Assembly (NCBI GenBank): GCA_027619225.1 | Contig: JAQCFW010000002.1 | Location: 62,001 to 126,000 of the forward strand | DNA length: 64,000 bases | From: Bacteroidota bacterium | Lineage (GTDB): Bacteria > Bacteroidota > Bacteroidia > Flavobacteriales_D > Sanyastnellaceae | Direction of reading: 5' to 3' | Part shown: positions 1 to 64,000 of the stretch, in pieces | Layout: the number at the start of each line of letters is the position of its first letter | Position numbering within the stretch: position 1 is the stretch's first letter | Notes under the pieces: generated by a model | Databases searched by the model: none | What the model was told of the DNA's origin: nothing | The model's input: only the letters and a program-made list of their open reading frames with translations | Made by a program: the position numbers and the translations under genes

Positions 1-303
1 TCATTTTCCTATTCATACCTGTAGATTAAAGAGCGCAAACCATGAATAAAGGCAACCTAAGTAGCACACTCATCGTCTTTATAAAAGCGGACAGGGAAGT
101 TACACAAATGATTTGTGTTTTCACGCCGAAAAGCAATAACTTTTCACCTTTCCAAAACGAGCCAATCATGAAGCCAACATTAAACCTCCTCTTTCTTGTT
201 TTCGCCAGGTGCTACTCTTAAATCAAAAGGATTTAAATCTGATTTTGTAAACAATTATTAACATTTACCGCTAAAAACTTATCAACATCTGCCTGAAAGT
301 CAG
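1..303. other. Intergenic stretch upstream of susC
   Basis: No convincing gene. An open frame at 42-221 (59 codons) has no recognisable domain and weak coding character. The stretch contains a perfect inverted repeat at 102-118 (arms ACACAAA / TTTGTGT, 3-nt spacer) and a 10-bp palindrome GATTTAAATC at 230-239. Either could be an operator for the downstream SusC/SusD pair or the end of an upstream transcript; neither role is shown by the sequence. Confidence 0.5.
102..118. repeat. Perfect inverted repeat upstream of susC
   Basis: Arms of 7 bp, ACACAAA and TTTGTGT, separated by TGA, followed by TTTC. It lies about 185 bp before the predicted susC promoter. It could be a dimeric regulator site or a weak AT-rich terminator for a gene left of the window. 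Confidence 0.35.
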
Positions 304-333
304 TTGATTTAACAAATTTTAATTGTACCTTCG
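304..333 (+). promoter_or_regulatory. Bacteroidota-type promoter for susC
   Basis: A -33 TTG (304-306) is followed after 19 nt by TACCTTCG (326-333), one mismatch from the TAnnTTTG -7 element. The implied transcript start near 340 leaves a short leader before the susC ATG at 383, supporting that ATG over an upstream TTG at 323 that would overlap the promoter. Confidence 0.5.
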
Positions 334-382
334 GTCACAATATATACTAATTTTTTTTTTATTAAACCAACCCCCTATTTTT

Positions 383-3300
383 ATGAAAGCAAAAATGCTA
401 ATCTTTATGACCCTGCTCTTCTCAGCGAGTGCTTGGTCTCAAACCACGGTGACCGGTACGGTGACTGACAAAGCCTCCGGCGAGGGTATGCCAGGTGTAG
501 CTGTCGTAGTTGACGGGTCAGGCCAAGGTGTATTTACCGGAATAGACGGTTCTTATTCTGTTTCTGCCGACCCTACAAATGACGTTTTACTTTTTAGTTT
601 CGTTGGATTCAAAACTCTTCGTGTTGCTCTAAAAGGTTCTACATCCTTAAATGCTTCTCTCGAAAGCGGAGTTGCACTCGATGAGGTAGTTGTTACTGCT
701 CTTGGTGTTACACGTGAAAAGAAATCCCTTGGCTATTCTGTACAAGAATTAGGAAACGAAGCCTTCACAGAAGCAAATGCTGACAATATCGTACGTTCAC
801 TTTCAGGAAAAGTGGCCGGTGTTCAGGTAACTTCTGGAACATCTATGGGTTCATCTTCTAAGGTGTTACTTCGTGGAGCTAGTTCTATCACAGGAGATAA
901 CCAACCACTATTCGTAGTGAATGGTATCCCAATGGACAACAGCGACTACTCTGGCTACGGCACTCAGCGCTCTACTGGTGGTTACGACTATGGAAATGCG
1001 ATTCAGGACGTTAATCCTGATGACATCGAATCAGTGACTATTCTTAAAGGAGCTGCCGCTGCCGCTCTTTATGGAGCACGTGCAGCAAATGGAGCGATCG
1101 TTATTACTACGAAGAATGGTAAAGGATACCAAGCTGCTGGCAAACGCGGTATAGGTGTATCTGTCAACTCTGGCGTAGAATTCAACAATGTTTACATACT
1201 TCCTGAATACCAAAATCGTTACGGTGGAGGTGCTGGAACAGCTTGGATCGATACTGTTGACGGAGCTTTTATTCCAGACTATGGATATGATGGGTCTTGG
1301 GGACCTGAGCTTCTCGGTCAAGATACAAGACACTGGGATTCTTGGGATGAAGGGTCTGACACCTATGGTGAAGTTCGTGCATGGAGCCCAACAGATAGTG
1401 ATGTTGAAGATTACTTCCAGACAGGTGTAACGTACAGAAATAATTTCGCTGTCACGGGTGCAACTGATGCAAGTTCTTTCCGTCTTTCTTACACGAAGTA
1501 CGATCAAACTGGTGTTTACGAGAACTCTTCATTGAGTCGCAACACTTTGTCTTTCTCTAGCTCATCTGATGTAAGCGACGATTTAACAGTAAGCGCCAAT
1601 GTGAATTACGTACAGAGTGAAGGTGAAGGTCGTCCAAATACAGGATATGGCTCTTCTATTATGAGTCAATTTACACAATGGGGACAACGCCAGCTAAGTA
1701 TGGATCGCCTTCGTGATTACATGAATCCTGATGGATCTCAACGTACTTGGAACCGAAATAGCGCTGCTGACGGATCACCACACTATTGGGACAACCCTTT
1801 CTGGGAGCGTTACCAAAACGTACAAGACGATCAGCGAGACAGAGTTTACGGAAATATTAGTGTTGACTATACGATTAATGACAACCTTAGTCTTACAGGT
1901 CGTGCGATGACAGATTTCTATACTGACCGTCGTCAAGAGCGTATCTCAGTTGGTGGAGTTAACGAGTCAAGCTACTCAGAGTACACTCGTCAATTACAAG
2001 AAAACAACTTAGACCTGTTCCTGAATTACAACAAAGACCTTAATGAAGATATAAGCTTAATTGCTTTCGTTGGTGTTAATCAGCGTACTCGCGACTATAA
2101 ACGACTGGGCGCATTCACTTTAGGTGGACTGAACACACCAGGCCTCTACACAGTAGGTAATGGCGTTGATGGATATCAAATCGACGATTACGAAAGTCAC
2201 AAAGCTGTAAATTCTATGCTTGGTTCTATGAGCTTTGGTTTCCAGAATAAATTTTACCTGGAGATTACAGGTCGTAACGACATAAGCTCCACTCTACCTA
2301 GCGAAAGCAACAGCTACTTCTACCCTTCAGCTACTGCATCTTACATCTTTAGTGAAGCTATTGATTCTGATATTCTTAACTTCGGTAAACTACGTATGGG
2401 TTGGGCTCAGGTAGGTAATGACACTGATCCTTATGAAACAGGACTTACTTATGGAGTAGATCCCAATTTCGGATCTAACGGTTCTTCATATGTGCCAAAT
2501 GCACAGAACAACCCCGATCTACTTCCAGAGAAGACAACAAGCTTCGAGGTTGGAGTAGAAATGAATTTCTTTATGGATCGTGTACGTTTAGACATGACAT
2601 ACTACAACAGTACTACTGAGGATCTTATCTTCAACGTACCCGTAAGTGGTGCTTCTGGTTATACTAGTGCTGTATTAAACGCTGGTGAAACGAACAACAA
2701 AGGAGTGGAAATCGCATTAAGCGCTACGCCAATTATGACTGACGATTTCCGCTGGGATGTCAGCTTAAATTTTGCCAAGAATCAGAATGAACTCGTTTCT
2801 TTGGCGGACGGAGTTGAAAACCTTCGTTACGCATCACTGTTCGGAGTTTCACTTGAAGCTCGTCCAGGAGAATCTCTTGGTACATTTTACGGGTATGACT
2901 TCTTATACGATGATGATGGCAACAAACTTGTTGACGCAGACGGTTACTATCTAAGTACTGACGAGGTTGTGGATATAGGGTCAATACTTCCAGACTACAC
3001 TGGCGGTGTATACAATGCATTGTCAATTGGAAACTTAAGATTAAGTGCTCTTGTAGACTTCCAAAAAGGTGGGTCTCTACACAGCTACTCTAATCAATGG
3101 GGTAAATACTCTGGTACTTTAGCTGAAACTGCACTTGATGACATGCGTCAAGACGATAACGGTGACGGAATCTCTGGCGTTGTAGTTGACGGTATGGTTG
3201 CTGAGCAAGATGCTGATGGAACCTGGATGAGTACTGGCGAAGCAAATGCTTCTGTTATTTCTGCTGGAGCTCACTTCTTCTACAATCAAGGATACGTGAT

Positions 3301-3565
3301 TCACGCTGCAGACCAATACGACGCTTCTTTTGTGAAACTTCGTGAGATGCGACTCGATTATGACTTGCCAGCTAATGCTTTAGGAGATCTTCCTTTCTAT
3401 AATGTGAGCATCGGTGTTTATGGACGAAACTTAGCTCTCCTCTACAGCAATGCACCACACATTGATCCTGAGGTTACAACATCAGCTTCTAACATCCAAG
3501 GTTTTGAAGGTGGTCAGCTTCCTGCTGAGCGCACAATAGGAATTAACCTTAAGTTAACACTATAA
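383..3565 (+). CDS. SusC/RagA-family TonB-linked outer-membrane transporter
   Basis: A TonB-dependent outer-membrane channel that works with a SusD lipoprotein to import oligosaccharides, peptides or other large nutrients. The 1060-residue product starts with a signal peptide (residues 1-20, ending AWSQ), then a carboxypeptidase-regulatory-like domain (about 22-100) and a plug domain (about 105-230). The plug contains the SusC hallmarks FVVNGIPMD and a segment from NPDDIESVTILKG to ANGAIVITTKNG. The rest is a long beta-barrel rich in alternating aromatic residues. The ATG at 383 is chosen because it gives a clean signal peptide; upstream codons overlap the promoter. The susD gene follows after 19 nt. 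No sigma/anti-sigma pair or glycoside hydrolase adjoins it, so the substrate cannot be named. Confidence 0.95.
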   Translation: MKAKMLIFMTLLFSASAWSQTTVTGTVTDKASGEGMPGVAVVVDGSGQGVFTGIDGSYSVSADPTNDVLLFSFVGFKTLRVALKGSTSLNASLESGVALDEVVVTALGVTREKKSLGYSVQELGNEAFTEANADNIVRSLSGKVAGVQVTSGTSMGSSSKVLLRGASSITGDNQPLFVVNGIPMDNSDYSGYGTQRSTGGYDYGNAIQDVNPDDIESVTILKGAAAAALYGARAANGAIVITTKNGKGYQAAGKRGIGVSVNSGVEFNNVYILPEYQNRYGGGAGTAWIDTVDGAFIPDYGYDGSWGPELLGQDTRHWDSWDEGSDTYGEVRAWSPTDSDVEDYFQTGVTYRNNFAVTGATDASSFRLSYTKYDQTGVYENSSLSRNTLSFSSSSDVSDDLTVSANVNYVQSEGEGRPNTGYGSSIMSQFTQWGQRQLSMDRLRDYMNPDGSQRTWNRNSAADGSPHYWDNPFWERYQNVQDDQRDRVYGNISVDYTINDNLSLTGRAMTDFYTDRRQERISVGGVNESSYSEYTRQLQENNLDLFLNYNKDLNEDISLIAFVGVNQRTRDYKRLGAFTLGGLNTPGLYTVGNGVDGYQIDDYESHKAVNSMLGSMSFGFQNKFYLEITGRNDISSTLPSESNSYFYPSATASYIFSEAIDSDILNFGKLRMGWAQVGNDTDPYETGLTYGVDPNFGSNGSSYVPNAQNNPDLLPEKTTSFEVGVEMNFFMDRVRLDMTYYNSTTEDLIFNVPVSGASGYTSAVLNAGETNNKGVEIALSATPIMTDDFRWDVSLNFAKNQNELVSLADGVENLRYASLFGVSLEARPGESLGTFYGYDFLYDDDGNKLVDADGYYLSTDEVVDIGSILPDYTGGVYNALSIGNLRLSALVDFQKGGSLHSYSNQWGKYSGTLAETALDDMRQDDNGDGISGVVVDGMVAEQDADGTWMSTGEANASVISAGAHFFYNQGYVIHAADQYDASFVKLREMRLDYDLPANALGDLPFYNVSIGVYGRNLALLYSNAPHIDPEVTTSASNIQGFEGGQLPAERTIGINLKLTL

Positions 3566-3584
3566 ATTAAATCCATCAATAATT

Positions 3585-5051
3585 ATGAAAATGAATAAAA
3601 ATATCTTCATCCTGATGGGCTTAATTGGCGCCATCAGCATCACCGGATGTACAAAAGATTTCGGTGATCTAAACACAAACCCGAACGAGCCTACGGCTGT
3701 TTCAACAGGGTTTTTATTAACCAATGCACAGAAGTCCATTATGGACCGCACAAATAACAGTTTTTGGGGTAGCCGTCGCGGTATGCAACTTTCTCAATAC
3801 TGGAGTTCCAATCAATACTCTAACGAGAGTCGTTACCAGTTAAGAACTGAGGTAACTAATTCTGCTTGGAACGATTACTATGCAGGTGCTTTACAGAACC
3901 TTCAGAACATTATCGACCAGAACACAGGCGATAATGCTGGAGATGTAGCTGGATATGGTGCTAATGAAAACCAAATCGCAGTTGCAACTATTCTGCAAGT
4001 TTGGATTTACCAGCAACTTACTGATGCATTTGGAGCTATCCCTATGACTGAGGCTTTGCAGGGTTCTGCGAATACGACACCTACTTACGATAGTCAATCT
4101 AGTGTTTATGCTAGCTTATTAAGCAATCTAGACAATGCGCTTACGAGTATGGATGCTTCTGCTATGGGACCACAAGGTGATCAGATTTATGGTGGTGACA
4201 TGTACGCTTGGGCTGCATTTGCAAACAGCTTGAAGTTACGTGTTGCGATGCGTATGTCTGATGTTGATGCTGGAACTGCACAAGGTGCGGCAGAAGCTGC
4301 AGCTGCAGCTGGATGTATTACATCAAATGCTGGAAATGCTTTATTCGGATACCTAAGTGGTGCTCCAAATAACAATCCTATAAATGAAGACAAGAAGACT
4401 CGTAATGACTTCGCAGCTTCAAATACTATGATTGACCACATGACAGCAACTGTAGATCCTCGTATGTCTATTTACTATGCTGCTTCAGCAGCAGATGGAG
4501 TATTCGTAGGTGAGGTTTACGGTCTAGATGAGACAAATGCTGCTCTTACACCTGACGATGCTGTTTCTCAGCGTGGTGCTGCTGTTCTTGCTGCTGACTT
4601 CCCTGGAATATTCATGGATGCAGCTCAAGTTAATTTCCTTCTAGCTGAGGGAGCTGCTCGTGGCTGGTCTATGGGAGGTTCTGATGCGGACTACTTCGCT
4701 GCAGCTAATGCTGCAAGTATGGAGTTCTGGGGCGTTGAACAAGCTGATGCAGATGCTTACGCAGCTGCTAACACTTACAACGCTAGTAATTGGAAGAACT
4801 CTATCGGAACAGCCAAGTGGGTTGCATTATATATGCAAGGTCAAGAAGGATGGGCGGAAGTACGTCGTCTTGATGCACCAACTCTAAATGCTTGTGCTGA
4901 TGGTCAACTTGATGGTGGCGATGGTGTCCCAACTCGTATGATGTACCCACTTGATGAACAATCCCTTAACGGTACATCTTGGAGTGCTGGGGTTACTGCC
5001 ATTGGCGGAGACGATTCACAACAAGCCAAGCTTTGGTGGGACGTTAACTAA
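3585..5051 (+). CDS. SusD/RagB-family nutrient-binding lipoprotein
   Basis: Surface lipoprotein partner of the SusC-like channel; SusD-type proteins cap the barrel and bind substrate. The 488-residue product opens with a lipoprotein signal (ILMGLIGAISITGC, Cys22) followed by the TKDFGDLNTNPNEPT segment typical of the SusD-like family. The body is helix-rich and Ala/Asp-rich, as expected for the TPR-like SusD fold, and it ends in KLWWDVN. It lies 19 nt after susC and is followed by a strong terminator, so the two form a bicistronic unit. An internal ATG at 3591 is an alternative start. The substrate is unknown. Confidence 0.93.
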   Translation: MKMNKNIFILMGLIGAISITGCTKDFGDLNTNPNEPTAVSTGFLLTNAQKSIMDRTNNSFWGSRRGMQLSQYWSSNQYSNESRYQLRTEVTNSAWNDYYAGALQNLQNIIDQNTGDNAGDVAGYGANENQIAVATILQVWIYQQLTDAFGAIPMTEALQGSANTTPTYDSQSSVYASLLSNLDNALTSMDASAMGPQGDQIYGGDMYAWAAFANSLKLRVAMRMSDVDAGTAQGAAEAAAAAGCITSNAGNALFGYLSGAPNNNPINEDKKTRNDFAASNTMIDHMTATVDPRMSIYYAASAADGVFVGEVYGLDETNAALTPDDAVSQRGAAVLAADFPGIFMDAAQVNFLLAEGAARGWSMGGSDADYFAAANAASMEFWGVEQADADAYAAANTYNASNWKNSIGTAKWVALYMQGQEGWAEVRRLDAPTLNACADGQLDGGDGVPTRMMYPLDEQSLNGTSWSAGVTAIGGDDSQQAKLWWDVN

Positions 5052-5080
5052 GCACTCGGCTTAGATACTAAAAATTTAGA

Positions 5081-5117
5081 ATCCCCACTAGTCATAGCAC
5101 TGGTGGGGATTTTTATT
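5081..5117 (+). terminator. Rho-independent terminator after susCD
   Basis: A 12-bp stem (ATCCCCACTAGT with ACTGGTGGGGAT, one G-U pair) and 6-nt loop are followed by a T-rich tract. It lies 30 bp after the susD stop and could also act on the convergent sulfotransferase-like gene. Confidence 0.85.
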
Positions 5118-5156
5118 TAGATAGTATAATTCTACAAAACAGAAATTATATCAATC

Positions 5157-5888
5157 TCAAATTGCAAGTTTCTGAAGTCTTTTGTACAGAGGTTGGCATT
5201 GGAGTAAAAGAGGCGTTAAATGCTGAGGGAATGTAGATTTTTTAGGAATGAACTTCTTAAAACCAGTTGAATCATGTGTGCTTGAATACCAATATTTAGC
5301 CCAAATTCCATCTTCTTTTTTAGGGCCCGACTTCCATGTCAACATCGCTGAATCAAATACAACTTCGGCTCGTTTACATAACTCCCTAAGTACTCTTTCA
5401 GCGTCATCCTGTATCGATTTTGAATCAACAACGATGGGGGTGATTCCTTCCCTGTTAAAGTAATCTAAGAGTTCAATGTGAGCATCATATCCTGTATCAC
5501 TCAAAGATGGATTCCTAATGACTTTGTCATACGATGGCAACATGTTTTCAGGGTCCCTTGTCAGAATTACATTTACCACATCCTTCATAAAACTCCTATC
5601 TATTCCTGGCAGATGATGGGTCATATTTTTGAAGAACAACACCTCGGTATGTTCCCCGAAATCACCAGTCATCATCTCAACTACTTTCGCTCCATCTTGC
5701 TCCATAGATGCCATAATTTCTTTAGCGGCGGGGTGTCGTGTGCGCTCATCTTCAGAAAGTCGTGACAAATAATGTGCATATAAAGGCTCATCTACAACTT
5801 GAGAATTGTTCAGTTGTGCAAAGGAGTACATAAGTGAAGTAGATATATTCCTTGGACCGGACCAAAGACAAATTCTAACTGGCTTCAT
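5157..5888 (-). CDS. Sulfotransferase-like protein
   Basis: A 243-residue cytosolic protein resembling the sulfotransferase / P-loop superfamily. Near the N-terminus SGPRNISTSLM (residues 10-20) matches the phosphosulfate-binding loop of PAPS-dependent sulfotransferases. The later segment NVILTRDPENMLPSY fits the conserved strand and Arg/Ser pair that contact the 3'-phosphate. No signal peptide is present. Its start codon lies inside the last codons of the upstream class IV aminotransferase (14-bp overlap), indicating one transcript and probably translational coupling. The acceptor substrate is unknown; the pairing suggests a small amine or amino-acid-derived compound, which is inference. Confidence 0.7.
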   Translation of the reverse strand: MKPVRICLWSGPRNISTSLMYSFAQLNNSQVVDEPLYAHYLSRLSEDERTRHPAAKEIMASMEQDGAKVVEMMTGDFGEHTEVLFFKNMTHHLPGIDRSFMKDVVNVILTRDPENMLPSYDKVIRNPSLSDTGYDAHIELLDYFNREGITPIVVDSKSIQDDAERVLRELCKRAEVVFDSAMLTWKSGPKKEDGIWAKYWYSSTHDSTGFKKFIPKKSTFPQHLTPLLLQCQPLYKRLQKLAI

Positions 5889-6786
5889 TTGTGATGAGTT
5901 CTTTATAATGTCTTTGCAATTGTTGTGTCACAGGACCCGCCCCACTAGAAATAACTCGCCCATCTATCTTTGTAACAGGGGTCAAACCGCCAAAACTGCC
6001 CGTCACAAAAGCTTCGTCCGCAGAGTAAGTGTCAAACAATGAGAAATCTTTTTGACGACATACAATCCCCTCTTGCTCACAAATATGAATCACATTGTTT
6101 CTCGTAATTCCATTCATACAATATGCTCCTGTAGAAGTCCAAACCTCATCTTTTCTTATTAAAAAGAAATTCGTTGCATTACAAGTAGAAACAAAACCTC
6201 TGACGTCTAGCATTAGGGCCTCATCACAACCTGCTTCTAGTGCTTGAACAAGTGCTTGAACCTCATGGATTTTGCTGTGGCAATTCATGCGAGGATCTAA
6301 ATAGTCTGGCGAACCTCTTCTTACGGTACTCGTAAAAAGTGTGACCCCCTTTATTGAAGATTCTTTACTTGCTTTCTTATGCTCCGCGATGATCACTAGA
6401 TTAGGCCCACTCAATAAGAGTCGGGGATCCTGCGAAGGGGTAGTCTTAGTACCACGTGTCAACATTATTCTAACGTGAACATCAGTATGCATGTCGTTTG
6501 CATCCAGCGTCAGATGAACTTTTTCAAGTAGCTCTTCTCTACTGAAATTCATTTCCATACCTATAGAGGCAGCACCTGCCCACAAACGGTCAAGGTGTTG
6601 ATTTGAAAAGGCGAGAACACCGTTATAAAGCCTCATCGCTTCCCAAACACCATCTCCTACTAAATACCCACTGTCAAATACGCTAATCTTAGCCTCCGCC
6701 CTTTTAAACAAATCACCATTGATGTAGATCAATACATCGTTGTTCCTTTTATCTGGCTCAGCATTATGTGTTCCGTGTATCATCAA
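5875..6786 (-). CDS. Class IV aminotransferase-like protein (BCAT/DAAT fold)
   Basis: A 303-residue protein of the fold-type IV PLP family (branched-chain and D-amino-acid aminotransferases, ADC lyase). Recognisable are the N-terminal ISVFDSGYLVGDGVWEAMR segment, the Arg-containing VRIMLTRG strand, GCDEALMLD, NFFLIR and the C-terminal ADEAFVTGSFGGLTPV block that holds the cofactor phosphate. By hand alignment the usual Schiff-base Lys position is Asn (in RMNCHSK, with a Lys four residues later), and the Glu that normally contacts PLP N1 is Thr (VSTCNATNFF). It may therefore be a divergent subfamily rather than a standard IlvE or Dat. It overlaps the sulfotransferase-like gene by 14 bp. Tandem ATG codons begin the frame. 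Confidence 0.8.
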   Translation of the reverse strand: MMIHGTHNAEPDKRNNDVLIYINGDLFKRAEAKISVFDSGYLVGDGVWEAMRLYNGVLAFSNQHLDRLWAGAASIGMEMNFSREELLEKVHLTLDANDMHTDVHVRIMLTRGTKTTPSQDPRLLLSGPNLVIIAEHKKASKESSIKGVTLFTSTVRRGSPDYLDPRMNCHSKIHEVQALVQALEAGCDEALMLDVRGFVSTCNATNFFLIRKDEVWTSTGAYCMNGITRNNVIHICEQEGIVCRQKDFSLFDTYSADEAFVTGSFGGLTPVTKIDGRVISSGAGPVTQQLQRHYKELITNEAS

Positions 6787-6812
6787 AACCCTCTTATAGA
6801 TTATTAAGAAAA

Positions 6813-6820
6813 CAAATATA
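6813..6820 (-). promoter_or_regulatory. -7 promoter element for the aminotransferase/sulfotransferase pair
   Basis: On the minus strand this reads TATATTTG, a perfect TAnnTTTG. It lies 26 nt upstream of the start at 6786. No TTG is found at the expected -33 spacing, so the call is weak. Confidence 0.35.
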
Positions 6821-6958
6821 ATCTGCTAAATACGACACCCCGACATTTGTCCAACGATGAGCACAAATAAAAAGAAAGTAAAGGGAGCCCTTTCTAATCT
6901 TGAATCTTCTTTGTGAAAAAGGAAATATAATTACAACACACACAGTATCTTGCCCAAG

Positions 6959-7363
6959 ATGAAAACAGTGAGCTACATTTTAATATTTTCTATTTCTTGT
7001 ATTGGATGTAAACCCATGGAAGAGAGAATCCTTGGTACTTACGATATTAATCCAGACAGAGGGTGTTCTAATTGTGTAGAAAATGGTCCGGAATTAATGG
7101 TCTTTGAGGATTGGAATATCGATAATGGAAGTCCCGGGCACTATAGTTTTAACTACGAAAACGGAGAGGGTCACTCGGGAACCTACGATTTTTTTCAGGT
7201 TGACACTATTTTAAAATTAATGCTATACCCTGACAGTACTTCCTTTGAGTATTATGGCATACTGGGCACAACTCAGCAAACAGATTACAAAGTTGTAGGG
7301 AATAAGATAAAGGAGAATTGTGATGGACTCTTAAAAAACTGTGTTTGGGTGAGGAGAGAGTAA
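6959..7363 (+). CDS. Small lipoprotein of unknown function
   Basis: A 134-residue protein with a lipoprotein signal (MKTVSYILIFSISCIGC, lipobox ending at Cys17). The mature part (start KPMEERILGTYDI) looks like a small lipocalin/META-like 'cost of formation' domain: a GTYDI strand, repeated GHYSF and GTYDF strands and a final VWVRRE. This fits a beta-sheet fold, but no family is recognised with confidence. The start is set at the ATG giving the signal peptide. It is a single gene, divergent from the aminotransferase and convergent with the gene remnants at 7380. Confidence 0.65.
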   Translation: MKTVSYILIFSISCIGCKPMEERILGTYDINPDRGCSNCVENGPELMVFEDWNIDNGSPGHYSFNYENGEGHSGTYDFFQVDTILKLMLYPDSTSFEYYGILGTTQQTDYKVVGNKIKENCDGLLKNCVWVRRE

Positions 7364-7379
7364 TCCTAAACTTCAAGTA

Positions 7380-9353
7380 TTACTGATGAATAAAACGCAT
7401 AGCATGGCTTCCATTGATTAAAATAATGTAGGAGCCATCCGACCACGACGAGACATCCAATTCCGTCCGCTTAGATAAACTAGACCAAGTCCCAATTTTC
7501 TGCCCCATACTGTTGAAAGCCTGAAGCATCTCAATTCCCAAGTTTGATTCTATCGTTAAAACTGATTTTGCAGGGTTGGGGTACAAGCGAATCGAATGAG
7601 AGCTCAACGACTCTTCTACACCAAGCTGAATTTCATTCAACACCCAACTTGACGCAAAGTGGTTGTCCAAATCGACGGACACCAGCTGCAAAGATTCTTG
7701 ACCCAAAACAGGAACAGGCCAAGGTTCACTCGTTTTATATCGAACATGATCTATCACTACGCCTGAGGTATTCATGAGGATGATACGCTCCCCCTCATTG
7801 GACAACTGACCTGAGTCCCATTGCAAGAGTTGATCTGTTGTATTGTCAAAGAACGTCAAATCACGAACCAACAAAAGGCTTGCACCTGCTTCCAATGTGG
7901 TGCCTTCTGGAATGGTCATGTAAATCCCATCGGAAACGCTGTATCCAGATAAATCAATGGATTCGTTCCCAGCATTAAGCAAACGCAACCACTCTTTGTT
8001 TGAATCTTCCAAGCCCGCGTACCCGATTTCAGAAATCATGATGTCACGAGGTCCTGAGAAAAGATGACTTTCCGAACCCCAATCAGATCCGTCAGATGAT
8101 GCAGCGATAGCGGGCGACGCTTCCAACAAAGTGAAATCAAAGTCTGTAGGAGATGAAAAATGGGGATTAGCCCATGAAACATTGGTACCCGTGAGTGTAT
8201 CTGTATCGTAGTAACTGTCTTCTACTTGGAGGACAGATAGAGAGTCAGAAAAGACTGGAGAGTCACTTGAGTTGGACAACAAAGAGCTGCTTATTAATGC
8301 AGTACCACCACCTAAACCCGGATTCTTTTCGTAAGCGCTAACAGCAATCTGATTGCCATAAAAAGTTATGTGATCAAGGTCTGCGCCTCCCAAATCCTTG
8401 ATAGCCACTCCCAGTGCACATTGGCTGATGATATTGTCTTGAATTGTGGCTGTGGAGCTCTGCCCTATGGAAATGCCTTTGTCTGTACAGTGATGAATCA
8501 AACAACCTTCTATTAAAACATCATTGCTTTCTTCACCCAAATCAATCCCATCGCTGTTCAGTCCAAAAAATGAGTGTATCTCGGAATTTCGTATCACGCC
8601 ATTTGTTACTTGGTCATAATCGATGGCGTCGGTATCGGGTGAATTGTTACCGATAAAAGTGCAATTTTCTATAAATGCTGATCCATATTTCACGTTGATT
8701 AAATCACCCGTAACATCAGAGTGGATGGTGCTGTTCGTTAAGCTTACGCTAGAATGTTCTGCATAAATGGGGTTGCTGTGGTTATCCGTTATAATCGCTT
8801 GATCGATATTTACAACGCTGAACCATGCTGTCAAAGCCGCGCGATCATGGACCGGATGGTCTCCATTCGTAGCCCCCTCAATAACGATGTTTTTAAAGAT
8901 ATTCACGCCACTAGATTCACTCAGCTTTATATGGCCCCATTCGGTGACTTCATTAGCTACATTAGCTTTGAAAACAATCGGGGAATCGTTTGTTCCCATG
9001 GCTTGGATATCACCTTCAATAATCAAGCTAGCTTCTTCGGGAAACCAAATTTCTACTCCTGGCTCAATGGTCAGAGTGGCCCCTGATGAAACAAGGGTTG
9101 TACCAATTGCGAGGTAGGGTGAACAGGAGAGTGTCAGGGTCGTGTCGGTTGGCAACACCAAAGGGAGTGTGCATTGACCCGTTGGTTCATATCTCGCAAC
9201 AAAACCAGAATTTCCAGTTAAGGATAACGGCCAAGGATTGACGTCGGAAATAATCTCATCTGAAACAACAGAGGCAGATAAAGACAAATCGAAGCTGATG
9301 TCGGAACTCGTCGAAGATATTTGATGAATCTCGACTGCGATAACATTTTCTCC
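7380..9353 (-). pseudogene. 3' part of a beta-helix / lamin-tail-domain T9SS protein, lacking its own start
   Basis: The frame is open from about 9353 to 7380 (657 residues) but has no signal peptide or proper start. It opens with GENVIAVEIHQ and SDISFDLSL, the usual end of a beta-sandwich module in T9SS CotH/lamin-tail proteins. Next comes a right-handed parallel beta-helix rich in Asn and Ile turns (about residues 60-400). A lamin-tail domain follows (MISEIGYAGLEDSNKEWLRL through WDSGQLSNEGERIILM), then a T9SS sorting domain (LYPNPAKSVLTIES to the end). The N-terminal half expected for such a protein is absent; instead the upstream DNA encodes an M43 protease in another frame. It is probably the 3' end of a gene truncated by deletion. 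Confidence 0.7.
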
Positions 9354-10071
9354 CCCAAGTATGTTTAAGGTTTGCCCAATGCCCTACTTCGTGGGTTAAA
9401 ATTTTATAGTGTGTCCAAACAGCTGTTTCTGTACGTCCCACTGCCCAATACGAACTTACGATACCATCGTAAATGGACCCCGAACCTTCTACATCGGCAG
9501 GATAGTATGCGAATGCGGATCCATTTCCACCATTAGAAGAATACACAACCCATATATTCAAATACATCGTCGGATCCCATTGAATCATTTGTTTGAGAGC
9601 TATATCACTCCCGTTATAAGTTAATTCTGACTGAATTCTATTAATTCCTGTCGTGGGTTCTCCATTTGGGTCTAGTTCAGCCAAACGGAACTCAAAGCCT
9701 ACATTCGCTATTAAATCAGTAAAATTTGGATGAACATCAACCAATTCAGGATTTACAGCTGCATAATCTTCATTTAACTGAACGATAGATTCGTGAATTT
9801 GAGCATCGGAGATATTCTCTACTCCATTGTCATGAACAACATGAAAGACAATTGGAATAAGAAGATTTACAGAACTTTGAACAGACTGATTTGCAGAGAA
9901 ATTATGAGTAAAGTTTTCTAAAAACTGTCTTCGAGCTTCTTGTGCTGGAATTAACTCGGGATGTTCCTTTTGCATTTTCTTTCTTTGCTCTGTATGAGCA
10001 CAAGAATGCTGAGCCAACAATGAAGAGCTACTAATAAGCATTATTGTTAAAGCAAATAATAAACGTTTCAT
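9256..10071 (-). pseudogene. 5' part of an M43 (pappalysin-like) metalloprotease, truncated after the zinc site
   Basis: A signal peptide (residues 1-20) and propeptide-like stretch precede a recognisable M43 catalytic start: LIPIVFHVVH, AAVNPELVDVHPNF, GFEFRLAELDPNG and TTGINRIQ. The zinc site HEVGHWANLKH follows (His227, Glu228, His231, His237). Normal M43 enzymes continue with a Met-turn and then sorting domains. Here homology stops at TWG (residue 240, position 9352) and the frame runs into unrelated out-of-frame residues to a stop at 9256. The next frame continues as a different protein. The product would lack the Met-turn and a sorting signal, so it is unlikely to be an active secreted enzyme. 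Confidence 0.75.
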
Positions 10072-10173
10072 TTTCTTAGTAAGGCTATTTAATTAAAAAC
10101 AATCGCGTCAAATTACTTATAAAAAAGGGTGTACCACAATGATCCGCGCTATCCGTTAACAGATAATGTTTTC

Positions 10174-13100
10174 TTAGCAGGCAGTCCCGAAGGCCGATAA
10201 GAATATAAGTAAGTCTGACGTAGAAACAGAGCTATCACCATCAAGGTCCGCTGGACAAGCATTGGCGGTAGTGTTGAAGGTACAAGTGCCGTTATCTAGT
10301 GTAGCAGCTGAATCGTAATTGACAGCATCATCGTACGTGCAACCCTCACAAGAAATGAATTCACAAGACAGATCGTCCACAGTAGCATATTGGCTGTAAT
10401 TGCATGCACAAGAGTCCATGCACCCTGGGACTTTAAAGTTGGAGTCCAAACTAAAGAGCGTGAGTGATCCCGTTTCGTCGTTGGAGACCAGTATGGACTC
10501 GTATCCTTCATTGCCTCCAGTAACTGACGTATTGCCGGTGATGGTAGAACTCAAGAACAACACGTCTTTGGCTCCCAAATGATTAAAGGCACATTGATCC
10601 ATGGTTGGATTTTGGAAATCTCTGTTAGTGGCATACGCCTGATAAGAGACCGAGTAATTATTAAGAAGGTCATCCAAATTGATATTGAAAATCATAGAAC
10701 CACCCATTTCCTCCAGCGACACAATGAGAATGTCCTTTCCGTCCAGCATACCATGTGCAATTCCCGCCGGCTCTGGGCCACGAGAAATAGAAGCTTGATC
10801 ACCAGAAGTGTAAGAGCTTTTCAAAGAATTCGCGTAATAAGGCATAAGCTCGGCCAATTTATCTTCAATCAGCGATTCACTATCGTAAACCTGGGAAAGG
10901 CTACCAGTTGTAGTGATGTCCCATAGAGAAAAAGAACGAGAACCAAAGACGTAAGAAGGATCGCTGGGGTTTCCTGTGGCGCCAGAGCCGTACCTCGCAT
11001 CAATTTCCAAGCTGCTATAATCGCCGCAACCACCGCAAAAATTCACGTCTTCTGTATCTCCGGCGTTTTTGGACGGTAGGCCTTCGTTGGCAGTCAATAG
11101 GATTGTCTTTAATCCACTAACGACGATTTCCATGTCCCCAGGCTGATACCAACCTAAGATCGTTCCCGGCGTCGGCGTCGCGACCGTGGCAAACTCGTCA
11201 TAAATTCCATCAAATCCGTTGCCAGAACTCATATCTCGGTACCCGAAGCCGTATGCTCCTTGAATCACATTCAAACCTGAAATCACATTGCCTAAATTTA
11301 CTTCCACCAACGTGTTGTTTACTTGGCAATTCACAAAGGCTCGTTGGCTATCAGGTGTGATAGCGACGTGCGAGGGTTCAAGCAAGTGAGACAAGCCGGG
11401 AGTGCCGTCGTATTGCGAGGTGCGGGCTTCAAAACCGGTGATAGCCAGAGGTCCTCCGCCAACGATGTATTCGTCGTCAAAATTTATCGTGTAGCTCACC
11501 ACATTCGCCCAGGTGGGAGCCACAGGGTCTTGGGTGTATCCCAACACGTTGATGCAAACAATCTCAGCCTTAGGATCACCCGCATCGTACTCCCCTTCCC
11601 CTGAGCATGCTACTACCAACCATTCACCGTCTGGGCTGAAGGCCAAACTTCTAGGGTTTGGACCTACTTCATGAATGGCTTCAATTTCATCAAAGAGAAT
11701 TCCATTGGTGTTATGTAACGTGACCCAACCAGGTAAGGTCAAATCATAGGGGTCAATCCACGCCACCGCAACCATATTATCGGGTCCCTCCATATTGTAA
11801 ATATCTACATCAGACGGAACCAAACCAGCCCTTAATACACTGGTTAACCCTCTCAAAACTAATTCCGACGCAATATCATTAGCTGAAATGGATCGGAAGC
11901 CCCCTATCCCATCAGAAATCGGCACTGGATTGCCCAAATCCCCATAGTTAATAATGTCAACCGATCGCATGTTCTCATTCACAACGAAGGCACGTTGTCC
12001 GTAGTTACAGAATGCCAATTGAGAAGCACCAGTTGAACAAATACTGCTGGCAACCATTTCAGAGGCCACGGGTTCTTGCCCAAGATCCATAGGAGGAAGC
12101 AAACCTCCTTGTTGAGCGATCTCAGCCAGGTTAAACGAAGAAATCCAGTACTCCATCACTTCGGCCTCCTCGCATATGAGGGTGTTATGAAGTGGACTGT
12201 AATTGGTGGTGTTCACATTGTCGCAAAACATAGGGATTTCCAATTCGTCACAAATCCCGTCGCCATCCTCGTCGCCTTGGCATCCCTGATCATTTTCACC
12301 CTGATCATCTTCAACCATCGGCACCATGATGGTGGACCCTAAATTCCAAGAAGAAAAATAAGGCACATCCTGATTTTCATCAGCAACCAACCATTCGGAT
12401 TCGTTCACTTCGGTATTTCCTTGAAGGACCCCTGGTTGACGTACAATTCTATGTTGTCCCGGAGCATGGTTAATTCCGTTCAAGGTCACGTTGGGCCAAG
12501 GCGTTCCATCTTGGTACAAGTTATCGAGCGTGTTCCCGGTGTCGTCTTGCAATCGAATGGACACTATTTGGGAGGCCGTGGGTGCGTTGGGCCCAGAGGG
12601 CAGCTGAAGGGTCAATACTTGTTGAAATAGAGGTGCTTCGACAGTGACGACGAATTCAGGCGAGTCTTCAAAGTTGATGGAAATTGTGAATGCAGAGGAG
12701 CTGGCTTGTCCTTGTCCTTGTCCTTGTGCCAAATTGACCTGAGGGTTACAAATTCCAATCTTCACAAAATCGGCATCAAACCATCCGTTGTACATCGAGA
12801 AAAATGGAGCAGCATTCTGAACGTACGACATTTCTAGAAACGGGTTGCTAATCTCGAGCCAAATGGGGATGCCGCCCCCACACAGGCCCTGACCATTGCA
12901 CACTCCGCACACGTCGACAATACCTACGCAATCGTCTATATCGTCACAGATTCCATCATTATCTGCATCCGAAGTACAGTTTCCACCACATACGCCAACT
13001 ACGTCAGGGTAGAAGCAGGTGCCGTCATCTTCAATGGCAGATGCTGAATAATTGCATGCGTTGGGGTAGGTACACCCCTCTATTACTGTATAGCACGAAT

Positions 13101-14079
13101 CGAAATCACAAGAACCGTCGTCCGAAGTTGCCATTTCGTTGTAGTTACACGCAGCTGAATAGGTACAACCACTGATAAAAATGACACAAGAACCATCATC
13201 GTCAGTTGCTAATGGATTGTAGTTTTCAGACAAAACATCTGTACAACCAAGAATTTCAAATAAATTACAAATTCCATCTCCGTCTGAATCAACTATACAA
13301 GAGCCATCACAATTATAACCTGTTACTAGGTAAATACAACTTCCTTCAAAAGCAATAGTTGCAGTGGAATCGTAGTTACAAGCAGTAGAGTCAGTGCAAC
13401 CAACACAAGAAGTGAATTCACAAGAACCGTCATTAGTGTCAGCAGCAGAATCATAGTTACAAGCAGAAGGATCAGTACAACCTAGTTGGTAACAACTGAT
13501 GAAATCACAAGAACCATCGTCAGAAGTTGCAGAAGGATCGTAGTTACAAGCAGTATAATCCATACATCCTGAACAAGACAAGCAAGACCCCACAAAGTCC
13601 AAACTAATCTCATTGGGGGTAAAGGATGAGCCAATGAAACTCAGCCCAACATCCCAAATTCCTGTAAGATTGTAACCGGACCATCCCGATACATTGAGAA
13701 TGAAAAAGCCCCCCCCAAGTGTTGAGTTATCCCAAGGAATGATTTGAGAGGAAGGGCATGAGTCCTGGCTCAAAAACCCATCGTAGTTCTCAGAGCTCAA
13801 AAGCCCTGAGCTGGCGAATCGCATCGGGTAGTTCGCTCCCGGTCGACGTATGTCAATGACAAGCATGTCTGGGTTCTCCACTCCTGAGAAAGTCACTTTG
13901 ATTTGTTCCAGATAACAAGCGGTGAGTTCCGTCGATAATGAAGTGGGACTGCAATAGTTAAAGTTATGGATTGTATCGTTAAAGACAAATTCAGCTCCAG
14001 GATCATCGATGCAGTTTGTTTGTGCCATCCCTACAATAGGAAGAGCGAGAGCAATCAAAATGAGAGTAAGTCTATACAT
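10174..14079 (-). CDS. Large secreted protein: Cys-rich repeats, beta-propeller and dockerin-like end
   Basis: A 1301-residue exported protein. Signal peptide MYRLTLILIALALPIVGMAQ (start set at 14079 for this reason), a beta-sandwich-like N-terminal region, then six 'GCTDxxACNYDxxATxDDGSC' repeats (about residues 175-370) with intervening Ca-binding DSDGDGIC motifs. The middle (about 640-1190) resembles choice-of-anchor/YVTN beta-propellers, with PRSLAFSPDGEWLVVACSGEG and PSHVAITPDSQRAFVNC blades. Two more Cys-rich repeats follow, and the protein ends in a single EF-hand-like loop DLDGDSSVSTSDLL and the terminal FGTAC. It has no canonical T9SS sorting domain. A surface or matrix role is likely; no catalytic residues are recognised. 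Confidence 0.85.
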   Translation of the reverse strand: MYRLTLILIALALPIVGMAQTNCIDDPGAEFVFNDTIHNFNYCSPTSLSTELTACYLEQIKVTFSGVENPDMLVIDIRRPGANYPMRFASSGLLSSENYDGFLSQDSCPSSQIIPWDNSTLGGGFFILNVSGWSGYNLTGIWDVGLSFIGSSFTPNEISLDFVGSCLSCSGCMDYTACNYDPSATSDDGSCDFISCYQLGCTDPSACNYDSAADTNDGSCEFTSCVGCTDSTACNYDSTATIAFEGSCIYLVTGYNCDGSCIVDSDGDGICNLFEILGCTDVLSENYNPLATDDDGSCVIFISGCTYSAACNYNEMATSDDGSCDFDSCYTVIEGCTYPNACNYSASAIEDDGTCFYPDVVGVCGGNCTSDADNDGICDDIDDCVGIVDVCGVCNGQGLCGGGIPIWLEISNPFLEMSYVQNAAPFFSMYNGWFDADFVKIGICNPQVNLAQGQGQGQASSSAFTISINFEDSPEFVVTVEAPLFQQVLTLQLPSGPNAPTASQIVSIRLQDDTGNTLDNLYQDGTPWPNVTLNGINHAPGQHRIVRQPGVLQGNTEVNESEWLVADENQDVPYFSSWNLGSTIMVPMVEDDQGENDQGCQGDEDGDGICDELEIPMFCDNVNTTNYSPLHNTLICEEAEVMEYWISSFNLAEIAQQGGLLPPMDLGQEPVASEMVASSICSTGASQLAFCNYGQRAFVVNENMRSVDIINYGDLGNPVPISDGIGGFRSISANDIASELVLRGLTSVLRAGLVPSDVDIYNMEGPDNMVAVAWIDPYDLTLPGWVTLHNTNGILFDEIEAIHEVGPNPRSLAFSPDGEWLVVACSGEGEYDAGDPKAEIVCINVLGYTQDPVAPTWANVVSYTINFDDEYIVGGGPLAITGFEARTSQYDGTPGLSHLLEPSHVAITPDSQRAFVNCQVNNTLVEVNLGNVISGLNVIQGAYGFGYRDMSSGNGFDGIYDEFATVATPTPGTILGWYQPGDMEIVVSGLKTILLTANEGLPSKNAGDTEDVNFCGGCGDYSSLEIDARYGSGATGNPSDPSYVFGSRSFSLWDITTTGSLSQVYDSESLIEDKLAELMPYYANSLKSSYTSGDQASISRGPEPAGIAHGMLDGKDILIVSLEEMGGSMIFNINLDDLLNNYSVSYQAYATNRDFQNPTMDQCAFNHLGAKDVLFLSSTITGNTSVTGGNEGYESILVSNDETGSLTLFSLDSNFKVPGCMDSCACNYSQYATVDDLSCEFISCEGCTYDDAVNYDSAATLDNGTCTFNTTANACPADLDGDSSVSTSDLLIFLSAFGTAC

Positions 14080-14343
14080 AACGTTTATGTTTATAAATTT
14101 AACATAAGAATACAACTTATTTCTCTGAATTCCAAGACATAACTACGCTTAGTCAAATCTCGATGCACTCTGCACCAAAATTGAATGATAAATTCCAACT
14201 TACTTATGCATCTAATTCCAATCTTAGTGAGGGTAAGGTCATTGTTTGCCCTCTGAAATAATTAGTGTCTTTTTCTAATCTTGATAGTGTCAACCAATAT
14301 AAGGAGTTCATTGGCAATCAAAATGAGTTTTGTTGTTCCCATT
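14080..14343. other. Divergent intergenic region between the propeller protein and the S8 protease
   Basis: No gene seen. The right part leads into the protease promoter at 14344. No clear minus-strand promoter with TAnnTTTG was found for the 14079 gene. Confidence 0.5.
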
Positions 14344-14375
14344 TTTGTGCCGAATGAAGGTGGTTTTTAGTTTTG
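14344..14375 (+). promoter_or_regulatory. Near-perfect Bacteroidota promoter for the S8 protease
   Basis: TTTG (14344-14347), a 20-nt spacer, then TAGTTTTG (14368-14375) match the TTTG...TAnnTTTG consensus. The element lies 57 nt before the ATG at 14433. An upstream codon at 14373 falls in the promoter and so is rejected as the start. Confidence 0.65.
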
Positions 14376-14432
14376 CAGAACTCTTTCGGTTCAGGAATCA
14401 AGAAACAATTGCTGCGTCGCTACATTAGCAAC

Positions 14433-16637
14433 ATGAAATTTCGACTGTCACTCCTATATTTCTTGGTGTTCATTGCTGGATCGAGTTCTGCGCAAAACAT
14501 GGCCCAAGTGGACCTCCAAGCCCTTTCAGAATTGGACGCTCTTGTCGCCGAAATCGACGACCCCAAAAGCCTGTTGCAAGTTGCCGGAGCGTACCCTGTA
14601 GCCGAAGTACACGGGCAAGCCACGGTGGGGTTCTTGGGGCGATTGACCGCTGGCGTTACGGAAGCCGAATGGCGCGCTTGGGCGGCGGATGAAGAAGCAG
14701 TGACAGCGGGGGCATGTCGACAAGGAATCACCTCGTTTCGGGTGGATGCATACGCGCTCCATGCCTTGTGGCAAACCCCCATGGAACTTGTGGAATTGGC
14801 CTCCCGAGCGGTGCCCGATGTCAACAAATCCCGCTACGGAACACGGGTGGACAGTGTGCATGCTGGATTCAACCTTCCGCAACCTTATCATGGCGAAGGC
14901 GTACTCATCGGCGTGCTCGATTGGGGCTTCGATTACACGCATCCGATGTTTCGCGACACCACCCTCTCGACCTCTCGGATCCGTGCGGTGTGGGACCAAT
15001 TCCGGCAAGCTGGGCCAACGCCCGGTGATTACGGATACGGCACCGTGGCAGAATCCCCAGTGGACATCCAATTGTTGGGAAGCGACACCTCCAACGTCTA
15101 CGGATATCCTACACATGGAACCCATGTGGCCGGGATTGCCGGGGGAAGTGGCGCGGGGATTGGACTGAAAGGCATGGCGCCTGCAGCCGAATTCTTGTTC
15201 GCCACATTGATGGTGGATGAGTCCTCCGCGTTGGATGCTTATGATTGGATGCAAAGCGTAGCGGAAGCCGACGGAAAGCGTTTGGTGATCAACAACAGCT
15301 GGGGGTTGCCACAATGGGGGACGCCGGACGGCAGTGGGCTGAGCAACCAATTCATCGACGCTATGTCCGACGAAGGGGTTGTGTTTGTGAGTTCCAATGG
15401 CAACAACGGCAACGTGGACTTTCACCTTGACCATACCTTTGAAGCGCCGGGAGATACCATCCGCTCTCGGGTAAAGTTTTACCCACTGACTGCCAACCCC
15501 AACGCCTGGGGCCAGAATCTCACGTTGTGGGGCGAGGCCGGTGAGTCATTTGAAATGGGATTCCTGGTGACCATCGGCTTATCCACGGTTGTTGGCGCAA
15601 GCCCGATGTACAGCACTGCCGACGGGCCTTTGATGATGGACACCATTGAGGTGGTCAACAACGACACCATTGTTTACGACGTCGTCTTGGAGCCGTCGCA
15701 CCCAGCCAACGGCCGACCGTTCATGCAGATGCGCATCCATAAAGGGAGCGCCAACGTCGCCGTAGTGATGCAAGTGACCGGTGAAAGCGGCCGTGTGCAT
15801 GCCTGGAATCACACGCACTTGACCAATGATGTTGGCAACTGGGGGCAGGACTTCCAAGCCGCCCAATCGGGTTGGCTTGGTGGTGATCCGTACTACGGCA
15901 TTCAACAACCCGCCTGCGGCCACAGCGTCATCGCCGTGGGGGCATACACCTCGGAATACCTGAACCCCGTTGGGACGGAAGTGGGCGGCACATTGGCCAA
16001 CTTCTCCACCTACGGCCCTACCCTGGACGAACGGCTCAAACCCAATATCTCCGCCCCGGGCGTGAGCGTCGAGTCTTCTTTGAGCTCCTTCCGAGACGGC
16101 GGTTACAGCATCACCAACGCTGTTGAGTTCGATGGGACAGAATACGAATTTGCAAAGCTCTCTGGGACGAGCATGAGCGGTCCCGCCGTAGCTGGCGTGG
16201 TTGCGTTGATGTTGGAAGCGAACCCCGAGCTGACCCCGGCTGACATACGTTCCATCCTGGAATCGACAGCCCGCGAAGACGACGACACAGGAATACTGCC
16301 TGCTGCGGGAGACGACGTTTGGGGACACGGCAAGGTGACCGCTTCACAAGCAGTCCTCGCTTCTTTAACATGGGATTCCAGTCTGGGCACTCCGGACCTG
16401 GCGGTCGAAAAACCCACTGTATACCCAAATCCTGCACGAGAACAACTGTGGTTTTCTGGACTGTCTTTCGGCAAATCAACCTGGGAAGTCTTTGACATTA
16501 ATGGCCGGTTGTGCCAGTCCGGCCACACCCTTCATCTCACCTCCATTGATGTTTCGGGGCTGCAGACGGGCTTGTACATCATTCAGGTTCGAACCTCCAG
16601 CTCTTCGCAGGTATTCAAGTTCCTGAAACGACTGTGA
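14433..16637 (+). CDS. Secreted S8 (subtilisin-family) serine protease with T9SS sorting domain
   Basis: An extracellular peptidase of 734 residues. It has a signal peptide (MKFRLSLLYFLVFIAGSSSAQ), an N-terminal prodomain-like region of about 130 residues, and a subtilase catalytic domain. Triad: Asp163 in GVLDWGFDYTHP, His228 in HGTHVAGIAGG and Ser580 in LSGTSMSGPAVAGVVALML. A long insertion, probably a beta-sandwich, separates His and Ser, as in Bacteroidota subtilases. The C-terminus (from VYPNPAREQLWFSG) is a type A T9SS sorting domain ending VFKFLKRL. The gene is clearly richer in G+C than its flanks, suggesting different codon usage or acquisition. It has its own promoter and is monocistronic. 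Confidence 0.93.
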   Translation: MKFRLSLLYFLVFIAGSSSAQNMAQVDLQALSELDALVAEIDDPKSLLQVAGAYPVAEVHGQATVGFLGRLTAGVTEAEWRAWAADEEAVTAGACRQGITSFRVDAYALHALWQTPMELVELASRAVPDVNKSRYGTRVDSVHAGFNLPQPYHGEGVLIGVLDWGFDYTHPMFRDTTLSTSRIRAVWDQFRQAGPTPGDYGYGTVAESPVDIQLLGSDTSNVYGYPTHGTHVAGIAGGSGAGIGLKGMAPAAEFLFATLMVDESSALDAYDWMQSVAEADGKRLVINNSWGLPQWGTPDGSGLSNQFIDAMSDEGVVFVSSNGNNGNVDFHLDHTFEAPGDTIRSRVKFYPLTANPNAWGQNLTLWGEAGESFEMGFLVTIGLSTVVGASPMYSTADGPLMMDTIEVVNNDTIVYDVVLEPSHPANGRPFMQMRIHKGSANVAVVMQVTGESGRVHAWNHTHLTNDVGNWGQDFQAAQSGWLGGDPYYGIQQPACGHSVIAVGAYTSEYLNPVGTEVGGTLANFSTYGPTLDERLKPNISAPGVSVESSLSSFRDGGYSITNAVEFDGTEYEFAKLSGTSMSGPAVAGVVALMLEANPELTPADIRSILESTAREDDDTGILPAAGDDVWGHGKVTASQAVLASLTWDSSLGTPDLAVEKPTVYPNPAREQLWFSGLSFGKSTWEVFDINGRLCQSGHTLHLTSIDVSGLQTGLYIIQVRTSSSSQVFKFLKRL

Positions 16638-16804
16638 TCACCGTCGCCCGTGAAAGCAATAGGCAATGGAAGGCTTTATATTGGTATTCTGTATTGCCAT
16701 TTCACAGCTGTAGGAAAAGCATTGCCTTGCTATTATTGCCATATTTGGTGTGACTTATCATCGCTACCTCTTTGAATAGTTATATTTTGTTTTACAATTG
16801 ATGC

Positions 16805-18091
16805 ATGAAGATTAATATATTTTGGTTTAGAAGAGATTTAAGGATGGAGGACAACACAGCTCTAAATGCGGCGATGAATGCCCAAAACCCTGTGCTGCCG
16901 GTTTTTATTTTTGATGAAGACATCCTGAATGAATTGCCTGAGTCTGATGCACGCGTCAGTTTTATCTACGACGCACTTCACCTTATGAACATAACCCTAC
17001 AAGCGCATCAATCCTCACTCTTAATACTTAAAGGCAACCCCGAGAAAATCTGGGAAACGATTTGTGCGAACTACACTGTAGAAAAAGTCTTTGTCAACAG
17101 GGATTATGAACCTTATGCCCTCCAACGAGACCGGAGGGTGGAAGAGGTGTTGTTAAAAAACGGGAGCCAATTGATCAGTTTTAAAGATCATGTGGTTCAT
17201 GAGAAATCTGACGTGATGAAAGCTGATGGCACACCCTACACCGTCTTCACGCCTTATAAAAACAAATGGCTTCAATTGTATGCGCCCAAGAAGATTGAAA
17301 CAACCGTCAACTTCAAGCAATTTTACAAGGAAGAGCATCCTTTTCAAAAATTGCAAACGTTGGGGTTTAAAAAATCAAACACCGTGGTCAAGCCATATAC
17401 GCTTGATAAAATAGAGCTCTATTCTGAAACCCGCAACTTTCCTCACCTCGACTCGACAAGCTATCTAAGCCCTCATCTTCGTTTTGGAACCATCAGCATA
17501 CGCCAAATCATTGCTGAGCATAACGGTCGCGATGCTGTGTTTTTAAGTGAACTCATTTGGCGGGAGTTCTTTATGCAAATTTTGTTTCATTTCCCCAATG
17601 TGGTGTCCCAAAATTTTCGTTCCAAATATGACGGAATCCAATGGTTAAACAATGAACGGGATTTCGACAATTGGTGCCAAGGGAAAACAGGATACCCACT
17701 TGTGGATGCCGGGATGAGAGAATTAAATGAAACGGGCTATATGCACAACAGAGTGAGAATGGTCACCGCTGGATTCTTGTGCAAACATCTGTTGATTGAC
17801 TGGAGATGGGGAGAGGCCTATTTTGCAAAGAAATTGCTCGATTATGAGCTGTCATCTAACAATGGAAATTGGCAGTGGGCAGCAGGAACAGGGTGCGATG
17901 CTGCACCTTATTTTAGAATCTTTAATCCAACAGAACAGTTGAAGAAGTTTGACGCACAACTTAGGTATGTGAAAAAGTGGGTGCCCGAGTTTGAAACATT
18001 AGACTACCCACTCCCGATCATCGATCACAAATACGCGAGAACGAGAGCCCTTGATACATATAAAGCAGGAATAAACAATCAAATATTATAA
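16805..18091 (+). CDS. phrB: Deoxyribodipyrimidine photolyase (cryptochrome/photolyase family)
   Basis: A light-driven, FAD-dependent enzyme that splits UV-induced cyclobutane pyrimidine dimers. The 428-residue length and architecture fit class I photolyases. The N-terminal Rossmann antenna domain begins FWFRRDLRMEDNTAL. The C-terminal FAD-binding helical domain includes LSPHLRFGTIS, ELIWREFFMQILFHFP, MHNRVRMVTAGFLCKHLLIDW and NNGNWQWAAGTGCDAAPYFRIFNP, which carries the Trp and Asn residues used for DNA and FAD contacts. Start ATG at 16805 gives the canonical MKINIFWF beginning. A cryptochrome cannot be ruled out, but the DNA-repair motifs are intact. In related genomes photolyases often sit near SDR genes such as the one at 21955. 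Confidence 0.93.
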   Translation: MKINIFWFRRDLRMEDNTALNAAMNAQNPVLPVFIFDEDILNELPESDARVSFIYDALHLMNITLQAHQSSLLILKGNPEKIWETICANYTVEKVFVNRDYEPYALQRDRRVEEVLLKNGSQLISFKDHVVHEKSDVMKADGTPYTVFTPYKNKWLQLYAPKKIETTVNFKQFYKEEHPFQKLQTLGFKKSNTVVKPYTLDKIELYSETRNFPHLDSTSYLSPHLRFGTISIRQIIAEHNGRDAVFLSELIWREFFMQILFHFPNVVSQNFRSKYDGIQWLNNERDFDNWCQGKTGYPLVDAGMRELNETGYMHNRVRMVTAGFLCKHLLIDWRWGEAYFAKKLLDYELSSNNGNWQWAAGTGCDAAPYFRIFNPTEQLKKFDAQLRYVKKWVPEFETLDYPLPIIDHKYARTRALDTYKAGINNQIL

Positions 18092-18273
18092 ACAGAATAT
18101 TACATATCGAAAAGTAGATTTCATTTTAGATGAACATTGACATCAAACATATAGTTTGGCTGCTCAATTTTGGAATACCGTTTGAATAAACACAACTCCG
18201 CTACTTAATTTCTGACAGTGTTAATCAATAGTGACACGACGGTCTCAAGTCTCATTCATGTTGATTTTAGATA

Positions 18274-21200
18274 TTACTCGCAAACGGTTCCAAAGACGGA
18301 CAGTATCGCCAACAAGTCTATCACTGTTGTGACATCATCATTGTTCACATCCGTATTCTCACAATTGACAATACATCCAAACTCTGACAAAACCATAAGC
18401 AAGTCTGCAACTGTGATAATGTTATCATTATTTAAATCAGCAAAGCAGGTTGAATTAGGATTGAAGAACCCGAAATCGACGGTATTGTTTCCACTGCCAT
18501 CGTAATCAAATAAACAGTCAAACGGATCCCCATCGTTCAGAGGTTCATCTCCAAGGCTCAATGTCACTATACCCGACATAATGTCTGTAAAAGATGCACC
18601 GAAACCGTTGTTATCGAGGTCTATATCATTATCTGCATCGGCTATAAAGATGTTGGTGGATTCGAAACCATAAAGAGGCTGCCCTTCTTCCCAATTGTCA
18701 ACTTGCCACACAAAAACAACGTAGTTTCCTGGCTCCAAACCGGAGAATCGATAATAACCATCTTCATCTGTGATCTCTACACCACTGAAGCCTTGCCAAT
18801 CTGGCACCTCGTCACCGTCAGAATCACTCCAAAGAACAAGTGAAACACCAGGAATACCAGGCTCATATGGATCATTGACACCGTCCATATTTAGGTCATT
18901 CCAAACCCTGTTTCCAATCGAGACAATGCCAGGCACCACTTGCTCTTCACAGTCAGTATAACAAAATGCCATATCGTTAATGGCCAAGATCATTTCTTCA
19001 CCAATTGCTTTTCCAACATTCAGGAAAGTCAGCGCATTGTTGTGAAAATGATGGATCGAATTATCGGGCGATTGCTCATCGTCAATATAAAATTGTTTGG
19101 TATCCGTAAAACCAACGGAGCCTCCATACAGCGTATTGTTACAACCTACGTTTTCCTGTGCTACAGAAACTATATTCTGCATGTTCTGTACCCACATATC
19201 GTTGCTCAACATAAAACCTCCGTGGCCAGAATTTGCCACAACCACCGGAAGATCTGTGTTGCCCAAATCACTCCGCACATCGTTGACTAAGTTATAGAGA
19301 TTATCCTCATATTCTTCCAGAAATTCCGGTGTCGCACCGTCGTTCCATCCCTGAAACCAAGCAAATCCAGAAATCTCAAAATCAGTCACGCCTATCTCTG
19401 GAAATTCGGACCCGAGGTTTTGAGTCACTTCGTAAACTGTTTCTATCATATCGTCATAATATGCACCGGTTATGCCCCCTGCGGATGGCGGACGAAAATC
19501 TTCTGCCAGATTCTTTCCACCCCAAGCGGTTTTGATGATTAATATTGGATCATCATAATAGGCATCCAATTCATGTGCAAACATCAACTCTGGACCAATC
19601 AGTTCTGAAAATGTGCCCTGGCCAACAGTGATGTTTTCTCTGATTGTATCACCATTGTTTGCAAAGTATATGTAAGCGTCATTCAATGTCGTCCAGCCTT
19701 CTACTTCCCCGAGCTCATCCCAATATCCAACTTCGTCGTTTTCGATCACATGAACCAGGGTACCAGGATCATTTTCTGCATCCTCTATCTTTCCATATCC
19801 CTGCATATTCGATTGACCTGCGAGCACAAATACCCTCACTTTTTCCGGCGTGGATTCCTGCCGCGTTACAATTGGCACATAACCGATTTCCAACCCAACA
19901 GGTGGCTCCACAATCACGCCTGGATCTAGTGTCGCTAGATTCCCCACTGCCGGAGGCGCCATATACTCATCGGTGTGGCTCCAATTGGAATGAATTAACT
20001 CCACACGGGCCTGCATCTCTTCACGCATCTCTTCGGGAAGATTTGCATGCACAATTGCCGGCTGATCAACAAAACGATACCAATGGTAAGTCACAGTCGA
20101 GCCGTCTCCTAGGTCTGCATAAAAAGGACCTGCCATTGGCCCTGGGCTGCTCCATGGACCATACGGGTCCTGCCAGGCACAATCTGGCTCAAGTGGAGTA
20201 AGATAACTGACTTCCGGTCTTGCACTGATGGGAACTTCTGAAGTCATTAAATTCGTTGATGCTGGAACATCTTGTGCATCAATTGCGTGCCATTCATTGT
20301 CTGATTCTAACCTGAAATATTCTGGCAAGACAAAATATCCGTCATCTTCAGTGACCGTATTCAAATTAAACTCCCATCCCATAACATTAGAAGTCTGTTG
20401 AACGTTCTGGATATAATCCAAGGCAATCAAATACTCATCTCCACCACCAGCGATTTTACCAAAAACAGATCCACCATTGTTGACAAATGACACACTGTTA
20501 GCTCCATCCTGCATCGATTCAGCTGAAACCATTTCACCGCCGTTAAACCAGTCTACCATTGCATCCCAAAGTGATTCCTGAGAGTAAACAGCTATCTGAC
20601 TCAATGCCATTGTACTGCTTTCGTTGCTCGCTGGGAACTGTAGTTGTTCAATCTTCGCATAAGGTGTTCCTTGGCTATCCTCCGACATCAAGGCCGGAGA
20701 GACCGCATGCTCCAAGCCTTTGCCGAAATTGGGGTTTGAAGGACGGGTATCGAAGAACAAACCTTCAAGCGAAAAATCCTCCAAAGCTGGTTCTGTCCAG
20801 AAGGTAGGCATGAAGAACGTAGCCGGACCACTGAAATTTGTCGTATTTAAAAACAAGGTCCAACATTGGTTTCCGGTCTGGACATCCTGACCATTTGTTT
20901 GCTCCAACACTTCCGTGATTGGCAAAGGCGTGTAGCCGTAGCCAAGCATCTCACCATTGAGACCTTGTGCCATATTTAAGCCATCTGGAGACCACAACAG
21001 CCGGTTGGATAGCTGCGCAACACCATATTTACCACCGGGTGTGCTCCAGTCACGTTGTCCATTTCCTAGCATGTCGCTGCGACCAGCACCAGGGCCGTTC
21101 GCCCAGGCAAAAAAACCATTCGACACACCGCCCATAATGAATTTGGGAATCCGAGTGCCGAAACGGGTGTCGTGCCACCAGCCTAATCCACCTTCAATAG

Positions 21201-21468
21201 TATTGTAAAAACCTTCGGGTACATCCCCAGTTTGTTGTGGGGTCAACCAACATCCAGCCAATCCCATTTGAAAGTTTTCTGGTCCTGGATATTGTTTAAA
21301 CATAGGCCAAGCAGCGCTATACATGCTGTATCCAGACCCGTACAAGTCGTCCATTACCTGTTCAGTGGTAATCCATGAAAATCCGGAGCGGTTCGCATTG
21401 GTAATCTGTGCAAAAGTGCAGGATGTTAAGAGGGTCAACAAAGCAACAAGAGGGAGTGTATGTTTCAT
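18274..21468 (-). CDS. Secreted SASA-type esterase with SdrD-B-like and dockerin-like domains
   Basis: A 1064-residue exported protein; signal peptide MKHTLPLVALLTLLTSCTFAQ (an LTSC lipobox is an alternative). The first about 540 residues are a beta-rich region of unknown family. Next (about 545-830) comes a sialate-O-acetylesterase/CE6-like SGNH domain: VFVLAGQSNMQGYG holds the nucleophile Ser, ISGFAWFQGWND is the second block, and a later DNSIHHFHNNA supplies a plausible His. A SdrD-B/Cna-B-like domain follows (VSIGNRVWNDLNMDGVNDP to GLEPGNYVV). The end has two EF-hand-like loops, DLNNDNIITVADLL and DVNNDDVTTVIDLL, forming a dockerin-like module ending FGTVCE. A role in deacetylating polysaccharides is inferred. 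Confidence 0.85.
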   Translation of the reverse strand: MKHTLPLVALLTLLTSCTFAQITNANRSGFSWITTEQVMDDLYGSGYSMYSAAWPMFKQYPGPENFQMGLAGCWLTPQQTGDVPEGFYNTIEGGLGWWHDTRFGTRIPKFIMGGVSNGFFAWANGPGAGRSDMLGNGQRDWSTPGGKYGVAQLSNRLLWSPDGLNMAQGLNGEMLGYGYTPLPITEVLEQTNGQDVQTGNQCWTLFLNTTNFSGPATFFMPTFWTEPALEDFSLEGLFFDTRPSNPNFGKGLEHAVSPALMSEDSQGTPYAKIEQLQFPASNESSTMALSQIAVYSQESLWDAMVDWFNGGEMVSAESMQDGANSVSFVNNGGSVFGKIAGGGDEYLIALDYIQNVQQTSNVMGWEFNLNTVTEDDGYFVLPEYFRLESDNEWHAIDAQDVPASTNLMTSEVPISARPEVSYLTPLEPDCAWQDPYGPWSSPGPMAGPFYADLGDGSTVTYHWYRFVDQPAIVHANLPEEMREEMQARVELIHSNWSHTDEYMAPPAVGNLATLDPGVIVEPPVGLEIGYVPIVTRQESTPEKVRVFVLAGQSNMQGYGKIEDAENDPGTLVHVIENDEVGYWDELGEVEGWTTLNDAYIYFANNGDTIRENITVGQGTFSELIGPELMFAHELDAYYDDPILIIKTAWGGKNLAEDFRPPSAGGITGAYYDDMIETVYEVTQNLGSEFPEIGVTDFEISGFAWFQGWNDGATPEFLEEYEDNLYNLVNDVRSDLGNTDLPVVVANSGHGGFMLSNDMWVQNMQNIVSVAQENVGCNNTLYGGSVGFTDTKQFYIDDEQSPDNSIHHFHNNALTFLNVGKAIGEEMILAINDMAFCYTDCEEQVVPGIVSIGNRVWNDLNMDGVNDPYEPGIPGVSLVLWSDSDGDEVPDWQGFSGVEITDEDGYYRFSGLEPGNYVVFVWQVDNWEEGQPLYGFESTNIFIADADNDIDLDNNGFGASFTDIMSGIVTLSLGDEPLNDGDPFDCLFDYDGSGNNTVDFGFFNPNSTCFADLNNDNIITVADLLMVLSEFGCIVNCENTDVNNDDVTTVIDLLAILSVFGTVCE

Positions 21469-21899
21469 TGAATTGGGTTTTTATCTGGATTTTTTAGTGC
21501 AGTATACGCCGCATAAATATCGGTTAAAAAAATCAATGTCAATTTCGGAGCAACAACGAGCTTCTTAGCAATGCCAGTATGGTCATCGTGTATTCTGAAG
21601 ACAAGACTCCTTTTTAAGAGAGTTGATAATAAGGTGTTGTCCATTTACAGCAGGAAATCTGTTGACTTGCATTGCTACACGATCACTCAAATCATATACC
21701 ACAATATCAGAATTTACGCACGCTCCTGAAAAAAAACTGAGAAAGTCGCAGGGTAATTTGCCAGATGTATCGAAGAACTCTTGTGGCTAAGTTGTACCGA
21801 CACTGAGAATAGAAAAAACTCCGTGAAGACTGGAAATAAAAGGTATAAACAAGACCGTTGTGAGTATATATTTTGTAACTAAATTGAACAAGTAATTCA
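21469..21899. other. Intergenic region between esterase and SDR genes
   Basis: About 430 bp without a convincing gene; short frames on both strands lack domain signals or start context. The right end leads into the SDR promoter at 21900. Confidence 0.5.
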
Positions 21900-21930
21900 T
21901 TGAAAATGGATAGTATTTAGAGTAAATTTG
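21900..21930 (+). promoter_or_regulatory. Consensus promoter for the SDR gene
   Basis: TTG (21900-21902), a 20-nt spacer, and TAAATTTG (21923-21930) match the Bacteroidota consensus. The TTG within the -7 box cannot be the start codon, which supports the GTG at 21955. Confidence 0.7.
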
Positions 21931-21954
21931 ACCTTCAATTTTAAGCTTTTAATC

Positions 21955-22647
21955 GTGAAAAATATTTTAATAATAGGTGGTTCATCAGGAATCGGTAAAG
22001 CGCTAGTTGAGAAATTAAAAAACAACTATAACATTATTTCTACTTACAAGTCTAATCAACAAACCGATGCAACAAATGTATGTTATCATGAATTTGATGT
22101 TAAAACAGACTCCATGAGCGACATACCTTTACCTGATGTAATACATGGACTTGTATACTGTCCTGGCTCAATTAATCTAAAGCCTTTTCACAGATATTCA
22201 GAAGACGAAATCATTGAAGACATAAAATTAAATGTCACGGGCTTTTTAAAAGTATTGCAAGAAGTTAGAAAGTCACTTTTAAAATCTGAACAAGCATCGA
22301 TTGTTTTGTTTTCATCTGTAGCAGCTAGTCTAGGTTTTCCTTTTCACACTCAAGTTTCCATTTCAAAAGGCGCTATTGAAGCTCTAGCTAAAACGCTAGC
22401 AGCTGAATTAGCACCCAAAGTTAGAGTCAATGTGGTAGCTCCTTCAATTACGCTAACACCCTTGTCAGAACACCTTCTAAACAATGAAAAGAAAATTGAA
22501 AACAGCATTGCGAGACATCCCTTAAAAAAGATTGGTGATGTGAATGATATTGTAAACATGGTTTCCTTCTTAATTGATGACAAATCTCAATGGATAACTG
22601 GACAAACCTTGAAAGTAGATGGTGGAATATCCAATCTTAAAATCTAG
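21955..22647 (+). CDS. Short-chain dehydrogenase/reductase-fold protein lacking the catalytic Tyr
   Basis: A 230-residue cytosolic protein with a Rossmann nucleotide-binding N-terminus, ILIIGGSSGIGKAL (TGxxxGxG type), an LVYCPGSIN strand corresponding to NNAG, a Ser-rich SSVAAS segment near residue 120, RVNVVAPSITLTPLS, and the C-terminal WITGQTLKVDGG. The catalytic YxxxK reads VSISK: Lys138 is present but the Tyr position (134) is Val. This resembles an SDR subfamily in which Tyr is replaced, so classical dehydrogenase chemistry is doubtful. The start is GTG at 21955, 24 nt after a consensus promoter. Substrate unknown. Confidence 0.85.
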   Translation: MKNILIIGGSSGIGKALVEKLKNNYNIISTYKSNQQTDATNVCYHEFDVKTDSMSDIPLPDVIHGLVYCPGSINLKPFHRYSEDEIIEDIKLNVTGFLKVLQEVRKSLLKSEQASIVLFSSVAASLGFPFHTQVSISKGAIEALAKTLAAELAPKVRVNVVAPSITLTPLSEHLLNNEKKIENSIARHPLKKIGDVNDIVNMVSFLIDDKSQWITGQTLKVDGGISNLKI

Positions 22648-23399
22648 GTGAGACCGCTGTATCAGTTGATCACCAACTTGTAGTGTCCCTCTGTTTGTGA
22701 AGACACTTGTTGGGATTGGTCAACTTCCGCTCCTTGAGGGATTGTTGAGACACAATAAGCTTATCAAGTTCTATCATCTCCTCATGAGAGATGTTTGGCT
22801 ATTGGTCAATAAGTTCTTAATCAATCCAAGAACTCCTTATCTATGGCAGAAACTCTCCAACCATTTCAAGCACATCAGGTACTTTGCATCTCTGAATAAT
22901 ATTCATCTGAATTTGCTGATTCTAAAAGCTCAACAGTTACAGAAAATTCATAGAACGATGAGCCTAAGACTTCCAACACTGTTGACCAAACTACTGACTC
23001 ATTAGATTCGCTTATGAGGAGGATTTACTCCGTTCACATCTGACAAGGTGAACAAGGGGATGAAATCATTCTCAAAATGATATGTCGTTTTTTAGAGATT
23101 GTTATTTACACTCTTATATAATCCTTATAAAGCCATATTTAAAACAATGACAAGCGCTTTCAGCGCCGTTAATATTGTAATTATCTCCGTTGTTTGCAAA
23201 TTTCGGCGGATTTCTAGAGGGTGATTCAATGGGACATGGATGATTGAAAAGCTGACAAAGAATCAATCGATTCATCACGGTAGATTGTCCTGATTCTGAG
23301 CCACATACTTTGTCGAACGAAACGAAAACATGCGTAATTTTCGAACAAAATTAGCACCTTACTGTATTATTGACACCCACAATACCTCACCCCAAACGT
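22648..23399. other. Long unexplained intergenic region
   Basis: About 750 bp. A 102-codon frame at 22697-23005 is Leu/His/Lys-rich with no recognisable domain. A different plus-strand frame around 22900-23040 has coding-like, hydrophilic content but is interrupted by stops. Either could be decayed coding sequence. A small perfect hairpin GCGCT-ttc-AGCGC sits at 23154-23166. A weak promoter candidate for the next gene is at about 23309-23343 (TTTG, 22-nt spacer, TAATTTTCG). Confidence 0.4.
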
Positions 23400-24284
23400 A
23401 TGAATCATTTTTCCGTTTTTGCCTTTGCCGGGCTGCTGCTCTCCTTGTGTAGCTGTAAAGAAACTTTACCTTCTTCCCCGGAAGAATCACAGAATTGGAG
23501 TTGCACGTTCGAAGCTCTCGTACTTCCGGATGCACAGGGTACTCTATTCATCATTGGAGGCGGGAGCCGGCCGCTAGATCTCATGGCTGGCGTTGTCCAG
23601 CGGCTTCCCTCCAAGGACGCTTTGGTCATCGTGCTACCGATGGCGAGTTCAGAGCCCGACACCGCTTTGCATTACGGCATCAAGCCTCTGGTGGAATTGG
23701 GATGCACCAATGTCCATGGGATGAACTTGCAGGCCGGAGCCTACGGTGAAGCCCAACTCGACAGCATCCGACAGGCACAAGGTTTTTATTTGTGCGGAGG
23801 AGATCAAGCGCAGTTCATGGCAGTGGCACTAGGGCCAATTCAAGAGGCCATCCAAGAAGCTTTTCGCCGCGGGGCAATCGTATCGGGAAGCAGCGCCGGT
23901 GCCGCCATGATGAGCCAGGTCATGATCACCGGGGATGAAAAAAAAGAACCGGAATATGAATCCACCTACAACCGACTTGAAACAAATAACGCCGTCTACG
24001 AAGAGGGCCTTGGTCTTTTACAACAAGCCATCATCGACCAACATTTCATCGAACGCAGCCGATACAACCGGGCATTGACGGCACTTCACGACCACCCTGG
24101 CTTGCCTGTATTCGGAATTGGTGAAGCCACCGCTTTGGTGATTGAACCCGGGGGAATCAGCATCGAAGGAGCCGGCCAGGTGGTCCTGTTCCATCCCAAT
24201 TCCGGGAAGGTCAACGAGCGCGACCAAATCCATTTTGACAATTTGCGGCTCGACGTATTCCTCGCCGGGGACACATTGCCTTAA
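23400..24284 (+). CDS. cphB: Cyanophycinase-like S51 peptidase, exported lipoprotein
   Basis: Cyanophycinases hydrolyse cyanophycin (multi-L-arginyl-poly-L-aspartate) to beta-Asp-Arg dipeptides. The 294-residue product has a lipoprotein signal (lipobox LCSC, Cys19), then the S51 fold: TLFIIGGGSRP, FYLCGGDQAQF, and the nucleophile elbow GSSAGAAMM (Ser165 by this numbering). DQHFIERSRYNRAL and GIGEATALVIEPG, both typical of cyanophycinases, follow. The start ATG at 23400 is set by the signal peptide. It converges on an isoaspartyl peptidase, sharing the bases TTAA as both stop codons. G+C content is well above most neighbours. Export suggests use of external cyanophycin rather than a storage role. 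Confidence 0.88.
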   Translation: MNHFSVFAFAGLLLSLCSCKETLPSSPEESQNWSCTFEALVLPDAQGTLFIIGGGSRPLDLMAGVVQRLPSKDALVIVLPMASSEPDTALHYGIKPLVELGCTNVHGMNLQAGAYGEAQLDSIRQAQGFYLCGGDQAQFMAVALGPIQEAIQEAFRRGAIVSGSSAGAAMMSQVMITGDEKKEPEYESTYNRLETNNAVYEEGLGLLQQAIIDQHFIERSRYNRALTALHDHPGLPVFGIGEATALVIEPGGISIEGAGQVVLFHPNSGKVNERDQIHFDNLRLDVFLAGDTLP

Positions 24285-25309
24285 GGCTGTTGATACGGTC
24301 CAAACATCGCCACTTCCCTGCCTTCTGGGTGAGACCACGCTCGGAACATTCCTGAGCTATTGAAGACCAGCGCCACGTGACCCTGGGCATCTACCGCCAC
24401 GACACCACCGTCTCCACCCAAAGCCCCCATTTCATCAAAGATGGTATGTTGACATGCCGCTTCCAGCGATTTTCCGCCATACAACATTTGGGAGTGAATG
24501 TCTTGTGCCACACCCGTGCGGATGAAGTACTCGCCCCAGCCCGTTGCGGATACCGCACAGGTTCGATCATCCGCCCAAGTCCCCGCTCCGATGATGGGGC
24601 TATCCCCGATTCGACCATGCCTTTTGTAGGTCATGCCGCCGGTAGAAGTGGCTGCCGCCAAATGCCCGTTGCGGTCCAAAGCCACGCATCCCACGGTTCC
24701 CCGTTTCTCCTCCAAAGGAACTGGTAAATCGCCTTCGCGTTCGGCAGCGACGACGTAGCGATCATAGGCCTTTGTCGTATGAAACCAATCGGGTAGTGCG
24801 GTTTCAGCTCCTTGGATTTTGGCGAATTCACTCGCCCCATTGCCACTAAAAAATACGTGTTCACTCGAATCCATGGTAGCGCGCGCCACGGAGATCGGGT
24901 GCCGATAGCCGCTCAAACCGGTCACCGCTCCGCAATTTCGGGTAGCACCATCGGCGATAGAGGCATCCAATTCATGGGTCCCCTCCGCCGTAAAAACCGC
25001 CCCACGCCCCGCATTGAATAGCGAATCGTTTTCCAACAAACGCACCACCGATTCCACCACATCCAAAGCCGGGACACCGTCAGCCAATTGGGCTTCACCC
25101 AATGAAAGCGCAGCTTCCAAAGAAGCTGTGTAGAGCGTTTGCATTTCCGGGGGCATGCTTTCCTCCCCAAAGTGGCCTGCTCCTCCATGAATGACGATGG
25201 CCCATGGCCGCGTGGGGTTTTCCGAAGGTGACGCTAATTCTAACGGTTCCGGTGCCGTTTGACAGGCAGTCCACAAAACCGCCCATCCCATAATCCAAAT
25301 TGTTCGCAT
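24281..25309 (-). CDS. Isoaspartyl peptidase / L-asparaginase (Ntn hydrolase), exported
   Basis: Cleaves beta-aspartyl dipeptides and asparagine; it would complete cyanophycin breakdown to Asp and Arg. The 342-residue product has an N-terminal signal with a possible lipobox (WTAC, Cys16). The asparaginase_2 fold follows: WAIVIHGGAGHFG, NAGRGAVFTAEGTHELDASI, and the autocleavage site RGTVGCVALD, with Thr205 as expected nucleophile. ATSTGGMTYKRHGRIGDSPIIGAGTWAD forms the substrate pocket, and a later GGDGGVVAVD strand is present. Length and motifs look intact. The start at 25309 is chosen for the signal. It overlaps the convergent cyanophycinase by 4 bp and shares its high G+C. Confidence 0.9.
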   Translation of the reverse strand: MRTIWIMGWAVLWTACQTAPEPLELASPSENPTRPWAIVIHGGAGHFGEESMPPEMQTLYTASLEAALSLGEAQLADGVPALDVVESVVRLLENDSLFNAGRGAVFTAEGTHELDASIADGATRNCGAVTGLSGYRHPISVARATMDSSEHVFFSGNGASEFAKIQGAETALPDWFHTTKAYDRYVVAAEREGDLPVPLEEKRGTVGCVALDRNGHLAAATSTGGMTYKRHGRIGDSPIIGAGTWADDRTCAVSATGWGEYFIRTGVAQDIHSQMLYGGKSLEAACQHTIFDEMGALGGDGGVVAVDAQGHVALVFNSSGMFRAWSHPEGREVAMFGPYQQP

Positions 25310-25751
25310 GCAAGAAAGGTACAACGAGGAGAGCCTTCTGGAATGCCATGCCCATGAATTCTTTAAACCGCTGAGATTTGCAGGGCCATTGCGTAAAATC
25401 CGATTCTGTCATTGACCACCTCGCGAGTTCGTGGGTGGGACCTTTTGGGAGACCCCAAAACAAAACGCCTTTAAATCAATGACTTGGTGACGGTCTTCTG
25501 TTCTCATTCATCTTGATTTTCAACACACCTTCCCCCTATCAAAAATTAGAGCAAAAAGAGGTCCGCTCACTGGACTTGAACTTTGTGTCTAGGTTTCTAT
25601 GACATCTTCCTGTGTCAGGGTAAAGAACTAATGCTGAGCGTAGAAAAGTTCGGCCTCAATCCTGTATCAAGGCATTGAGGGTGTCAAGTTGATTGATCTC
25701 AGATTTAATTTACCAAAACTGTATGTAAATTGCGAATCTAAAATCAAAAAA
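25310..25751. other. Intergenic region before the FISUMP/cupredoxin gene
   Basis: About 440 bp without a convincing gene. It contains a hairpin at 25654-25680 (CCTCAAT with ATTGAGG and an inner CCT/AGG pairing with one bulged base), without a T-tract. A weak -7-like TAAATTGC lies at 25726-25733. The hairpin could be a leader structure; the function is unknown. Confidence 0.4.
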
Positions 25752-28640
25752 ATGAGACTTCTTTTTACTACTCTCTTTTGCTTATTTCTTTCTTTCAGTT
25801 TCTATGGACAAAGTCCTTGCAACAATCAAACATCAGTCACACATCAAGGATATGAATATGACATTGTAGAGATTGGTGAGCAGTGCTGGTTTGCTGAGAA
25901 CTGCAAATATTTACCAAGTGTTTCACCTCCAAATGAAGGAAGCAATACCGAACCTTATTATTATGTTTTCGGGTATGAGGGCAATAATGTTACAGCTGCT
26001 ACGTATGCTGACAACTACGAGATATATGGAGTGCTTTACAATTGGCCTGCGGTGATGACTGAGGGCATTTGTCCAAGCGGTTGGTATATCCCATCAGATG
26101 ATGAGTTCACTGAGCTAACAGACTTCTTAGGCGGAGAGAGTGTAGCCGGAGGGAAAATGAAAGAAATAGGGTATGACCACTGGCCTCAGCCTAATACAGG
26201 AGCTACCAATTCCAGTGGTTGGTCAGGATTGCCTGGCGGACTCCGTTTTGGCACTGGATTCTACAACTTTGGTATCAGCGGCATCTGGTGGTCGTCATCT
26301 GAGAATGACTCCAGTTCATTCCTACAGTCATGGCGTCGTTCCCTGGACTATAACAGCGATCAAATCTTTCGGGAAGCCAACACTCAGGCCTGGAGCTTTT
26401 CTGCTCGTTGTGTCATCAACCAACTACCAATTGTTCAAATTCCTGGATGCACAGTCCCTACTGCTTCAAATTACGACCAAGAGGCAACTGAAGATGACGG
26501 CAGTTGCACATTCAATAATTCATGTAATGTTGATGGAATAGAGGTCGTAACATCTAACTACGCTTACTCTCCCACAGATTTATCTGTTGAAGTTGGCACT
26601 CTTGTTACGTGGTCAAACACTGATGGTTACCATAATGTAAATGGTGATATTAACACACTAACAGGAGAGTCTTTTGGCAACCCAGAAGTGTTCTTTATTC
26701 ATCCAGTAAGCGGTGATGAAACTGGAGTTTGTTTAGGTTCTCACGAGTTTAACGTAGCAGGTATATACTCTTACGATTGTTCTATCGGAATCCATGCAGA
26801 ACAAGGAATGGTCGCTACGATTACAGTAGGAACAGGAGGATGTATGGATGAAGGAGCACTGAACTACAATGAGGCGGCAGAATTCGATGATGGTTCTTGT
26901 GAATACACAATAAATGGCTGCACAAATGAACTAGCCTGCAATTACAACCTGGACGCAACAGATGATGATGGGACTTGTATCATTGATATCGATTGCTCAG
27001 GAATCTGTGGTGGAAACTCTTTCATAGATGATTGTGAAGAATGTAATGCAACCTCGATAGTCTCAGCTGGATTATCATATCCCGTTTCATTGACTGATCC
27101 GTGTGAGATTTATCCAATAAGCCCGATGTATGTAATTTCTGTAACCGCTGTAATAGGAGCGTCAACCAATACCTCATCAAATGCTTGGATTTATCTACAA
27201 GACTCGACTCCGCTTAATGTAGGAAGCGTAAGTGCAACTCCATATAATTTTGAGATTACCACTGTTACAGTGGACTTTGAAACGCCAATTTATGTGAGTC
27301 AACTTCAACTATGTTCTTGGTGGAATCCCGCATCGTTAATTTCCTTAGAATTAACGGGAGCAGAGGGTTGTGTGATTGATCCTGGTTGCACAGACATTCA
27401 AGCGTGTAATTATAATCAAGAAGCAAACTTGAATGATGATTCATGCGTGTATGATGGTGATGACTGTGATGATGGAAGTGAGTTCACAGAAAATGATACC
27501 TATACAACAGATTGTGAATGCTTAGGTGATGAGATTGAAACATGTGAGGATGGAATTCAAAATCAAGACGAAACAGGTGTTGACTGTGGAGGCGCTTTTT
27601 GTGATGCGTGTCCGCCGCCACCTTGCTACGGAACATTCGTGACTCTAACGCTTTACGATCAGTATAGTGATGGAGGAGGTACAGTTTCTGTTAACGGGGA
27701 GGATTTCCTTGTGAATACGGGAACAAACGCTAACCCAACTTCTGCAACTTATTGTGTTGATCTAGCAACTTGTATTGAGGTTGTATATGCGGCTAATGAC
27801 AATTGGCCTTTGGAGAATTCATGGGAAATCACCGATGCGACAACGGACGAGCTATTAGCTTCTGGTGGTAATGCTAGTGCAACATTTGGTGATTGTGTTC
27901 TTGGATGCACAGACATGCAAGCATGTAGTTACAATCAAGAAGCTAACTTCAATGATGGTTCATGCCTCTATGCTAGTGATGCATGTGATGATGGAAATGA
28001 GTTCACAGAAAATGATGCCTACACAACAGAGTGTGATTGCATAGGTGATGAGATTGAAATAGTTCCTGGATGTACTGATTATTTGGCATGTAACTATGAC
28101 ATTCTCGCCACAGAAGAAGATAATTCTTGTGAATATGCTGAATGGGGGTATGATTGTGATGGGAATTGTGTCATCGATCTAGACGAAGATGGGATTTGCG
28201 ATTCGTGTCTGGAGTATGATATGATTGTGGTCGATTGTGAATGTGACTTCTTTGACCCTGCCACCTACACCGTATTCTTTATCAATATCGATGAGGAAAA
28301 TTGTGTTTACTTAGAAGATTGTTACTGCAAGTGCTACAATGATGAGGACGGAGATGGTATATGCGATGAGAATGAGGAGAATACGATCGTTGATGAATTA
28401 CAAGCTTTATCAGTGCTCATTTACCCTAATCCAGCATCCAACAACCTAACAGTTGATTTGGGTGATTTGAATGGGTTTATTACAACCATTAAGCTTTATG
28501 ATTCATCAAGCAAACTTGTCTTTGAGAAGCAGTCATTGTCAACTCTAGTGATAGATGTTTCTAACTTTGCGAAAGGCATGTATTCACTAAAGCTCTCAAC
28601 TGATGAACAAGTCTTGAGGAGTAAAGTAATTATTGACTAA
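25752..28640 (+). CDS. Secreted FISUMP-cupredoxin protein with Cys-rich repeats and T9SS sorting domain
   Basis: A 962-residue exported protein with signal peptide (residues 1-20, ending FYGQ). Domain order: FISUMP-type domain (about 25-225; VEIGEQCWFAENCKYLP, GVLYNWPAVM, CPSGWYIPSDDEF, SFSARCV); a first Cys-rich repeat; a plastocyanin-like cupredoxin domain (about 260-358) with a plausible type 1 copper site His294, Cys343, His348, Met353. Five further 'GCTDxxACNYN' repeats follow, separated by beta-sandwich-like segments and a CEDGIQNQDETGVDCGG module. The end is a T9SS sorting domain (LIYPNPASNNLTVDLG). A 52-residue segment occurs twice. The copper domain suggests redox or structural roles outside the cell; function is unknown. 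The start is set by the signal peptide. Confidence 0.85.
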   Translation: MRLLFTTLFCLFLSFSFYGQSPCNNQTSVTHQGYEYDIVEIGEQCWFAENCKYLPSVSPPNEGSNTEPYYYVFGYEGNNVTAATYADNYEIYGVLYNWPAVMTEGICPSGWYIPSDDEFTELTDFLGGESVAGGKMKEIGYDHWPQPNTGATNSSGWSGLPGGLRFGTGFYNFGISGIWWSSSENDSSSFLQSWRRSLDYNSDQIFREANTQAWSFSARCVINQLPIVQIPGCTVPTASNYDQEATEDDGSCTFNNSCNVDGIEVVTSNYAYSPTDLSVEVGTLVTWSNTDGYHNVNGDINTLTGESFGNPEVFFIHPVSGDETGVCLGSHEFNVAGIYSYDCSIGIHAEQGMVATITVGTGGCMDEGALNYNEAAEFDDGSCEYTINGCTNELACNYNLDATDDDGTCIIDIDCSGICGGNSFIDDCEECNATSIVSAGLSYPVSLTDPCEIYPISPMYVISVTAVIGASTNTSSNAWIYLQDSTPLNVGSVSATPYNFEITTVTVDFETPIYVSQLQLCSWWNPASLISLELTGAEGCVIDPGCTDIQACNYNQEANLNDDSCVYDGDDCDDGSEFTENDTYTTDCECLGDEIETCEDGIQNQDETGVDCGGAFCDACPPPPCYGTFVTLTLYDQYSDGGGTVSVNGEDFLVNTGTNANPTSATYCVDLATCIEVVYAANDNWPLENSWEITDATTDELLASGGNASATFGDCVLGCTDMQACSYNQEANFNDGSCLYASDACDDGNEFTENDAYTTECDCIGDEIEIVPGCTDYLACNYDILATEEDNSCEYAEWGYDCDGNCVIDLDEDGICDSCLEYDMIVVDCECDFFDPATYTVFFINIDEENCVYLEDCYCKCYNDEDGDGICDENEENTIVDELQALSVLIYPNPASNNLTVDLGDLNGFITTIKLYDSSSKLVFEKQSLSTLVIDVSNFAKGMYSLKLSTDEQVLRSKVIID
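27384..28058 (+). repeat. Duplicated 156-bp coding module inside the FISUMP/cupredoxin gene
   Basis: 27384-27539 and 27903-28058 are equal-length (52-codon) copies beginning GCTD.QAC and ending GDEIE, with matching CDDG.EFTEND.YTT cores. They differ at scattered codons, so this is an older in-frame duplication rather than a recent tandem copy. Confidence 0.75.
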
Positions 28641-28662
28641 CTACTAAGCTGCTAACTGCTTC

Positions 28663-28691
28663 AAAGCCTCTATATTCTTCTCTGAGGCTTT
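28663..28691. other. Hairpin after the FISUMP/cupredoxin gene
   Basis: AAAGCCTC (28663-28670) pairs with GAGGCTTT (28684-28691) across a 13-nt loop, 22 bp after the stop codon. There is no T-tract, so terminator function is uncertain. Confidence 0.4.
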
Positions 28692-28730
28692 AGATGATGT
28701 CTCAAATCTGGCAATGTACAGGAAGTCTTA

Positions 28731-28767
28731 AATGAAAATTCCCCACATCTGTTAGGATGCAGGGAAT
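28731..28767 (-). terminator. Terminator of the proS / tRNA-Glu transcript
   Basis: On the minus strand ATTCCC-TG-CATC, loop, GATG-TG-GGGAAT forms a stem with one 2x2 internal loop, followed by TTTCATTT. It lies just downstream of tRNA-Glu. Confidence 0.6.
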
Positions 28768-28775
28768 GACTTTTG

Positions 28776-28847
28776 TAGCCCGTAGGGGATTCGAACCCCT
28801 GCTACCAGGATGAAAACCTGGCGTCCTAACCCCTAGACGAACGGGCC
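28776..28847 (-). tRNA. tRNA-Glu (anticodon TTC)
   Basis: The minus strand folds into a full cloverleaf: acceptor GGCCCGT with ACGGGCT (G1-U72 pair, as in related tRNA-Glu), anticodon stem CCAGG/CCTGG around TTTTCAT (anticodon TTC), T-arm GGGGTTCGAATCCCC, discriminator A. CCA is not encoded. It lies downstream of proS on the same strand, before a terminator. Confidence 0.97.
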
Positions 28848-28915
28848 AAATAGGTGCGCAAAGATAGTTAGAGATTTTATTCTCACAAGCACCTTAGATA
28901 AAAAATAATGGGATT

Positions 28916-30388
28916 TTAATAAGACTTCGCGAATAGAACTCTACGTGCACTTGGATTACCAGTCTTTACACAGACTCCAGGGGTAAGATCACCATCGAAT
29001 GGGAGGCAACGAATGGAAGCTTTTGTCTCGTCAGAAATAAGATCCTCAGTTTCTGATGTGCCGTCCCAGTGAGCCAAAACGAACATTTCATCATTAATTG
29101 CCGCTTGGAACTCTTCCCATGTGTCTACATGGACCGTGTTTTTCACCATGCGATCTTGAGCGGTAGAGAATAAATCTGACTGGATCGTGTCGAGGAGGGT
29201 ACGCACATGAGGTGCGATTCCGTCGAGAGATTCGAATGACTTTGTGCGGGTATCGCGGCGGGCGAGTTCGCAAGAATTGTTCGCGAGATCTCGAGGGCCA
29301 ACGGCAAGTCGAATAGGAACACCCTTGAGCTCGTACTCTGCAAATTTCCATCCAGAGCGCTTAGAGTCGTCAGCATCCAGTTTAACTCGGATACCTGCTG
29401 CACGTAGTTCTGTCTCGATTTCCCGGCACCTGTCGACGATCTCGTCCATCTGCTCTTGCCCTTTGTAGATCGGAACGATGACGACTTCGATAGGTGCAAG
29501 CTTTGGAGGGAGAACAAGACCGGCGTCGTCAGAGTGAGTCATGACGAGAGCTCCCATTAAACGTGTGGAAACGCCCCATGAAGTAGCCCAAACAAGTTCC
29601 TGCTTTCCTTCTTTAGTAGCGAATTTAACATCGAAGGCTTTGGCAAAGTTTTGGCCTAAAAAGTGAGAAGTGCCGGCTTGAAGAGCCTTACCATCCTGCA
29701 TTCTTGCCTCGATACAAAGCGTGCTTTCTGCACCTGCGAAACGCTCGCTTTCAGTTTTATCACCCTTAATCACTGGCATAGCCATCCAGCCTTCCGTGAA
29801 TTTGGCATAAATATCAAGCATGCGACGGGTCTCCTCCTGAGCCTCCTGCTCAGTAGCGTGAGCCGTATGTCCCTCCTGCCATAAAAACTCTGTAGTTCTT
29901 AGGAAAAGACGGGTACGCATCTCCCAACGGACAACATTCGCCCATTGGTTAATTAGAAGTGGAAGATCGCGGTAGCTCTGTATCCATTTCCTGTATGTAT
30001 TCCAAATAATGGTCTCTGAAGTAGGACGGACGATCAGCTCTTCCTCTAACTTTGCTTTGGGATCAACAATCAGCCCTTTCCCATTCGGATCGTTCATCAG
30101 GCGATAGTGAGTTACAACAGCACACTCCTTCGCAAACCCCTCCACGTGAGCGGCCTCCTTAGAAAGATAACTCTTAGGAATAAAAAGTGGGAAGTAGGCA
30201 TTCATGTGCCCCGTCTCCTTAAACATGCCATCAAGAACATCCTTCATCCTCTCCCAAATGGCGTAACCATAAGGCTTAATAATCATACATCCCTTTACAT
30301 CTGAGTGCTGCGCAAGGTCAGCATCAACAACAATTTCGTTATACCACTTGCTGTAATCTTCGCTTCTCGGTGTTAATTTTTTAGCCAT
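28916..30388 (-). CDS. proS: Proline--tRNA ligase, short archaeal/eukaryotic-type
   Basis: Charges tRNA-Pro with proline. The 490-residue length, without the large bacterial editing insertion, fits the archaeal/eukaryotic-type ProS common in Bacteroidota. Visible class II features are the N-terminal [31 protein letters not shown], a motif 2 region ([23 protein letters not shown]), a motif 3-like [27 protein letters not shown], the anticodon-binding domain (VVIVPIYKG onward) and the C-terminal RRVLFAKSY. The minus-strand sequence TACTTTCG at 30442-30449 may be its -7 element. tRNA-Glu lies downstream on the same strand. Confidence 0.97.
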
Positions 30389-30441
30389 CTAAACTTTGGT
30401 ACGATTCGTGTAATTATGAATTCGAGGAACATCTCGCACTG

Positions 30442-30449
30442 CGAAAGTA
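30442..30449 (-). promoter_or_regulatory. Possible -7 element for proS
   Basis: Minus strand TACTTTCG, a common variant of TAnnTTTG, 53 nt before the proS start. No -33 TTG at the right spacing was seen. Confidence 0.3.
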
Positions 30450-30476
30450 CGAATTTGATTACCTTGCTAATATATA

Positions 30477-31364
30477 ATGCCCATGGATTTACCTATACAA
30501 TTTTTTAAACTGCCACTCATCCTTGTTTCTATGGTGGCATTTATCGGTTGTGGGATTAGCCCAAACCTGACTTCCTCCCTCGAATCCGATGAACTCTACC
30601 TGGCCTCAGGAGAAGAATTTATTACCGACGCGGAGTATCTCGCCTTCGCCTTAAAAGACCTCGAATCCCTAGATTCGGAAGAGGACTACTACAACGAAAA
30701 CAGTGGATATATAAATAACCGAGGATATTCAAACAACAATTTCAATTCAAACCTACCATATAATTCATTAGGTCTAAGTAGTTATTTCTCACCCTACGGA
30801 GCCGGGAACAACTACGGCGGTTACAACAGCTACGGAAATAACAACTTCAACAGTTATGGGGGTTACGGATACAATCCCTACAACAGCTTCGGCTATGGAG
30901 GATACGGATACAATCCCTACAACAATTATGGCTATGGAGGATATAATGGTGGAGGGTATTTCGGCAGCAATACAGGAGGTGAAACATACTACACCAGTTC
31001 AGTTTTAGTGGGGCCACGAACTCCGCTTCTTACCGGTACACTAACTAACAGTAACTATAGAGGAGGGCGATTAAGCACGAATAAAACTCAAGAAACTGGA
31101 AGTGGAGTTACAAACTCAACGAATGTCAGCAGTGAAAATTCTAACGTAAAACAAACGAGATCGATTTGGAACTGGGAGCCTGTAAGTCCTTCAACAATAA
31201 ATAACAACGCAACTCGATCAGACGATACGAACATTTCTAATTCAAGACCCAGTTCAATACCCAGTTCAATACCCAGTGCTAGAACTAACGGCAACAGCAG
31301 CCAATCTGGAAAAACTGGCAGATCCAACAATTCGTCGGGGAAATCCAGCGGTCGCGGACAATAA
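30477..31364 (+). CDS. Gly/Tyr/Asn-rich lipoprotein of unknown function
   Basis: A 295-residue protein with a lipoprotein signal (lipobox AFIGC, Cys25). The mature part has an acidic helix-like start, then a low-complexity Asn/Tyr/Gly segment (about residues 72-165) built from GGYGYNPYN-type units, and a Ser/Asn/Thr-rich C-terminus that is likely disordered. The DNA shows two 39-bp tandem units (30861-30899 and 30900-30938) and two 12-bp units encoding PSSI near 31248. It lies 9 bp before a FadL-like barrel gene, so the two are probably co-transcribed. It may be a surface-exposed or matrix component; no domain is recognised. Confidence 0.8.
   Translation: MPMDLPIQFFKLPLILVSMVAFIGCGISPNLTSSLESDELYLASGEEFITDAEYLAFALKDLESLDSEEDYYNENSGYINNRGYSNNNFNSNLPYNSLGLSSYFSPYGAGNNYGGYNSYGNNNFNSYGGYGYNPYNSFGYGGYGYNPYNNYGYGGYNGGGYFGSNTGGETYYTSSVLVGPRTPLLTGTLTNSNYRGGRLSTNKTQETGSGVTNSTNVSSENSNVKQTRSIWNWEPVSPSTINNNATRSDDTNISNSRPSSIPSSIPSARTNGNSSQSGKTGRSNNSSGKSSGRGQ
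30861..30938 (+). repeat. Two 39-bp tandem repeats in the Tyr/Gly-rich lipoprotein gene
   Basis: Units 30861-30899 and 30900-30938 encode GYGYNPYN(S/N)(F/Y)GYG with only a few base differences, so copy number may vary by slippage. Confidence 0.8.
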
Positions 31365-31373
31365 TTTCCGCCA

Positions 31374-32891
31374 ATGCTTTTCATTCAATTCTCGCCCAAA
31401 GTAGAGCATGCATGTAAAACTGTATTCTTTACACTTTCGATTTTATTTTTGCAAGACACTTCTTTAGCCCAAAATGAAGTTGATGTACTCAGGTACTCCA
31501 TCACACAACCAACAGGGTCGATTCGCACAACTGCAATGGGTGGTGCGTTTGGAGCCTTGGGAGCTGACATAGCTTCAATGGGAATAAATCCAGCGGGAAT
31601 AGGACTGTATAGAAGAGGAGATGTCAGCTTTTCAACTGGAATCTTTTCGAGTAGCACAACGGCAACACTTGGAGAAACTGGAAATCGAATTACCGATGTT
31701 TCAGCAACAATCGGGTCATTGGGAATTGCTTTAACAATACCAAGTGTTAACCCTGATTGGCCATTTATAACACTGGGGATTTCTCATCAAAAACAAGCAA
31801 TATTTGACCAAAGACTCGTGCTAGAAAACGCTCAACTAAACTCAAGTTTACTCGGAGGCTTTCAATCCCTTGCTGAAGGCACCCCGAACGCGGATTTAGA
31901 TGACGGCAGTGCTTTCCCGTACACCGCATCACTTGCTTGGTATGCGTACCTTCTTGATACTGTTGGGTCTAGCGACACAGAATATAGAACGCCATTTAAC
32001 ACAAGTGAATTAATTTCTGTGAACCGCAGGATTGAAAGATCTGGAAATATGGGAGAGACACAGTACTCAATGGGCAGTACATTTATGGAGTGGTTAAGTC
32101 TAGGGGCAACACTGGGCGTAACGAAACTCAAGTTTATTGAAGAGTCTCGTCACGAAGAAATGCCTTTAGAAGAAGGAACAGAATTGGCCTCTTGGACCTA
32201 TACGGAAAACTTAGATGTAGAAGGGACGGGGTTTAGTCTAAGAATAGGAGCCATTGCAAAGGTGTCTGATTGGATGAGACTGGGCCTGTCACTGCATTCA
32301 CCTACACGATTACATTTAATTGACAGCTACAACACCTCTATAAGCAGTATCTGGAAAGATAGGGATCCCATTTTCGAAACATCTCCCGAGGGTGGGTATG
32401 AGTATTTAATAATAACTCCAGGAAGGGCGATATTTAGTGCATCAATTTTGATGGGTAAACTAGCCATCCTTTCAGCAGATTATGAAACGGTAAACTACAA
32501 AGGCGGAAAACTTAAATCCACTGATAGCTGGTTATCATCCGACTATGAGTTCGAGTCTGAGAACCAAGCTGTAATAGACTCGTACGACAGAGGACATGAA
32601 GCCCGCTTGGGATTAGAAGTCCGAGTTGCAAAGAATTGGCGGGTTAGAATGGGCAGCGGTTTTTCCACTTCTCCTTATTCTGTCCAATCAGGCGTGATTT
32701 CAGATCACTCAAAATATAAAGCGAGTTTCGGAGGAGAATTTAGAAGTGAGCAATGGTATGCTGGTTTTTCCTGGACAAGAACATGGTACAGTGAAGACCT
32801 TTATCTGATGGACCCCGCTGTACAATTTTCTCCAATAGACATTGAGAGAAGCCTGGGGATGATTTCAATCGGAGCTGGGTATAGAATGTAG
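31374..32891 (+). CDS. FadL/OMPP1-like outer-membrane barrel protein
   Basis: A 505-residue outer-membrane protein; an N-terminal hydrophobic segment (VFFTLSILFLQDTSLAQ) acts as the signal. The mature start EVDVLRYSITQPTGSIRTTAMGGAFGALGADIASMGINPAGIGLYRRGDVSFSTG is the typical N-terminal region of Bacteroidota OMPP1/FadL/TodX-like barrels that pass hydrophobic compounds. The rest alternates hydrophobic residues and ends SIGAGYRM, with the aromatic-poor final strand seen in this group. It follows the Tyr/Gly-rich lipoprotein by 9 bp and is closed by a bidirectional terminator. The substrate is unknown. Confidence 0.78.
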   Translation: MLFIQFSPKVEHACKTVFFTLSILFLQDTSLAQNEVDVLRYSITQPTGSIRTTAMGGAFGALGADIASMGINPAGIGLYRRGDVSFSTGIFSSSTTATLGETGNRITDVSATIGSLGIALTIPSVNPDWPFITLGISHQKQAIFDQRLVLENAQLNSSLLGGFQSLAEGTPNADLDDGSAFPYTASLAWYAYLLDTVGSSDTEYRTPFNTSELISVNRRIERSGNMGETQYSMGSTFMEWLSLGATLGVTKLKFIEESRHEEMPLEEGTELASWTYTENLDVEGTGFSLRIGAIAKVSDWMRLGLSLHSPTRLHLIDSYNTSISSIWKDRDPIFETSPEGGYEYLIITPGRAIFSASILMGKLAILSADYETVNYKGGKLKSTDSWLSSDYEFESENQAVIDSYDRGHEARLGLEVRVAKNWRVRMGSGFSTSPYSVQSGVISDHSKYKASFGGEFRSEQWYAGFSWTRTWYSEDLYLMDPAVQFSPIDIERSLGMISIGAGYRM

Positions 32892-32922
32892 TATTACTTC
32901 GTTTTACAAAATATGAAACGCT

Positions 32923-32953
32923 AAAAGGGCCCGCATGAAGCGAGCCCTTTTTA
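32923..32953. terminator. Bidirectional terminator between FadL-like and zinc-ribbon-like genes
   Basis: AAAAGGGC and GCCCTTTT arms flank CCGCATGAAGCGA; the A-run on one side and T-run on the other let it act for both convergent genes. Confidence 0.8.
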
Positions 32954-33001
32954 ATTTGATTGGTCATCTATTACTAGCCAACCCATCTGCGAACCACTAG
33001 A

Positions 33002-33802
33002 TCAATGCTTCAGCTTCTTAAGTTCTTTATCCATGACAACATCCATGCGCGCCTTCTCTTCCTCTGCAAGTTCTTTGTCAACAAGGATACGGCCACTGTG
33101 CTCGTCAACAATAATCTGTTTTCTTTGAGCGATATCAATCTGACGTTGTGGTGGGATTTTAATAAAAGTACCAGCACTTGCTTCACGCTCAATTGGAACG
33201 ACAGCAAGACCATTCTTAGCAGCGCTACGAATCCTAGTGTATGTACGAAGTAAGCGTTCGTCAATCGTTTTGGCCATCTTGTCGCTCTGCTTCAGAAGGA
33301 CTTCTTCTTCAGCTTGAGTTTCAGCGATGATTTCATCCAACTCAGACTGCTTGGCTGAAAGATCAGCGGTACGTTGAGTGTTTTTAGATCTTAAATTCTC
33401 AAGACCTTCAGATTTTTGAACCTGCTGAGCTTTACATTCACGAATACGCTTTTCGCATAGTTCAATCTCTAAGGTTTGGTATTCAACCTCTTTATTTAAA
33501 GATTCAAACTCACGGTTGTTACGTACGTTGTTCTTCTGATCCTCATACTTTTCAATAAGAGCTTGGCTTTCTTTGATTTGCATCTCATAAGCAGTCACGC
33601 GCTGAGATACAGTGTCGTTTTCCTCCTCCATCTTCTCAAGACGAGTTTTGAGGCCACCAATTTCGTTTTCAAGGTCTTCAACTTCAAGAGGAAGTTCACC
33701 ACGTATCACACGGATACGGTCGATGCGGCTATCAATTAGCTGAAGATCGTATAAAGCGCGAAGTCTATCTTCGGCTGTTAAGGGCTTTTTAGTTTTTGCC
33801 AT
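33002..33802 (-). CDS. Coiled-coil protein with degenerate C4 zinc-ribbon (DUF164-like)
   Basis: A 266-residue cytosolic protein: a long coiled coil (about residues 20-180, heptad-rich with Glu/Lys), then the conserved C-terminal ribbon region of the family usually encoded next to nif3. The family's zinc ligands are expected as two CxxC pairs flanking IPPQRQ. Here the first pair reads SAGT (EASAGTFIKIPPQRQ) and the second DEHSGR, so all four cysteines are gone while the surrounding motif is kept. The protein probably does not bind zinc. It lies 18 bp downstream of nif3 on the same strand, so co-expression is likely. Its molecular role is unknown, although homologs have been suspected to act with RNA. 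Confidence 0.85.
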   Translation of the reverse strand: MAKTKKPLTAEDRLRALYDLQLIDSRIDRIRVIRGELPLEVEDLENEIGGLKTRLEKMEEENDTVSQRVTAYEMQIKESQALIEKYEDQKNNVRNNREFESLNKEVEYQTLEIELCEKRIRECKAQQVQKSEGLENLRSKNTQRTADLSAKQSELDEIIAETQAEEEVLLKQSDKMAKTIDERLLRTYTRIRSAAKNGLAVVPIEREASAGTFIKIPPQRQIDIAQRKQIIVDEHSGRILVDKELAEEEKARMDVVMDKELKKLKH

Positions 33803-33820
33803 AGGACACTATGTTGTAAA

Positions 33821-34939
33821 TCAACGGATTTGAACAGGATTCGTATTAACCGAAGCCAAACGAACCGCGAATTTAGTGAATTTATGCTTGATAACGTTTG
33901 CAATTAAGGCACTAGTTCGCCATTCACTTTCATAATGACCCACATCGGCAATTAAAATCTTCCCATCTGCATCGAAATACTCGTGATATTTAAAATCAGA
34001 GGTGACAAAAACATCTGCGTTTTTAGACATTGCATCTCTAAGTAAAAATGAACCAGAGCCACCACAAACAGCAATTCTTGACACCATTTTTTTGGGAGCT
34101 TTAGTATGTTTAATATACGAAGCGTTCAGAGCTGATTTTGCTCCATCCAAGAAATCTTCCCACTTGACCGGATGTGGCAATTCTCCGATCATTCCAGCAC
34201 CGATATATTTGTCTTTATTTGTCAAAGGAGCAATATAATAGGCGACCTCTTCATATGGGTGAACCGCTATCGCAGCAGAGACAACTGCTTTAGATATCCA
34301 ACTCTCAACCAACACCTCTATTTTCGTTTCAGATTCTACGTGATCCTCACCAAGTTTACCGACAAAAGGATCTGCTCCCTTATCAGGCGTAAAAGTCCCC
34401 TCACCCTTCATATTAAAACTAACCTTATTGTAATCACCGATGCTTCCTGCCCCAGCTTTAAACATCGCATCCCTGACAACCTGAGCCTCAGCGTGAGGAC
34501 AATAAACAGTTACGTGATGGAGAAGCTCAGCTTTAGGCCTGAGAATCTTCAAGGACTCGGGTGAACATCCTAAAGCTGTGGCGAGCTCTTGATTAACGCC
34601 AGTAAGTACATTGTCTAAGTTTGTGTGAATCGCGTAAAGTGCAATTCCAGACTTAATCGCTCTTAAAACAGTTCGTTCAACATAATTTCTTCCTGTCAAC
34701 CTCTTTAATCCTGAGAAAATAATAGGGTGATGACTAACAATCATTTCCGCTCCCTCCTGCTCAGCTTCAGCGACAACCTCCTCTGTGCAATCAAGAGATA
34801 CAAGTACTTTCGTAACTTTGGCGTTCAGGTCACCGACCAGTAATCCCGAGTTGTCATATGACTCTTGCAAAACGGGCGGAGCCCAAACTTCTAACACTCG
34901 CGTAATGTCGCGTACCTTCAGGGCGCTCTGAGATTCCAT
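33821..34939 (-). CDS. Nif3-like dinuclear metal protein (GTP cyclohydrolase I type 2 homolog)
   Basis: A conserved 372-residue hexameric metal-binding protein. N-terminal features are VRDITRVLEVWAPPVLQESYDNSGLLVGD and metal-site histidines in MIVSHHPIIFSG and YAIHTNLDN; a PII-like inserted domain occupies the middle, as in the long bacterial form. The C-terminal part repeats the metal-site elements (VAVCGGSGSF-like, YHEYFDADGKILIADVGHYESE). The start codon (34939-34937 on the minus strand) overlaps the divergent lpxK start by two bases, so no intergenic promoter exists; each promoter must lie in the other gene or farther away. The zinc-ribbon-like gene follows. Confidence 0.93.
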   Translation of the reverse strand: MESQSALKVRDITRVLEVWAPPVLQESYDNSGLLVGDLNAKVTKVLVSLDCTEEVVAEAEQEGAEMIVSHHPIIFSGLKRLTGRNYVERTVLRAIKSGIALYAIHTNLDNVLTGVNQELATALGCSPESLKILRPKAELLHHVTVYCPHAEAQVVRDAMFKAGAGSIGDYNKVSFNMKGEGTFTPDKGADPFVGKLGEDHVESETKIEVLVESWISKAVVSAAIAVHPYEEVAYYIAPLTNKDKYIGAGMIGELPHPVKWEDFLDGAKSALNASYIKHTKAPKKMVSRIAVCGGSGSFLLRDAMSKNADVFVTSDFKYHEYFDADGKILIADVGHYESEWRTSALIANVIKHKFTKFAVRLASVNTNPVQIR

Positions 34940-35963
34940 GACGACTAAGATACTTACTAAGACCCTTATAAGGAGAGTGATTTTATCTCCTATTACAGCA
35001 CTTCATGGATTGGTGCTGATTCTTCGCCATGCGTTATTTGATATTGGCCTAATCAAATCTCAGCATGCCGCTATTCCTACATTGGTTATTGGGAATATTC
35101 ACGCGGGCGGAACAGGCAAAACTCCACACGCATCTTCTCTTTTATCCATCTTCGCTGACAGACTTGGAGGGCCTGAAAATGTTGCATTGTTAAGCAGAGG
35201 CTATGGTCGTAGATCAAAGGGATTCAGATGGGTAAATGAAAAGGAAGATTGGCAGGAGTTCGGAGATGAACCTTTTCTTCTAAAGCAATTAAATCCAAAA
35301 CATCCAATAGCCGTTTCAGAAAACAGAATTAAAGGGGTGGAACAAATTAAAAAAGAAAGACCCAACGTGAAACTCGTAATTCTTGATGACGGGTTACAGC
35401 ACCGAGCCCTAATACCTCATAAATCAATTGTACTTCTTGATTCACATCGGCCTATCAATACAGAAGCTTTAATTCCTGGGGGAAGTTTAAGAGATTTGAA
35501 ATCCAGAATAAGAAAATTCGATGCTGTAGTTTATAGCAGATCCAGCAACAATAGAAAAACCAGCAAATCAATATTCTCATCAGAGATGATTACAAGGGGA
35601 TTAGATGTAAATACCCCTAAAAATTCTACCAAATTGAGAGTGCTAGCAATTTGCGGTATTGCTGAGCCTGACCGATTTATGGAGAGTTTGGCCTTAAAAT
35701 GGGAAGTTGTGAGGAGACATTCCTATCCCGATCATTGTGAATTTAAGAAAGAAGATGTTGAAAGCTGGGTGGCTAGTGTGAGAACCGACGGGTTAGATGG
35801 CATTGTGACTACCGCGAAAGATGCAGTCCGTATGAAGCAATTCTCAGAAACATTAACAGGAATTCAAGTTATTAGCATCCCTATAGAAGTAAAATGGCAC
35901 AATGAAATTGCTTTGAATGCTTTGGTTGATGAATGGGTTGAATCTACGATATTTGCAAAATGA
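34938..35963 (+). CDS. lpxK: Tetraacyldisaccharide 4'-kinase
   Basis: Phosphorylates the 4' position of the lipid A disaccharide precursor at the inner membrane. The 341-residue length fits LpxK. It has an N-terminal membrane-associated helix (LSPITALHGLVLILRHALFDIG), then VIGNIHAGGTGKTP with a Walker A motif, VALLSRGYGRRSKGF, LVILDDGLQHRAL and DGIVTTAKDAVRM. The start ATG overlaps the divergent nif3 start. Its stop overlaps the next gene's start (ATGA at 35960-35963), so the downstream thioredoxin-like gene and probably lpxH form one operon. Confidence 0.95.
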   Translation: MTTKILTKTLIRRVILSPITALHGLVLILRHALFDIGLIKSQHAAIPTLVIGNIHAGGTGKTPHASSLLSIFADRLGGPENVALLSRGYGRRSKGFRWVNEKEDWQEFGDEPFLLKQLNPKHPIAVSENRIKGVEQIKKERPNVKLVILDDGLQHRALIPHKSIVLLDSHRPINTEALIPGGSLRDLKSRIRKFDAVVYSRSSNNRKTSKSIFSSEMITRGLDVNTPKNSTKLRVLAICGIAEPDRFMESLALKWEVVRRHSYPDHCEFKKEDVESWVASVRTDGLDGIVTTAKDAVRMKQFSETLTGIQVISIPIEVKWHNEIALNALVDEWVESTIFAK

Positions 35964-37147
35964 AGTTTACTACATTAAAGATTTTTATAAGCGCAATTTC
36001 ATTCCTGACATTTGTAACGGGGTGTGCGCCTCCAGAAGTTGAAAATGCTGGATTGATTTCTGGAACTTTCATAGGTATTGATGAGGGGACCCCTATCATG
36101 CTTAGAAGTTTTAAAAATGGTTCGTTAATTAAGGTTGCACAATGTGTGTCTGGAGTAGATGGAACATTTTCTCTCACTCCGGAGAAACCGCTGCGTCAAG
36201 GCTACCACCAATTAATCATCAATAAGCGTTGGCCAATTGTTCTAATTACTGACTCAACTGAGGCCCCAATCGTTTCAGCTTCTGTCCCTGATGACAAGGG
36301 TTACATTACAAATTCTACCATTACAGGTTCTGCTTCAAGTGAATTGTTAGCTTCATACTACAAAGTACTTATGCCTAAACAGGATTCACTGCTTCTGATT
36401 CAGAATTCAATTAAAAATCTTAATAATGAAGATAAAACAGTTGCTACTCAAACTTTGAATAGATTAATTATCGAACTTGACAATCTTAGTTTAGAATTTA
36501 TTAAATCAAACCCTGAAAGTCCTTCGACGTTAGCGGCTCTGGAAAACCTATCTCCCGAGAAGTACGCTGTTGCCTATAAATCAGTACTTAAAACTCTTTC
36601 AAAAACATACGCTGATTCTCACTACTTTACGATGTTGAAAACGAAATACGAAAAATCAATTTCGCAACGTAAAATCCCCAACCAACCACCACCTAAGAAA
36701 AAGACCTCTGGTAAAAACAGCACGTATTCGGTTGGTGACGAAGCTCCGGACATCACTATGAACAATACTGATGGAGAAACGATACGACTTAGTGATTTGA
36801 GAGGAGAAGTTGTTCTTATCGATTTTTGGGCTTCTTGGTGTGGACCCTGTAGAAGAGAAAATCCAAATCTAGTACGTGCATACGAAAAGTTCCATTCTAA
36901 AGGATTTGAGGTCTTCTCCGTATCGCTAGATAGCAACAAAGACAAATGGCTCAACGCCATAAAAAAAGACGGATTGGTTTGGGACAATCACGTATCTGAT
37001 CTTCAGGGTTGGAGAAATGAAGCTTCAAGTGCATATGGAATTTCAAGCATTCCTCATGCCATACTTGTTGGAAAAGACGGCGTGATCATCGGCACACATA
37101 TTAGAGGAGCTGCTTTAGAAACAGAGCTAGAGAAACTCTTTGATTAA
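35960..37147 (+). CDS. TlpA-like thioredoxin-domain lipoprotein (DUF4369 type)
   Basis: A 395-residue exported lipoprotein (lipobox TFVTGC). The N-terminal half matches DUF4369-type domains found in front of thioredoxin-like domains in Bacteroidota (SGTFIGIDEGTPIMLRSF). The C-terminal half is a TlpA/ResA-like thioredoxin: IDFWASWCGPCRREN carries the active-site Cys294 and Cys297, and SIPHAILVGKDG supplies the cis-Pro strand. It would act on periplasmic disulfides. Its start is embedded in the lpxK stop, suggesting translational coupling. A Ser/Lys-rich linker (about 235-255) separates the two halves. Confidence 0.92.
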   Translation: MKFTTLKIFISAISFLTFVTGCAPPEVENAGLISGTFIGIDEGTPIMLRSFKNGSLIKVAQCVSGVDGTFSLTPEKPLRQGYHQLIINKRWPIVLITDSTEAPIVSASVPDDKGYITNSTITGSASSELLASYYKVLMPKQDSLLLIQNSIKNLNNEDKTVATQTLNRLIIELDNLSLEFIKSNPESPSTLAALENLSPEKYAVAYKSVLKTLSKTYADSHYFTMLKTKYEKSISQRKIPNQPPPKKKTSGKNSTYSVGDEAPDITMNNTDGETIRLSDLRGEVVLIDFWASWCGPCRRENPNLVRAYEKFHSKGFEVFSVSLDSNKDKWLNAIKKDGLVWDNHVSDLQGWRNEASSAYGISSIPHAILVGKDGVIIGTHIRGAALETELEKLFD

Positions 37148-37157
37148 GCCTTAAGTT

Positions 37158-37919
37158 TTGAGTCACAGAGTATTTTTCGCATCTGATTTACACTTAGGAG
37201 TTCCTGACACCAACTCCAGCCGTAAACGTGAATTAAAATTTGTTGAATGGCTGAACAATGCTGTAGCTGAAGGTGCTACTGAGATTCATTTACTTGGTGA
37301 CTTATTCGACTTTTGGTTTGAATATACCAATGTGGTTCCTAAAGGTGGAATTAGGCTACTGGGTACAATAGCAAAAATAACTGACAGCGGAATACCTGTT
37401 CATTACCATTTGGGAAACCACGATCTGTGGAACTTCGGGTATCTTGAGTCTGAATTAGGGGTGAAAGTGCACCACAAACCTGTAATATGCGAATGGGATG
37501 GGTTGAAGTGTTTGGTTGGCCACGGCGATGGCATAGGGCCAGGTGATGACGGTTATAAAATGACTAAGAAGATTTATAAAAACCGATTGGCTCAGTTTCT
37601 ATTTCGTTGGCTACATCCTGATATAGGGATAAAACTTGCTGGATTTCTTTCTAAAAACTCAAGGGCGGCAGGAGGTAAAAGTGGTGGCTCTTTTACATCT
37701 AATCAAGAAGAGAATTTATACATGTACTGTGTCGATTTCTTAAAAACCGACTACAGCATTGACTGCTTCATTTTCGGACACAGACATATCCCACTTGACC
37801 TTGAATTGCCGGAAAACAGCAAGCGTGCAATACCTTCGAGATATATAAATATTGGAGATTGGATTACGCATTATAGTTCCGCTAAACTCATTGGAGGAAA
37901 ACTAACATTAAGTAAATAA
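37158..37919 (+). CDS. lpxH: UDP-2,3-diacylglucosamine diphosphatase (LpxH-like metallophosphatase)
   Basis: Removes UMP from UDP-2,3-diacylglucosamine, an earlier lipid A step than LpxK. The 253-residue calcineurin-like phosphoesterase has the metal motifs FFASDLHLG, HLLGDLFDFWFE, YHLGNHDLW, VGHGDGIG and FGHRHIPLD. The predicted start is a TTG at 37158, which places the DLH motif 10 residues in, as expected; no ATG occurs at a suitable place. It follows the TlpA-like gene by 10 bp, so the operon reads lpxK-tlpA-lpxH, followed by a strong terminator. Confidence 0.9.
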   Translation: MSHRVFFASDLHLGVPDTNSSRKRELKFVEWLNNAVAEGATEIHLLGDLFDFWFEYTNVVPKGGIRLLGTIAKITDSGIPVHYHLGNHDLWNFGYLESELGVKVHHKPVICEWDGLKCLVGHGDGIGPGDDGYKMTKKIYKNRLAQFLFRWLHPDIGIKLAGFLSKNSRAAGGKSGGSFTSNQEENLYMYCVDFLKTDYSIDCFIFGHRHIPLDLELPENSKRAIPSRYINIGDWITHYSSAKLIGGKLTLSK

Positions 37920-37948
37920 AAAGAGGGAAGCAATGCTTCCCTCTTTTT
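37918..37948. terminator. Strong bidirectional terminator after lpxH
   Basis: A perfect stem of AAAAAGAGGGAAG with CTTCCCTCTTTTT around a small loop. It starts inside the lpxH stop codon region and has T-runs for both strands, so it also serves the convergent BNR-repeat gene. Confidence 0.9.
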
Positions 37949-37952
37949 ATAC

Positions 37953-37993
37953 CAAACTCTATTTGATAAACTCTTTGTCAAACTCTATTTGAT
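37953..37993. repeat. Short direct repeat before the BNR-protein stop
   Basis: CAAACTCTATTTGAT occurs at 37953-37967 and 37979-37993, 26 nt apart. It lies between the terminator and the minus-strand stop; probably a small tandem duplication. Confidence 0.6.
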
Positions 37994-40900
37994 TATCTTC
38001 TGACAATCAACTTTGTTGCCAGTACTTTCGAATCACTCGCAACACGAACTACATAAGTCCCGTTACTTAGATCGCTAACGTCAAATAAAACACTCTCACT
38101 TGAGTTTATGTTTTCAATGAGCTTAGAAGAAACCGTTCTTCCTTGAAGGTCGTAAACTTCAATCAACGTATTACCCACAAAATTTGAAGTGCTAATTTGA
38201 ATTGATGAACCTATGACAGGGTTAGGAAAGATAAGGAGGGTCTCTGAGTCCGTATTTATTGCAGCAACAACCTCTTCTGCTCCTAAGAAAGAATCAGATC
38301 GGAAAATACCTCTACCATGTGACCCAGCATATATGGCTCCCGTGTTTGTAGGGGCACTCCAGTTTGTTTCAGAACGCCACTGTTGTTTTAAGTCATATAC
38401 GGGTGCTGTTAAATCTTCCGCCGTAATCGACATTCCTAAATTAGCCATCGTCCAATCAGCGCCTCCGTTATCCGTAATAAAAGTTCCATACTCGGTACCA
38501 ATGACAATAGTAGCACCTGACTCATCTTGAAAATCGATCACCACATCGTAGATAGGCATCTTACTTAAATTTGGAACTGACCAAATGTTAGAGAAGGTTG
38601 GAGATTCAGACATTGCATCCCATGTCTCTCTCACTTTACCAGCAACGACACTACCGTATCCACCAACAGTAAACACAACGTGATTCGCATTGTTAGGGTC
38701 TACGCTTACTCCAGTGATCGCGCTTCCAGCCTGAGAGACAATCGTCTCCATAACAACATGCTCTTCAACATCTTCTTGAGTATATACATTCTTCAGACCT
38801 GAAAATCTAACAAGGGTTCCATTCCATCCACTTACAAACATCACGTCACCGGCATGATCTTCATCATTTACAACGTATTCAATTGATTTAGCTCCTCCTC
38901 CTACAGGAGCTGCACCCAAACGGAACCAATCAGGAGTTGTATTAAAGTTTAATCCTTCTCGGGTCATCCAAACTCCTTGTGTACCTACAAAACCAATGCT
39001 TAACATCGCTGTGTAAGGATCATGTACAAGGATTCTACCTGGCTCTTCAAAGATCGTGTCTCCTGCGTAGAAGTACATCGTGTCACATAGCTCTACAACG
39101 TCAAATTGTACCTCAATACCGAAAATAGTATCATTTCCAATGTTGATCGTAACATCATACTCCACATTATCGATAACAATCATTGTGTCTAATAAGTTTG
39201 GAATAATTTCCAAAATAACTTCAACTGTATCTATCCCTAAAGTGTCATCCCAACAAATAAATTGTTCTTGAGCAATTTGGGGAGCCAACCAGAAGTAATC
39301 AGGATCTTCTGTCAAAATATCAGCTAGAAGACGGTCAGGTCGAATGAGCTCATCATAGAATAGCAGCTCTTCTCCTTCAGACAAAGTATATTCAAGTGGG
39401 AGATTCTGACTGTTCGTATACAGGGAAAATGTGCTGTCAGTAACTGTTTCCCCATAAGGATTTACAAGGATTATGTTTTGCTGAGAATCTTCATCTTCAG
39501 TATCTTCATACAGACGTAGACAAGTGTAGAACTGACCTAAATCTCCGTTCTCGTCAATCAGGTCAGAGATATCATTGTCCCAAAAATCACCCAGGTTAGA
39601 GTAAGCTCCCGGTGAGATAGTTCCACGAGCTAAGCCTCCATTTTGAGAAGCGGCAAACCATGCATAAGTTTGTTCTGAAGATTCCGTCACTTGGCTAATC
39701 GCACAATCAAATCCATCTCCACCATGTACTTCGATGGCATGCTCATCCGTTAAAAAGTAACCATCTCCAGGTATAAATAAAGATCCGTTATCTTGAGTAC
39801 CACCTAAAACAGCAGTTCCAGCGCTGTGAGCCATGCCGTAGAATTGGGTAACATTGTAGTTGTTATTACACTCTGTGTAACTCATACCTCCATCATCACT
39901 TTTGTAAATTCCTCCATCAGTTGCAACGAACATCGTCCCTTCCTCAGTAAAAATGATTTCATGTAAATCTGCGTGAATTCCATATGGGAATCCCGGGAAA
40001 TCAAATGAAGCTGCAGCAGGTTCTGCTTGTTGATTGGGACCAGATCTCCATAGAGAAATACCCCCAACATATGCAAGATCAGGTTGCCCTTTCTTAATAC
40101 CTAATGCCAAATCATATACACCCTGTGCGCGTGGAAGGGGTGTTGAAGTATCAACTCCACCAGGCCAGCAAACGGTCCACGAACCATCTTGTCCTGCATT
40201 GTCAGAGTAATATAAACCGTAAAAAAGACCGCCCGAAGATGCGTATAATGCAAATGCATGATCCGGATCATCTTGTGAGATCGCAATTCTAGCACGTCCT
40301 ATACCACCTTGTGGCAAACTCCCACTGTTAGAACCACCTGATGTTATTTGCTCGAAGTTTGAAAACTGTTCATTTGTAGAACGATACACCAAACCATTTG
40401 TAGCAGCTACGAGCATATAAGATGCATCTGGTGCAATCGTAATATCTGTAACTCCACCGCCAGGACCACCACTTGCAGGGTTGATATCTATTACACCATT
40501 CTCAATTGTTCCGAATGATGAATTAGAACCATACCAAACTCTGTTATCGAGGCTCGGGTGCTTAATTAAGGCATCGTTAGATGACCAGTTCCCACTATTA
40601 AATTCACCTGGGTCTGTACCATCAACAATATTGAAGGTCTCTCCTCCATCATTACTCCACCATATACCACGGCCTCTAAATCCCGATGCACCATCACCGG
40701 CAGCATAATCAAAATTAGAACCGGTTCCAACATAAATATCACCGTTATCAGCAACCGCGATAGATGCGATCATTAAAAATGGCATGCCAGTCACTTGATT
40801 CCATGTGTTTGCTCCATCATTCGATCTCCACAGCCCACCTGAAACAGATCCTGCATAAATAAGATCTTCATTAACCGCCACGATAGCTCTTGTACGACCT

Positions 40901-41211
40901 CCAACATTATCAGGGCCCATTTCGGTCCAAGATAAATCAGTGTTTTTAGAGTTTACACGGGATTGAGCAGATGCATATTTTAAAACATCCTTTCTTAACT
41001 CTGTAAGACCTTTGGCGTTTATTTCACCTGTTTCTACATCCGCCAACAACATGCGTGTAATTTGAGCTGCTCCAAGGGCATCTCTTTGAATTTCATTCTC
41101 TACATTTCTTGGAGAGTAGGTTACATCTGAAAATTCACTCTCATTTGGAGCAACACTCCAAATTAACGTAATAGCTGCAACTGCAACGAAGGGTAAGTAC
41201 TTTGAAACCAT
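37993..41211 (-). CDS. Large BNR/sortilin-like repeat protein with T9SS sorting domain
   Basis: A 1072-residue exported protein; an N-terminal hydrophobic segment (LPFVAVAAITLIWSVA) acts as the signal. The body has many beta-propeller (BNR/VPS10-like) repeats: LWRSNDGANTW, IWWSNDGGETF, GIYKSDDGGMSYTECN and ITDNGGADWTMANLG. A central inserted beta-rich segment (about residues 520-690) interrupts the propellers. The C-terminus is a T9SS sorting domain starting LIFPNPVIGSS. Such proteins resemble sialidase-like or cell-surface scaffolds, but the catalytic Arg and Tyr residues of true sialidases were not identified. The start at 41211 is the first ATG with a signal. Confidence 0.85.
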   Translation of the reverse strand: MVSKYLPFVAVAAITLIWSVAPNESEFSDVTYSPRNVENEIQRDALGAAQITRMLLADVETGEINAKGLTELRKDVLKYASAQSRVNSKNTDLSWTEMGPDNVGGRTRAIVAVNEDLIYAGSVSGGLWRSNDGANTWNQVTGMPFLMIASIAVADNGDIYVGTGSNFDYAAGDGASGFRGRGIWWSNDGGETFNIVDGTDPGEFNSGNWSSNDALIKHPSLDNRVWYGSNSSFGTIENGVIDINPASGGPGGGVTDITIAPDASYMLVAATNGLVYRSTNEQFSNFEQITSGGSNSGSLPQGGIGRARIAISQDDPDHAFALYASSGGLFYGLYYSDNAGQDGSWTVCWPGGVDTSTPLPRAQGVYDLALGIKKGQPDLAYVGGISLWRSGPNQQAEPAAASFDFPGFPYGIHADLHEIIFTEEGTMFVATDGGIYKSDDGGMSYTECNNNYNVTQFYGMAHSAGTAVLGGTQDNGSLFIPGDGYFLTDEHAIEVHGGDGFDCAISQVTESSEQTYAWFAASQNGGLARGTISPGAYSNLGDFWDNDISDLIDENGDLGQFYTCLRLYEDTEDEDSQQNIILVNPYGETVTDSTFSLYTNSQNLPLEYTLSEGEELLFYDELIRPDRLLADILTEDPDYFWLAPQIAQEQFICWDDTLGIDTVEVILEIIPNLLDTMIVIDNVEYDVTINIGNDTIFGIEVQFDVVELCDTMYFYAGDTIFEEPGRILVHDPYTAMLSIGFVGTQGVWMTREGLNFNTTPDWFRLGAAPVGGGAKSIEYVVNDEDHAGDVMFVSGWNGTLVRFSGLKNVYTQEDVEEHVVMETIVSQAGSAITGVSVDPNNANHVVFTVGGYGSVVAGKVRETWDAMSESPTFSNIWSVPNLSKMPIYDVVIDFQDESGATIVIGTEYGTFITDNGGADWTMANLGMSITAEDLTAPVYDLKQQWRSETNWSAPTNTGAIYAGSHGRGIFRSDSFLGAEEVVAAINTDSETLLIFPNPVIGSSIQISTSNFVGNTLIEVYDLQGRTVSSKLIENINSSESVLFDVSDLSNGTYVVRVASDSKVLATKLIVRR

Positions 41212-41266
41212 ATAATTGATTTTTTACTATTCTAATAAATGCCGGGTGAAGTTACAACAATACTGA

Positions 41267-42130
41267 TTATTTCACATGCTTTTCTGCGTGATATGAAGAC
41301 CTAACCAGCGGACTGCTTTCCACATACATAAATCCTTTCTCTAAAGCTATTAATCTAAACTCTTCAAATAAATCAGGATGAATGAACTCAAATACTGGCA
41401 AATGATTAGGTGTAGGCTGAAGATATTGACCTAATGTCAGAACCTTAACCCCGACATTTATCAGATCATCCATAGACTCAATCACCTCATCTTTTGACTC
41501 CCCTAACCCAAGCATTATTCCACTTTTTGTCCGTATTCCGGCTTCACCTAAACGCTTCAGAACTTCAAGTGACCTTTCATATTTAGCCTGTTTTCTAACT
41601 CCTTTTGTGAGACGTCTTACAGTTTCAATATTGTGGCTTACTACTTCTGGTGCAACGTCAATTATTTGTTGTAAATTCTCCCATTTGCCTGCAAAATCTG
41701 GAATTAGCGTTTCAAGGGTTGTTCCAGGTGATTGATGTCTTATTGCTCTCACTGTTTCAGCCCAAATAGTAGCACCTCCATCCTTCAATTCATCACGATC
41801 TACAGAGGTTATAACGGCATGCTTAACATCCATAAGCTTCACAGATTGTGCAACTTTGGAGGGTTCAAAATGATCTACTGGCTCTGGCTTACCAGTAGAT
41901 ACACTACAAAAACCACAAGATCTTGTGCATATGTTACCTAGAATCATAAACGTCGCAGTACCTGCACCCCAACATTCCCCCATATTGGGACAATGGCCAC
42001 TTTCACAAATAGTATGAAGCTTGTGGTCAGATACTATTTTTCTGACTTTTTTATAAGTCTCGCCAGTAGGCAGTTTAACTCTAAGCCAACTCGGTTTAGG
42101 AATACGTTTAGAAATCGTTGTATCTGACAT
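41267..42130 (-). CDS. lipA: Lipoyl synthase
   Basis: A radical SAM enzyme that inserts two sulfurs into octanoyl groups on E2 and GcvH domains. The 287-residue product has the auxiliary cluster motif [12 protein letters not shown], the radical SAM motif CTRSCGFC, and [10 protein letters not shown], all typical of LipA. The C-terminal [11 protein letters not shown] carries the conserved Ser ligand region (VRSSYHA). The start at 42130 ([18 protein letters not shown]) is preferred over an upstream ATG at 42160, which adds an unlikely tail. It lies downstream of a barrel-like gene on the same strand. Confidence 0.95.
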
Positions 42131-42175
42131 TGTGCAAATGTCGTGATAATAACTTAACAATGTAACTTCCTGTGA

Positions 42176-42964
42176 TCACTTTTGTGTCCAATTTGCCCCC
42201 AATCCAATTTTAAGATAAAGGCTTAAAAAAAACAATTGACTTTCGACGAATTGAACGGCCATTATTTCAACAGGTCTCACAAAAACATCGAGCGATGTTC
42301 CCATCTCAACATGTCTCGTCATTCCACGCACATCTCCATACTCAAAACTTAAAGCATAGTTCAAATTACCACCTGGAATAACATTCATTTCATCAAGTCC
42401 ATTTACCCAAGGCGATCGACCATAAATATCATTGTAGAAATGTTCATCAGGATTATACAGTTCAGTTGCCAGATATTCATACGGGATTTCAGGATAACCT
42501 ATTTCTAAATACACTGGCTTTTCTAGGCCCAAACCTATTCCGTAACGAAAAATCCTCTCAACCCTAACAGCTCCTTGTCTAAGTTTAGGAGTGAGCTCTT
42601 TGCGAGTCTCAGTATTAATTCTAAAAACTAAAAAACTATTTAACTTCCCGAAAACATATGGCAAACCATCATTATAAACAGGGTTTGAGGTTTTTTCTTC
42701 TTTTTCATGCTTAAAGTAGACTAAATCAGCATTAATGGACCTCGATGTTTTTGCATTTAAGAACCAACCATAATGAGCTCCTATTCCAGCACCTTGAGAG
42801 TGTGCAATAAGATGAATGCCGGAAGTATGACTGTATAAAACATCTACTCCATCCTCTCCATAAACAACATCTTTTCCCGTTGAAATACCATCGCGAACTT
42901 GTGCTGCAACTGAGTTTGGTAAACCCCAAACAAAAAGTGGAAATAGTGCGAACAACAACTTCAT
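42176..42964 (-). CDS. Conserved outer-membrane barrel-like protein of unknown function
   Basis: A 262-residue exported protein with signal peptide ending SVAAQ. The mature chain has alternating hydrophobic/polar strands, SGIHLIAHSQGAGIGAHYGWF and repeated aromatic turns (YLEIGYPEIPYEYL), and ends in strand-like LYLKIGLGANW. This fits a small outer-membrane beta-barrel. No family is named with confidence. It precedes lipA with 45 bp between genes, so it may share a transcript. A minus-strand TAAATTTG lies 24 nt upstream of the start. Confidence 0.65.
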   Translation of the reverse strand: MKLLFALFPLFVWGLPNSVAAQVRDGISTGKDVVYGEDGVDVLYSHTSGIHLIAHSQGAGIGAHYGWFLNAKTSRSINADLVYFKHEKEEKTSNPVYNDGLPYVFGKLNSFLVFRINTETRKELTPKLRQGAVRVERIFRYGIGLGLEKPVYLEIGYPEIPYEYLATELYNPDEHFYNDIYGRSPWVNGLDEMNVIPGGNLNYALSFEYGDVRGMTRHVEMGTSLDVFVRPVEIMAVQFVESQLFFLSLYLKIGLGANWTQK

Positions 42965-42987
42965 TTACCCAAAAATATTCATTTGTA

Positions 42988-42995
42988 CAAATTTA
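42988..42995 (-). promoter_or_regulatory. -7 element for the barrel-like gene / lipA transcript
   Basis: Minus strand TAAATTTG, a perfect TAnnTTTG, within a palindromic ATTTGTACAAAT context (42981-42992). No clear -33 TTG was found. Confidence 0.35.
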
Positions 42996-43097
42996 CCTCA
43001 AGTACATTAAAATTCGATAGGAGAGTTCATATATTACTTACCTCAACCTTATCTTTACCTCAAACCTCAAACTTTGAACGAGACTATTATTTTCTCT

Positions 43098-43232
43098 GAC
43101 AATGCATATCCAGAAGCAGCTAGCAAACTAAGCAAGGGCCCAGGACACTTGGTGGGTCAAGCTGAGAAATTGAGGGAATTGGGGCTTGACGTAAATAAGA
43201 AAATACCTGAAAAGTTGATTTCAGACTCAGAT
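43098..43232 (+). pseudogene. rmuC: C-terminal remnant of rmuC (DNA recombination protein)
   Basis: In frame with the following gene but before its start, the DNA encodes a 45-residue segment running AYPEAASKLSKGPGHLVGQ, then AEKLRELG and KKIPEKL. This matches the conserved C-terminus of RmuC (KL..GxGNLV.QAEKLxxLG.....K.LP). No other part of RmuC is present in the window, so only its 3' end remains. Family recognition is by eye. Confidence 0.6.
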
Positions 43233-43241
43233 TTAAGATTC

Positions 43242-44432
43242 ATGAAACACCTTATTTATTTCATGTTTATACTTTTCGTTGTTGCCTTGATAGCGTCATC
43301 TTGCTCTACTTCATTAAGTTACGACTCCAACACTTCTCGACGTCCATATGATTACGAATCAACATCTCTTCATGCCGATGTAATTCCCTTTTTTTATGAT
43401 GACACGTTGTCCGTATTTCTTAAAGTGAATAGGGAAGAACTTCTATATACACGAGAGTTTGACAAAGCACCCTTTACAGCTAATTTAGAGCTAATATTTA
43501 ATTCTCAAAAATGGCTATTAACAGATACTTTGTCAAACAATTCTCCAAGATGGATTCGACAAAGATTCGACTTAAATAAATCTGAAAATGAACTAGATAA
43601 GTCATGGGTTCAGTATACCGTGAAGGATCTCAACCGCAATTCTTCTCAAGCAGCAATGAAAGAAGTAGAAAATATTGTTGCTTGGAGTATTCAAGAGAAT
43701 TGGCCAATAAATAAGGGATTCATAGCTATTGGATCTCAAATAGCAATCATTACAGATGGTAATACTACATGGGAAGTAAACCATGTTATTCCTAAAAACA
43801 AACTTCCAGCTCCACCATATTCAAGTTATCGCAACCCGTTAGATACATTAAAAGCAAAGCCACATAGCACAATTGAGGATAGCTGGACTGTCTTAGAGGG
43901 CGCACAGGTATTTACTTCTCCTGACAAAAACCTAAGCTTGGTGATACATGGAATGTCTCCTGAATTCCCTACACTTAAAAATGTTCGGCACCTTATCGAA
44001 TCAGTGAGATATATTTCAACTCGGAGCGAGTTTTCTGCTTTGCTTAGCGCCTCTAACCCTAAAATGGCATTGGATGAATTTTGGCTCTCATGTGGAAAAT
44101 CTCCTGACAAAGCGAGGAGATTAATAAAAACTTACTATGCTAGGGTGGAGGAAGCGAACCTGTCATTTTCTGGATTACAGGAAGGTTGGAGGACAGATAG
44201 AGGTATGATACATATTATTTATGGTGTCCCACATCGCGTGCGAAGAGATTACTGGACAGAAGTTTGGACATATGGAGAAGAAGGAACATCTAACACCCTG
44301 ACATTTAGATTCAAAAGACGACTCCACGACCTTGATAACAATAGATATCGATTAGAAAGAAGCATTACTTATAGAAGTTCTTGGGACAGAATGGTCACAA
44401 GTTGGAGAAATGGAAGGGTACAAAACGATTGA
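43242..44432 (+). CDS. GWxTD-domain lipoprotein
   Basis: A 396-residue exported lipoprotein with signal MKHLIYFMFILFVVALIASSC. The central and C-terminal regions match the GWxTD domain family of Bacteroidota: the eponymous GWRTD is followed by RGMIHIIYGVPHRVRRDYWTEVWTYG. The start is set at 43242, since the upstream in-frame residues look like the C-terminus of a different gene (rmuC). The function of the family is unknown. It lies 18 bp before rlmB, suggesting co-transcription. Confidence 0.85.
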   Translation: MKHLIYFMFILFVVALIASSCSTSLSYDSNTSRRPYDYESTSLHADVIPFFYDDTLSVFLKVNREELLYTREFDKAPFTANLELIFNSQKWLLTDTLSNNSPRWIRQRFDLNKSENELDKSWVQYTVKDLNRNSSQAAMKEVENIVAWSIQENWPINKGFIAIGSQIAIITDGNTTWEVNHVIPKNKLPAPPYSSYRNPLDTLKAKPHSTIEDSWTVLEGAQVFTSPDKNLSLVIHGMSPEFPTLKNVRHLIESVRYISTRSEFSALLSASNPKMALDEFWLSCGKSPDKARRLIKTYYARVEEANLSFSGLQEGWRTDRGMIHIIYGVPHRVRRDYWTEVWTYGEEGTSNTLTFRFKRRLHDLDNNRYRLERSITYRSSWDRMVTSWRNGRVQND

Positions 44433-44450
44433 AGGTAGTACCTTGCGCCT

Positions 44451-47620
<3,170 letters not shown>

Positions 47621-47624
47621 GGAG

Positions 47625-47653
47625 CAAAGATAATTCTACCGATGAAATCACAA
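47625..47653 (-). promoter_or_regulatory. Promoter for carA-eno
   Basis: On the minus strand TTG (47653-47651), an 18-nt spacer, and TATCTTTG (47632-47625) match the Bacteroidota consensus. The -7 box ends 4 bases before the ATG at 47620, so transcription would begin at or within the start codon. Confidence 0.5.
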
Positions 47654-47692
47654 TCAATAATTCAACGTAAAATACAATAATTTATAAACGAA

Positions 47693-47720
47693 CAAAGGGC
47701 ATCTTTCCAGATGCCCTTTG
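47693..47720 (-). terminator. Terminator at the end of the ribosomal superoperon
   Basis: A perfect 12-bp stem CAAAGGGCATCT / AGATGCCCTTTG with a 4-nt loop, just after rplQ on the minus strand, followed by an AT-rich tract. It separates the ribosomal operon from carA-eno. Confidence 0.8.
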
Positions 47721-47738
47721 AAATATATAAAAGAATAT

Positions 47739-48311
47739 TTAGTCTTCTTTCTTTTCTTCAGGAGAATCTGTTTCAGTGTCATCATTTGATGATTCTGTAA
47801 CATCTTCAGAAGCAGGAGCTTCAGCAACAACTTCTTCAGCAGGAGCTTCAGCGACAACTTCTTCAGCAGGAGCACTTTCTGGTTTAGAAACAGCAGTTGC
47901 ACCACCTCTACGTGATCTGCGAGTCTTCTTCTTCTCATCCTTGCCATAGATTTCGTTGAAATCAACAAGCTCGATCATACACATTTCAGCATTATCACCT
48001 AGACGATTGCCTGTGCGAATAACTCTAGTGTACCCCCCATCTCTGTTTGCTACTTTTGGACCTACCTCACGGAATAATTCCGTTACAGCGTCTTTACTCG
48101 CTAAATAGCGAAAACAAACACGACGATTGTGGGTTGAATCGTCCTTAGAACGATTAACCAGTGGCTCCACATATTTCTTAAGAGCTTTAGCCTTTGCTAC
48201 AGTTGTAGTAATACGCTTATGCTCAATTAAAGAACATGACATATTACTGAGCATCGCTTTACGATGCGCAGTCTTACGACCTAAATGATTGAATTTCTTT
48301 CCGTGACGCAT
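47739..48311 (-). CDS. rplQ: 50S ribosomal protein L17 with acidic C-terminal extension
   Basis: Large-subunit protein; last gene of the alpha operon. The core (residues 1-115; [23 protein letters not shown]) is canonical. A C-terminal extension of about 70 residues is Ala/Glu-rich and built from repeated APAEEVVAE units (two near-identical 27-bp units near 47823-47876), ending in DSPEEKKED. It is longer than the typical about 120-residue L17 and probably disordered. It follows rpoA by 3 bp. Confidence 0.97.
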
Positions 48312-48314
48312 ATT

Positions 48315-49307
48315 TTACTCCTTATCAAGTTTATACTTAGTTACGTCCATACCAAACGCAAGGTTCTTAATCTCAACCAATTCTTCAAGTTCCGTTAATG
48401 ACTTTTTACCAAAGTTACGGAATTTCAAAAGGTCATTTTTATTAAATGCAACTAAGTCGCCTAATGTCTCAATATCAGCAGCTTTAAGACAGTTAAGAGC
48501 ACGAACACTTAGATCCATGTCAGATAACTTAGTTTTAAGCAGTTGTCTCATATGAAGACTTGACTCATCAAATTCTTCTGTCTCCTGTTGCTCGTCTGTC
48601 CCTAAAGAAATACGTTCATCTGAGAAAAGCATGAAATGATGAATTAAAATCTTAGCAGCTTCTTGTAAAGCATCTTTAGGTGTTATACTTCCATCGCAAT
48701 CAAGTTCGATAATTAATTTTTCGTAATCAATGCGATCTTCAACACGAAAGTTTTCAATGCTGTACTTAACGTTGCGGATTGGAGTGAAGATACTATCTAA
48801 AGAAATAGTCCCTATAGGAGCGTCAGTACGAACATTTTCATTAGCTTGAACGTATCCACGTCCTTTACCAATGGTCAATTCCATCTTTAGCTCTACACCT
48901 TTTTCCATGCGACAGAGAACGAGGTCAGAATTAATCACCTGAAATGCAGATGTAAACTTACCTAGATCACCTGCTGTTAAAGAAGTTTTACCTTTTACAG
49001 AAACAGTTACTGTTTCTGAATCGGTATCTTCAATTTGACGCTTAAATCTAACCTGTTTGAGGTTAAGGATAAGCTCAGTCATATCTTCCATTACCCCCTT
49101 AATCGTAGAGTATTCGTGATCGACACCGTCGATACGTACAGAAGTAATTGCAAAACCTTCTAGTGATGAAAGTAGAATGCGACGAAGCGCATTTCCTACA
49201 GTTATACCAAAACCTGGTTCTAATGGGCGGAATTCAAAGCGTCCATTATACTCCGAAGAGTCTAACATAATTACTTTGTCCGGTTGTTGAAAATCGAGAA
49301 TAGCCAT
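48315..49307 (-). CDS. rpoA: RNA polymerase alpha subunit
   Basis: The 330-residue alpha subunit scaffolds the core polymerase. N-terminal dimerisation/assembly domain ([20 protein letters not shown]) and C-terminal HhH DNA/activator-binding domain ([20 protein letters not shown] and [14 protein letters not shown]) are intact. It sits between rpsD and rplQ in the usual order. Confidence 0.98.
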
Positions 49308-49325
49308 GAATATTCTGGTTCTATA

Positions 49326-49931
49326 TTACTTAGAGTACAATTCTACAATTAAAGATTCCTTGATGTTTTCAGGGATCTGATCACGAGTTGGGGTGCTAAC
49401 TAAGGTTCCAGACATTGCCTGAACATCCCAATTAAGCCACTCATGAGTTTGAGTACTTGACCCTAAAGACATTGAAATAATCTCTAGGGACTTACTCTTC
49501 TCCCTAACTCCTACAACGTCACCAGGGCGAACGCTACAAGATGGGATATTAACAACACTACCATTTATAGTAATGTGTCTATGTGATACTAGTTGTCTTG
49601 CACCTCTTCTAGTCGTGCTTATTCCGAGACGGTAAACAACATTATCCAAACGACATTCGCACATTTGAAGTAGCAATTCACCAGTAATACCTTTCTTCGA
49701 ACTAGCTGATTTAAACAGATTTGAGAATTGCTTCTCCAAAATACCATAAGTATATTTTGCTTTCTGCTTTTCAATTAATTGAACAGAGTACTCAGACTCT
49801 TTCTTTCTACGACGTGTATTCCCGTGCTGTCCAGGTCCATAAGTTCTACGTTCTAGAGCTTTATCTGGGCCAAAGATTGCTTCTTTGAAGCGACGGGCAA
49901 TTTTTGATTTGGGTCCGCGGTAACGTGCCAT
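49326..49931 (-). CDS. rpsD: 30S ribosomal protein S4
   Basis: 201-residue primary 16S rRNA-binding protein. It has [15 protein letters not shown] at the start and the S4 RNA-binding domain [21 protein letters not shown]. The cysteine-based zinc motif of some S4 proteins is absent. It lies 18 bp upstream of rpoA. Confidence 0.98.
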
Positions 49932-49957
49932 GATTAAAAATTCTTAATTTGTAATTA

Positions 49958-50341
49958 TTAAACTCGGCGACGCTTTGGAGGGCGGCAACCATTATGAGGT
50001 AGTGGTGTTACATCTACAATCTCTGTAACTTGAATTCCCATGTTGTGAAGGGTACGAATCGCGCTTTCGCGACCTGATCCAGGACCTTTCACAAAAACTC
50101 GAACCTTTTTAAGTCCAAAATCCATTGCTTCTTTACCGCAATCTTCGGCAGCACATTGTGCAGCATATGGTGTGTTCTTTTTAGATCCACGAAAACCCAT
50201 TTTCCCTGCACTTGACCAGGAAATCACCTGGCCTGTAGTATTCGTCAGGGAGATGATGATGTTGTTAAACGAAGAATGTATATGAGCTTCTCCCACGGGG
50301 TCAACTTTTACATTTTTCTTTTTTTTGGCGCTTTTTGCCAT
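49958..50341 (-). CDS. rpsK: 30S ribosomal protein S11
   Basis: 127-residue platform protein of the small subunit, with [30 protein letters not shown] and the C-terminal [16 protein letters not shown], all typical of S11. Part of the alpha operon between rpsM and rpsD. Confidence 0.98.
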
Positions 50342-50400
50342 AATTAGTTATTTGGAGGTGATCAGTCCTTGCGGACAAAATTAATAAAGCAAACTCTGTG

Positions 50401-50769
50401 TTATTGTTTCTTATTCGCTACAGTCTTCCTTCGCCCTTTACGAGTTCTAGAATTGTTCTTTGTTCGTTGACCGCGCAAAGGTAAACCGTTACGATGACGA
50501 ATACCTCGGTAACAACCGATATCCATCAAACGTTTAATATCTGATTGTGTATCAGATCTTAATTCTCCTTCGACTTTGAAACTTGAACCTATAATGTTAC
50601 GAATTGAACCGACTTCTTCGTCACTCCAGTCATCTACATTTTTATTCGAGTCTACATCAGCCTCAATCAAAATTTTCAACGCGCGACTGCGGCCTATGCC
50701 GTAGATGTACGTTAAGGAAATTGCTCCGCGCTTGTTGCGAGGAATATCTACACCAGCTATACGTGCCAT
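50401..50769 (-). CDS. rpsM: 30S ribosomal protein S13
   Basis: 122-residue head protein of the small subunit: [15 protein letters not shown] at the start, the helical domain [14 protein letters not shown], and [22 protein letters not shown] at the end. It follows rpmJ and begins the rpsM-rpsK-rpsD-rpoA-rplQ segment. Confidence 0.98.
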
Positions 50770-50796
50770 GAGTCTATTGAATTTGCAATATCAGGA

Positions 50797-50913
50797 TTAA
50801 CCCTGACGTTGCTTCATTTTAGGATTCTTCTTGTTAATGACGAAAAGTCGTCCTTTACGGCGAACGATTTTACAATCTGCCGTTCGCTTCTTTATGGATG
50901 CGCGTGTTTTCAT
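50797..50913 (-). CDS. rpmJ: 50S ribosomal protein L36, zinc-independent form
   Basis: A 38-residue protein read directly from the sequence: [14 protein letters not shown] at the start and KQRQG at the end. It has only one cysteine, so the four-ligand zinc ribbon of the C+ form is missing. It lies between infA and rpsM. Confidence 0.95.
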
Positions 50914-50925
50914 TGGGCTGATTTT

Positions 50926-51147
50926 TTATTTTTTATATCGAAAAGTGATTCGTCCTTTAGACAAGTCATATGGAGACATCTCAACTTTCACACGGTCACT
51001 AGGTAAAATCTTGATGTAATACATCCTCATTTTTCCAGAGATATGAGCTGTAATTACATGCCCATTTTCTAATTCCACTCTAAACATTGCATTAGACAAC
51101 GCTTCTAAGATGGTTCCATCTTGTGTGATAGATGCTTGTTTCGCCAT
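50926..51147 (-). CDS. infA: Translation initiation factor IF-1
   Basis: 73-residue OB-fold factor that binds the A site during initiation: [33 protein letters not shown] and [13 protein letters not shown] are canonical. It lies 4 bp downstream of map. Confidence 0.98.
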
Positions 51148-51151
51148 TCGC

Positions 51152-51961
51152 TTATTTATTTTCGATCTTTTTCGTTTTATTAATAACTCTTTCTATTTCT
51201 AAAAAACTTGAGAGAATTTCGGCTTTTCCATTCCGAACAACTATATCGTGTTCGAAATGAGCAGAAACCAAATTATCACTAGTCACAATTGTCCAACCAT
51301 CCTTGTCAGTACGCACATCGCGTTTTCCAAGGTTGATCATTGGTTCAATAGCTAGCACCATGCCATCTACTAAACGTGGGCCATTTCCACGGCGACCATA
51401 ATTAGGAACTTCCGGTGCTTCATGAAGCTCTCGCCCCAATCCATGACCTACTAATTCACGAACCACTCCATAACCGAATGATTCAGCATGCTTTTGACAA
51501 GCTGCTCCTATATCGCCAATACGCTTACCAACGATTGCTTGTTCTATCGATAAAGTAAGGCATTCCTTTGTGACTTTTAATAATTTTTGAATCTCTGGAT
51601 CTACCTCCCCTACTTCAAAAGTATAAGCGCTATCTCCATAAAATTCATTCATTAGCGTACCACAGTCTATCGAAACAATGTCACCATTATTTAATGGCTT
51701 ATTATTTGGTATTCCGTGGACTACAGCAGCATTCACCGAAGTACAAAGAGTATTGGGAAATCCCCCATATCCTTTAAAACCTGGTTCCGCACCATTGTCT
51801 CGGATAAATTCCTCGGCAATGGCATCTAACTGTAGAGTAGTAACTCCTGGTGTAATCAGTGCTGCTACTTCTGCTAAAGTCCTCCCAACAAGCAATGAAC
51901 TTTTACGAATAAGTTCGACTTCTTCTTCCGTTTTTATACAGATTCGTCGTCCTAAACTCAT
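51152..51961 (-). CDS. map: Methionine aminopeptidase, type I
   Basis: Removes the initiator Met from nascent proteins; 269 residues. The pita-bread fold has [11 protein letters not shown] (substrate His), [22 protein letters not shown] (metal Asp pair), [17 protein letters not shown] (metal His) and [10 protein letters not shown] plus a C-terminal Glu region. It lies between secY and infA, as in many bacteria. Confidence 0.97.
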
Positions 51962-51968
51962 ATCGCAA

Positions 51969-53300
51969 TTAACCTCCTAAACCTCCCACAGGTGACTGCG
52001 AACGATTACGCATCTTTCCAGACTTCATTAAACCGTCATAGTGACGTGAAAGCAAATAGCTTTCAATTTGTTGAAGAGTGTCAAGAATAACTCCAACCAT
52101 AATCAAGAGCGATGTTCCGCCGAAGAATATGGAAAATGATTGTGAATGTGTTAAACCAAGGTTAAACACAATTGCGGGCAATATCGCAATTAAACCAAGA
52201 AAAACAGCTCCTGGCAAAGTGATCTTAGATAAAATTTGATCTAAAAATTCTGCAGTAGCTCTTCCTGGCTTAATACCTGGCACAAAACTGTTTTGACGTT
52301 TTAAATCATCAGCCATCTGATTAGGGTTTACAGTAATAGCAGTGTAAAAGTAAGTGAAAGCCACAATCATGAAAAAGAATAATACATTGTAACCTACACC
52401 ATTAAAATCACTTAAACTTTGCAAAAACGCATTTCCCTGTAATGACTCAGATTGTGTCATATATAACGGAGCAAACATAATAGCCTGAGCGAAAATAATT
52501 GGCATAACTCCCGAAGAGTTAACCTTTAAAGGTATAAAACTTCTAGCGCCTGATCCTGAAGGCATCATGTTGTCCGCTTGTTGCAACTTAGCCATCTGTA
52601 CTGGTACTTTACGAATACCTTGAACTAGAGCAACACTCGCTCCAATGACAATCAAAAAGAACGCTATTTCAACTAAGAAGAAATATATAGTTGAATCGGG
52701 ATGCTGAAATTCTTGAATTAAAGCTTGAGGGAAGGATGCAATAATACCTATCATAATGAGAAGGGAAATACCATTACCCACACCCTTTTCCGTAATTCTT
52801 TCTCCGAGCCACATAATCACTAAAGTGCTACTGACAATAATCATAACAGAGGAGAACCACCAAAAGGTACTTGGGTTAACAACAGCCCCTGGCACAGAAG
52901 CAACAGTAGATGCTAAATATCCTGGAGCCTGGACTAGAGCGATTGCAATAGTCAGAAACCTTGTCCCTTGAGTTATTTTCTTCCGTCCACTTTCACCTTC
53001 AGCTTGTAGCTTCTGAACTGCTGGTACAGCAATGCTCATAAGTTGAACAATAATTGAAGCCGATATGTAAGGCATAATACCTAGAGCAAAAATAGATGCT
53101 CTAGTGAAAGCTCCTCCAGTGAATAATGCAAGTAAACCTCCCAAACCACTCGTTGTAGCTGACAAAGCATCCGGATTAACTCCAGGGAGGACGATAAACG
53201 ATCCTATTCTGTATACTAGGATAAGGCCAAGCGTAATGGCAATCTTATTTCTAAGATCTTCGTGACGCCAAATATCTGCTATTTTAGAAAACAGTCTCAT
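51969..53300 (-). CDS. secY: Protein translocase subunit SecY
   Basis: Channel-forming subunit of the Sec translocon; 443 residues with ten predicted membrane segments. Seen are [22 protein letters not shown], the plug/TM2 region [43 protein letters not shown] and [10 protein letters not shown]. Its start overlaps the rplO stop (ATGA at 53297-53300). Confidence 0.97.
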
Positions 53301-53758
53301 TTCGCGAGACGGTCAATCGTAGAAACAGACCCTCCAGCAGCTGTTAAAGCTTCTAAAGCGGTTTTCGAGTATTGATGAGCTGTTACATCTAACTTAGAAG
53401 TAACACTCCCTCTGCCTAAAATCTTGATTAAGTCATGCTTACCAGCAAGGCTGTTTTCAACGATTTCCTTAGGTGTGATAGTTGTAGAACCAATTTTTTC
53501 TGAAAGTTCTTGCAATACATCGAGATTAATACCCTTGTATTCAACCCTATTTGGACTTACAAAACCGAATTTAGGCACACGACGTTGAAGTGGCATTTGA
53601 CCACCTTCAAATCCGATTTTAGACGAATATCCTGAACGCGACTTAGCTCCTTTGTGACCACGTGTAGACGTACCACCAAGTCCAGAACCTTCTCCACGAC
53701 CAATTCGCTTGCGATTCTTAATAGATCCTTTTGCAGGTGTAAGATTGCTTAGATTCAT
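53297..53758 (-). CDS. rplO: 50S ribosomal protein L15
   Basis: 153 residues; N-terminal [21 protein letters not shown] and [20 protein letters not shown] are the basic extension that enters the 23S rRNA. It overlaps secY by 4 bp. Confidence 0.98.
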
Positions 53759-53776
53759 GATTATTACTGGATTGGA

Positions 53777-53956
53777 TTATTTTTCTTCAAATTTAACGAG
53801 ATGACTCACTTTACGAATCATTCCCATTATTTGAGGTGTTGCTTCATGCTCAACAGGGTTGTTAAGCTTTTTAATTCCCAACGCCTGAATTGTATCCTTC
53901 TGGCGTTTAGTGCGATTAATTGCACTACGGACTTGTGTTATAATAACTTTACTCAT
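53777..53956 (-). CDS. rpmD: 50S ribosomal protein L30
   Basis: A 59-residue protein, read directly from the sequence between rpsE and rplO: MSKVIITQVRSAINRT at the start, LGIKKLNNPVEHEATPQI in the middle, and LVKFEEK at the end, typical of L30. Confidence 0.95.
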   Translation of the reverse strand: MSKVIITQVRSAINRTKRQKDTIQALGIKKLNNPVEHEATPQIMGMIRKVSHLVKFEEK

Positions 53957-53967
53957 GATTCTTAAGT

Positions 53968-54531
53968 TCAGCCTTGAAATACTTTTGACATAGAAATACC
54001 ACGAATATTTGCAATTGTTTTAGCATCACGCAGCTCTTTTAAAGCATTAAATGTAGCTTTAACAACATTATGTGGGTTTGAAGATCCCAAAGACTTAGCA
54101 AGTACATTCTTAATTCCTGCACTCTCTAGCACAGCCCGCATTGCTCCACCAGCAATTACACCAGTTCCTGGAGATGCTGGTCTAATAAGAACGTGAGCAC
54201 CCGCATACTTCATTTCTTGTCTGTGAGGTATCGTACCGTTAATTACGGGAACAGTAATCATATCCTTTTTCCCAATCTCGATACCTTTCTGAATTGCAGT
54301 AGCTACTTCACGGCTTTTACCTAAGCCATGACCAACCTTGCCATTTTCATTCCCAACGACTACAATAGCGCTAAAACTAAAAGTACGACCACCTTTGGTA
54401 GTTTTTGCAACACGATTTATGCCTACTAAACACTCTTTCAAATCTGGATCACCAGTTCTACTTTGTTGTTCGCGTTTTCCACCAGGTTTCTGGTTGCGAT
54501 TGCCTTGTCCTTGTCCTTGTCCTTGATTCAT
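53968..54531 (-). CDS. rpsE: 30S ribosomal protein S5
   Basis: 187-residue small-subunit protein for translational accuracy: [26 protein letters not shown] and [15 protein letters not shown] are canonical. The N-terminus has an unusual GlnGly repeat ([10 protein letters not shown]) and a basic tail, longer than typical S5. Confidence 0.97.
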
Positions 54532-54536
54532 CTTAT

Positions 54537-54893
54537 TTAGAATTTGAGACCCCCATCGCGGGCAGCTTGCGCTAATTGTTTAACACGACCGTGAAAAAGA
54601 TAACCATTACGGTCAAATACCACGTTAGTAATTCCTGCATCTTTTGCTTTCTCAGCAATCATAGTCCCTACGGAAGTAGCCTGCTCTAGTTTAGGTTGCC
54701 GTTTAGGATCATCTTTACTTAAAGACGATGCTGAAGCTAAAGTTCGACCACTCTTATCATCAATAATTTGAGCGTAAATCTGCTTATTGCTACGGAAAAC
54801 TGAAAGTCTTGGACGATCAGCTGTTCCAGATAATTTACCTCGAACTCGGCGCTTGACTTTTAGACGAGCTAATGTTTTTTTACTAGTTGACAT
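54537..54893 (-). CDS. rplR: 50S ribosomal protein L18
   Basis: 118-residue 5S rRNA-binding protein: [36 protein letters not shown] and the C-terminal [19 protein letters not shown] match L18. Confidence 0.98.
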
Positions 54894-54904
54894 TACTTAT
54901 TCAA

Positions 54905-55456
54905 TTATTTAGCAGCCGTCTTACCAGCTTTTCTACGAATTACTTCTCCCTTGTAACGAATACCTTTACCCTTATATGGTTCTGGCTTACGTAGTGAACG
55001 GATTTTAGCAGCAACAGTACCGATAAGTTGTTTATCATGTGATGCTAACTTAACTAAAGGTGGCTGACCTTTTTTTGTTTCTGCTTGCAGTATAACTTCA
55101 GCAGGCAATTGCATAACAATAGGATGGCTATAACCAAGACTTAATGTTAATTGTTGACCTTCAGAAGATGCTCTAAAACCAACACCATAAAGCTCAAGCT
55201 CTTTAGTGTAACCTTGAGAAACACCTTCAATCATATTAAAGATAAGAGCACGGAATAATCCATGCTTAGATCTAAATTCCTTGTCATTAGAAGATCGTGT
55301 AAGTGTAATTACAGTGTCTTCAATGACAACTGAGATTGCTGAATCAATATCTTGACTGAGCTCACCTTTAGAGCCTTTCACCGTAACAATTGATTTATCA
55401 ATTGAAACAGTTACTCCTTCAGGGATTGTTATGGGGGCTTTTCCTATACGAGACAT
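54905..55456 (-). CDS. rplF: 50S ribosomal protein L6
   Basis: 183 residues when started at MSRIGKAPITIPEG (55456), the canonical L6 start; an upstream ATG would overlap rpsH. The C-terminal segment PEPYKGKGIRYKGEVIRRKAGK is typical. Confidence 0.97.
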   Translation of the reverse strand: MSRIGKAPITIPEGVTVSIDKSIVTVKGSKGELSQDIDSAISVVIEDTVITLTRSSNDKEFRSKHGLFRALIFNMIEGVSQGYTKELELYGVGFRASSEGQQLTLSLGYSHPIVMQLPAEVILQAETKKGQPPLVKLASHDKQLIGTVAAKIRSLRKPEPYKGKGIRYKGEVIRRKAGKTAAK

Positions 55457-55473
55457 TTCTCTATTGCTTAATA

Positions 55474-55872
55474 TCAGTAAACTGTACAAATGATTTCACC
55501 ACCAATATTTAAACGACGAGCTTCTTTGTCCGTCATCAAACCTTTGTTGGTTGAAATAATACTTATACCTAATCCGTTAAGTACACGTGGCAACTCAGAA
55601 GCTGCTCCGTATTTACGTAAACCTGGCTTAGAGAAGCGCTTTACTTCTGTAATTGCAGGTCTACGAGTCTTATCGTCATAACGTAACGCAATTTTAATGG
55701 TTCCTTGAGGTTTCTCATCAACAAATTTATAGTTGAGGATAAAACCTTGATCAAAGAGTATTTTAGTAACCTCCTTCTTCAAATTAGAAGCAGGGACGTT
55801 TACCACTTTGTGTTGTGCCATTTGCGCATTGCGAATGCGCGTTAATAGGTCTGCTAAAGGATCACTGTGCAT
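55474..55872 (-). CDS. rpsH: 30S ribosomal protein S8
   Basis: 132 residues: DPLADLLTRIRNAQMAQH at the start and SIISTNKGLMTDKEARRLNIGGEIIC at the end are conserved 16S rRNA contacts. Confidence 0.98.
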   Translation of the reverse strand: MHSDPLADLLTRIRNAQMAQHKVVNVPASNLKKEVTKILFDQGFILNYKFVDEKPQGTIKIALRYDDKTRRPAITEVKRFSKPGLRKYGAASELPRVLNGLGISIISTNKGLMTDKEARRLNIGGEIICTVY

Positions 55873-55904
55873 ATCAGTATTCTATTATTGGATTAAAAAA
55901 GCGC

Positions 55905-56174
55905 TTACCAGCTAGCTTTCCTTACTCCTGGGATGCGACCCGAAAGGGCCAATTTGCGAAATAGAACACGGGAAACGCCAAACTGACGCATATATCCGCG
56001 AGGACGTCCTGTGATCTGACAACGATTGTGCATACGCACAGCTGCCGAATTTGGTGGGAGCTTTTGAAAGCCTTCCCAGTCACCAGCCTCCTTCAAGGCT
56101 TTGCGCTTAGCAGCATATTTTGCAACCATTTTAGCGCGCTTGCGCTCTCGCGCTTTCATGCTTTCTTTAGCCAT
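55905..56174 (-). CDS. rpsN: 30S ribosomal protein S14, zinc-independent form
   Basis: 89 residues, the longer C- form: [23 protein letters not shown] with a single cysteine, so no zinc ribbon. The spc-operon position is normal. Confidence 0.98.
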
Positions 56175-56176
56175 GC

Positions 56177-56728
56177 TCAGTTCTTTTTGAAGGGGAATCC
56201 AAACTCTGATAACAAAGCTTTTGCTTCTTCATCAGTGCTTGCAGATGTAACAATAGTTATGTCCATTCCATTTATATGTTTAACATCATCGATGTTAATT
56301 TCAGGAAAGACCAACTGTTCTTTTATACCAAACGTGAAATTCCCTCTACCATCAAAGCCCTTAGCTTTAATACCTTGGAAATCACGAGTACGTGGTAATG
56401 TGATTGAAATAAGACGATCTAAAAAGTCGTACATCTTATCTCGACGTAATGTAACTTTACAACCGATAGGCATATACTTACGGAGTTTAAAGTTAGAAAC
56501 ATCTTTGGTTGACATTGTCTGAACTGCTTTTTGTCCAGAGATAATTGACATCTCATCAACAGCAGTATTCACCATTTTACGATCACCTACTGCTTGACCA
56601 ACTCCCTGGTTTAAGCAAATTTTAGTGATACAAGGCGCTTGCATAAGACTCGTATACTCAAACTTTTTTATTAAAGTAGGAACAATCTCGTCGTTGTATT
56701 GCGTTTGAAGTCTAGATACGTATGTCAT
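56177..56728 (-). CDS. rplE: 50S ribosomal protein L5
   Basis: 183-residue 5S rRNA-binding protein: [46 protein letters not shown] and [15 protein letters not shown] are conserved. Its start overlaps the rplX stop by 1 bp. Confidence 0.98.
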
Positions 56729-57048
56729 TACTTCAGATCTTCGTTTGATTTCTTAGAGTAACGAGTAAGCTTACCAGCGTCATTACGACGACGTCCTACT
56801 CGAGTTGCATTGCCAGCAGAATCAACAACCATCACATTAGAAATGTGAATACCTGCTTCTACTTTAACTACTCCTCCCTGTGGGTTAGAGGCGCTTGGCT
56901 TAACGTGCTTAGTGATGATGTTTACACCTTCAATAACCACTCGATCTTTTTTGCGATCAACAGAGAGTACAGATCCAGTTTTTCCACGGCTTCCGCCTGA
57001 AAGAACTTTTACTGAATCACCAGATTTTATTTTTAGTCGCTTTTCCAT
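56728..57048 (-). CDS. rplX: 50S ribosomal protein L24
   Basis: 106-residue KOW-domain assembly initiator: [23 protein letters not shown] and the [21 protein letters not shown] segment. Confidence 0.98.
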
Positions 57049-57064
57049 CTTTCCTTAGTCTTCC

Positions 57065-57433
57065 TTACAGCACCTCAGGTGCTAGTGAGACAATTTTCAT
57101 AAAGTCCTTATCACGTAACTCGCGAGCAACAGGGCCAAAGATACGTGTAGCACGAATATCTCCAGCTTCGTTTAACAAAACGCAAGCATTATCATCAAAA
57201 CGGATGTAAGATCCATCAGCTCTGCGAATCTCTTTACGAGTTCGCACAACTACTGCCTTAGCAACCGTACCTTTCTTAATATTTCCATTAGGTGTAGCAC
57301 TCTTTACAGTTACAACCACCTTATCTCCAATCGACGCATAACGTCTTTTAGTTCCACCTAAGACACGAATACAGAGCACTTCACGAGCACCACTGTTATC
57401 AGCCACTTTCATACGGGATTCTTGTTGTATCAT
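57065..57433 (-). CDS. rplN: 50S ribosomal protein L14
   Basis: 122 residues: [19 protein letters not shown] and [24 protein letters not shown] at the ends are canonical. Confidence 0.98.
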
Positions 57434-57452
57434 TGTTTCCTAATAATATTTA

Positions 57453-57722
57453 TTATTTAACTCGTTCTACAACTTCAATCAGCCTCCAGCATTTACGCTT
57501 ACTAATTGGACGTGTTTCCATGATACGCACTGTATCACCAATGTTACATGTTTGCTCCTCATCATGAGCAACAAGCTTTGTAGTTTTAGTTACAAACTTT
57601 CCGTAGAAAGGATGCGTCTCTTTACGCTCTACAGAAACTACAATTGATTTATCCATCTTGTTAGATGTAACAATACCAACTCGCTCCTTTCTAAGTTTAC
57701 GTGTTATAGTTTCTGTGCTCAT
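57453..57722 (-). CDS. rpsQ: 30S ribosomal protein S17
   Basis: 89-residue OB-fold protein: [25 protein letters not shown] and [23 protein letters not shown]. The start overlaps the rpmC stop (ATGA). Confidence 0.98.
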
Positions 57723-57916
57723 GATGCTTTATTACGTGCAGTTTGCTCAGTTAAAAGGCGCGCGACATCACGCTTTTGAATTTTCAAAATTGTTGGAGTT
57801 TCAAGTCCCGCAATTGTATGGTTAAAACGAAGCTTTGATAGAGCCTCACGTTCAACGTTTATTCTTTCTGCCAAGTCCTTCTCAGACATCTGGCGAATTT
57901 CGTTCATTTCAATCAT
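57719..57916 (-). CDS. rpmC: 50S ribosomal protein L29
   Basis: 65 residues starting at 57916, where the ATG overlaps the rplP stop (ATGA); [16 protein letters not shown] follows. Two-helix L29 fold; the lower start MNEIRQ (57907) is an alternative. Confidence 0.95.
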
Positions 57917-58335
57917 TGGGCTGCATAATCTGGGCGTGTAACAATTTTGCATCGTACAGGAAGCTTTTGAGCTCCAAGACGTAATGCTTCATGCGCTGTC
58001 TCAAGTGATACACCATCAACTTCAAACATGATACGTCCGGGACGAACAGGTGCTACCCAATGAGAAGGGGCTCCTTTACCTTTACCCATACGTACTTCTG
58101 CAGGCTTAGATGTCATTGGTTTGTCTGGAAATATTCTAATCCAAACTTTACCTTCACGTTTCATGAAGCGGGTAATCGCAATACGAGTTGCTTCAATTTG
58201 ACGTGAAGATATAAAACCTATATCCATCGTCTTAATGGCAAATGATCCGTATGCTACTGTGCTTCCACGGTAGGCAAGGCCTTTAACACGGCCTTTTTGC
58301 ATTTTACGAAACTTAGTTCTTTTTGGCTGTAACAT
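57913..58335 (-). CDS. rplP: 50S ribosomal protein L16
   Basis: 140 residues when started at [16 protein letters not shown] (58335), the canonical L16 start. [23 protein letters not shown] is typical. Confidence 0.97.
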
Positions 58336-58347
58336 ATCAGTCAACTA

Positions 58348-59091
58348 TTATCTACGTGAGTTATTACGACGACCTCCTCCACCTCCAGCACCACCACGAC
58401 GTTCTCCATCTTTACGGTCTCCTCCACGCTCTTTCTTCTGAGGAGGAAGTGGTGATAAATCGGGCTTACCATAAATTTCTCCACGGCAAATCCAACATTT
58501 AATTCCGAGGACACCATATGTAGTGTGAGCCTCTACATTAGCGTAATCAATATCTGCTCTGAAAGTATGAAGTGGAATACGACCTTCTTTGTATCCTTCA
58601 GACCTCGCAATCTCAGCTCCATTAATTCGACCAGCGATGTTTATCTTAATTCCTTCAGCACCTATGCGCATCGTGCTTTGGATAGACATTTTAATCGCAC
58701 GACGGTGATTAATTCTAGCTTCTAATTGACGAGCTACACTTTCAGCAACTAAACGAGCATCTAATTCAGGTCGTTTAATTTCAAATATATTTATTTGAAC
58801 ATCTTTACCTGTTAGTTTCTTAAGTTCTTCTCTAAGCTTATCCACTTCAGAACCTCCTTTCCCGATAATAACACCTGGTCGAGCTGACTTGATGGTGACA
58901 GTAACCAGTTTGAGCGTACGCTCAATGATAACATTGGCAATGCTTGCCTTGCGCAAACGTGCAGTGAGGTATTCACTAATCTTATAGTCTTCTACAAGCT
59001 TAGACCCGTAATCGTTTCCTCCGTACCAGTTTGAATCCCAACCACGAATAATTCCGAGGCGATTTCCTATTGGATGTGTTTTCTGTCCCAT
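58348..59091 (-). CDS. rpsC: 30S ribosomal protein S3
   Basis: 247 residues with KH domain ([23 protein letters not shown]) and C-terminal S3 domain. It ends in a Gly/Arg-rich tail ([16 protein letters not shown]). Confidence 0.98.
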
Positions 59092-59092
59092 A

Positions 59093-59491
59093 TTAGTTCT
59101 TTGCGCTATCTACGATGATTGTAACGTGGTTCGAACGCTTTCTAATGCGGTGAGCACGACCTTGAGGTGCAGGCTGAATTCGCTTTAACATTCTTGCACT
59201 ATCAACGAATATTTCACTTACAGTTAATTTAGAGTCCTCCGGACTTGCTCCAGAATTCTTAGCTTCCCAGTTAGCAATTGCTGAACGAAGAAGTTTTTCA
59301 ATTCTACCTGAAGCATCTTGTGCTGAAAAGCGCAAAATATTTAATGCTTCAAATACATCCTTCCCTCGAACGGTATCCGCTACCAAACGCATCTTTCGAG
59401 GCGAAGTAGGGCAATTATTGAGTTTCGCAATAGCAATATTTTTCATTGCTTCTTTACGTGCCTCAGCTTTTAATCTTTTACGTGCTCCCAT
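59093..59491 (-). CDS. rplV: 50S ribosomal protein L22
   Basis: 132 residues; [20 protein letters not shown] and the beta-hairpin [20 protein letters not shown] that lines the exit tunnel. Confidence 0.98.
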
Positions 59492-59512
59492 AGTTCCTTA
59501 GTTAGCGAGCGC

Positions 59513-59788
59513 TTAGCGCTTCTTATCTTTTTTATCCGCGTGACCACGGAACGATCGAGTTGGAGAAAATTCTCCTAGTTTATGACCTACCATGTTCTCA
59601 GTAACGAACACCGGTATAAACTGGCGGCCATTGTGAACAGCAATTGTCAATCCGACAAAATCAGGTGTAATCGTACTTGCTCTAGACCAAGTCTTAATAA
59701 CTGATTTCTTTCCAGAACCTTGCATAGTTTCAACTCGTTGAACTAGCTTGTAGTGGACAAATGGGGGTTTTTTCAGGGAACGTGCCAT
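59513..59788 (-). CDS. rpsS: 30S ribosomal protein S19
   Basis: 91 residues: [19 protein letters not shown] and [29 protein letters not shown] are canonical. Confidence 0.98.
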
Positions 59789-59791
59789 AGT

Positions 59792-60613
59792 TTATTTCTT
59801 CCTGCGTTCAATGATATACTTAGACGACTTGTTGCGTGGGTTACGAGTTTTGTAACCTTTCGCAGGAATTCCATTACGTGAACGTGGATGTCCACCTGAT
59901 GACTTTCCTTCACCACCACCCATTGGGTGATCTACTGGGTTCATCACAACTCCACGAACTCGTGGACGACGACCCAACCAGCGTGAACGGCCGGCTTTAC
60001 CACTAATCTGTAGGCTATGCCCTGAGTTACCCACAGAGCCGATAACAGCTAAGCAAGTAATTAAAATCATACGAGTTTCACCACTAGGTAGTTTAATAAT
60101 AGCGAACTTACCTTCACGAGCAGCTAACTGTGCATACGCACCTGCACTACGTGCAATACAAGCTCCTCTTCCTGGATGTAATTCAATATTGTGAATGATT
60201 GTTCCGAGTGGAATATCAGACAGGTACATCGCATGTCCAACTTCAGGAATAGCATTCTTACCAGAGTTAATCTTCATTCCAGGGGTTAAACCAGCTGGAG
60301 CAACAATATATCTCTTTTCACCATCCTTATACTCAACAAGGCAAATACGGCCAGTACGATTTGGATCGTACTCTACTGTTAAAACAGTTGCTTCTTCGTG
60401 CTTATTGCGCTTAAAGTCAATGAGACGGTAACGACGTTTGTGCCCACCTCCACGGTAGCGCATAGTCATTTTACCAGTATCGTTACGACCTCCGGATTTT
60501 TTTAATGACTCAAGTAACGGCTTATGTGGCTTGTCAGTAGTGAGCTCGGAGAAATTCGTGAGCACTCTATGACGCATACCAGGCGTTATCGGATTGAATT
60601 TACGTAATGCCAT
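59792..60613 (-). CDS. rplB: 50S ribosomal protein L2
   Basis: 273 residues: [51 protein letters not shown], with the His of VDHP near the peptidyl-transferase centre. Confidence 0.98.
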
Positions 60614-60616
60614 TGT

Positions 60617-60910
60617 TTAGATATTATCGTATAAATCGATTACTTCGCCTTCAGCTAATGTTACTAATGCTTTCTTATAAGAATTAGTACGGCCTTTGAC
60701 GACTCCGGTTTTTGTGAAACGTTGACGGGCTTTTCCATCTACACGTAATGTGCGAATGTTTCTAACTGTCACGTTATATTCTTTTTCGATCGCATTTTTA
60801 ATTTCGATCTTATTAACACCAAGAGCAACAACAAATCCGTAGCTATTAGTTCGCTCAGTATCAGCGGACATTTTCTCAGTGATTAAGGGCTTGATTAGAA
60901 TCTCTTTCAT
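60617..60910 (-). CDS. rplW: 50S ribosomal protein L23
   Basis: 97 residues: ILIKPLITEKMSADTERTN and the NVTVRNIRTLRVDGK hairpin. Confidence 0.97.
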   Translation of the reverse strand: MKEILIKPLITEKMSADTERTNSYGFVVALGVNKIEIKNAIEKEYNVTVRNIRTLRVDGKARQRFTKTGVVKGRTNSYKKALVTLAEGEVIDLYDNI

Positions 60911-60918
60911 AGCAACTA

Positions 60919-61545
60919 TTACTTTAGTAATCCCTCGAGAACTTCGTGGGCATTATTTACGAAAAGAAGATTCGTACAGTTCATAATATCGTAAGTGCTT
61001 AAATCTGAAGCTAACATCACACGATGTTTAGGTAGATTACGACAGCTACGGTAAACATTGTCGTCTAGAGAAGGAAGAATCATTAAAGTCTTCTTGTCAT
61101 CAAGCTTCAGATTAGTCATTACAGTCAATAAGTCCTTCGTCTTAGGAGCGTCCATCTTGATGTTATCTACAACCATAATGCCGTCAGCCTTTGCCTTATA
61201 ACTAAGAGCGCTTCTGCGAGCTAGCTTACGAAGCTTAGCATTAAGGTGGATGGTATAATCTCTTGGTTCAGGACCGAAAGTATTACCTCCACCACGAAAC
61301 AATGGATTCTTGATAGAACCAGCACGTGCTGTACCTGTTCCTTTCTGCTTTTTAATCTTACGAGTAGATCCCGAAACTACACCTCTGTGAAGTGTGTCAT
61401 GAGTTCCTTGTCTTTGCGCTGCTTGATAACGCTTAACATCTAAGTAGATCGCGTGATCGTTAGGTTCGATTGCGAAAACTGAATCTTGTAACTCAGCACT
61501 TTTCTTCGACTTAGAGCCTTTACTAGTGAATACGTCTAGTTTCAT
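60919..61545 (-). CDS. rplD: 50S ribosomal protein L4
   Basis: 208 residues: [38 protein letters not shown] is the tunnel-facing loop. The start overlaps the rplC stop (ATGA at 61542-61545). Confidence 0.98.
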
Positions 61546-62174
61546 TGTGCTTTTGGCTTACGGATTACTACAGTTGCTCCTTTGTGCCCAGGAATTGCTC
61601 CCTTAACAACAAGAACTCCTTCTTCTGGTAAAACTTTAAGAACTTCAAGATTTTCGATCGTTACACGAGCATTACCCATTTGACCGGCCATTCGCATTCC
61701 TTTGAATACACGAGCTGGAAAAGATGCTGCTCCAATTGAACCTGGTGCACGTAAACGATTATGTTGACCATGTGTTGCTTGACCAACTCCAGCAAAACCA
61801 TGACGCTTAACAACACCTTGGAATCCTTTACCTTTTGAGGTACCAATTACACTTACAAATTCTCCTTCGTTAAAAACGTCTTCAACTTTTAAAGTATCTC
61901 CCAATTGGAATTCACTATCAAAATCGTTAAATTCAACGAGGTTACGCTTAGGTGAAACTCCAGCGCGTTTAAAGTGACCTTGCATTGCTTTTGATGTGCT
62001 CTTTTCAGTGCGCTCACCATAGCCGAGTTGAATGGCTGTATAGCCATCCTTCTCGAGGGTACGTACTTGCGTTACAACGCAAGGACCTACTTCTATCACT
62101 GTGCATGGGATATTCTTCCCAGAGGCACCGTAGATGCTGGTCATTCCTACTTTTTTCCCTATTAATCCATGCAT
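61542..62174 (-). CDS. rplC: 50S ribosomal protein L3
   Basis: 210 residues: [18 protein letters not shown] at the start; a glycine-rich loop ([33 protein letters not shown]) reaches the peptidyl-transferase centre. Confidence 0.98.
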
Positions 62175-62218
62175 AATAGCTTGTTTTTATTCAACAGACA
62201 GAATGTCTATTAGTATTC

Positions 62219-62266
62219 TTTAATTTATACTTTAATTTATACTTTAATTTATACTTTAATTTCTAC
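62219..62266. repeat. Four 12-bp tandem repeats across the rpsJ stop
   Basis: TTTAATTTATAC occurs at 62219-62230, 62231-62242 and 62243-62254, then TTTAATTTCTAC at 62255-62266. On the minus strand each unit reads ATT AAA GTA plus stop-like TAA. The last rpsJ codons and stop are thus repeated downstream, giving serial in-frame stops. Confidence 0.9.
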
Positions 62267-62557
62267 TTCAACTCCACTAGGCAACTCTAAACGCATCAAA
62301 GCATCAACGGTCTTCGAAGAAGAGCTATAGATGTCAATCAAACGTTTGTAGTTGTTGAGCTCAAATTGTTCACGTGACTTCTTGTTCACGTGAGGTGAGC
62401 GAAGAACTGTGAAAATACGTTTGTGCGTAGGTAACGGAATAGGCCCACTAATTACAGCACCAGTCGTCTTCACAGTTTTAACTATTTTCTCAGCCGATTT
62501 ATCCACTAAATTGTGGTCATATGACTTGAGTTTGATACGTATTTTTTGTGTTGTCAT
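62249..62557 (-). CDS. rpsJ: 30S ribosomal protein S10
   Basis: 102 residues: [20 protein letters not shown] and [16 protein letters not shown] are canonical. The last codons lie in a 12-bp tandem repeat; the protein ends VEIKV, as expected. First gene of the S10 cluster, 12 bp after fusA. Confidence 0.98.
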
Positions 62558-62569
62558 AGTGTTGCTATA

Positions 62570-64000
62570 TTATCCTTGAGATTCCTCAATAACTTTTTCT
62601 TGAATATTTTTAGGGGCCTCAGAGTAATGACTAAAAGACATCGCAGATGTTGCACGTCCAGAAGATAAAGTTCTAAGATCAGTAACGTATCCGAACATCT
62701 CAGAGAGAGGAACCTTAGCTTTAATAACTGTCTTTCCAGAACGTTCATCAGTACCTTCGATAACAGCACGGCGCTTGTTGAGGTCTCCAATACAGTCACC
62801 CATGTTAACCTCAGGTGTTACCACCTCAAGTTGCATCAAAGGTTCTAAAATTTTCGGAGAACACAGCTTAAGAGCATTACGGTAAGCAAATTTCGCTGCT
62901 TGTTCGAACGACAAAGCATCAGAGTCAACTGGATGGAAACTTCCATCAAGAAGTTCAACACGAAGGCTATCCATTGGGAATCCAGCTAGTACACCGTTAA
63001 CCATTGCTGTTTTAAATCCTTTCTCTACAGCAGGTATAAATTCCTTGGGAACATTACCACCTTTAACTGAACTCGTAAATTCAAGGCCTGCCTTTTCTTG
63101 ATCAGTTGCGGGTCCAACTTTAACAACAATGTCAGCAAATTTACCACGCCCTCCAGACTGCTTCTTATATATCTCACGATGTTGCGTCTCCGCAAATATT
63201 GCCTCTTTGTATGCTACACGAGGTTGACCTTCATTACATTCAACGTGAAATTCACGTTTCAGACGATCGATGAGCACTTCTAGGTGAAGCTCACCCATTC
63301 CAGAGATAATGGTTTGGCCACTATCTTCATCAGTCTTAACAGTGAAAGTAGGATCCTCTTCAGAAAGCTTTGCCAAACCGTTAGATAATTTATCCAAATC
63401 AACTTGAGACTTAGGCTCAATAGCAATACCAATTACTGGATTAGGGAAAGACATTGACTCAAGTACTATAGGTGAATCCATAGCACATAAAGTGTCTCCT
63501 GTTCGTATATCTTTAAAACCAACTACAGCACCGATATCACCCGCCTCTAGCAGGTCGATAGGGTTTTGTTTGTTTGAGTGCATCTGGAAGATACGAGAAA
63601 TTCTTTCTTTCTTATTCGAACGCGTATTCTTTACGTAAGTACCCGCTGGCAAAGTTCCAGAGTAAGCACGAACAAAGCACAGACGACCTACGAAAGGGTC
63701 CGTTGCAATTTTAAATGCAAGTCCCGCGAAAGGCTCATCAGGATCAGGCATACGCTTGACCTCAATCTTCTCATCATCAGGGTCCGTTCCAATAATCGCT
63801 CCTACATCATATGGAGAAGGTAGATAACGCATTACGCCATCTAACATAGTCTGAACACCTTTATTCTTAAACGCTGATCCACACATAAGTGGAGTAATGT
63901 CCATCGATATTGTAGCTTTACGAATCGCAGCGTAAATTTCTTCCTCAGTTAAGCTGTCTGGATCCTCGAAATACTTCTCTAAAAGAGTCTCATCTTGTTC
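62570..64000 (-). CDS. fusA: Elongation factor G (3' part; 5' end beyond the window)
   Basis: Translocation GTPase; about the last 476 residues are present, beginning [21 protein letters not shown]. Visible are part of the G domain end ([22 protein letters not shown]), domain II ([26 protein letters not shown]), domain IV ([29 protein letters not shown]) and domain V ([26 protein letters not shown]). The ATG at 63904 is internal; the frame stays open to the window edge. The partial G domain means the GTP-binding motifs cannot be checked here. Confidence 0.97.

Follow-up and report, generated by a model that had tools for sequence, protein, structure and literature searches.

By sequence comparison, two separate genes are joined out of frame at an exactly defined break point in the draft genome of an uncultured flavobacterium (49 contigs, rated 97% complete). 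One encodes an M43 metalloprotease and the other a CotH / beta-helix / lamin-tail protein with a T9SS sorting domain. The join lies in the window, by which we mean the whole analysed stretch of 64,000 nucleotides, and it does not represent a new protein but either a deletion variant of an ordinary kind or a chimera of the assembly. It probably arose by a recent deletion of several kb at a short microhomology, with an intact allele also present among the organisms sampled. The features around the join, in window coordinates, are as follows.

6950..7363, plus strand: flanking gene past the stop of the second gene; homologues are likewise placed in the genomes G006 (93%) and G009 (72%)
7380..9359, minus strand: CotH / beta-helix / lamin-tail / T9SS-sorted protein gene, 3' part, stop codon included
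7407..7586, minus strand: T9SS C-terminal sorting domain PF18962 / TIGR04183, profile matches above cut-off
7734..8051, minus strand: lamin tail domain PF00932, residues 445-550 of the frame 7383-9383
8346..8816, minus strand: right-handed beta-helix region PF13229, residues 190-346 of the frame 7383-9383
9256..9352, minus strand: out-of-frame extension of the M43 frame, closed by a stop
9291..9359, minus strand: 69 bp identical to the last bases of contig C40 (2987-3055), starting at the switch base
9353..9359, minus strand: microhomology CTTGGGG, 7 bp, common to the M43 gene of G010 and the CotH gene on C40
9360..10071, minus strand: M43 (PF05572) metalloprotease gene, 5' part, with the N-terminal region and the catalytic domain up to the third zinc histidine of HEVGHWANLKHTWG
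10174..14115, minus strand: upstream neighbour of the M43 gene, 1313 aa, with a choice-of-anchor I domain (PF22494)

The open reading frame at 10071..9256 (minus strand, 271 aa) starts as an M43 metalloprotease and contains the motif HEVGHWANLKH; HExxHxxxxxH is the zinc-binding motif of M43 proteases. The TWG codons following the third zinc histidine overlap the microhomology, and past HEVGHWANLKHTWG the frame becomes RKCYRSRD... before it stops. PF05572 is matched at profile positions 11-94 of 152 (E 1.3e-7), i.e. as an incomplete domain, whereas it is nearly full (11-151 of 152) in both relatives scanned, G036 and G010. The window copy thereby resembles M43 peptidases in the motif and its flanking sequence but differs from them in being truncated inside the domain. 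It is 91% identical to the M43 protein of G010 and 86% to that of G036. Whole orthologues comprise 1234 aa (G036) and 1240 aa (G022). That of G010 has at least 770 aa, is cut by a contig end and adjoins a homologue of the gene at 10174-14115, which is 76-78% identical and also cut by a contig end. Fifteen M43 loci from named records were compared, seven of them close (69-90%), and three of these seven appear identical to the G010, G036 and G022 records. In all seven the same open reading frame runs on in frame through the break point, one of them (L213) being cut by a contig end and another (L217) split later. At L217 (9989-13831) the orthologue consists of two open reading frames (640 and 597 aa), with the split beyond the position studied here. 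The Met-turn belongs to the part of the M43 domain that is absent from the window. With the end of the catalytic domain and the C-terminal region absent, the M43 product of the window should not work.

The 3' part of the M43 gene was not found in the assembly in searches with the G036 and G010 sequences. The G036 3' part gave 83 matches, the best by E-value on C7 (E 4.2e-27, 41%, residues 630-834), with C26 reaching 66% identity across the final 60 residues and a paralogue on C27 reaching 51%. We rejected these matches as the missing part and take them for domains or repeats that other proteins have in common with it, or for the paralogue on C27. The single match to the G010 query was the same paralogue (47%), which is not the missing part either. 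Contig C45 consists of 2721 bases that are N throughout and therefore allows no comparison, so that the missing piece could lie there.

The second frame extends without interruption from 9383 to its stop at 7380 (minus strand) and carries beta-helix, lamin-tail and Por_Secre_tail domains. The front of this gene is found on contig C40 (3055 bp), where an open frame of 860 aa with lamin-tail, Fn3-associated and CotH domains extends as far as the last base and continues in frame in the second part of the join in the window. Before the switch, the true second gene as present on C40 reads '...VALQLTLLGGENVIAVEIHQ'. The parts from C40 and the window together correspond to single open reading frames in the relatives G036, G017 and G019 (1488, 1502 and 1502 aa, respectively), CotH / beta-helix / lamin-tail T9SS proteins of about 1500 aa with the same domains as the two parts combined. 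C40 matches their residues 1-842, 26-861 and 15-859, and window 9287-7380 matches residues 854-1488, 863-1502 and 862-1448. Compared to these proteins the window keeps only the last 659 residues or so, and the front is absent. Among the two genes, the C-terminal sorting domain of T9SS type A cargo is present in the second only (PF18962 and TIGR04183 above cut-off). An N-terminal signal peptide was not recognised on the second frame, which opens at 9383 inside M43 sequence; the earliest start listed for it, a TTG at 9287, gives a product whose beginning does not look like a signal peptide by eye. Read in this way, the second part is without a secretion signal because it is without the front of the gene, and for the same absence the beta-helix product of the window should not work. 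As the join is out of frame, this expectation extends to both products of the window.

The assembly yielded no second copy of the beta-helix part, and the 13 other genomes of the genus, several of which are incomplete, yielded no CotH orthologue (best match 36%). An assembly search for sequence extending C40 leftwards returned the query only. At this left end (C40 1-164, locus L011) lies the start of a divergent gene (MVKTLPALL...DTEFWFVAPEVWAGHGDFPILLRFATF), which is cut by the contig start and whose continuation was not found in the assembly.

The first-pass annotation had described the M43 part as intact up to the third zinc histidine, with homology stopping there, and had read beta-helix, lamin-tail and sorting domains in the other frame. 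Its coordinates and domain calls were right, as PF05572 ends at position 94 of 152 and the profile matches confirm the domains of the frame open from 9383 to 7380. Its statement that both frames are natural across the same 20 or so bases was too generous, because the 'QTLNI' that seems to precede the switch comes from reading M43 DNA out of frame.

In the relatives the two halves belong to two separate genes. An M43 gene followed by the beta-helix part was present in none of six stretches from relatives and at none of the 15 M43 loci, at which beta-helix matches with E 1e-6 or better were considered. Matches to each half were obtained in at least 59 of 60 genomes, and among the matches listed these are mostly distant paralogues or shared domains. 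The M43 and CotH genes of G036 are on different contigs, and no genome was found in which the two are adjacent. The M43-to-beta-helix arrangement of the window is no new protein architecture.

The frame switches at 9359/9360 (minus strand). The 7 bp CTTGGGG (9353-9359) can be attributed to both genes and are present in a single copy at the join; in this call the gene of G010 stands in for the organism's own missing M43 parental sequence. With this stand-in, the two parental genes carry the direct repeat that a microhomology deletion needs. At random break points between both genes, a microhomology of at least 7 bp occurs with a frequency of 0.0006. The last 69 bases of C40 are identical to window 9359-9291 (minus strand), beginning with CTTGGGGGAGAAAA, and the two sequences diverge directly before.

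The terminal 25 bases of all 98 contig ends, of which 96 are informative (C45 is all N), were compared with the ends of the other contigs, the window, five small contigs and some loci. At least 17 end matches between different contigs were detected, at least seven of which, C40 included, are exactly 69 bp long; the other ten comprise 30, 40, 63, 70, 71, 84, 95, 96, 98 and 98 bp. Since contig interiors were searched only for the window, the five small contigs and some loci, the count is a lower bound. The overlap at the end of C40 thus has the usual length for this assembly and starts at the base of divergence, and the recurring 69-bp overlap may be taken to mark a branch in the assembly graph. 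Such a fixed length at the divergence base indicates that k-mers of both joins were probably present in the reads. Compared to 69 bp, a homology of 7 bp is far too short for joining in the graph, so that real molecules with the join probably existed. The assembly would then have preferred the junction path over the C40 path. In the excerpts of PMC9889960, the assembler of that study picks branches by coverage. A search of the assembly for a second branch on the M43 side returned the query only. The left end of C49 has a 69-bp overlap with the interior of C36 at 1178, which is possibly another such branch.

Genes of the window at 5.2-7.4, 14.4-16.6 and 28.9-47.6 kb occur in the same order on one contig of G006 (83-97% protein identity). 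The collinearity has gaps: the window genes at 0.3-5.1 kb, those at 16.8-28.6 kb and some isolated open reading frames are unmatched in the stretch compared. Both flanks of the join follow the order of this one contig, gaps included, and an origin of the window's contig from two distant genome regions was rejected on these grounds. Between the homologues of the genes at 6950 and 14373, G006 carries a mutY-like gene (TIGR01084, E 4.2e-82; 275.8 bits, just below the curated cut-off of 286.5) and a 187-aa open reading frame in place of both genes studied. Adjoining its 6950 homologue are 47 bp, 40 of them identical, which resemble the last codons of the second gene (contig C8 of G006, 87704-87750; 19704-19750 in locus L195). 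The same contig contains at 85954-86127 (L195 17954-18127) a C-terminal end resembling M43/choice-anchor proteins (38-48%); this likeness is not specific, since similar C-terminal ends occur elsewhere on the contig. Both pieces look like short leftovers retained by G006 in this interval.

In G009, mutY (78% identical) lies about 2 kb from the 6950 homologue. Eight stretches of the genus around the homologue of window 5875-6786 were compared. The 6950 gene is present in two of them (G006 and G009), both of which have mutY, and the other six contain neither gene within the stretch fetched. A mutY orthologue was not found in the assembly of the window, where the sole match is weak (32% over 67 residues). 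Either the organism has lost the gene, or the gene lies in a segment that was not assembled or in C45, which is all N.

We regard a recent microhomology deletion beside an intact allele as the probable origin of the join. Two copies of CTTGGGG would have recombined, or replication would have slipped from one to the other, with loss of a segment reaching from inside the M43 gene to inside the CotH / beta-helix / lamin-tail / T9SS gene, both on the same strand; one copy would have remained. As far as the place of mutY, the gene order and the size of the skipped part can be deduced, the ancestral order from left to right may have been the 6950 gene (plus strand), CotH (minus), the divergent gene of C40 (here X, plus), probably mutY, M43 (minus), the choice-of-anchor gene (minus) and the 14373 gene (plus). 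The M43 and CotH genes would then have been neighbours in this sense, and the deletion would have removed the 3' part of M43, probably mutY, gene X and about the first 833 CotH codons. C40 would represent the intact allele of the same sampled population, and the junction would have existed in living cells.

The two genes would have lain in direct orientation in a common neighbourhood, to which the flank order in G006 and the 47-bp remnant may point; no genome with both genes intact and adjacent was found. Neither half contains stops or frameshifts, and dN/dS of the M43 half is 0.20 versus G010 (237 codons), which indicates that the break is recent. Absence of decay is compatible with a deletion, as a fresh deletion would be without decay, too. 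Against a deletion, the intact allele is visible on one side only (C40) and a contig for the other side was not found; furthermore, the collinearity with G006 has gaps, and the CotH orthologue was not found in the 13 congeners, several of them incomplete.

The first-pass annotation had proposed just such a deletion at short homology between two secreted-protein genes, and CTTGGGG, the orientation and the flanking synteny support it as the probable explanation. Its rejection of a simple indel in one gene agrees with the homologues, which are two genes, and with the front of the second gene on C40. A continuous M43-to-lamin-tail frame, named there as a refutation, did not appear at any of the loci and stretches compared. 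On its question whether homologues of the halves are separate neighbouring genes, the comparison shows that they are separate; adjacency was seen in no genome.

Spontaneous deletions at short direct repeats are common in Salmonella chemostat cultures according to the excerpts of PMC3411829, in which a microhomology longer than expected is a sign against ligation chimeras. Two points of the same study speak against a deletion here: it deduced a cut-off of at least 8 bp of microhomology for true deletions (7 bp here), and joins in the same orientation that span over 5 kb were classed there as duplications, not deletions. Spontaneous RecA-independent or microhomology-mediated deletions, for example those of PMC3411829 and PMC5426353, resemble the window in having a repeat at both ends of which one copy is kept, in the direct orientation and in the loss of the intervening DNA. 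Unlike such deletions, the proposed one of the window is known from an assembled contig and not from verified molecules; its 7 bp fall just below the 8-bp cut-off of PMC3411829, and its several kb are inferred.

The main alternative is an artefact: a chimera formed during library preparation or amplification, or a false join made by the assembler or gap-closer, would link the two genes, and both would be whole in every cell. We consider this a serious possibility, at odds clearly below even. The genome is a draft of 49 contigs, C40 supplies an intact path for the second gene, neither gene is decayed and no genome was found with both genes adjacent. In addition, mutY and the M43 3' part were not found despite 97% completeness, as expected if the contig skips sequence. 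However, the join is local and its flanks are ordered as on one G006 contig, which is rarely so in random chimeras. Chimeras from whole-genome amplification can be local. The 7-bp overlap, far below the recurring 69 bp, also speaks against a chimera, since it suggests that real molecules were present and preferred to C40. Chimeric or strain-mixed metagenome contigs resemble C40, a short contig whose end overlaps the inside of a second contig by a fixed length; the join in the window differs from them in being local and at a microhomology instead of a k-length repeat.

It is very improbable that the deletion is fixed in the organism and that C40 stems from a second CotH copy, a related strain or a contaminant. 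Neither an intact M43 gene nor mutY was found in the assembly, as this would require, but the 69 bp common to C40 and the window are identical, no second beta-helix copy was found, and none of the 13 congeners yielded the CotH orthologue (best 36%). A tandem-duplication junction would fit the flanks less simply than the microhomology deletion. A single fused protein, interrupted by an error of one base or by a programmed frameshift, has a negligible probability, although the five-G run of the junction might be cited for it; it is rejected on the homologues examined (0 of 15 loci, 0 of 6 stretches); its M43 moiety would be without the end of the catalytic domain, and the second gene has a front of its own, on C40 and in three relatives.

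These results call for caution, as the truncated M43 frame and the frontless beta-helix frame could both be annotated as proteins, whereas the real genes in relatives encode 1234 aa or more (M43) and about 1500 aa (CotH). The overlap of C40 suggests a simple way to screen for such junctions that needs no reads, namely to look for a small contig whose end overlap has the assembly's typical length and begins at the suspect base. Should the deletion be real and extend over mutY, the window would carry a mutator allele from nature, possibly a frequent one. A further-reaching reading, in which mutY and parts of two exoprotein genes are deleted in the majority allele of a mutator lineage with an altered cell surface while the intact allele persists, is unlikely; if true, a natural flavobacterial population would have been caught mid-change.
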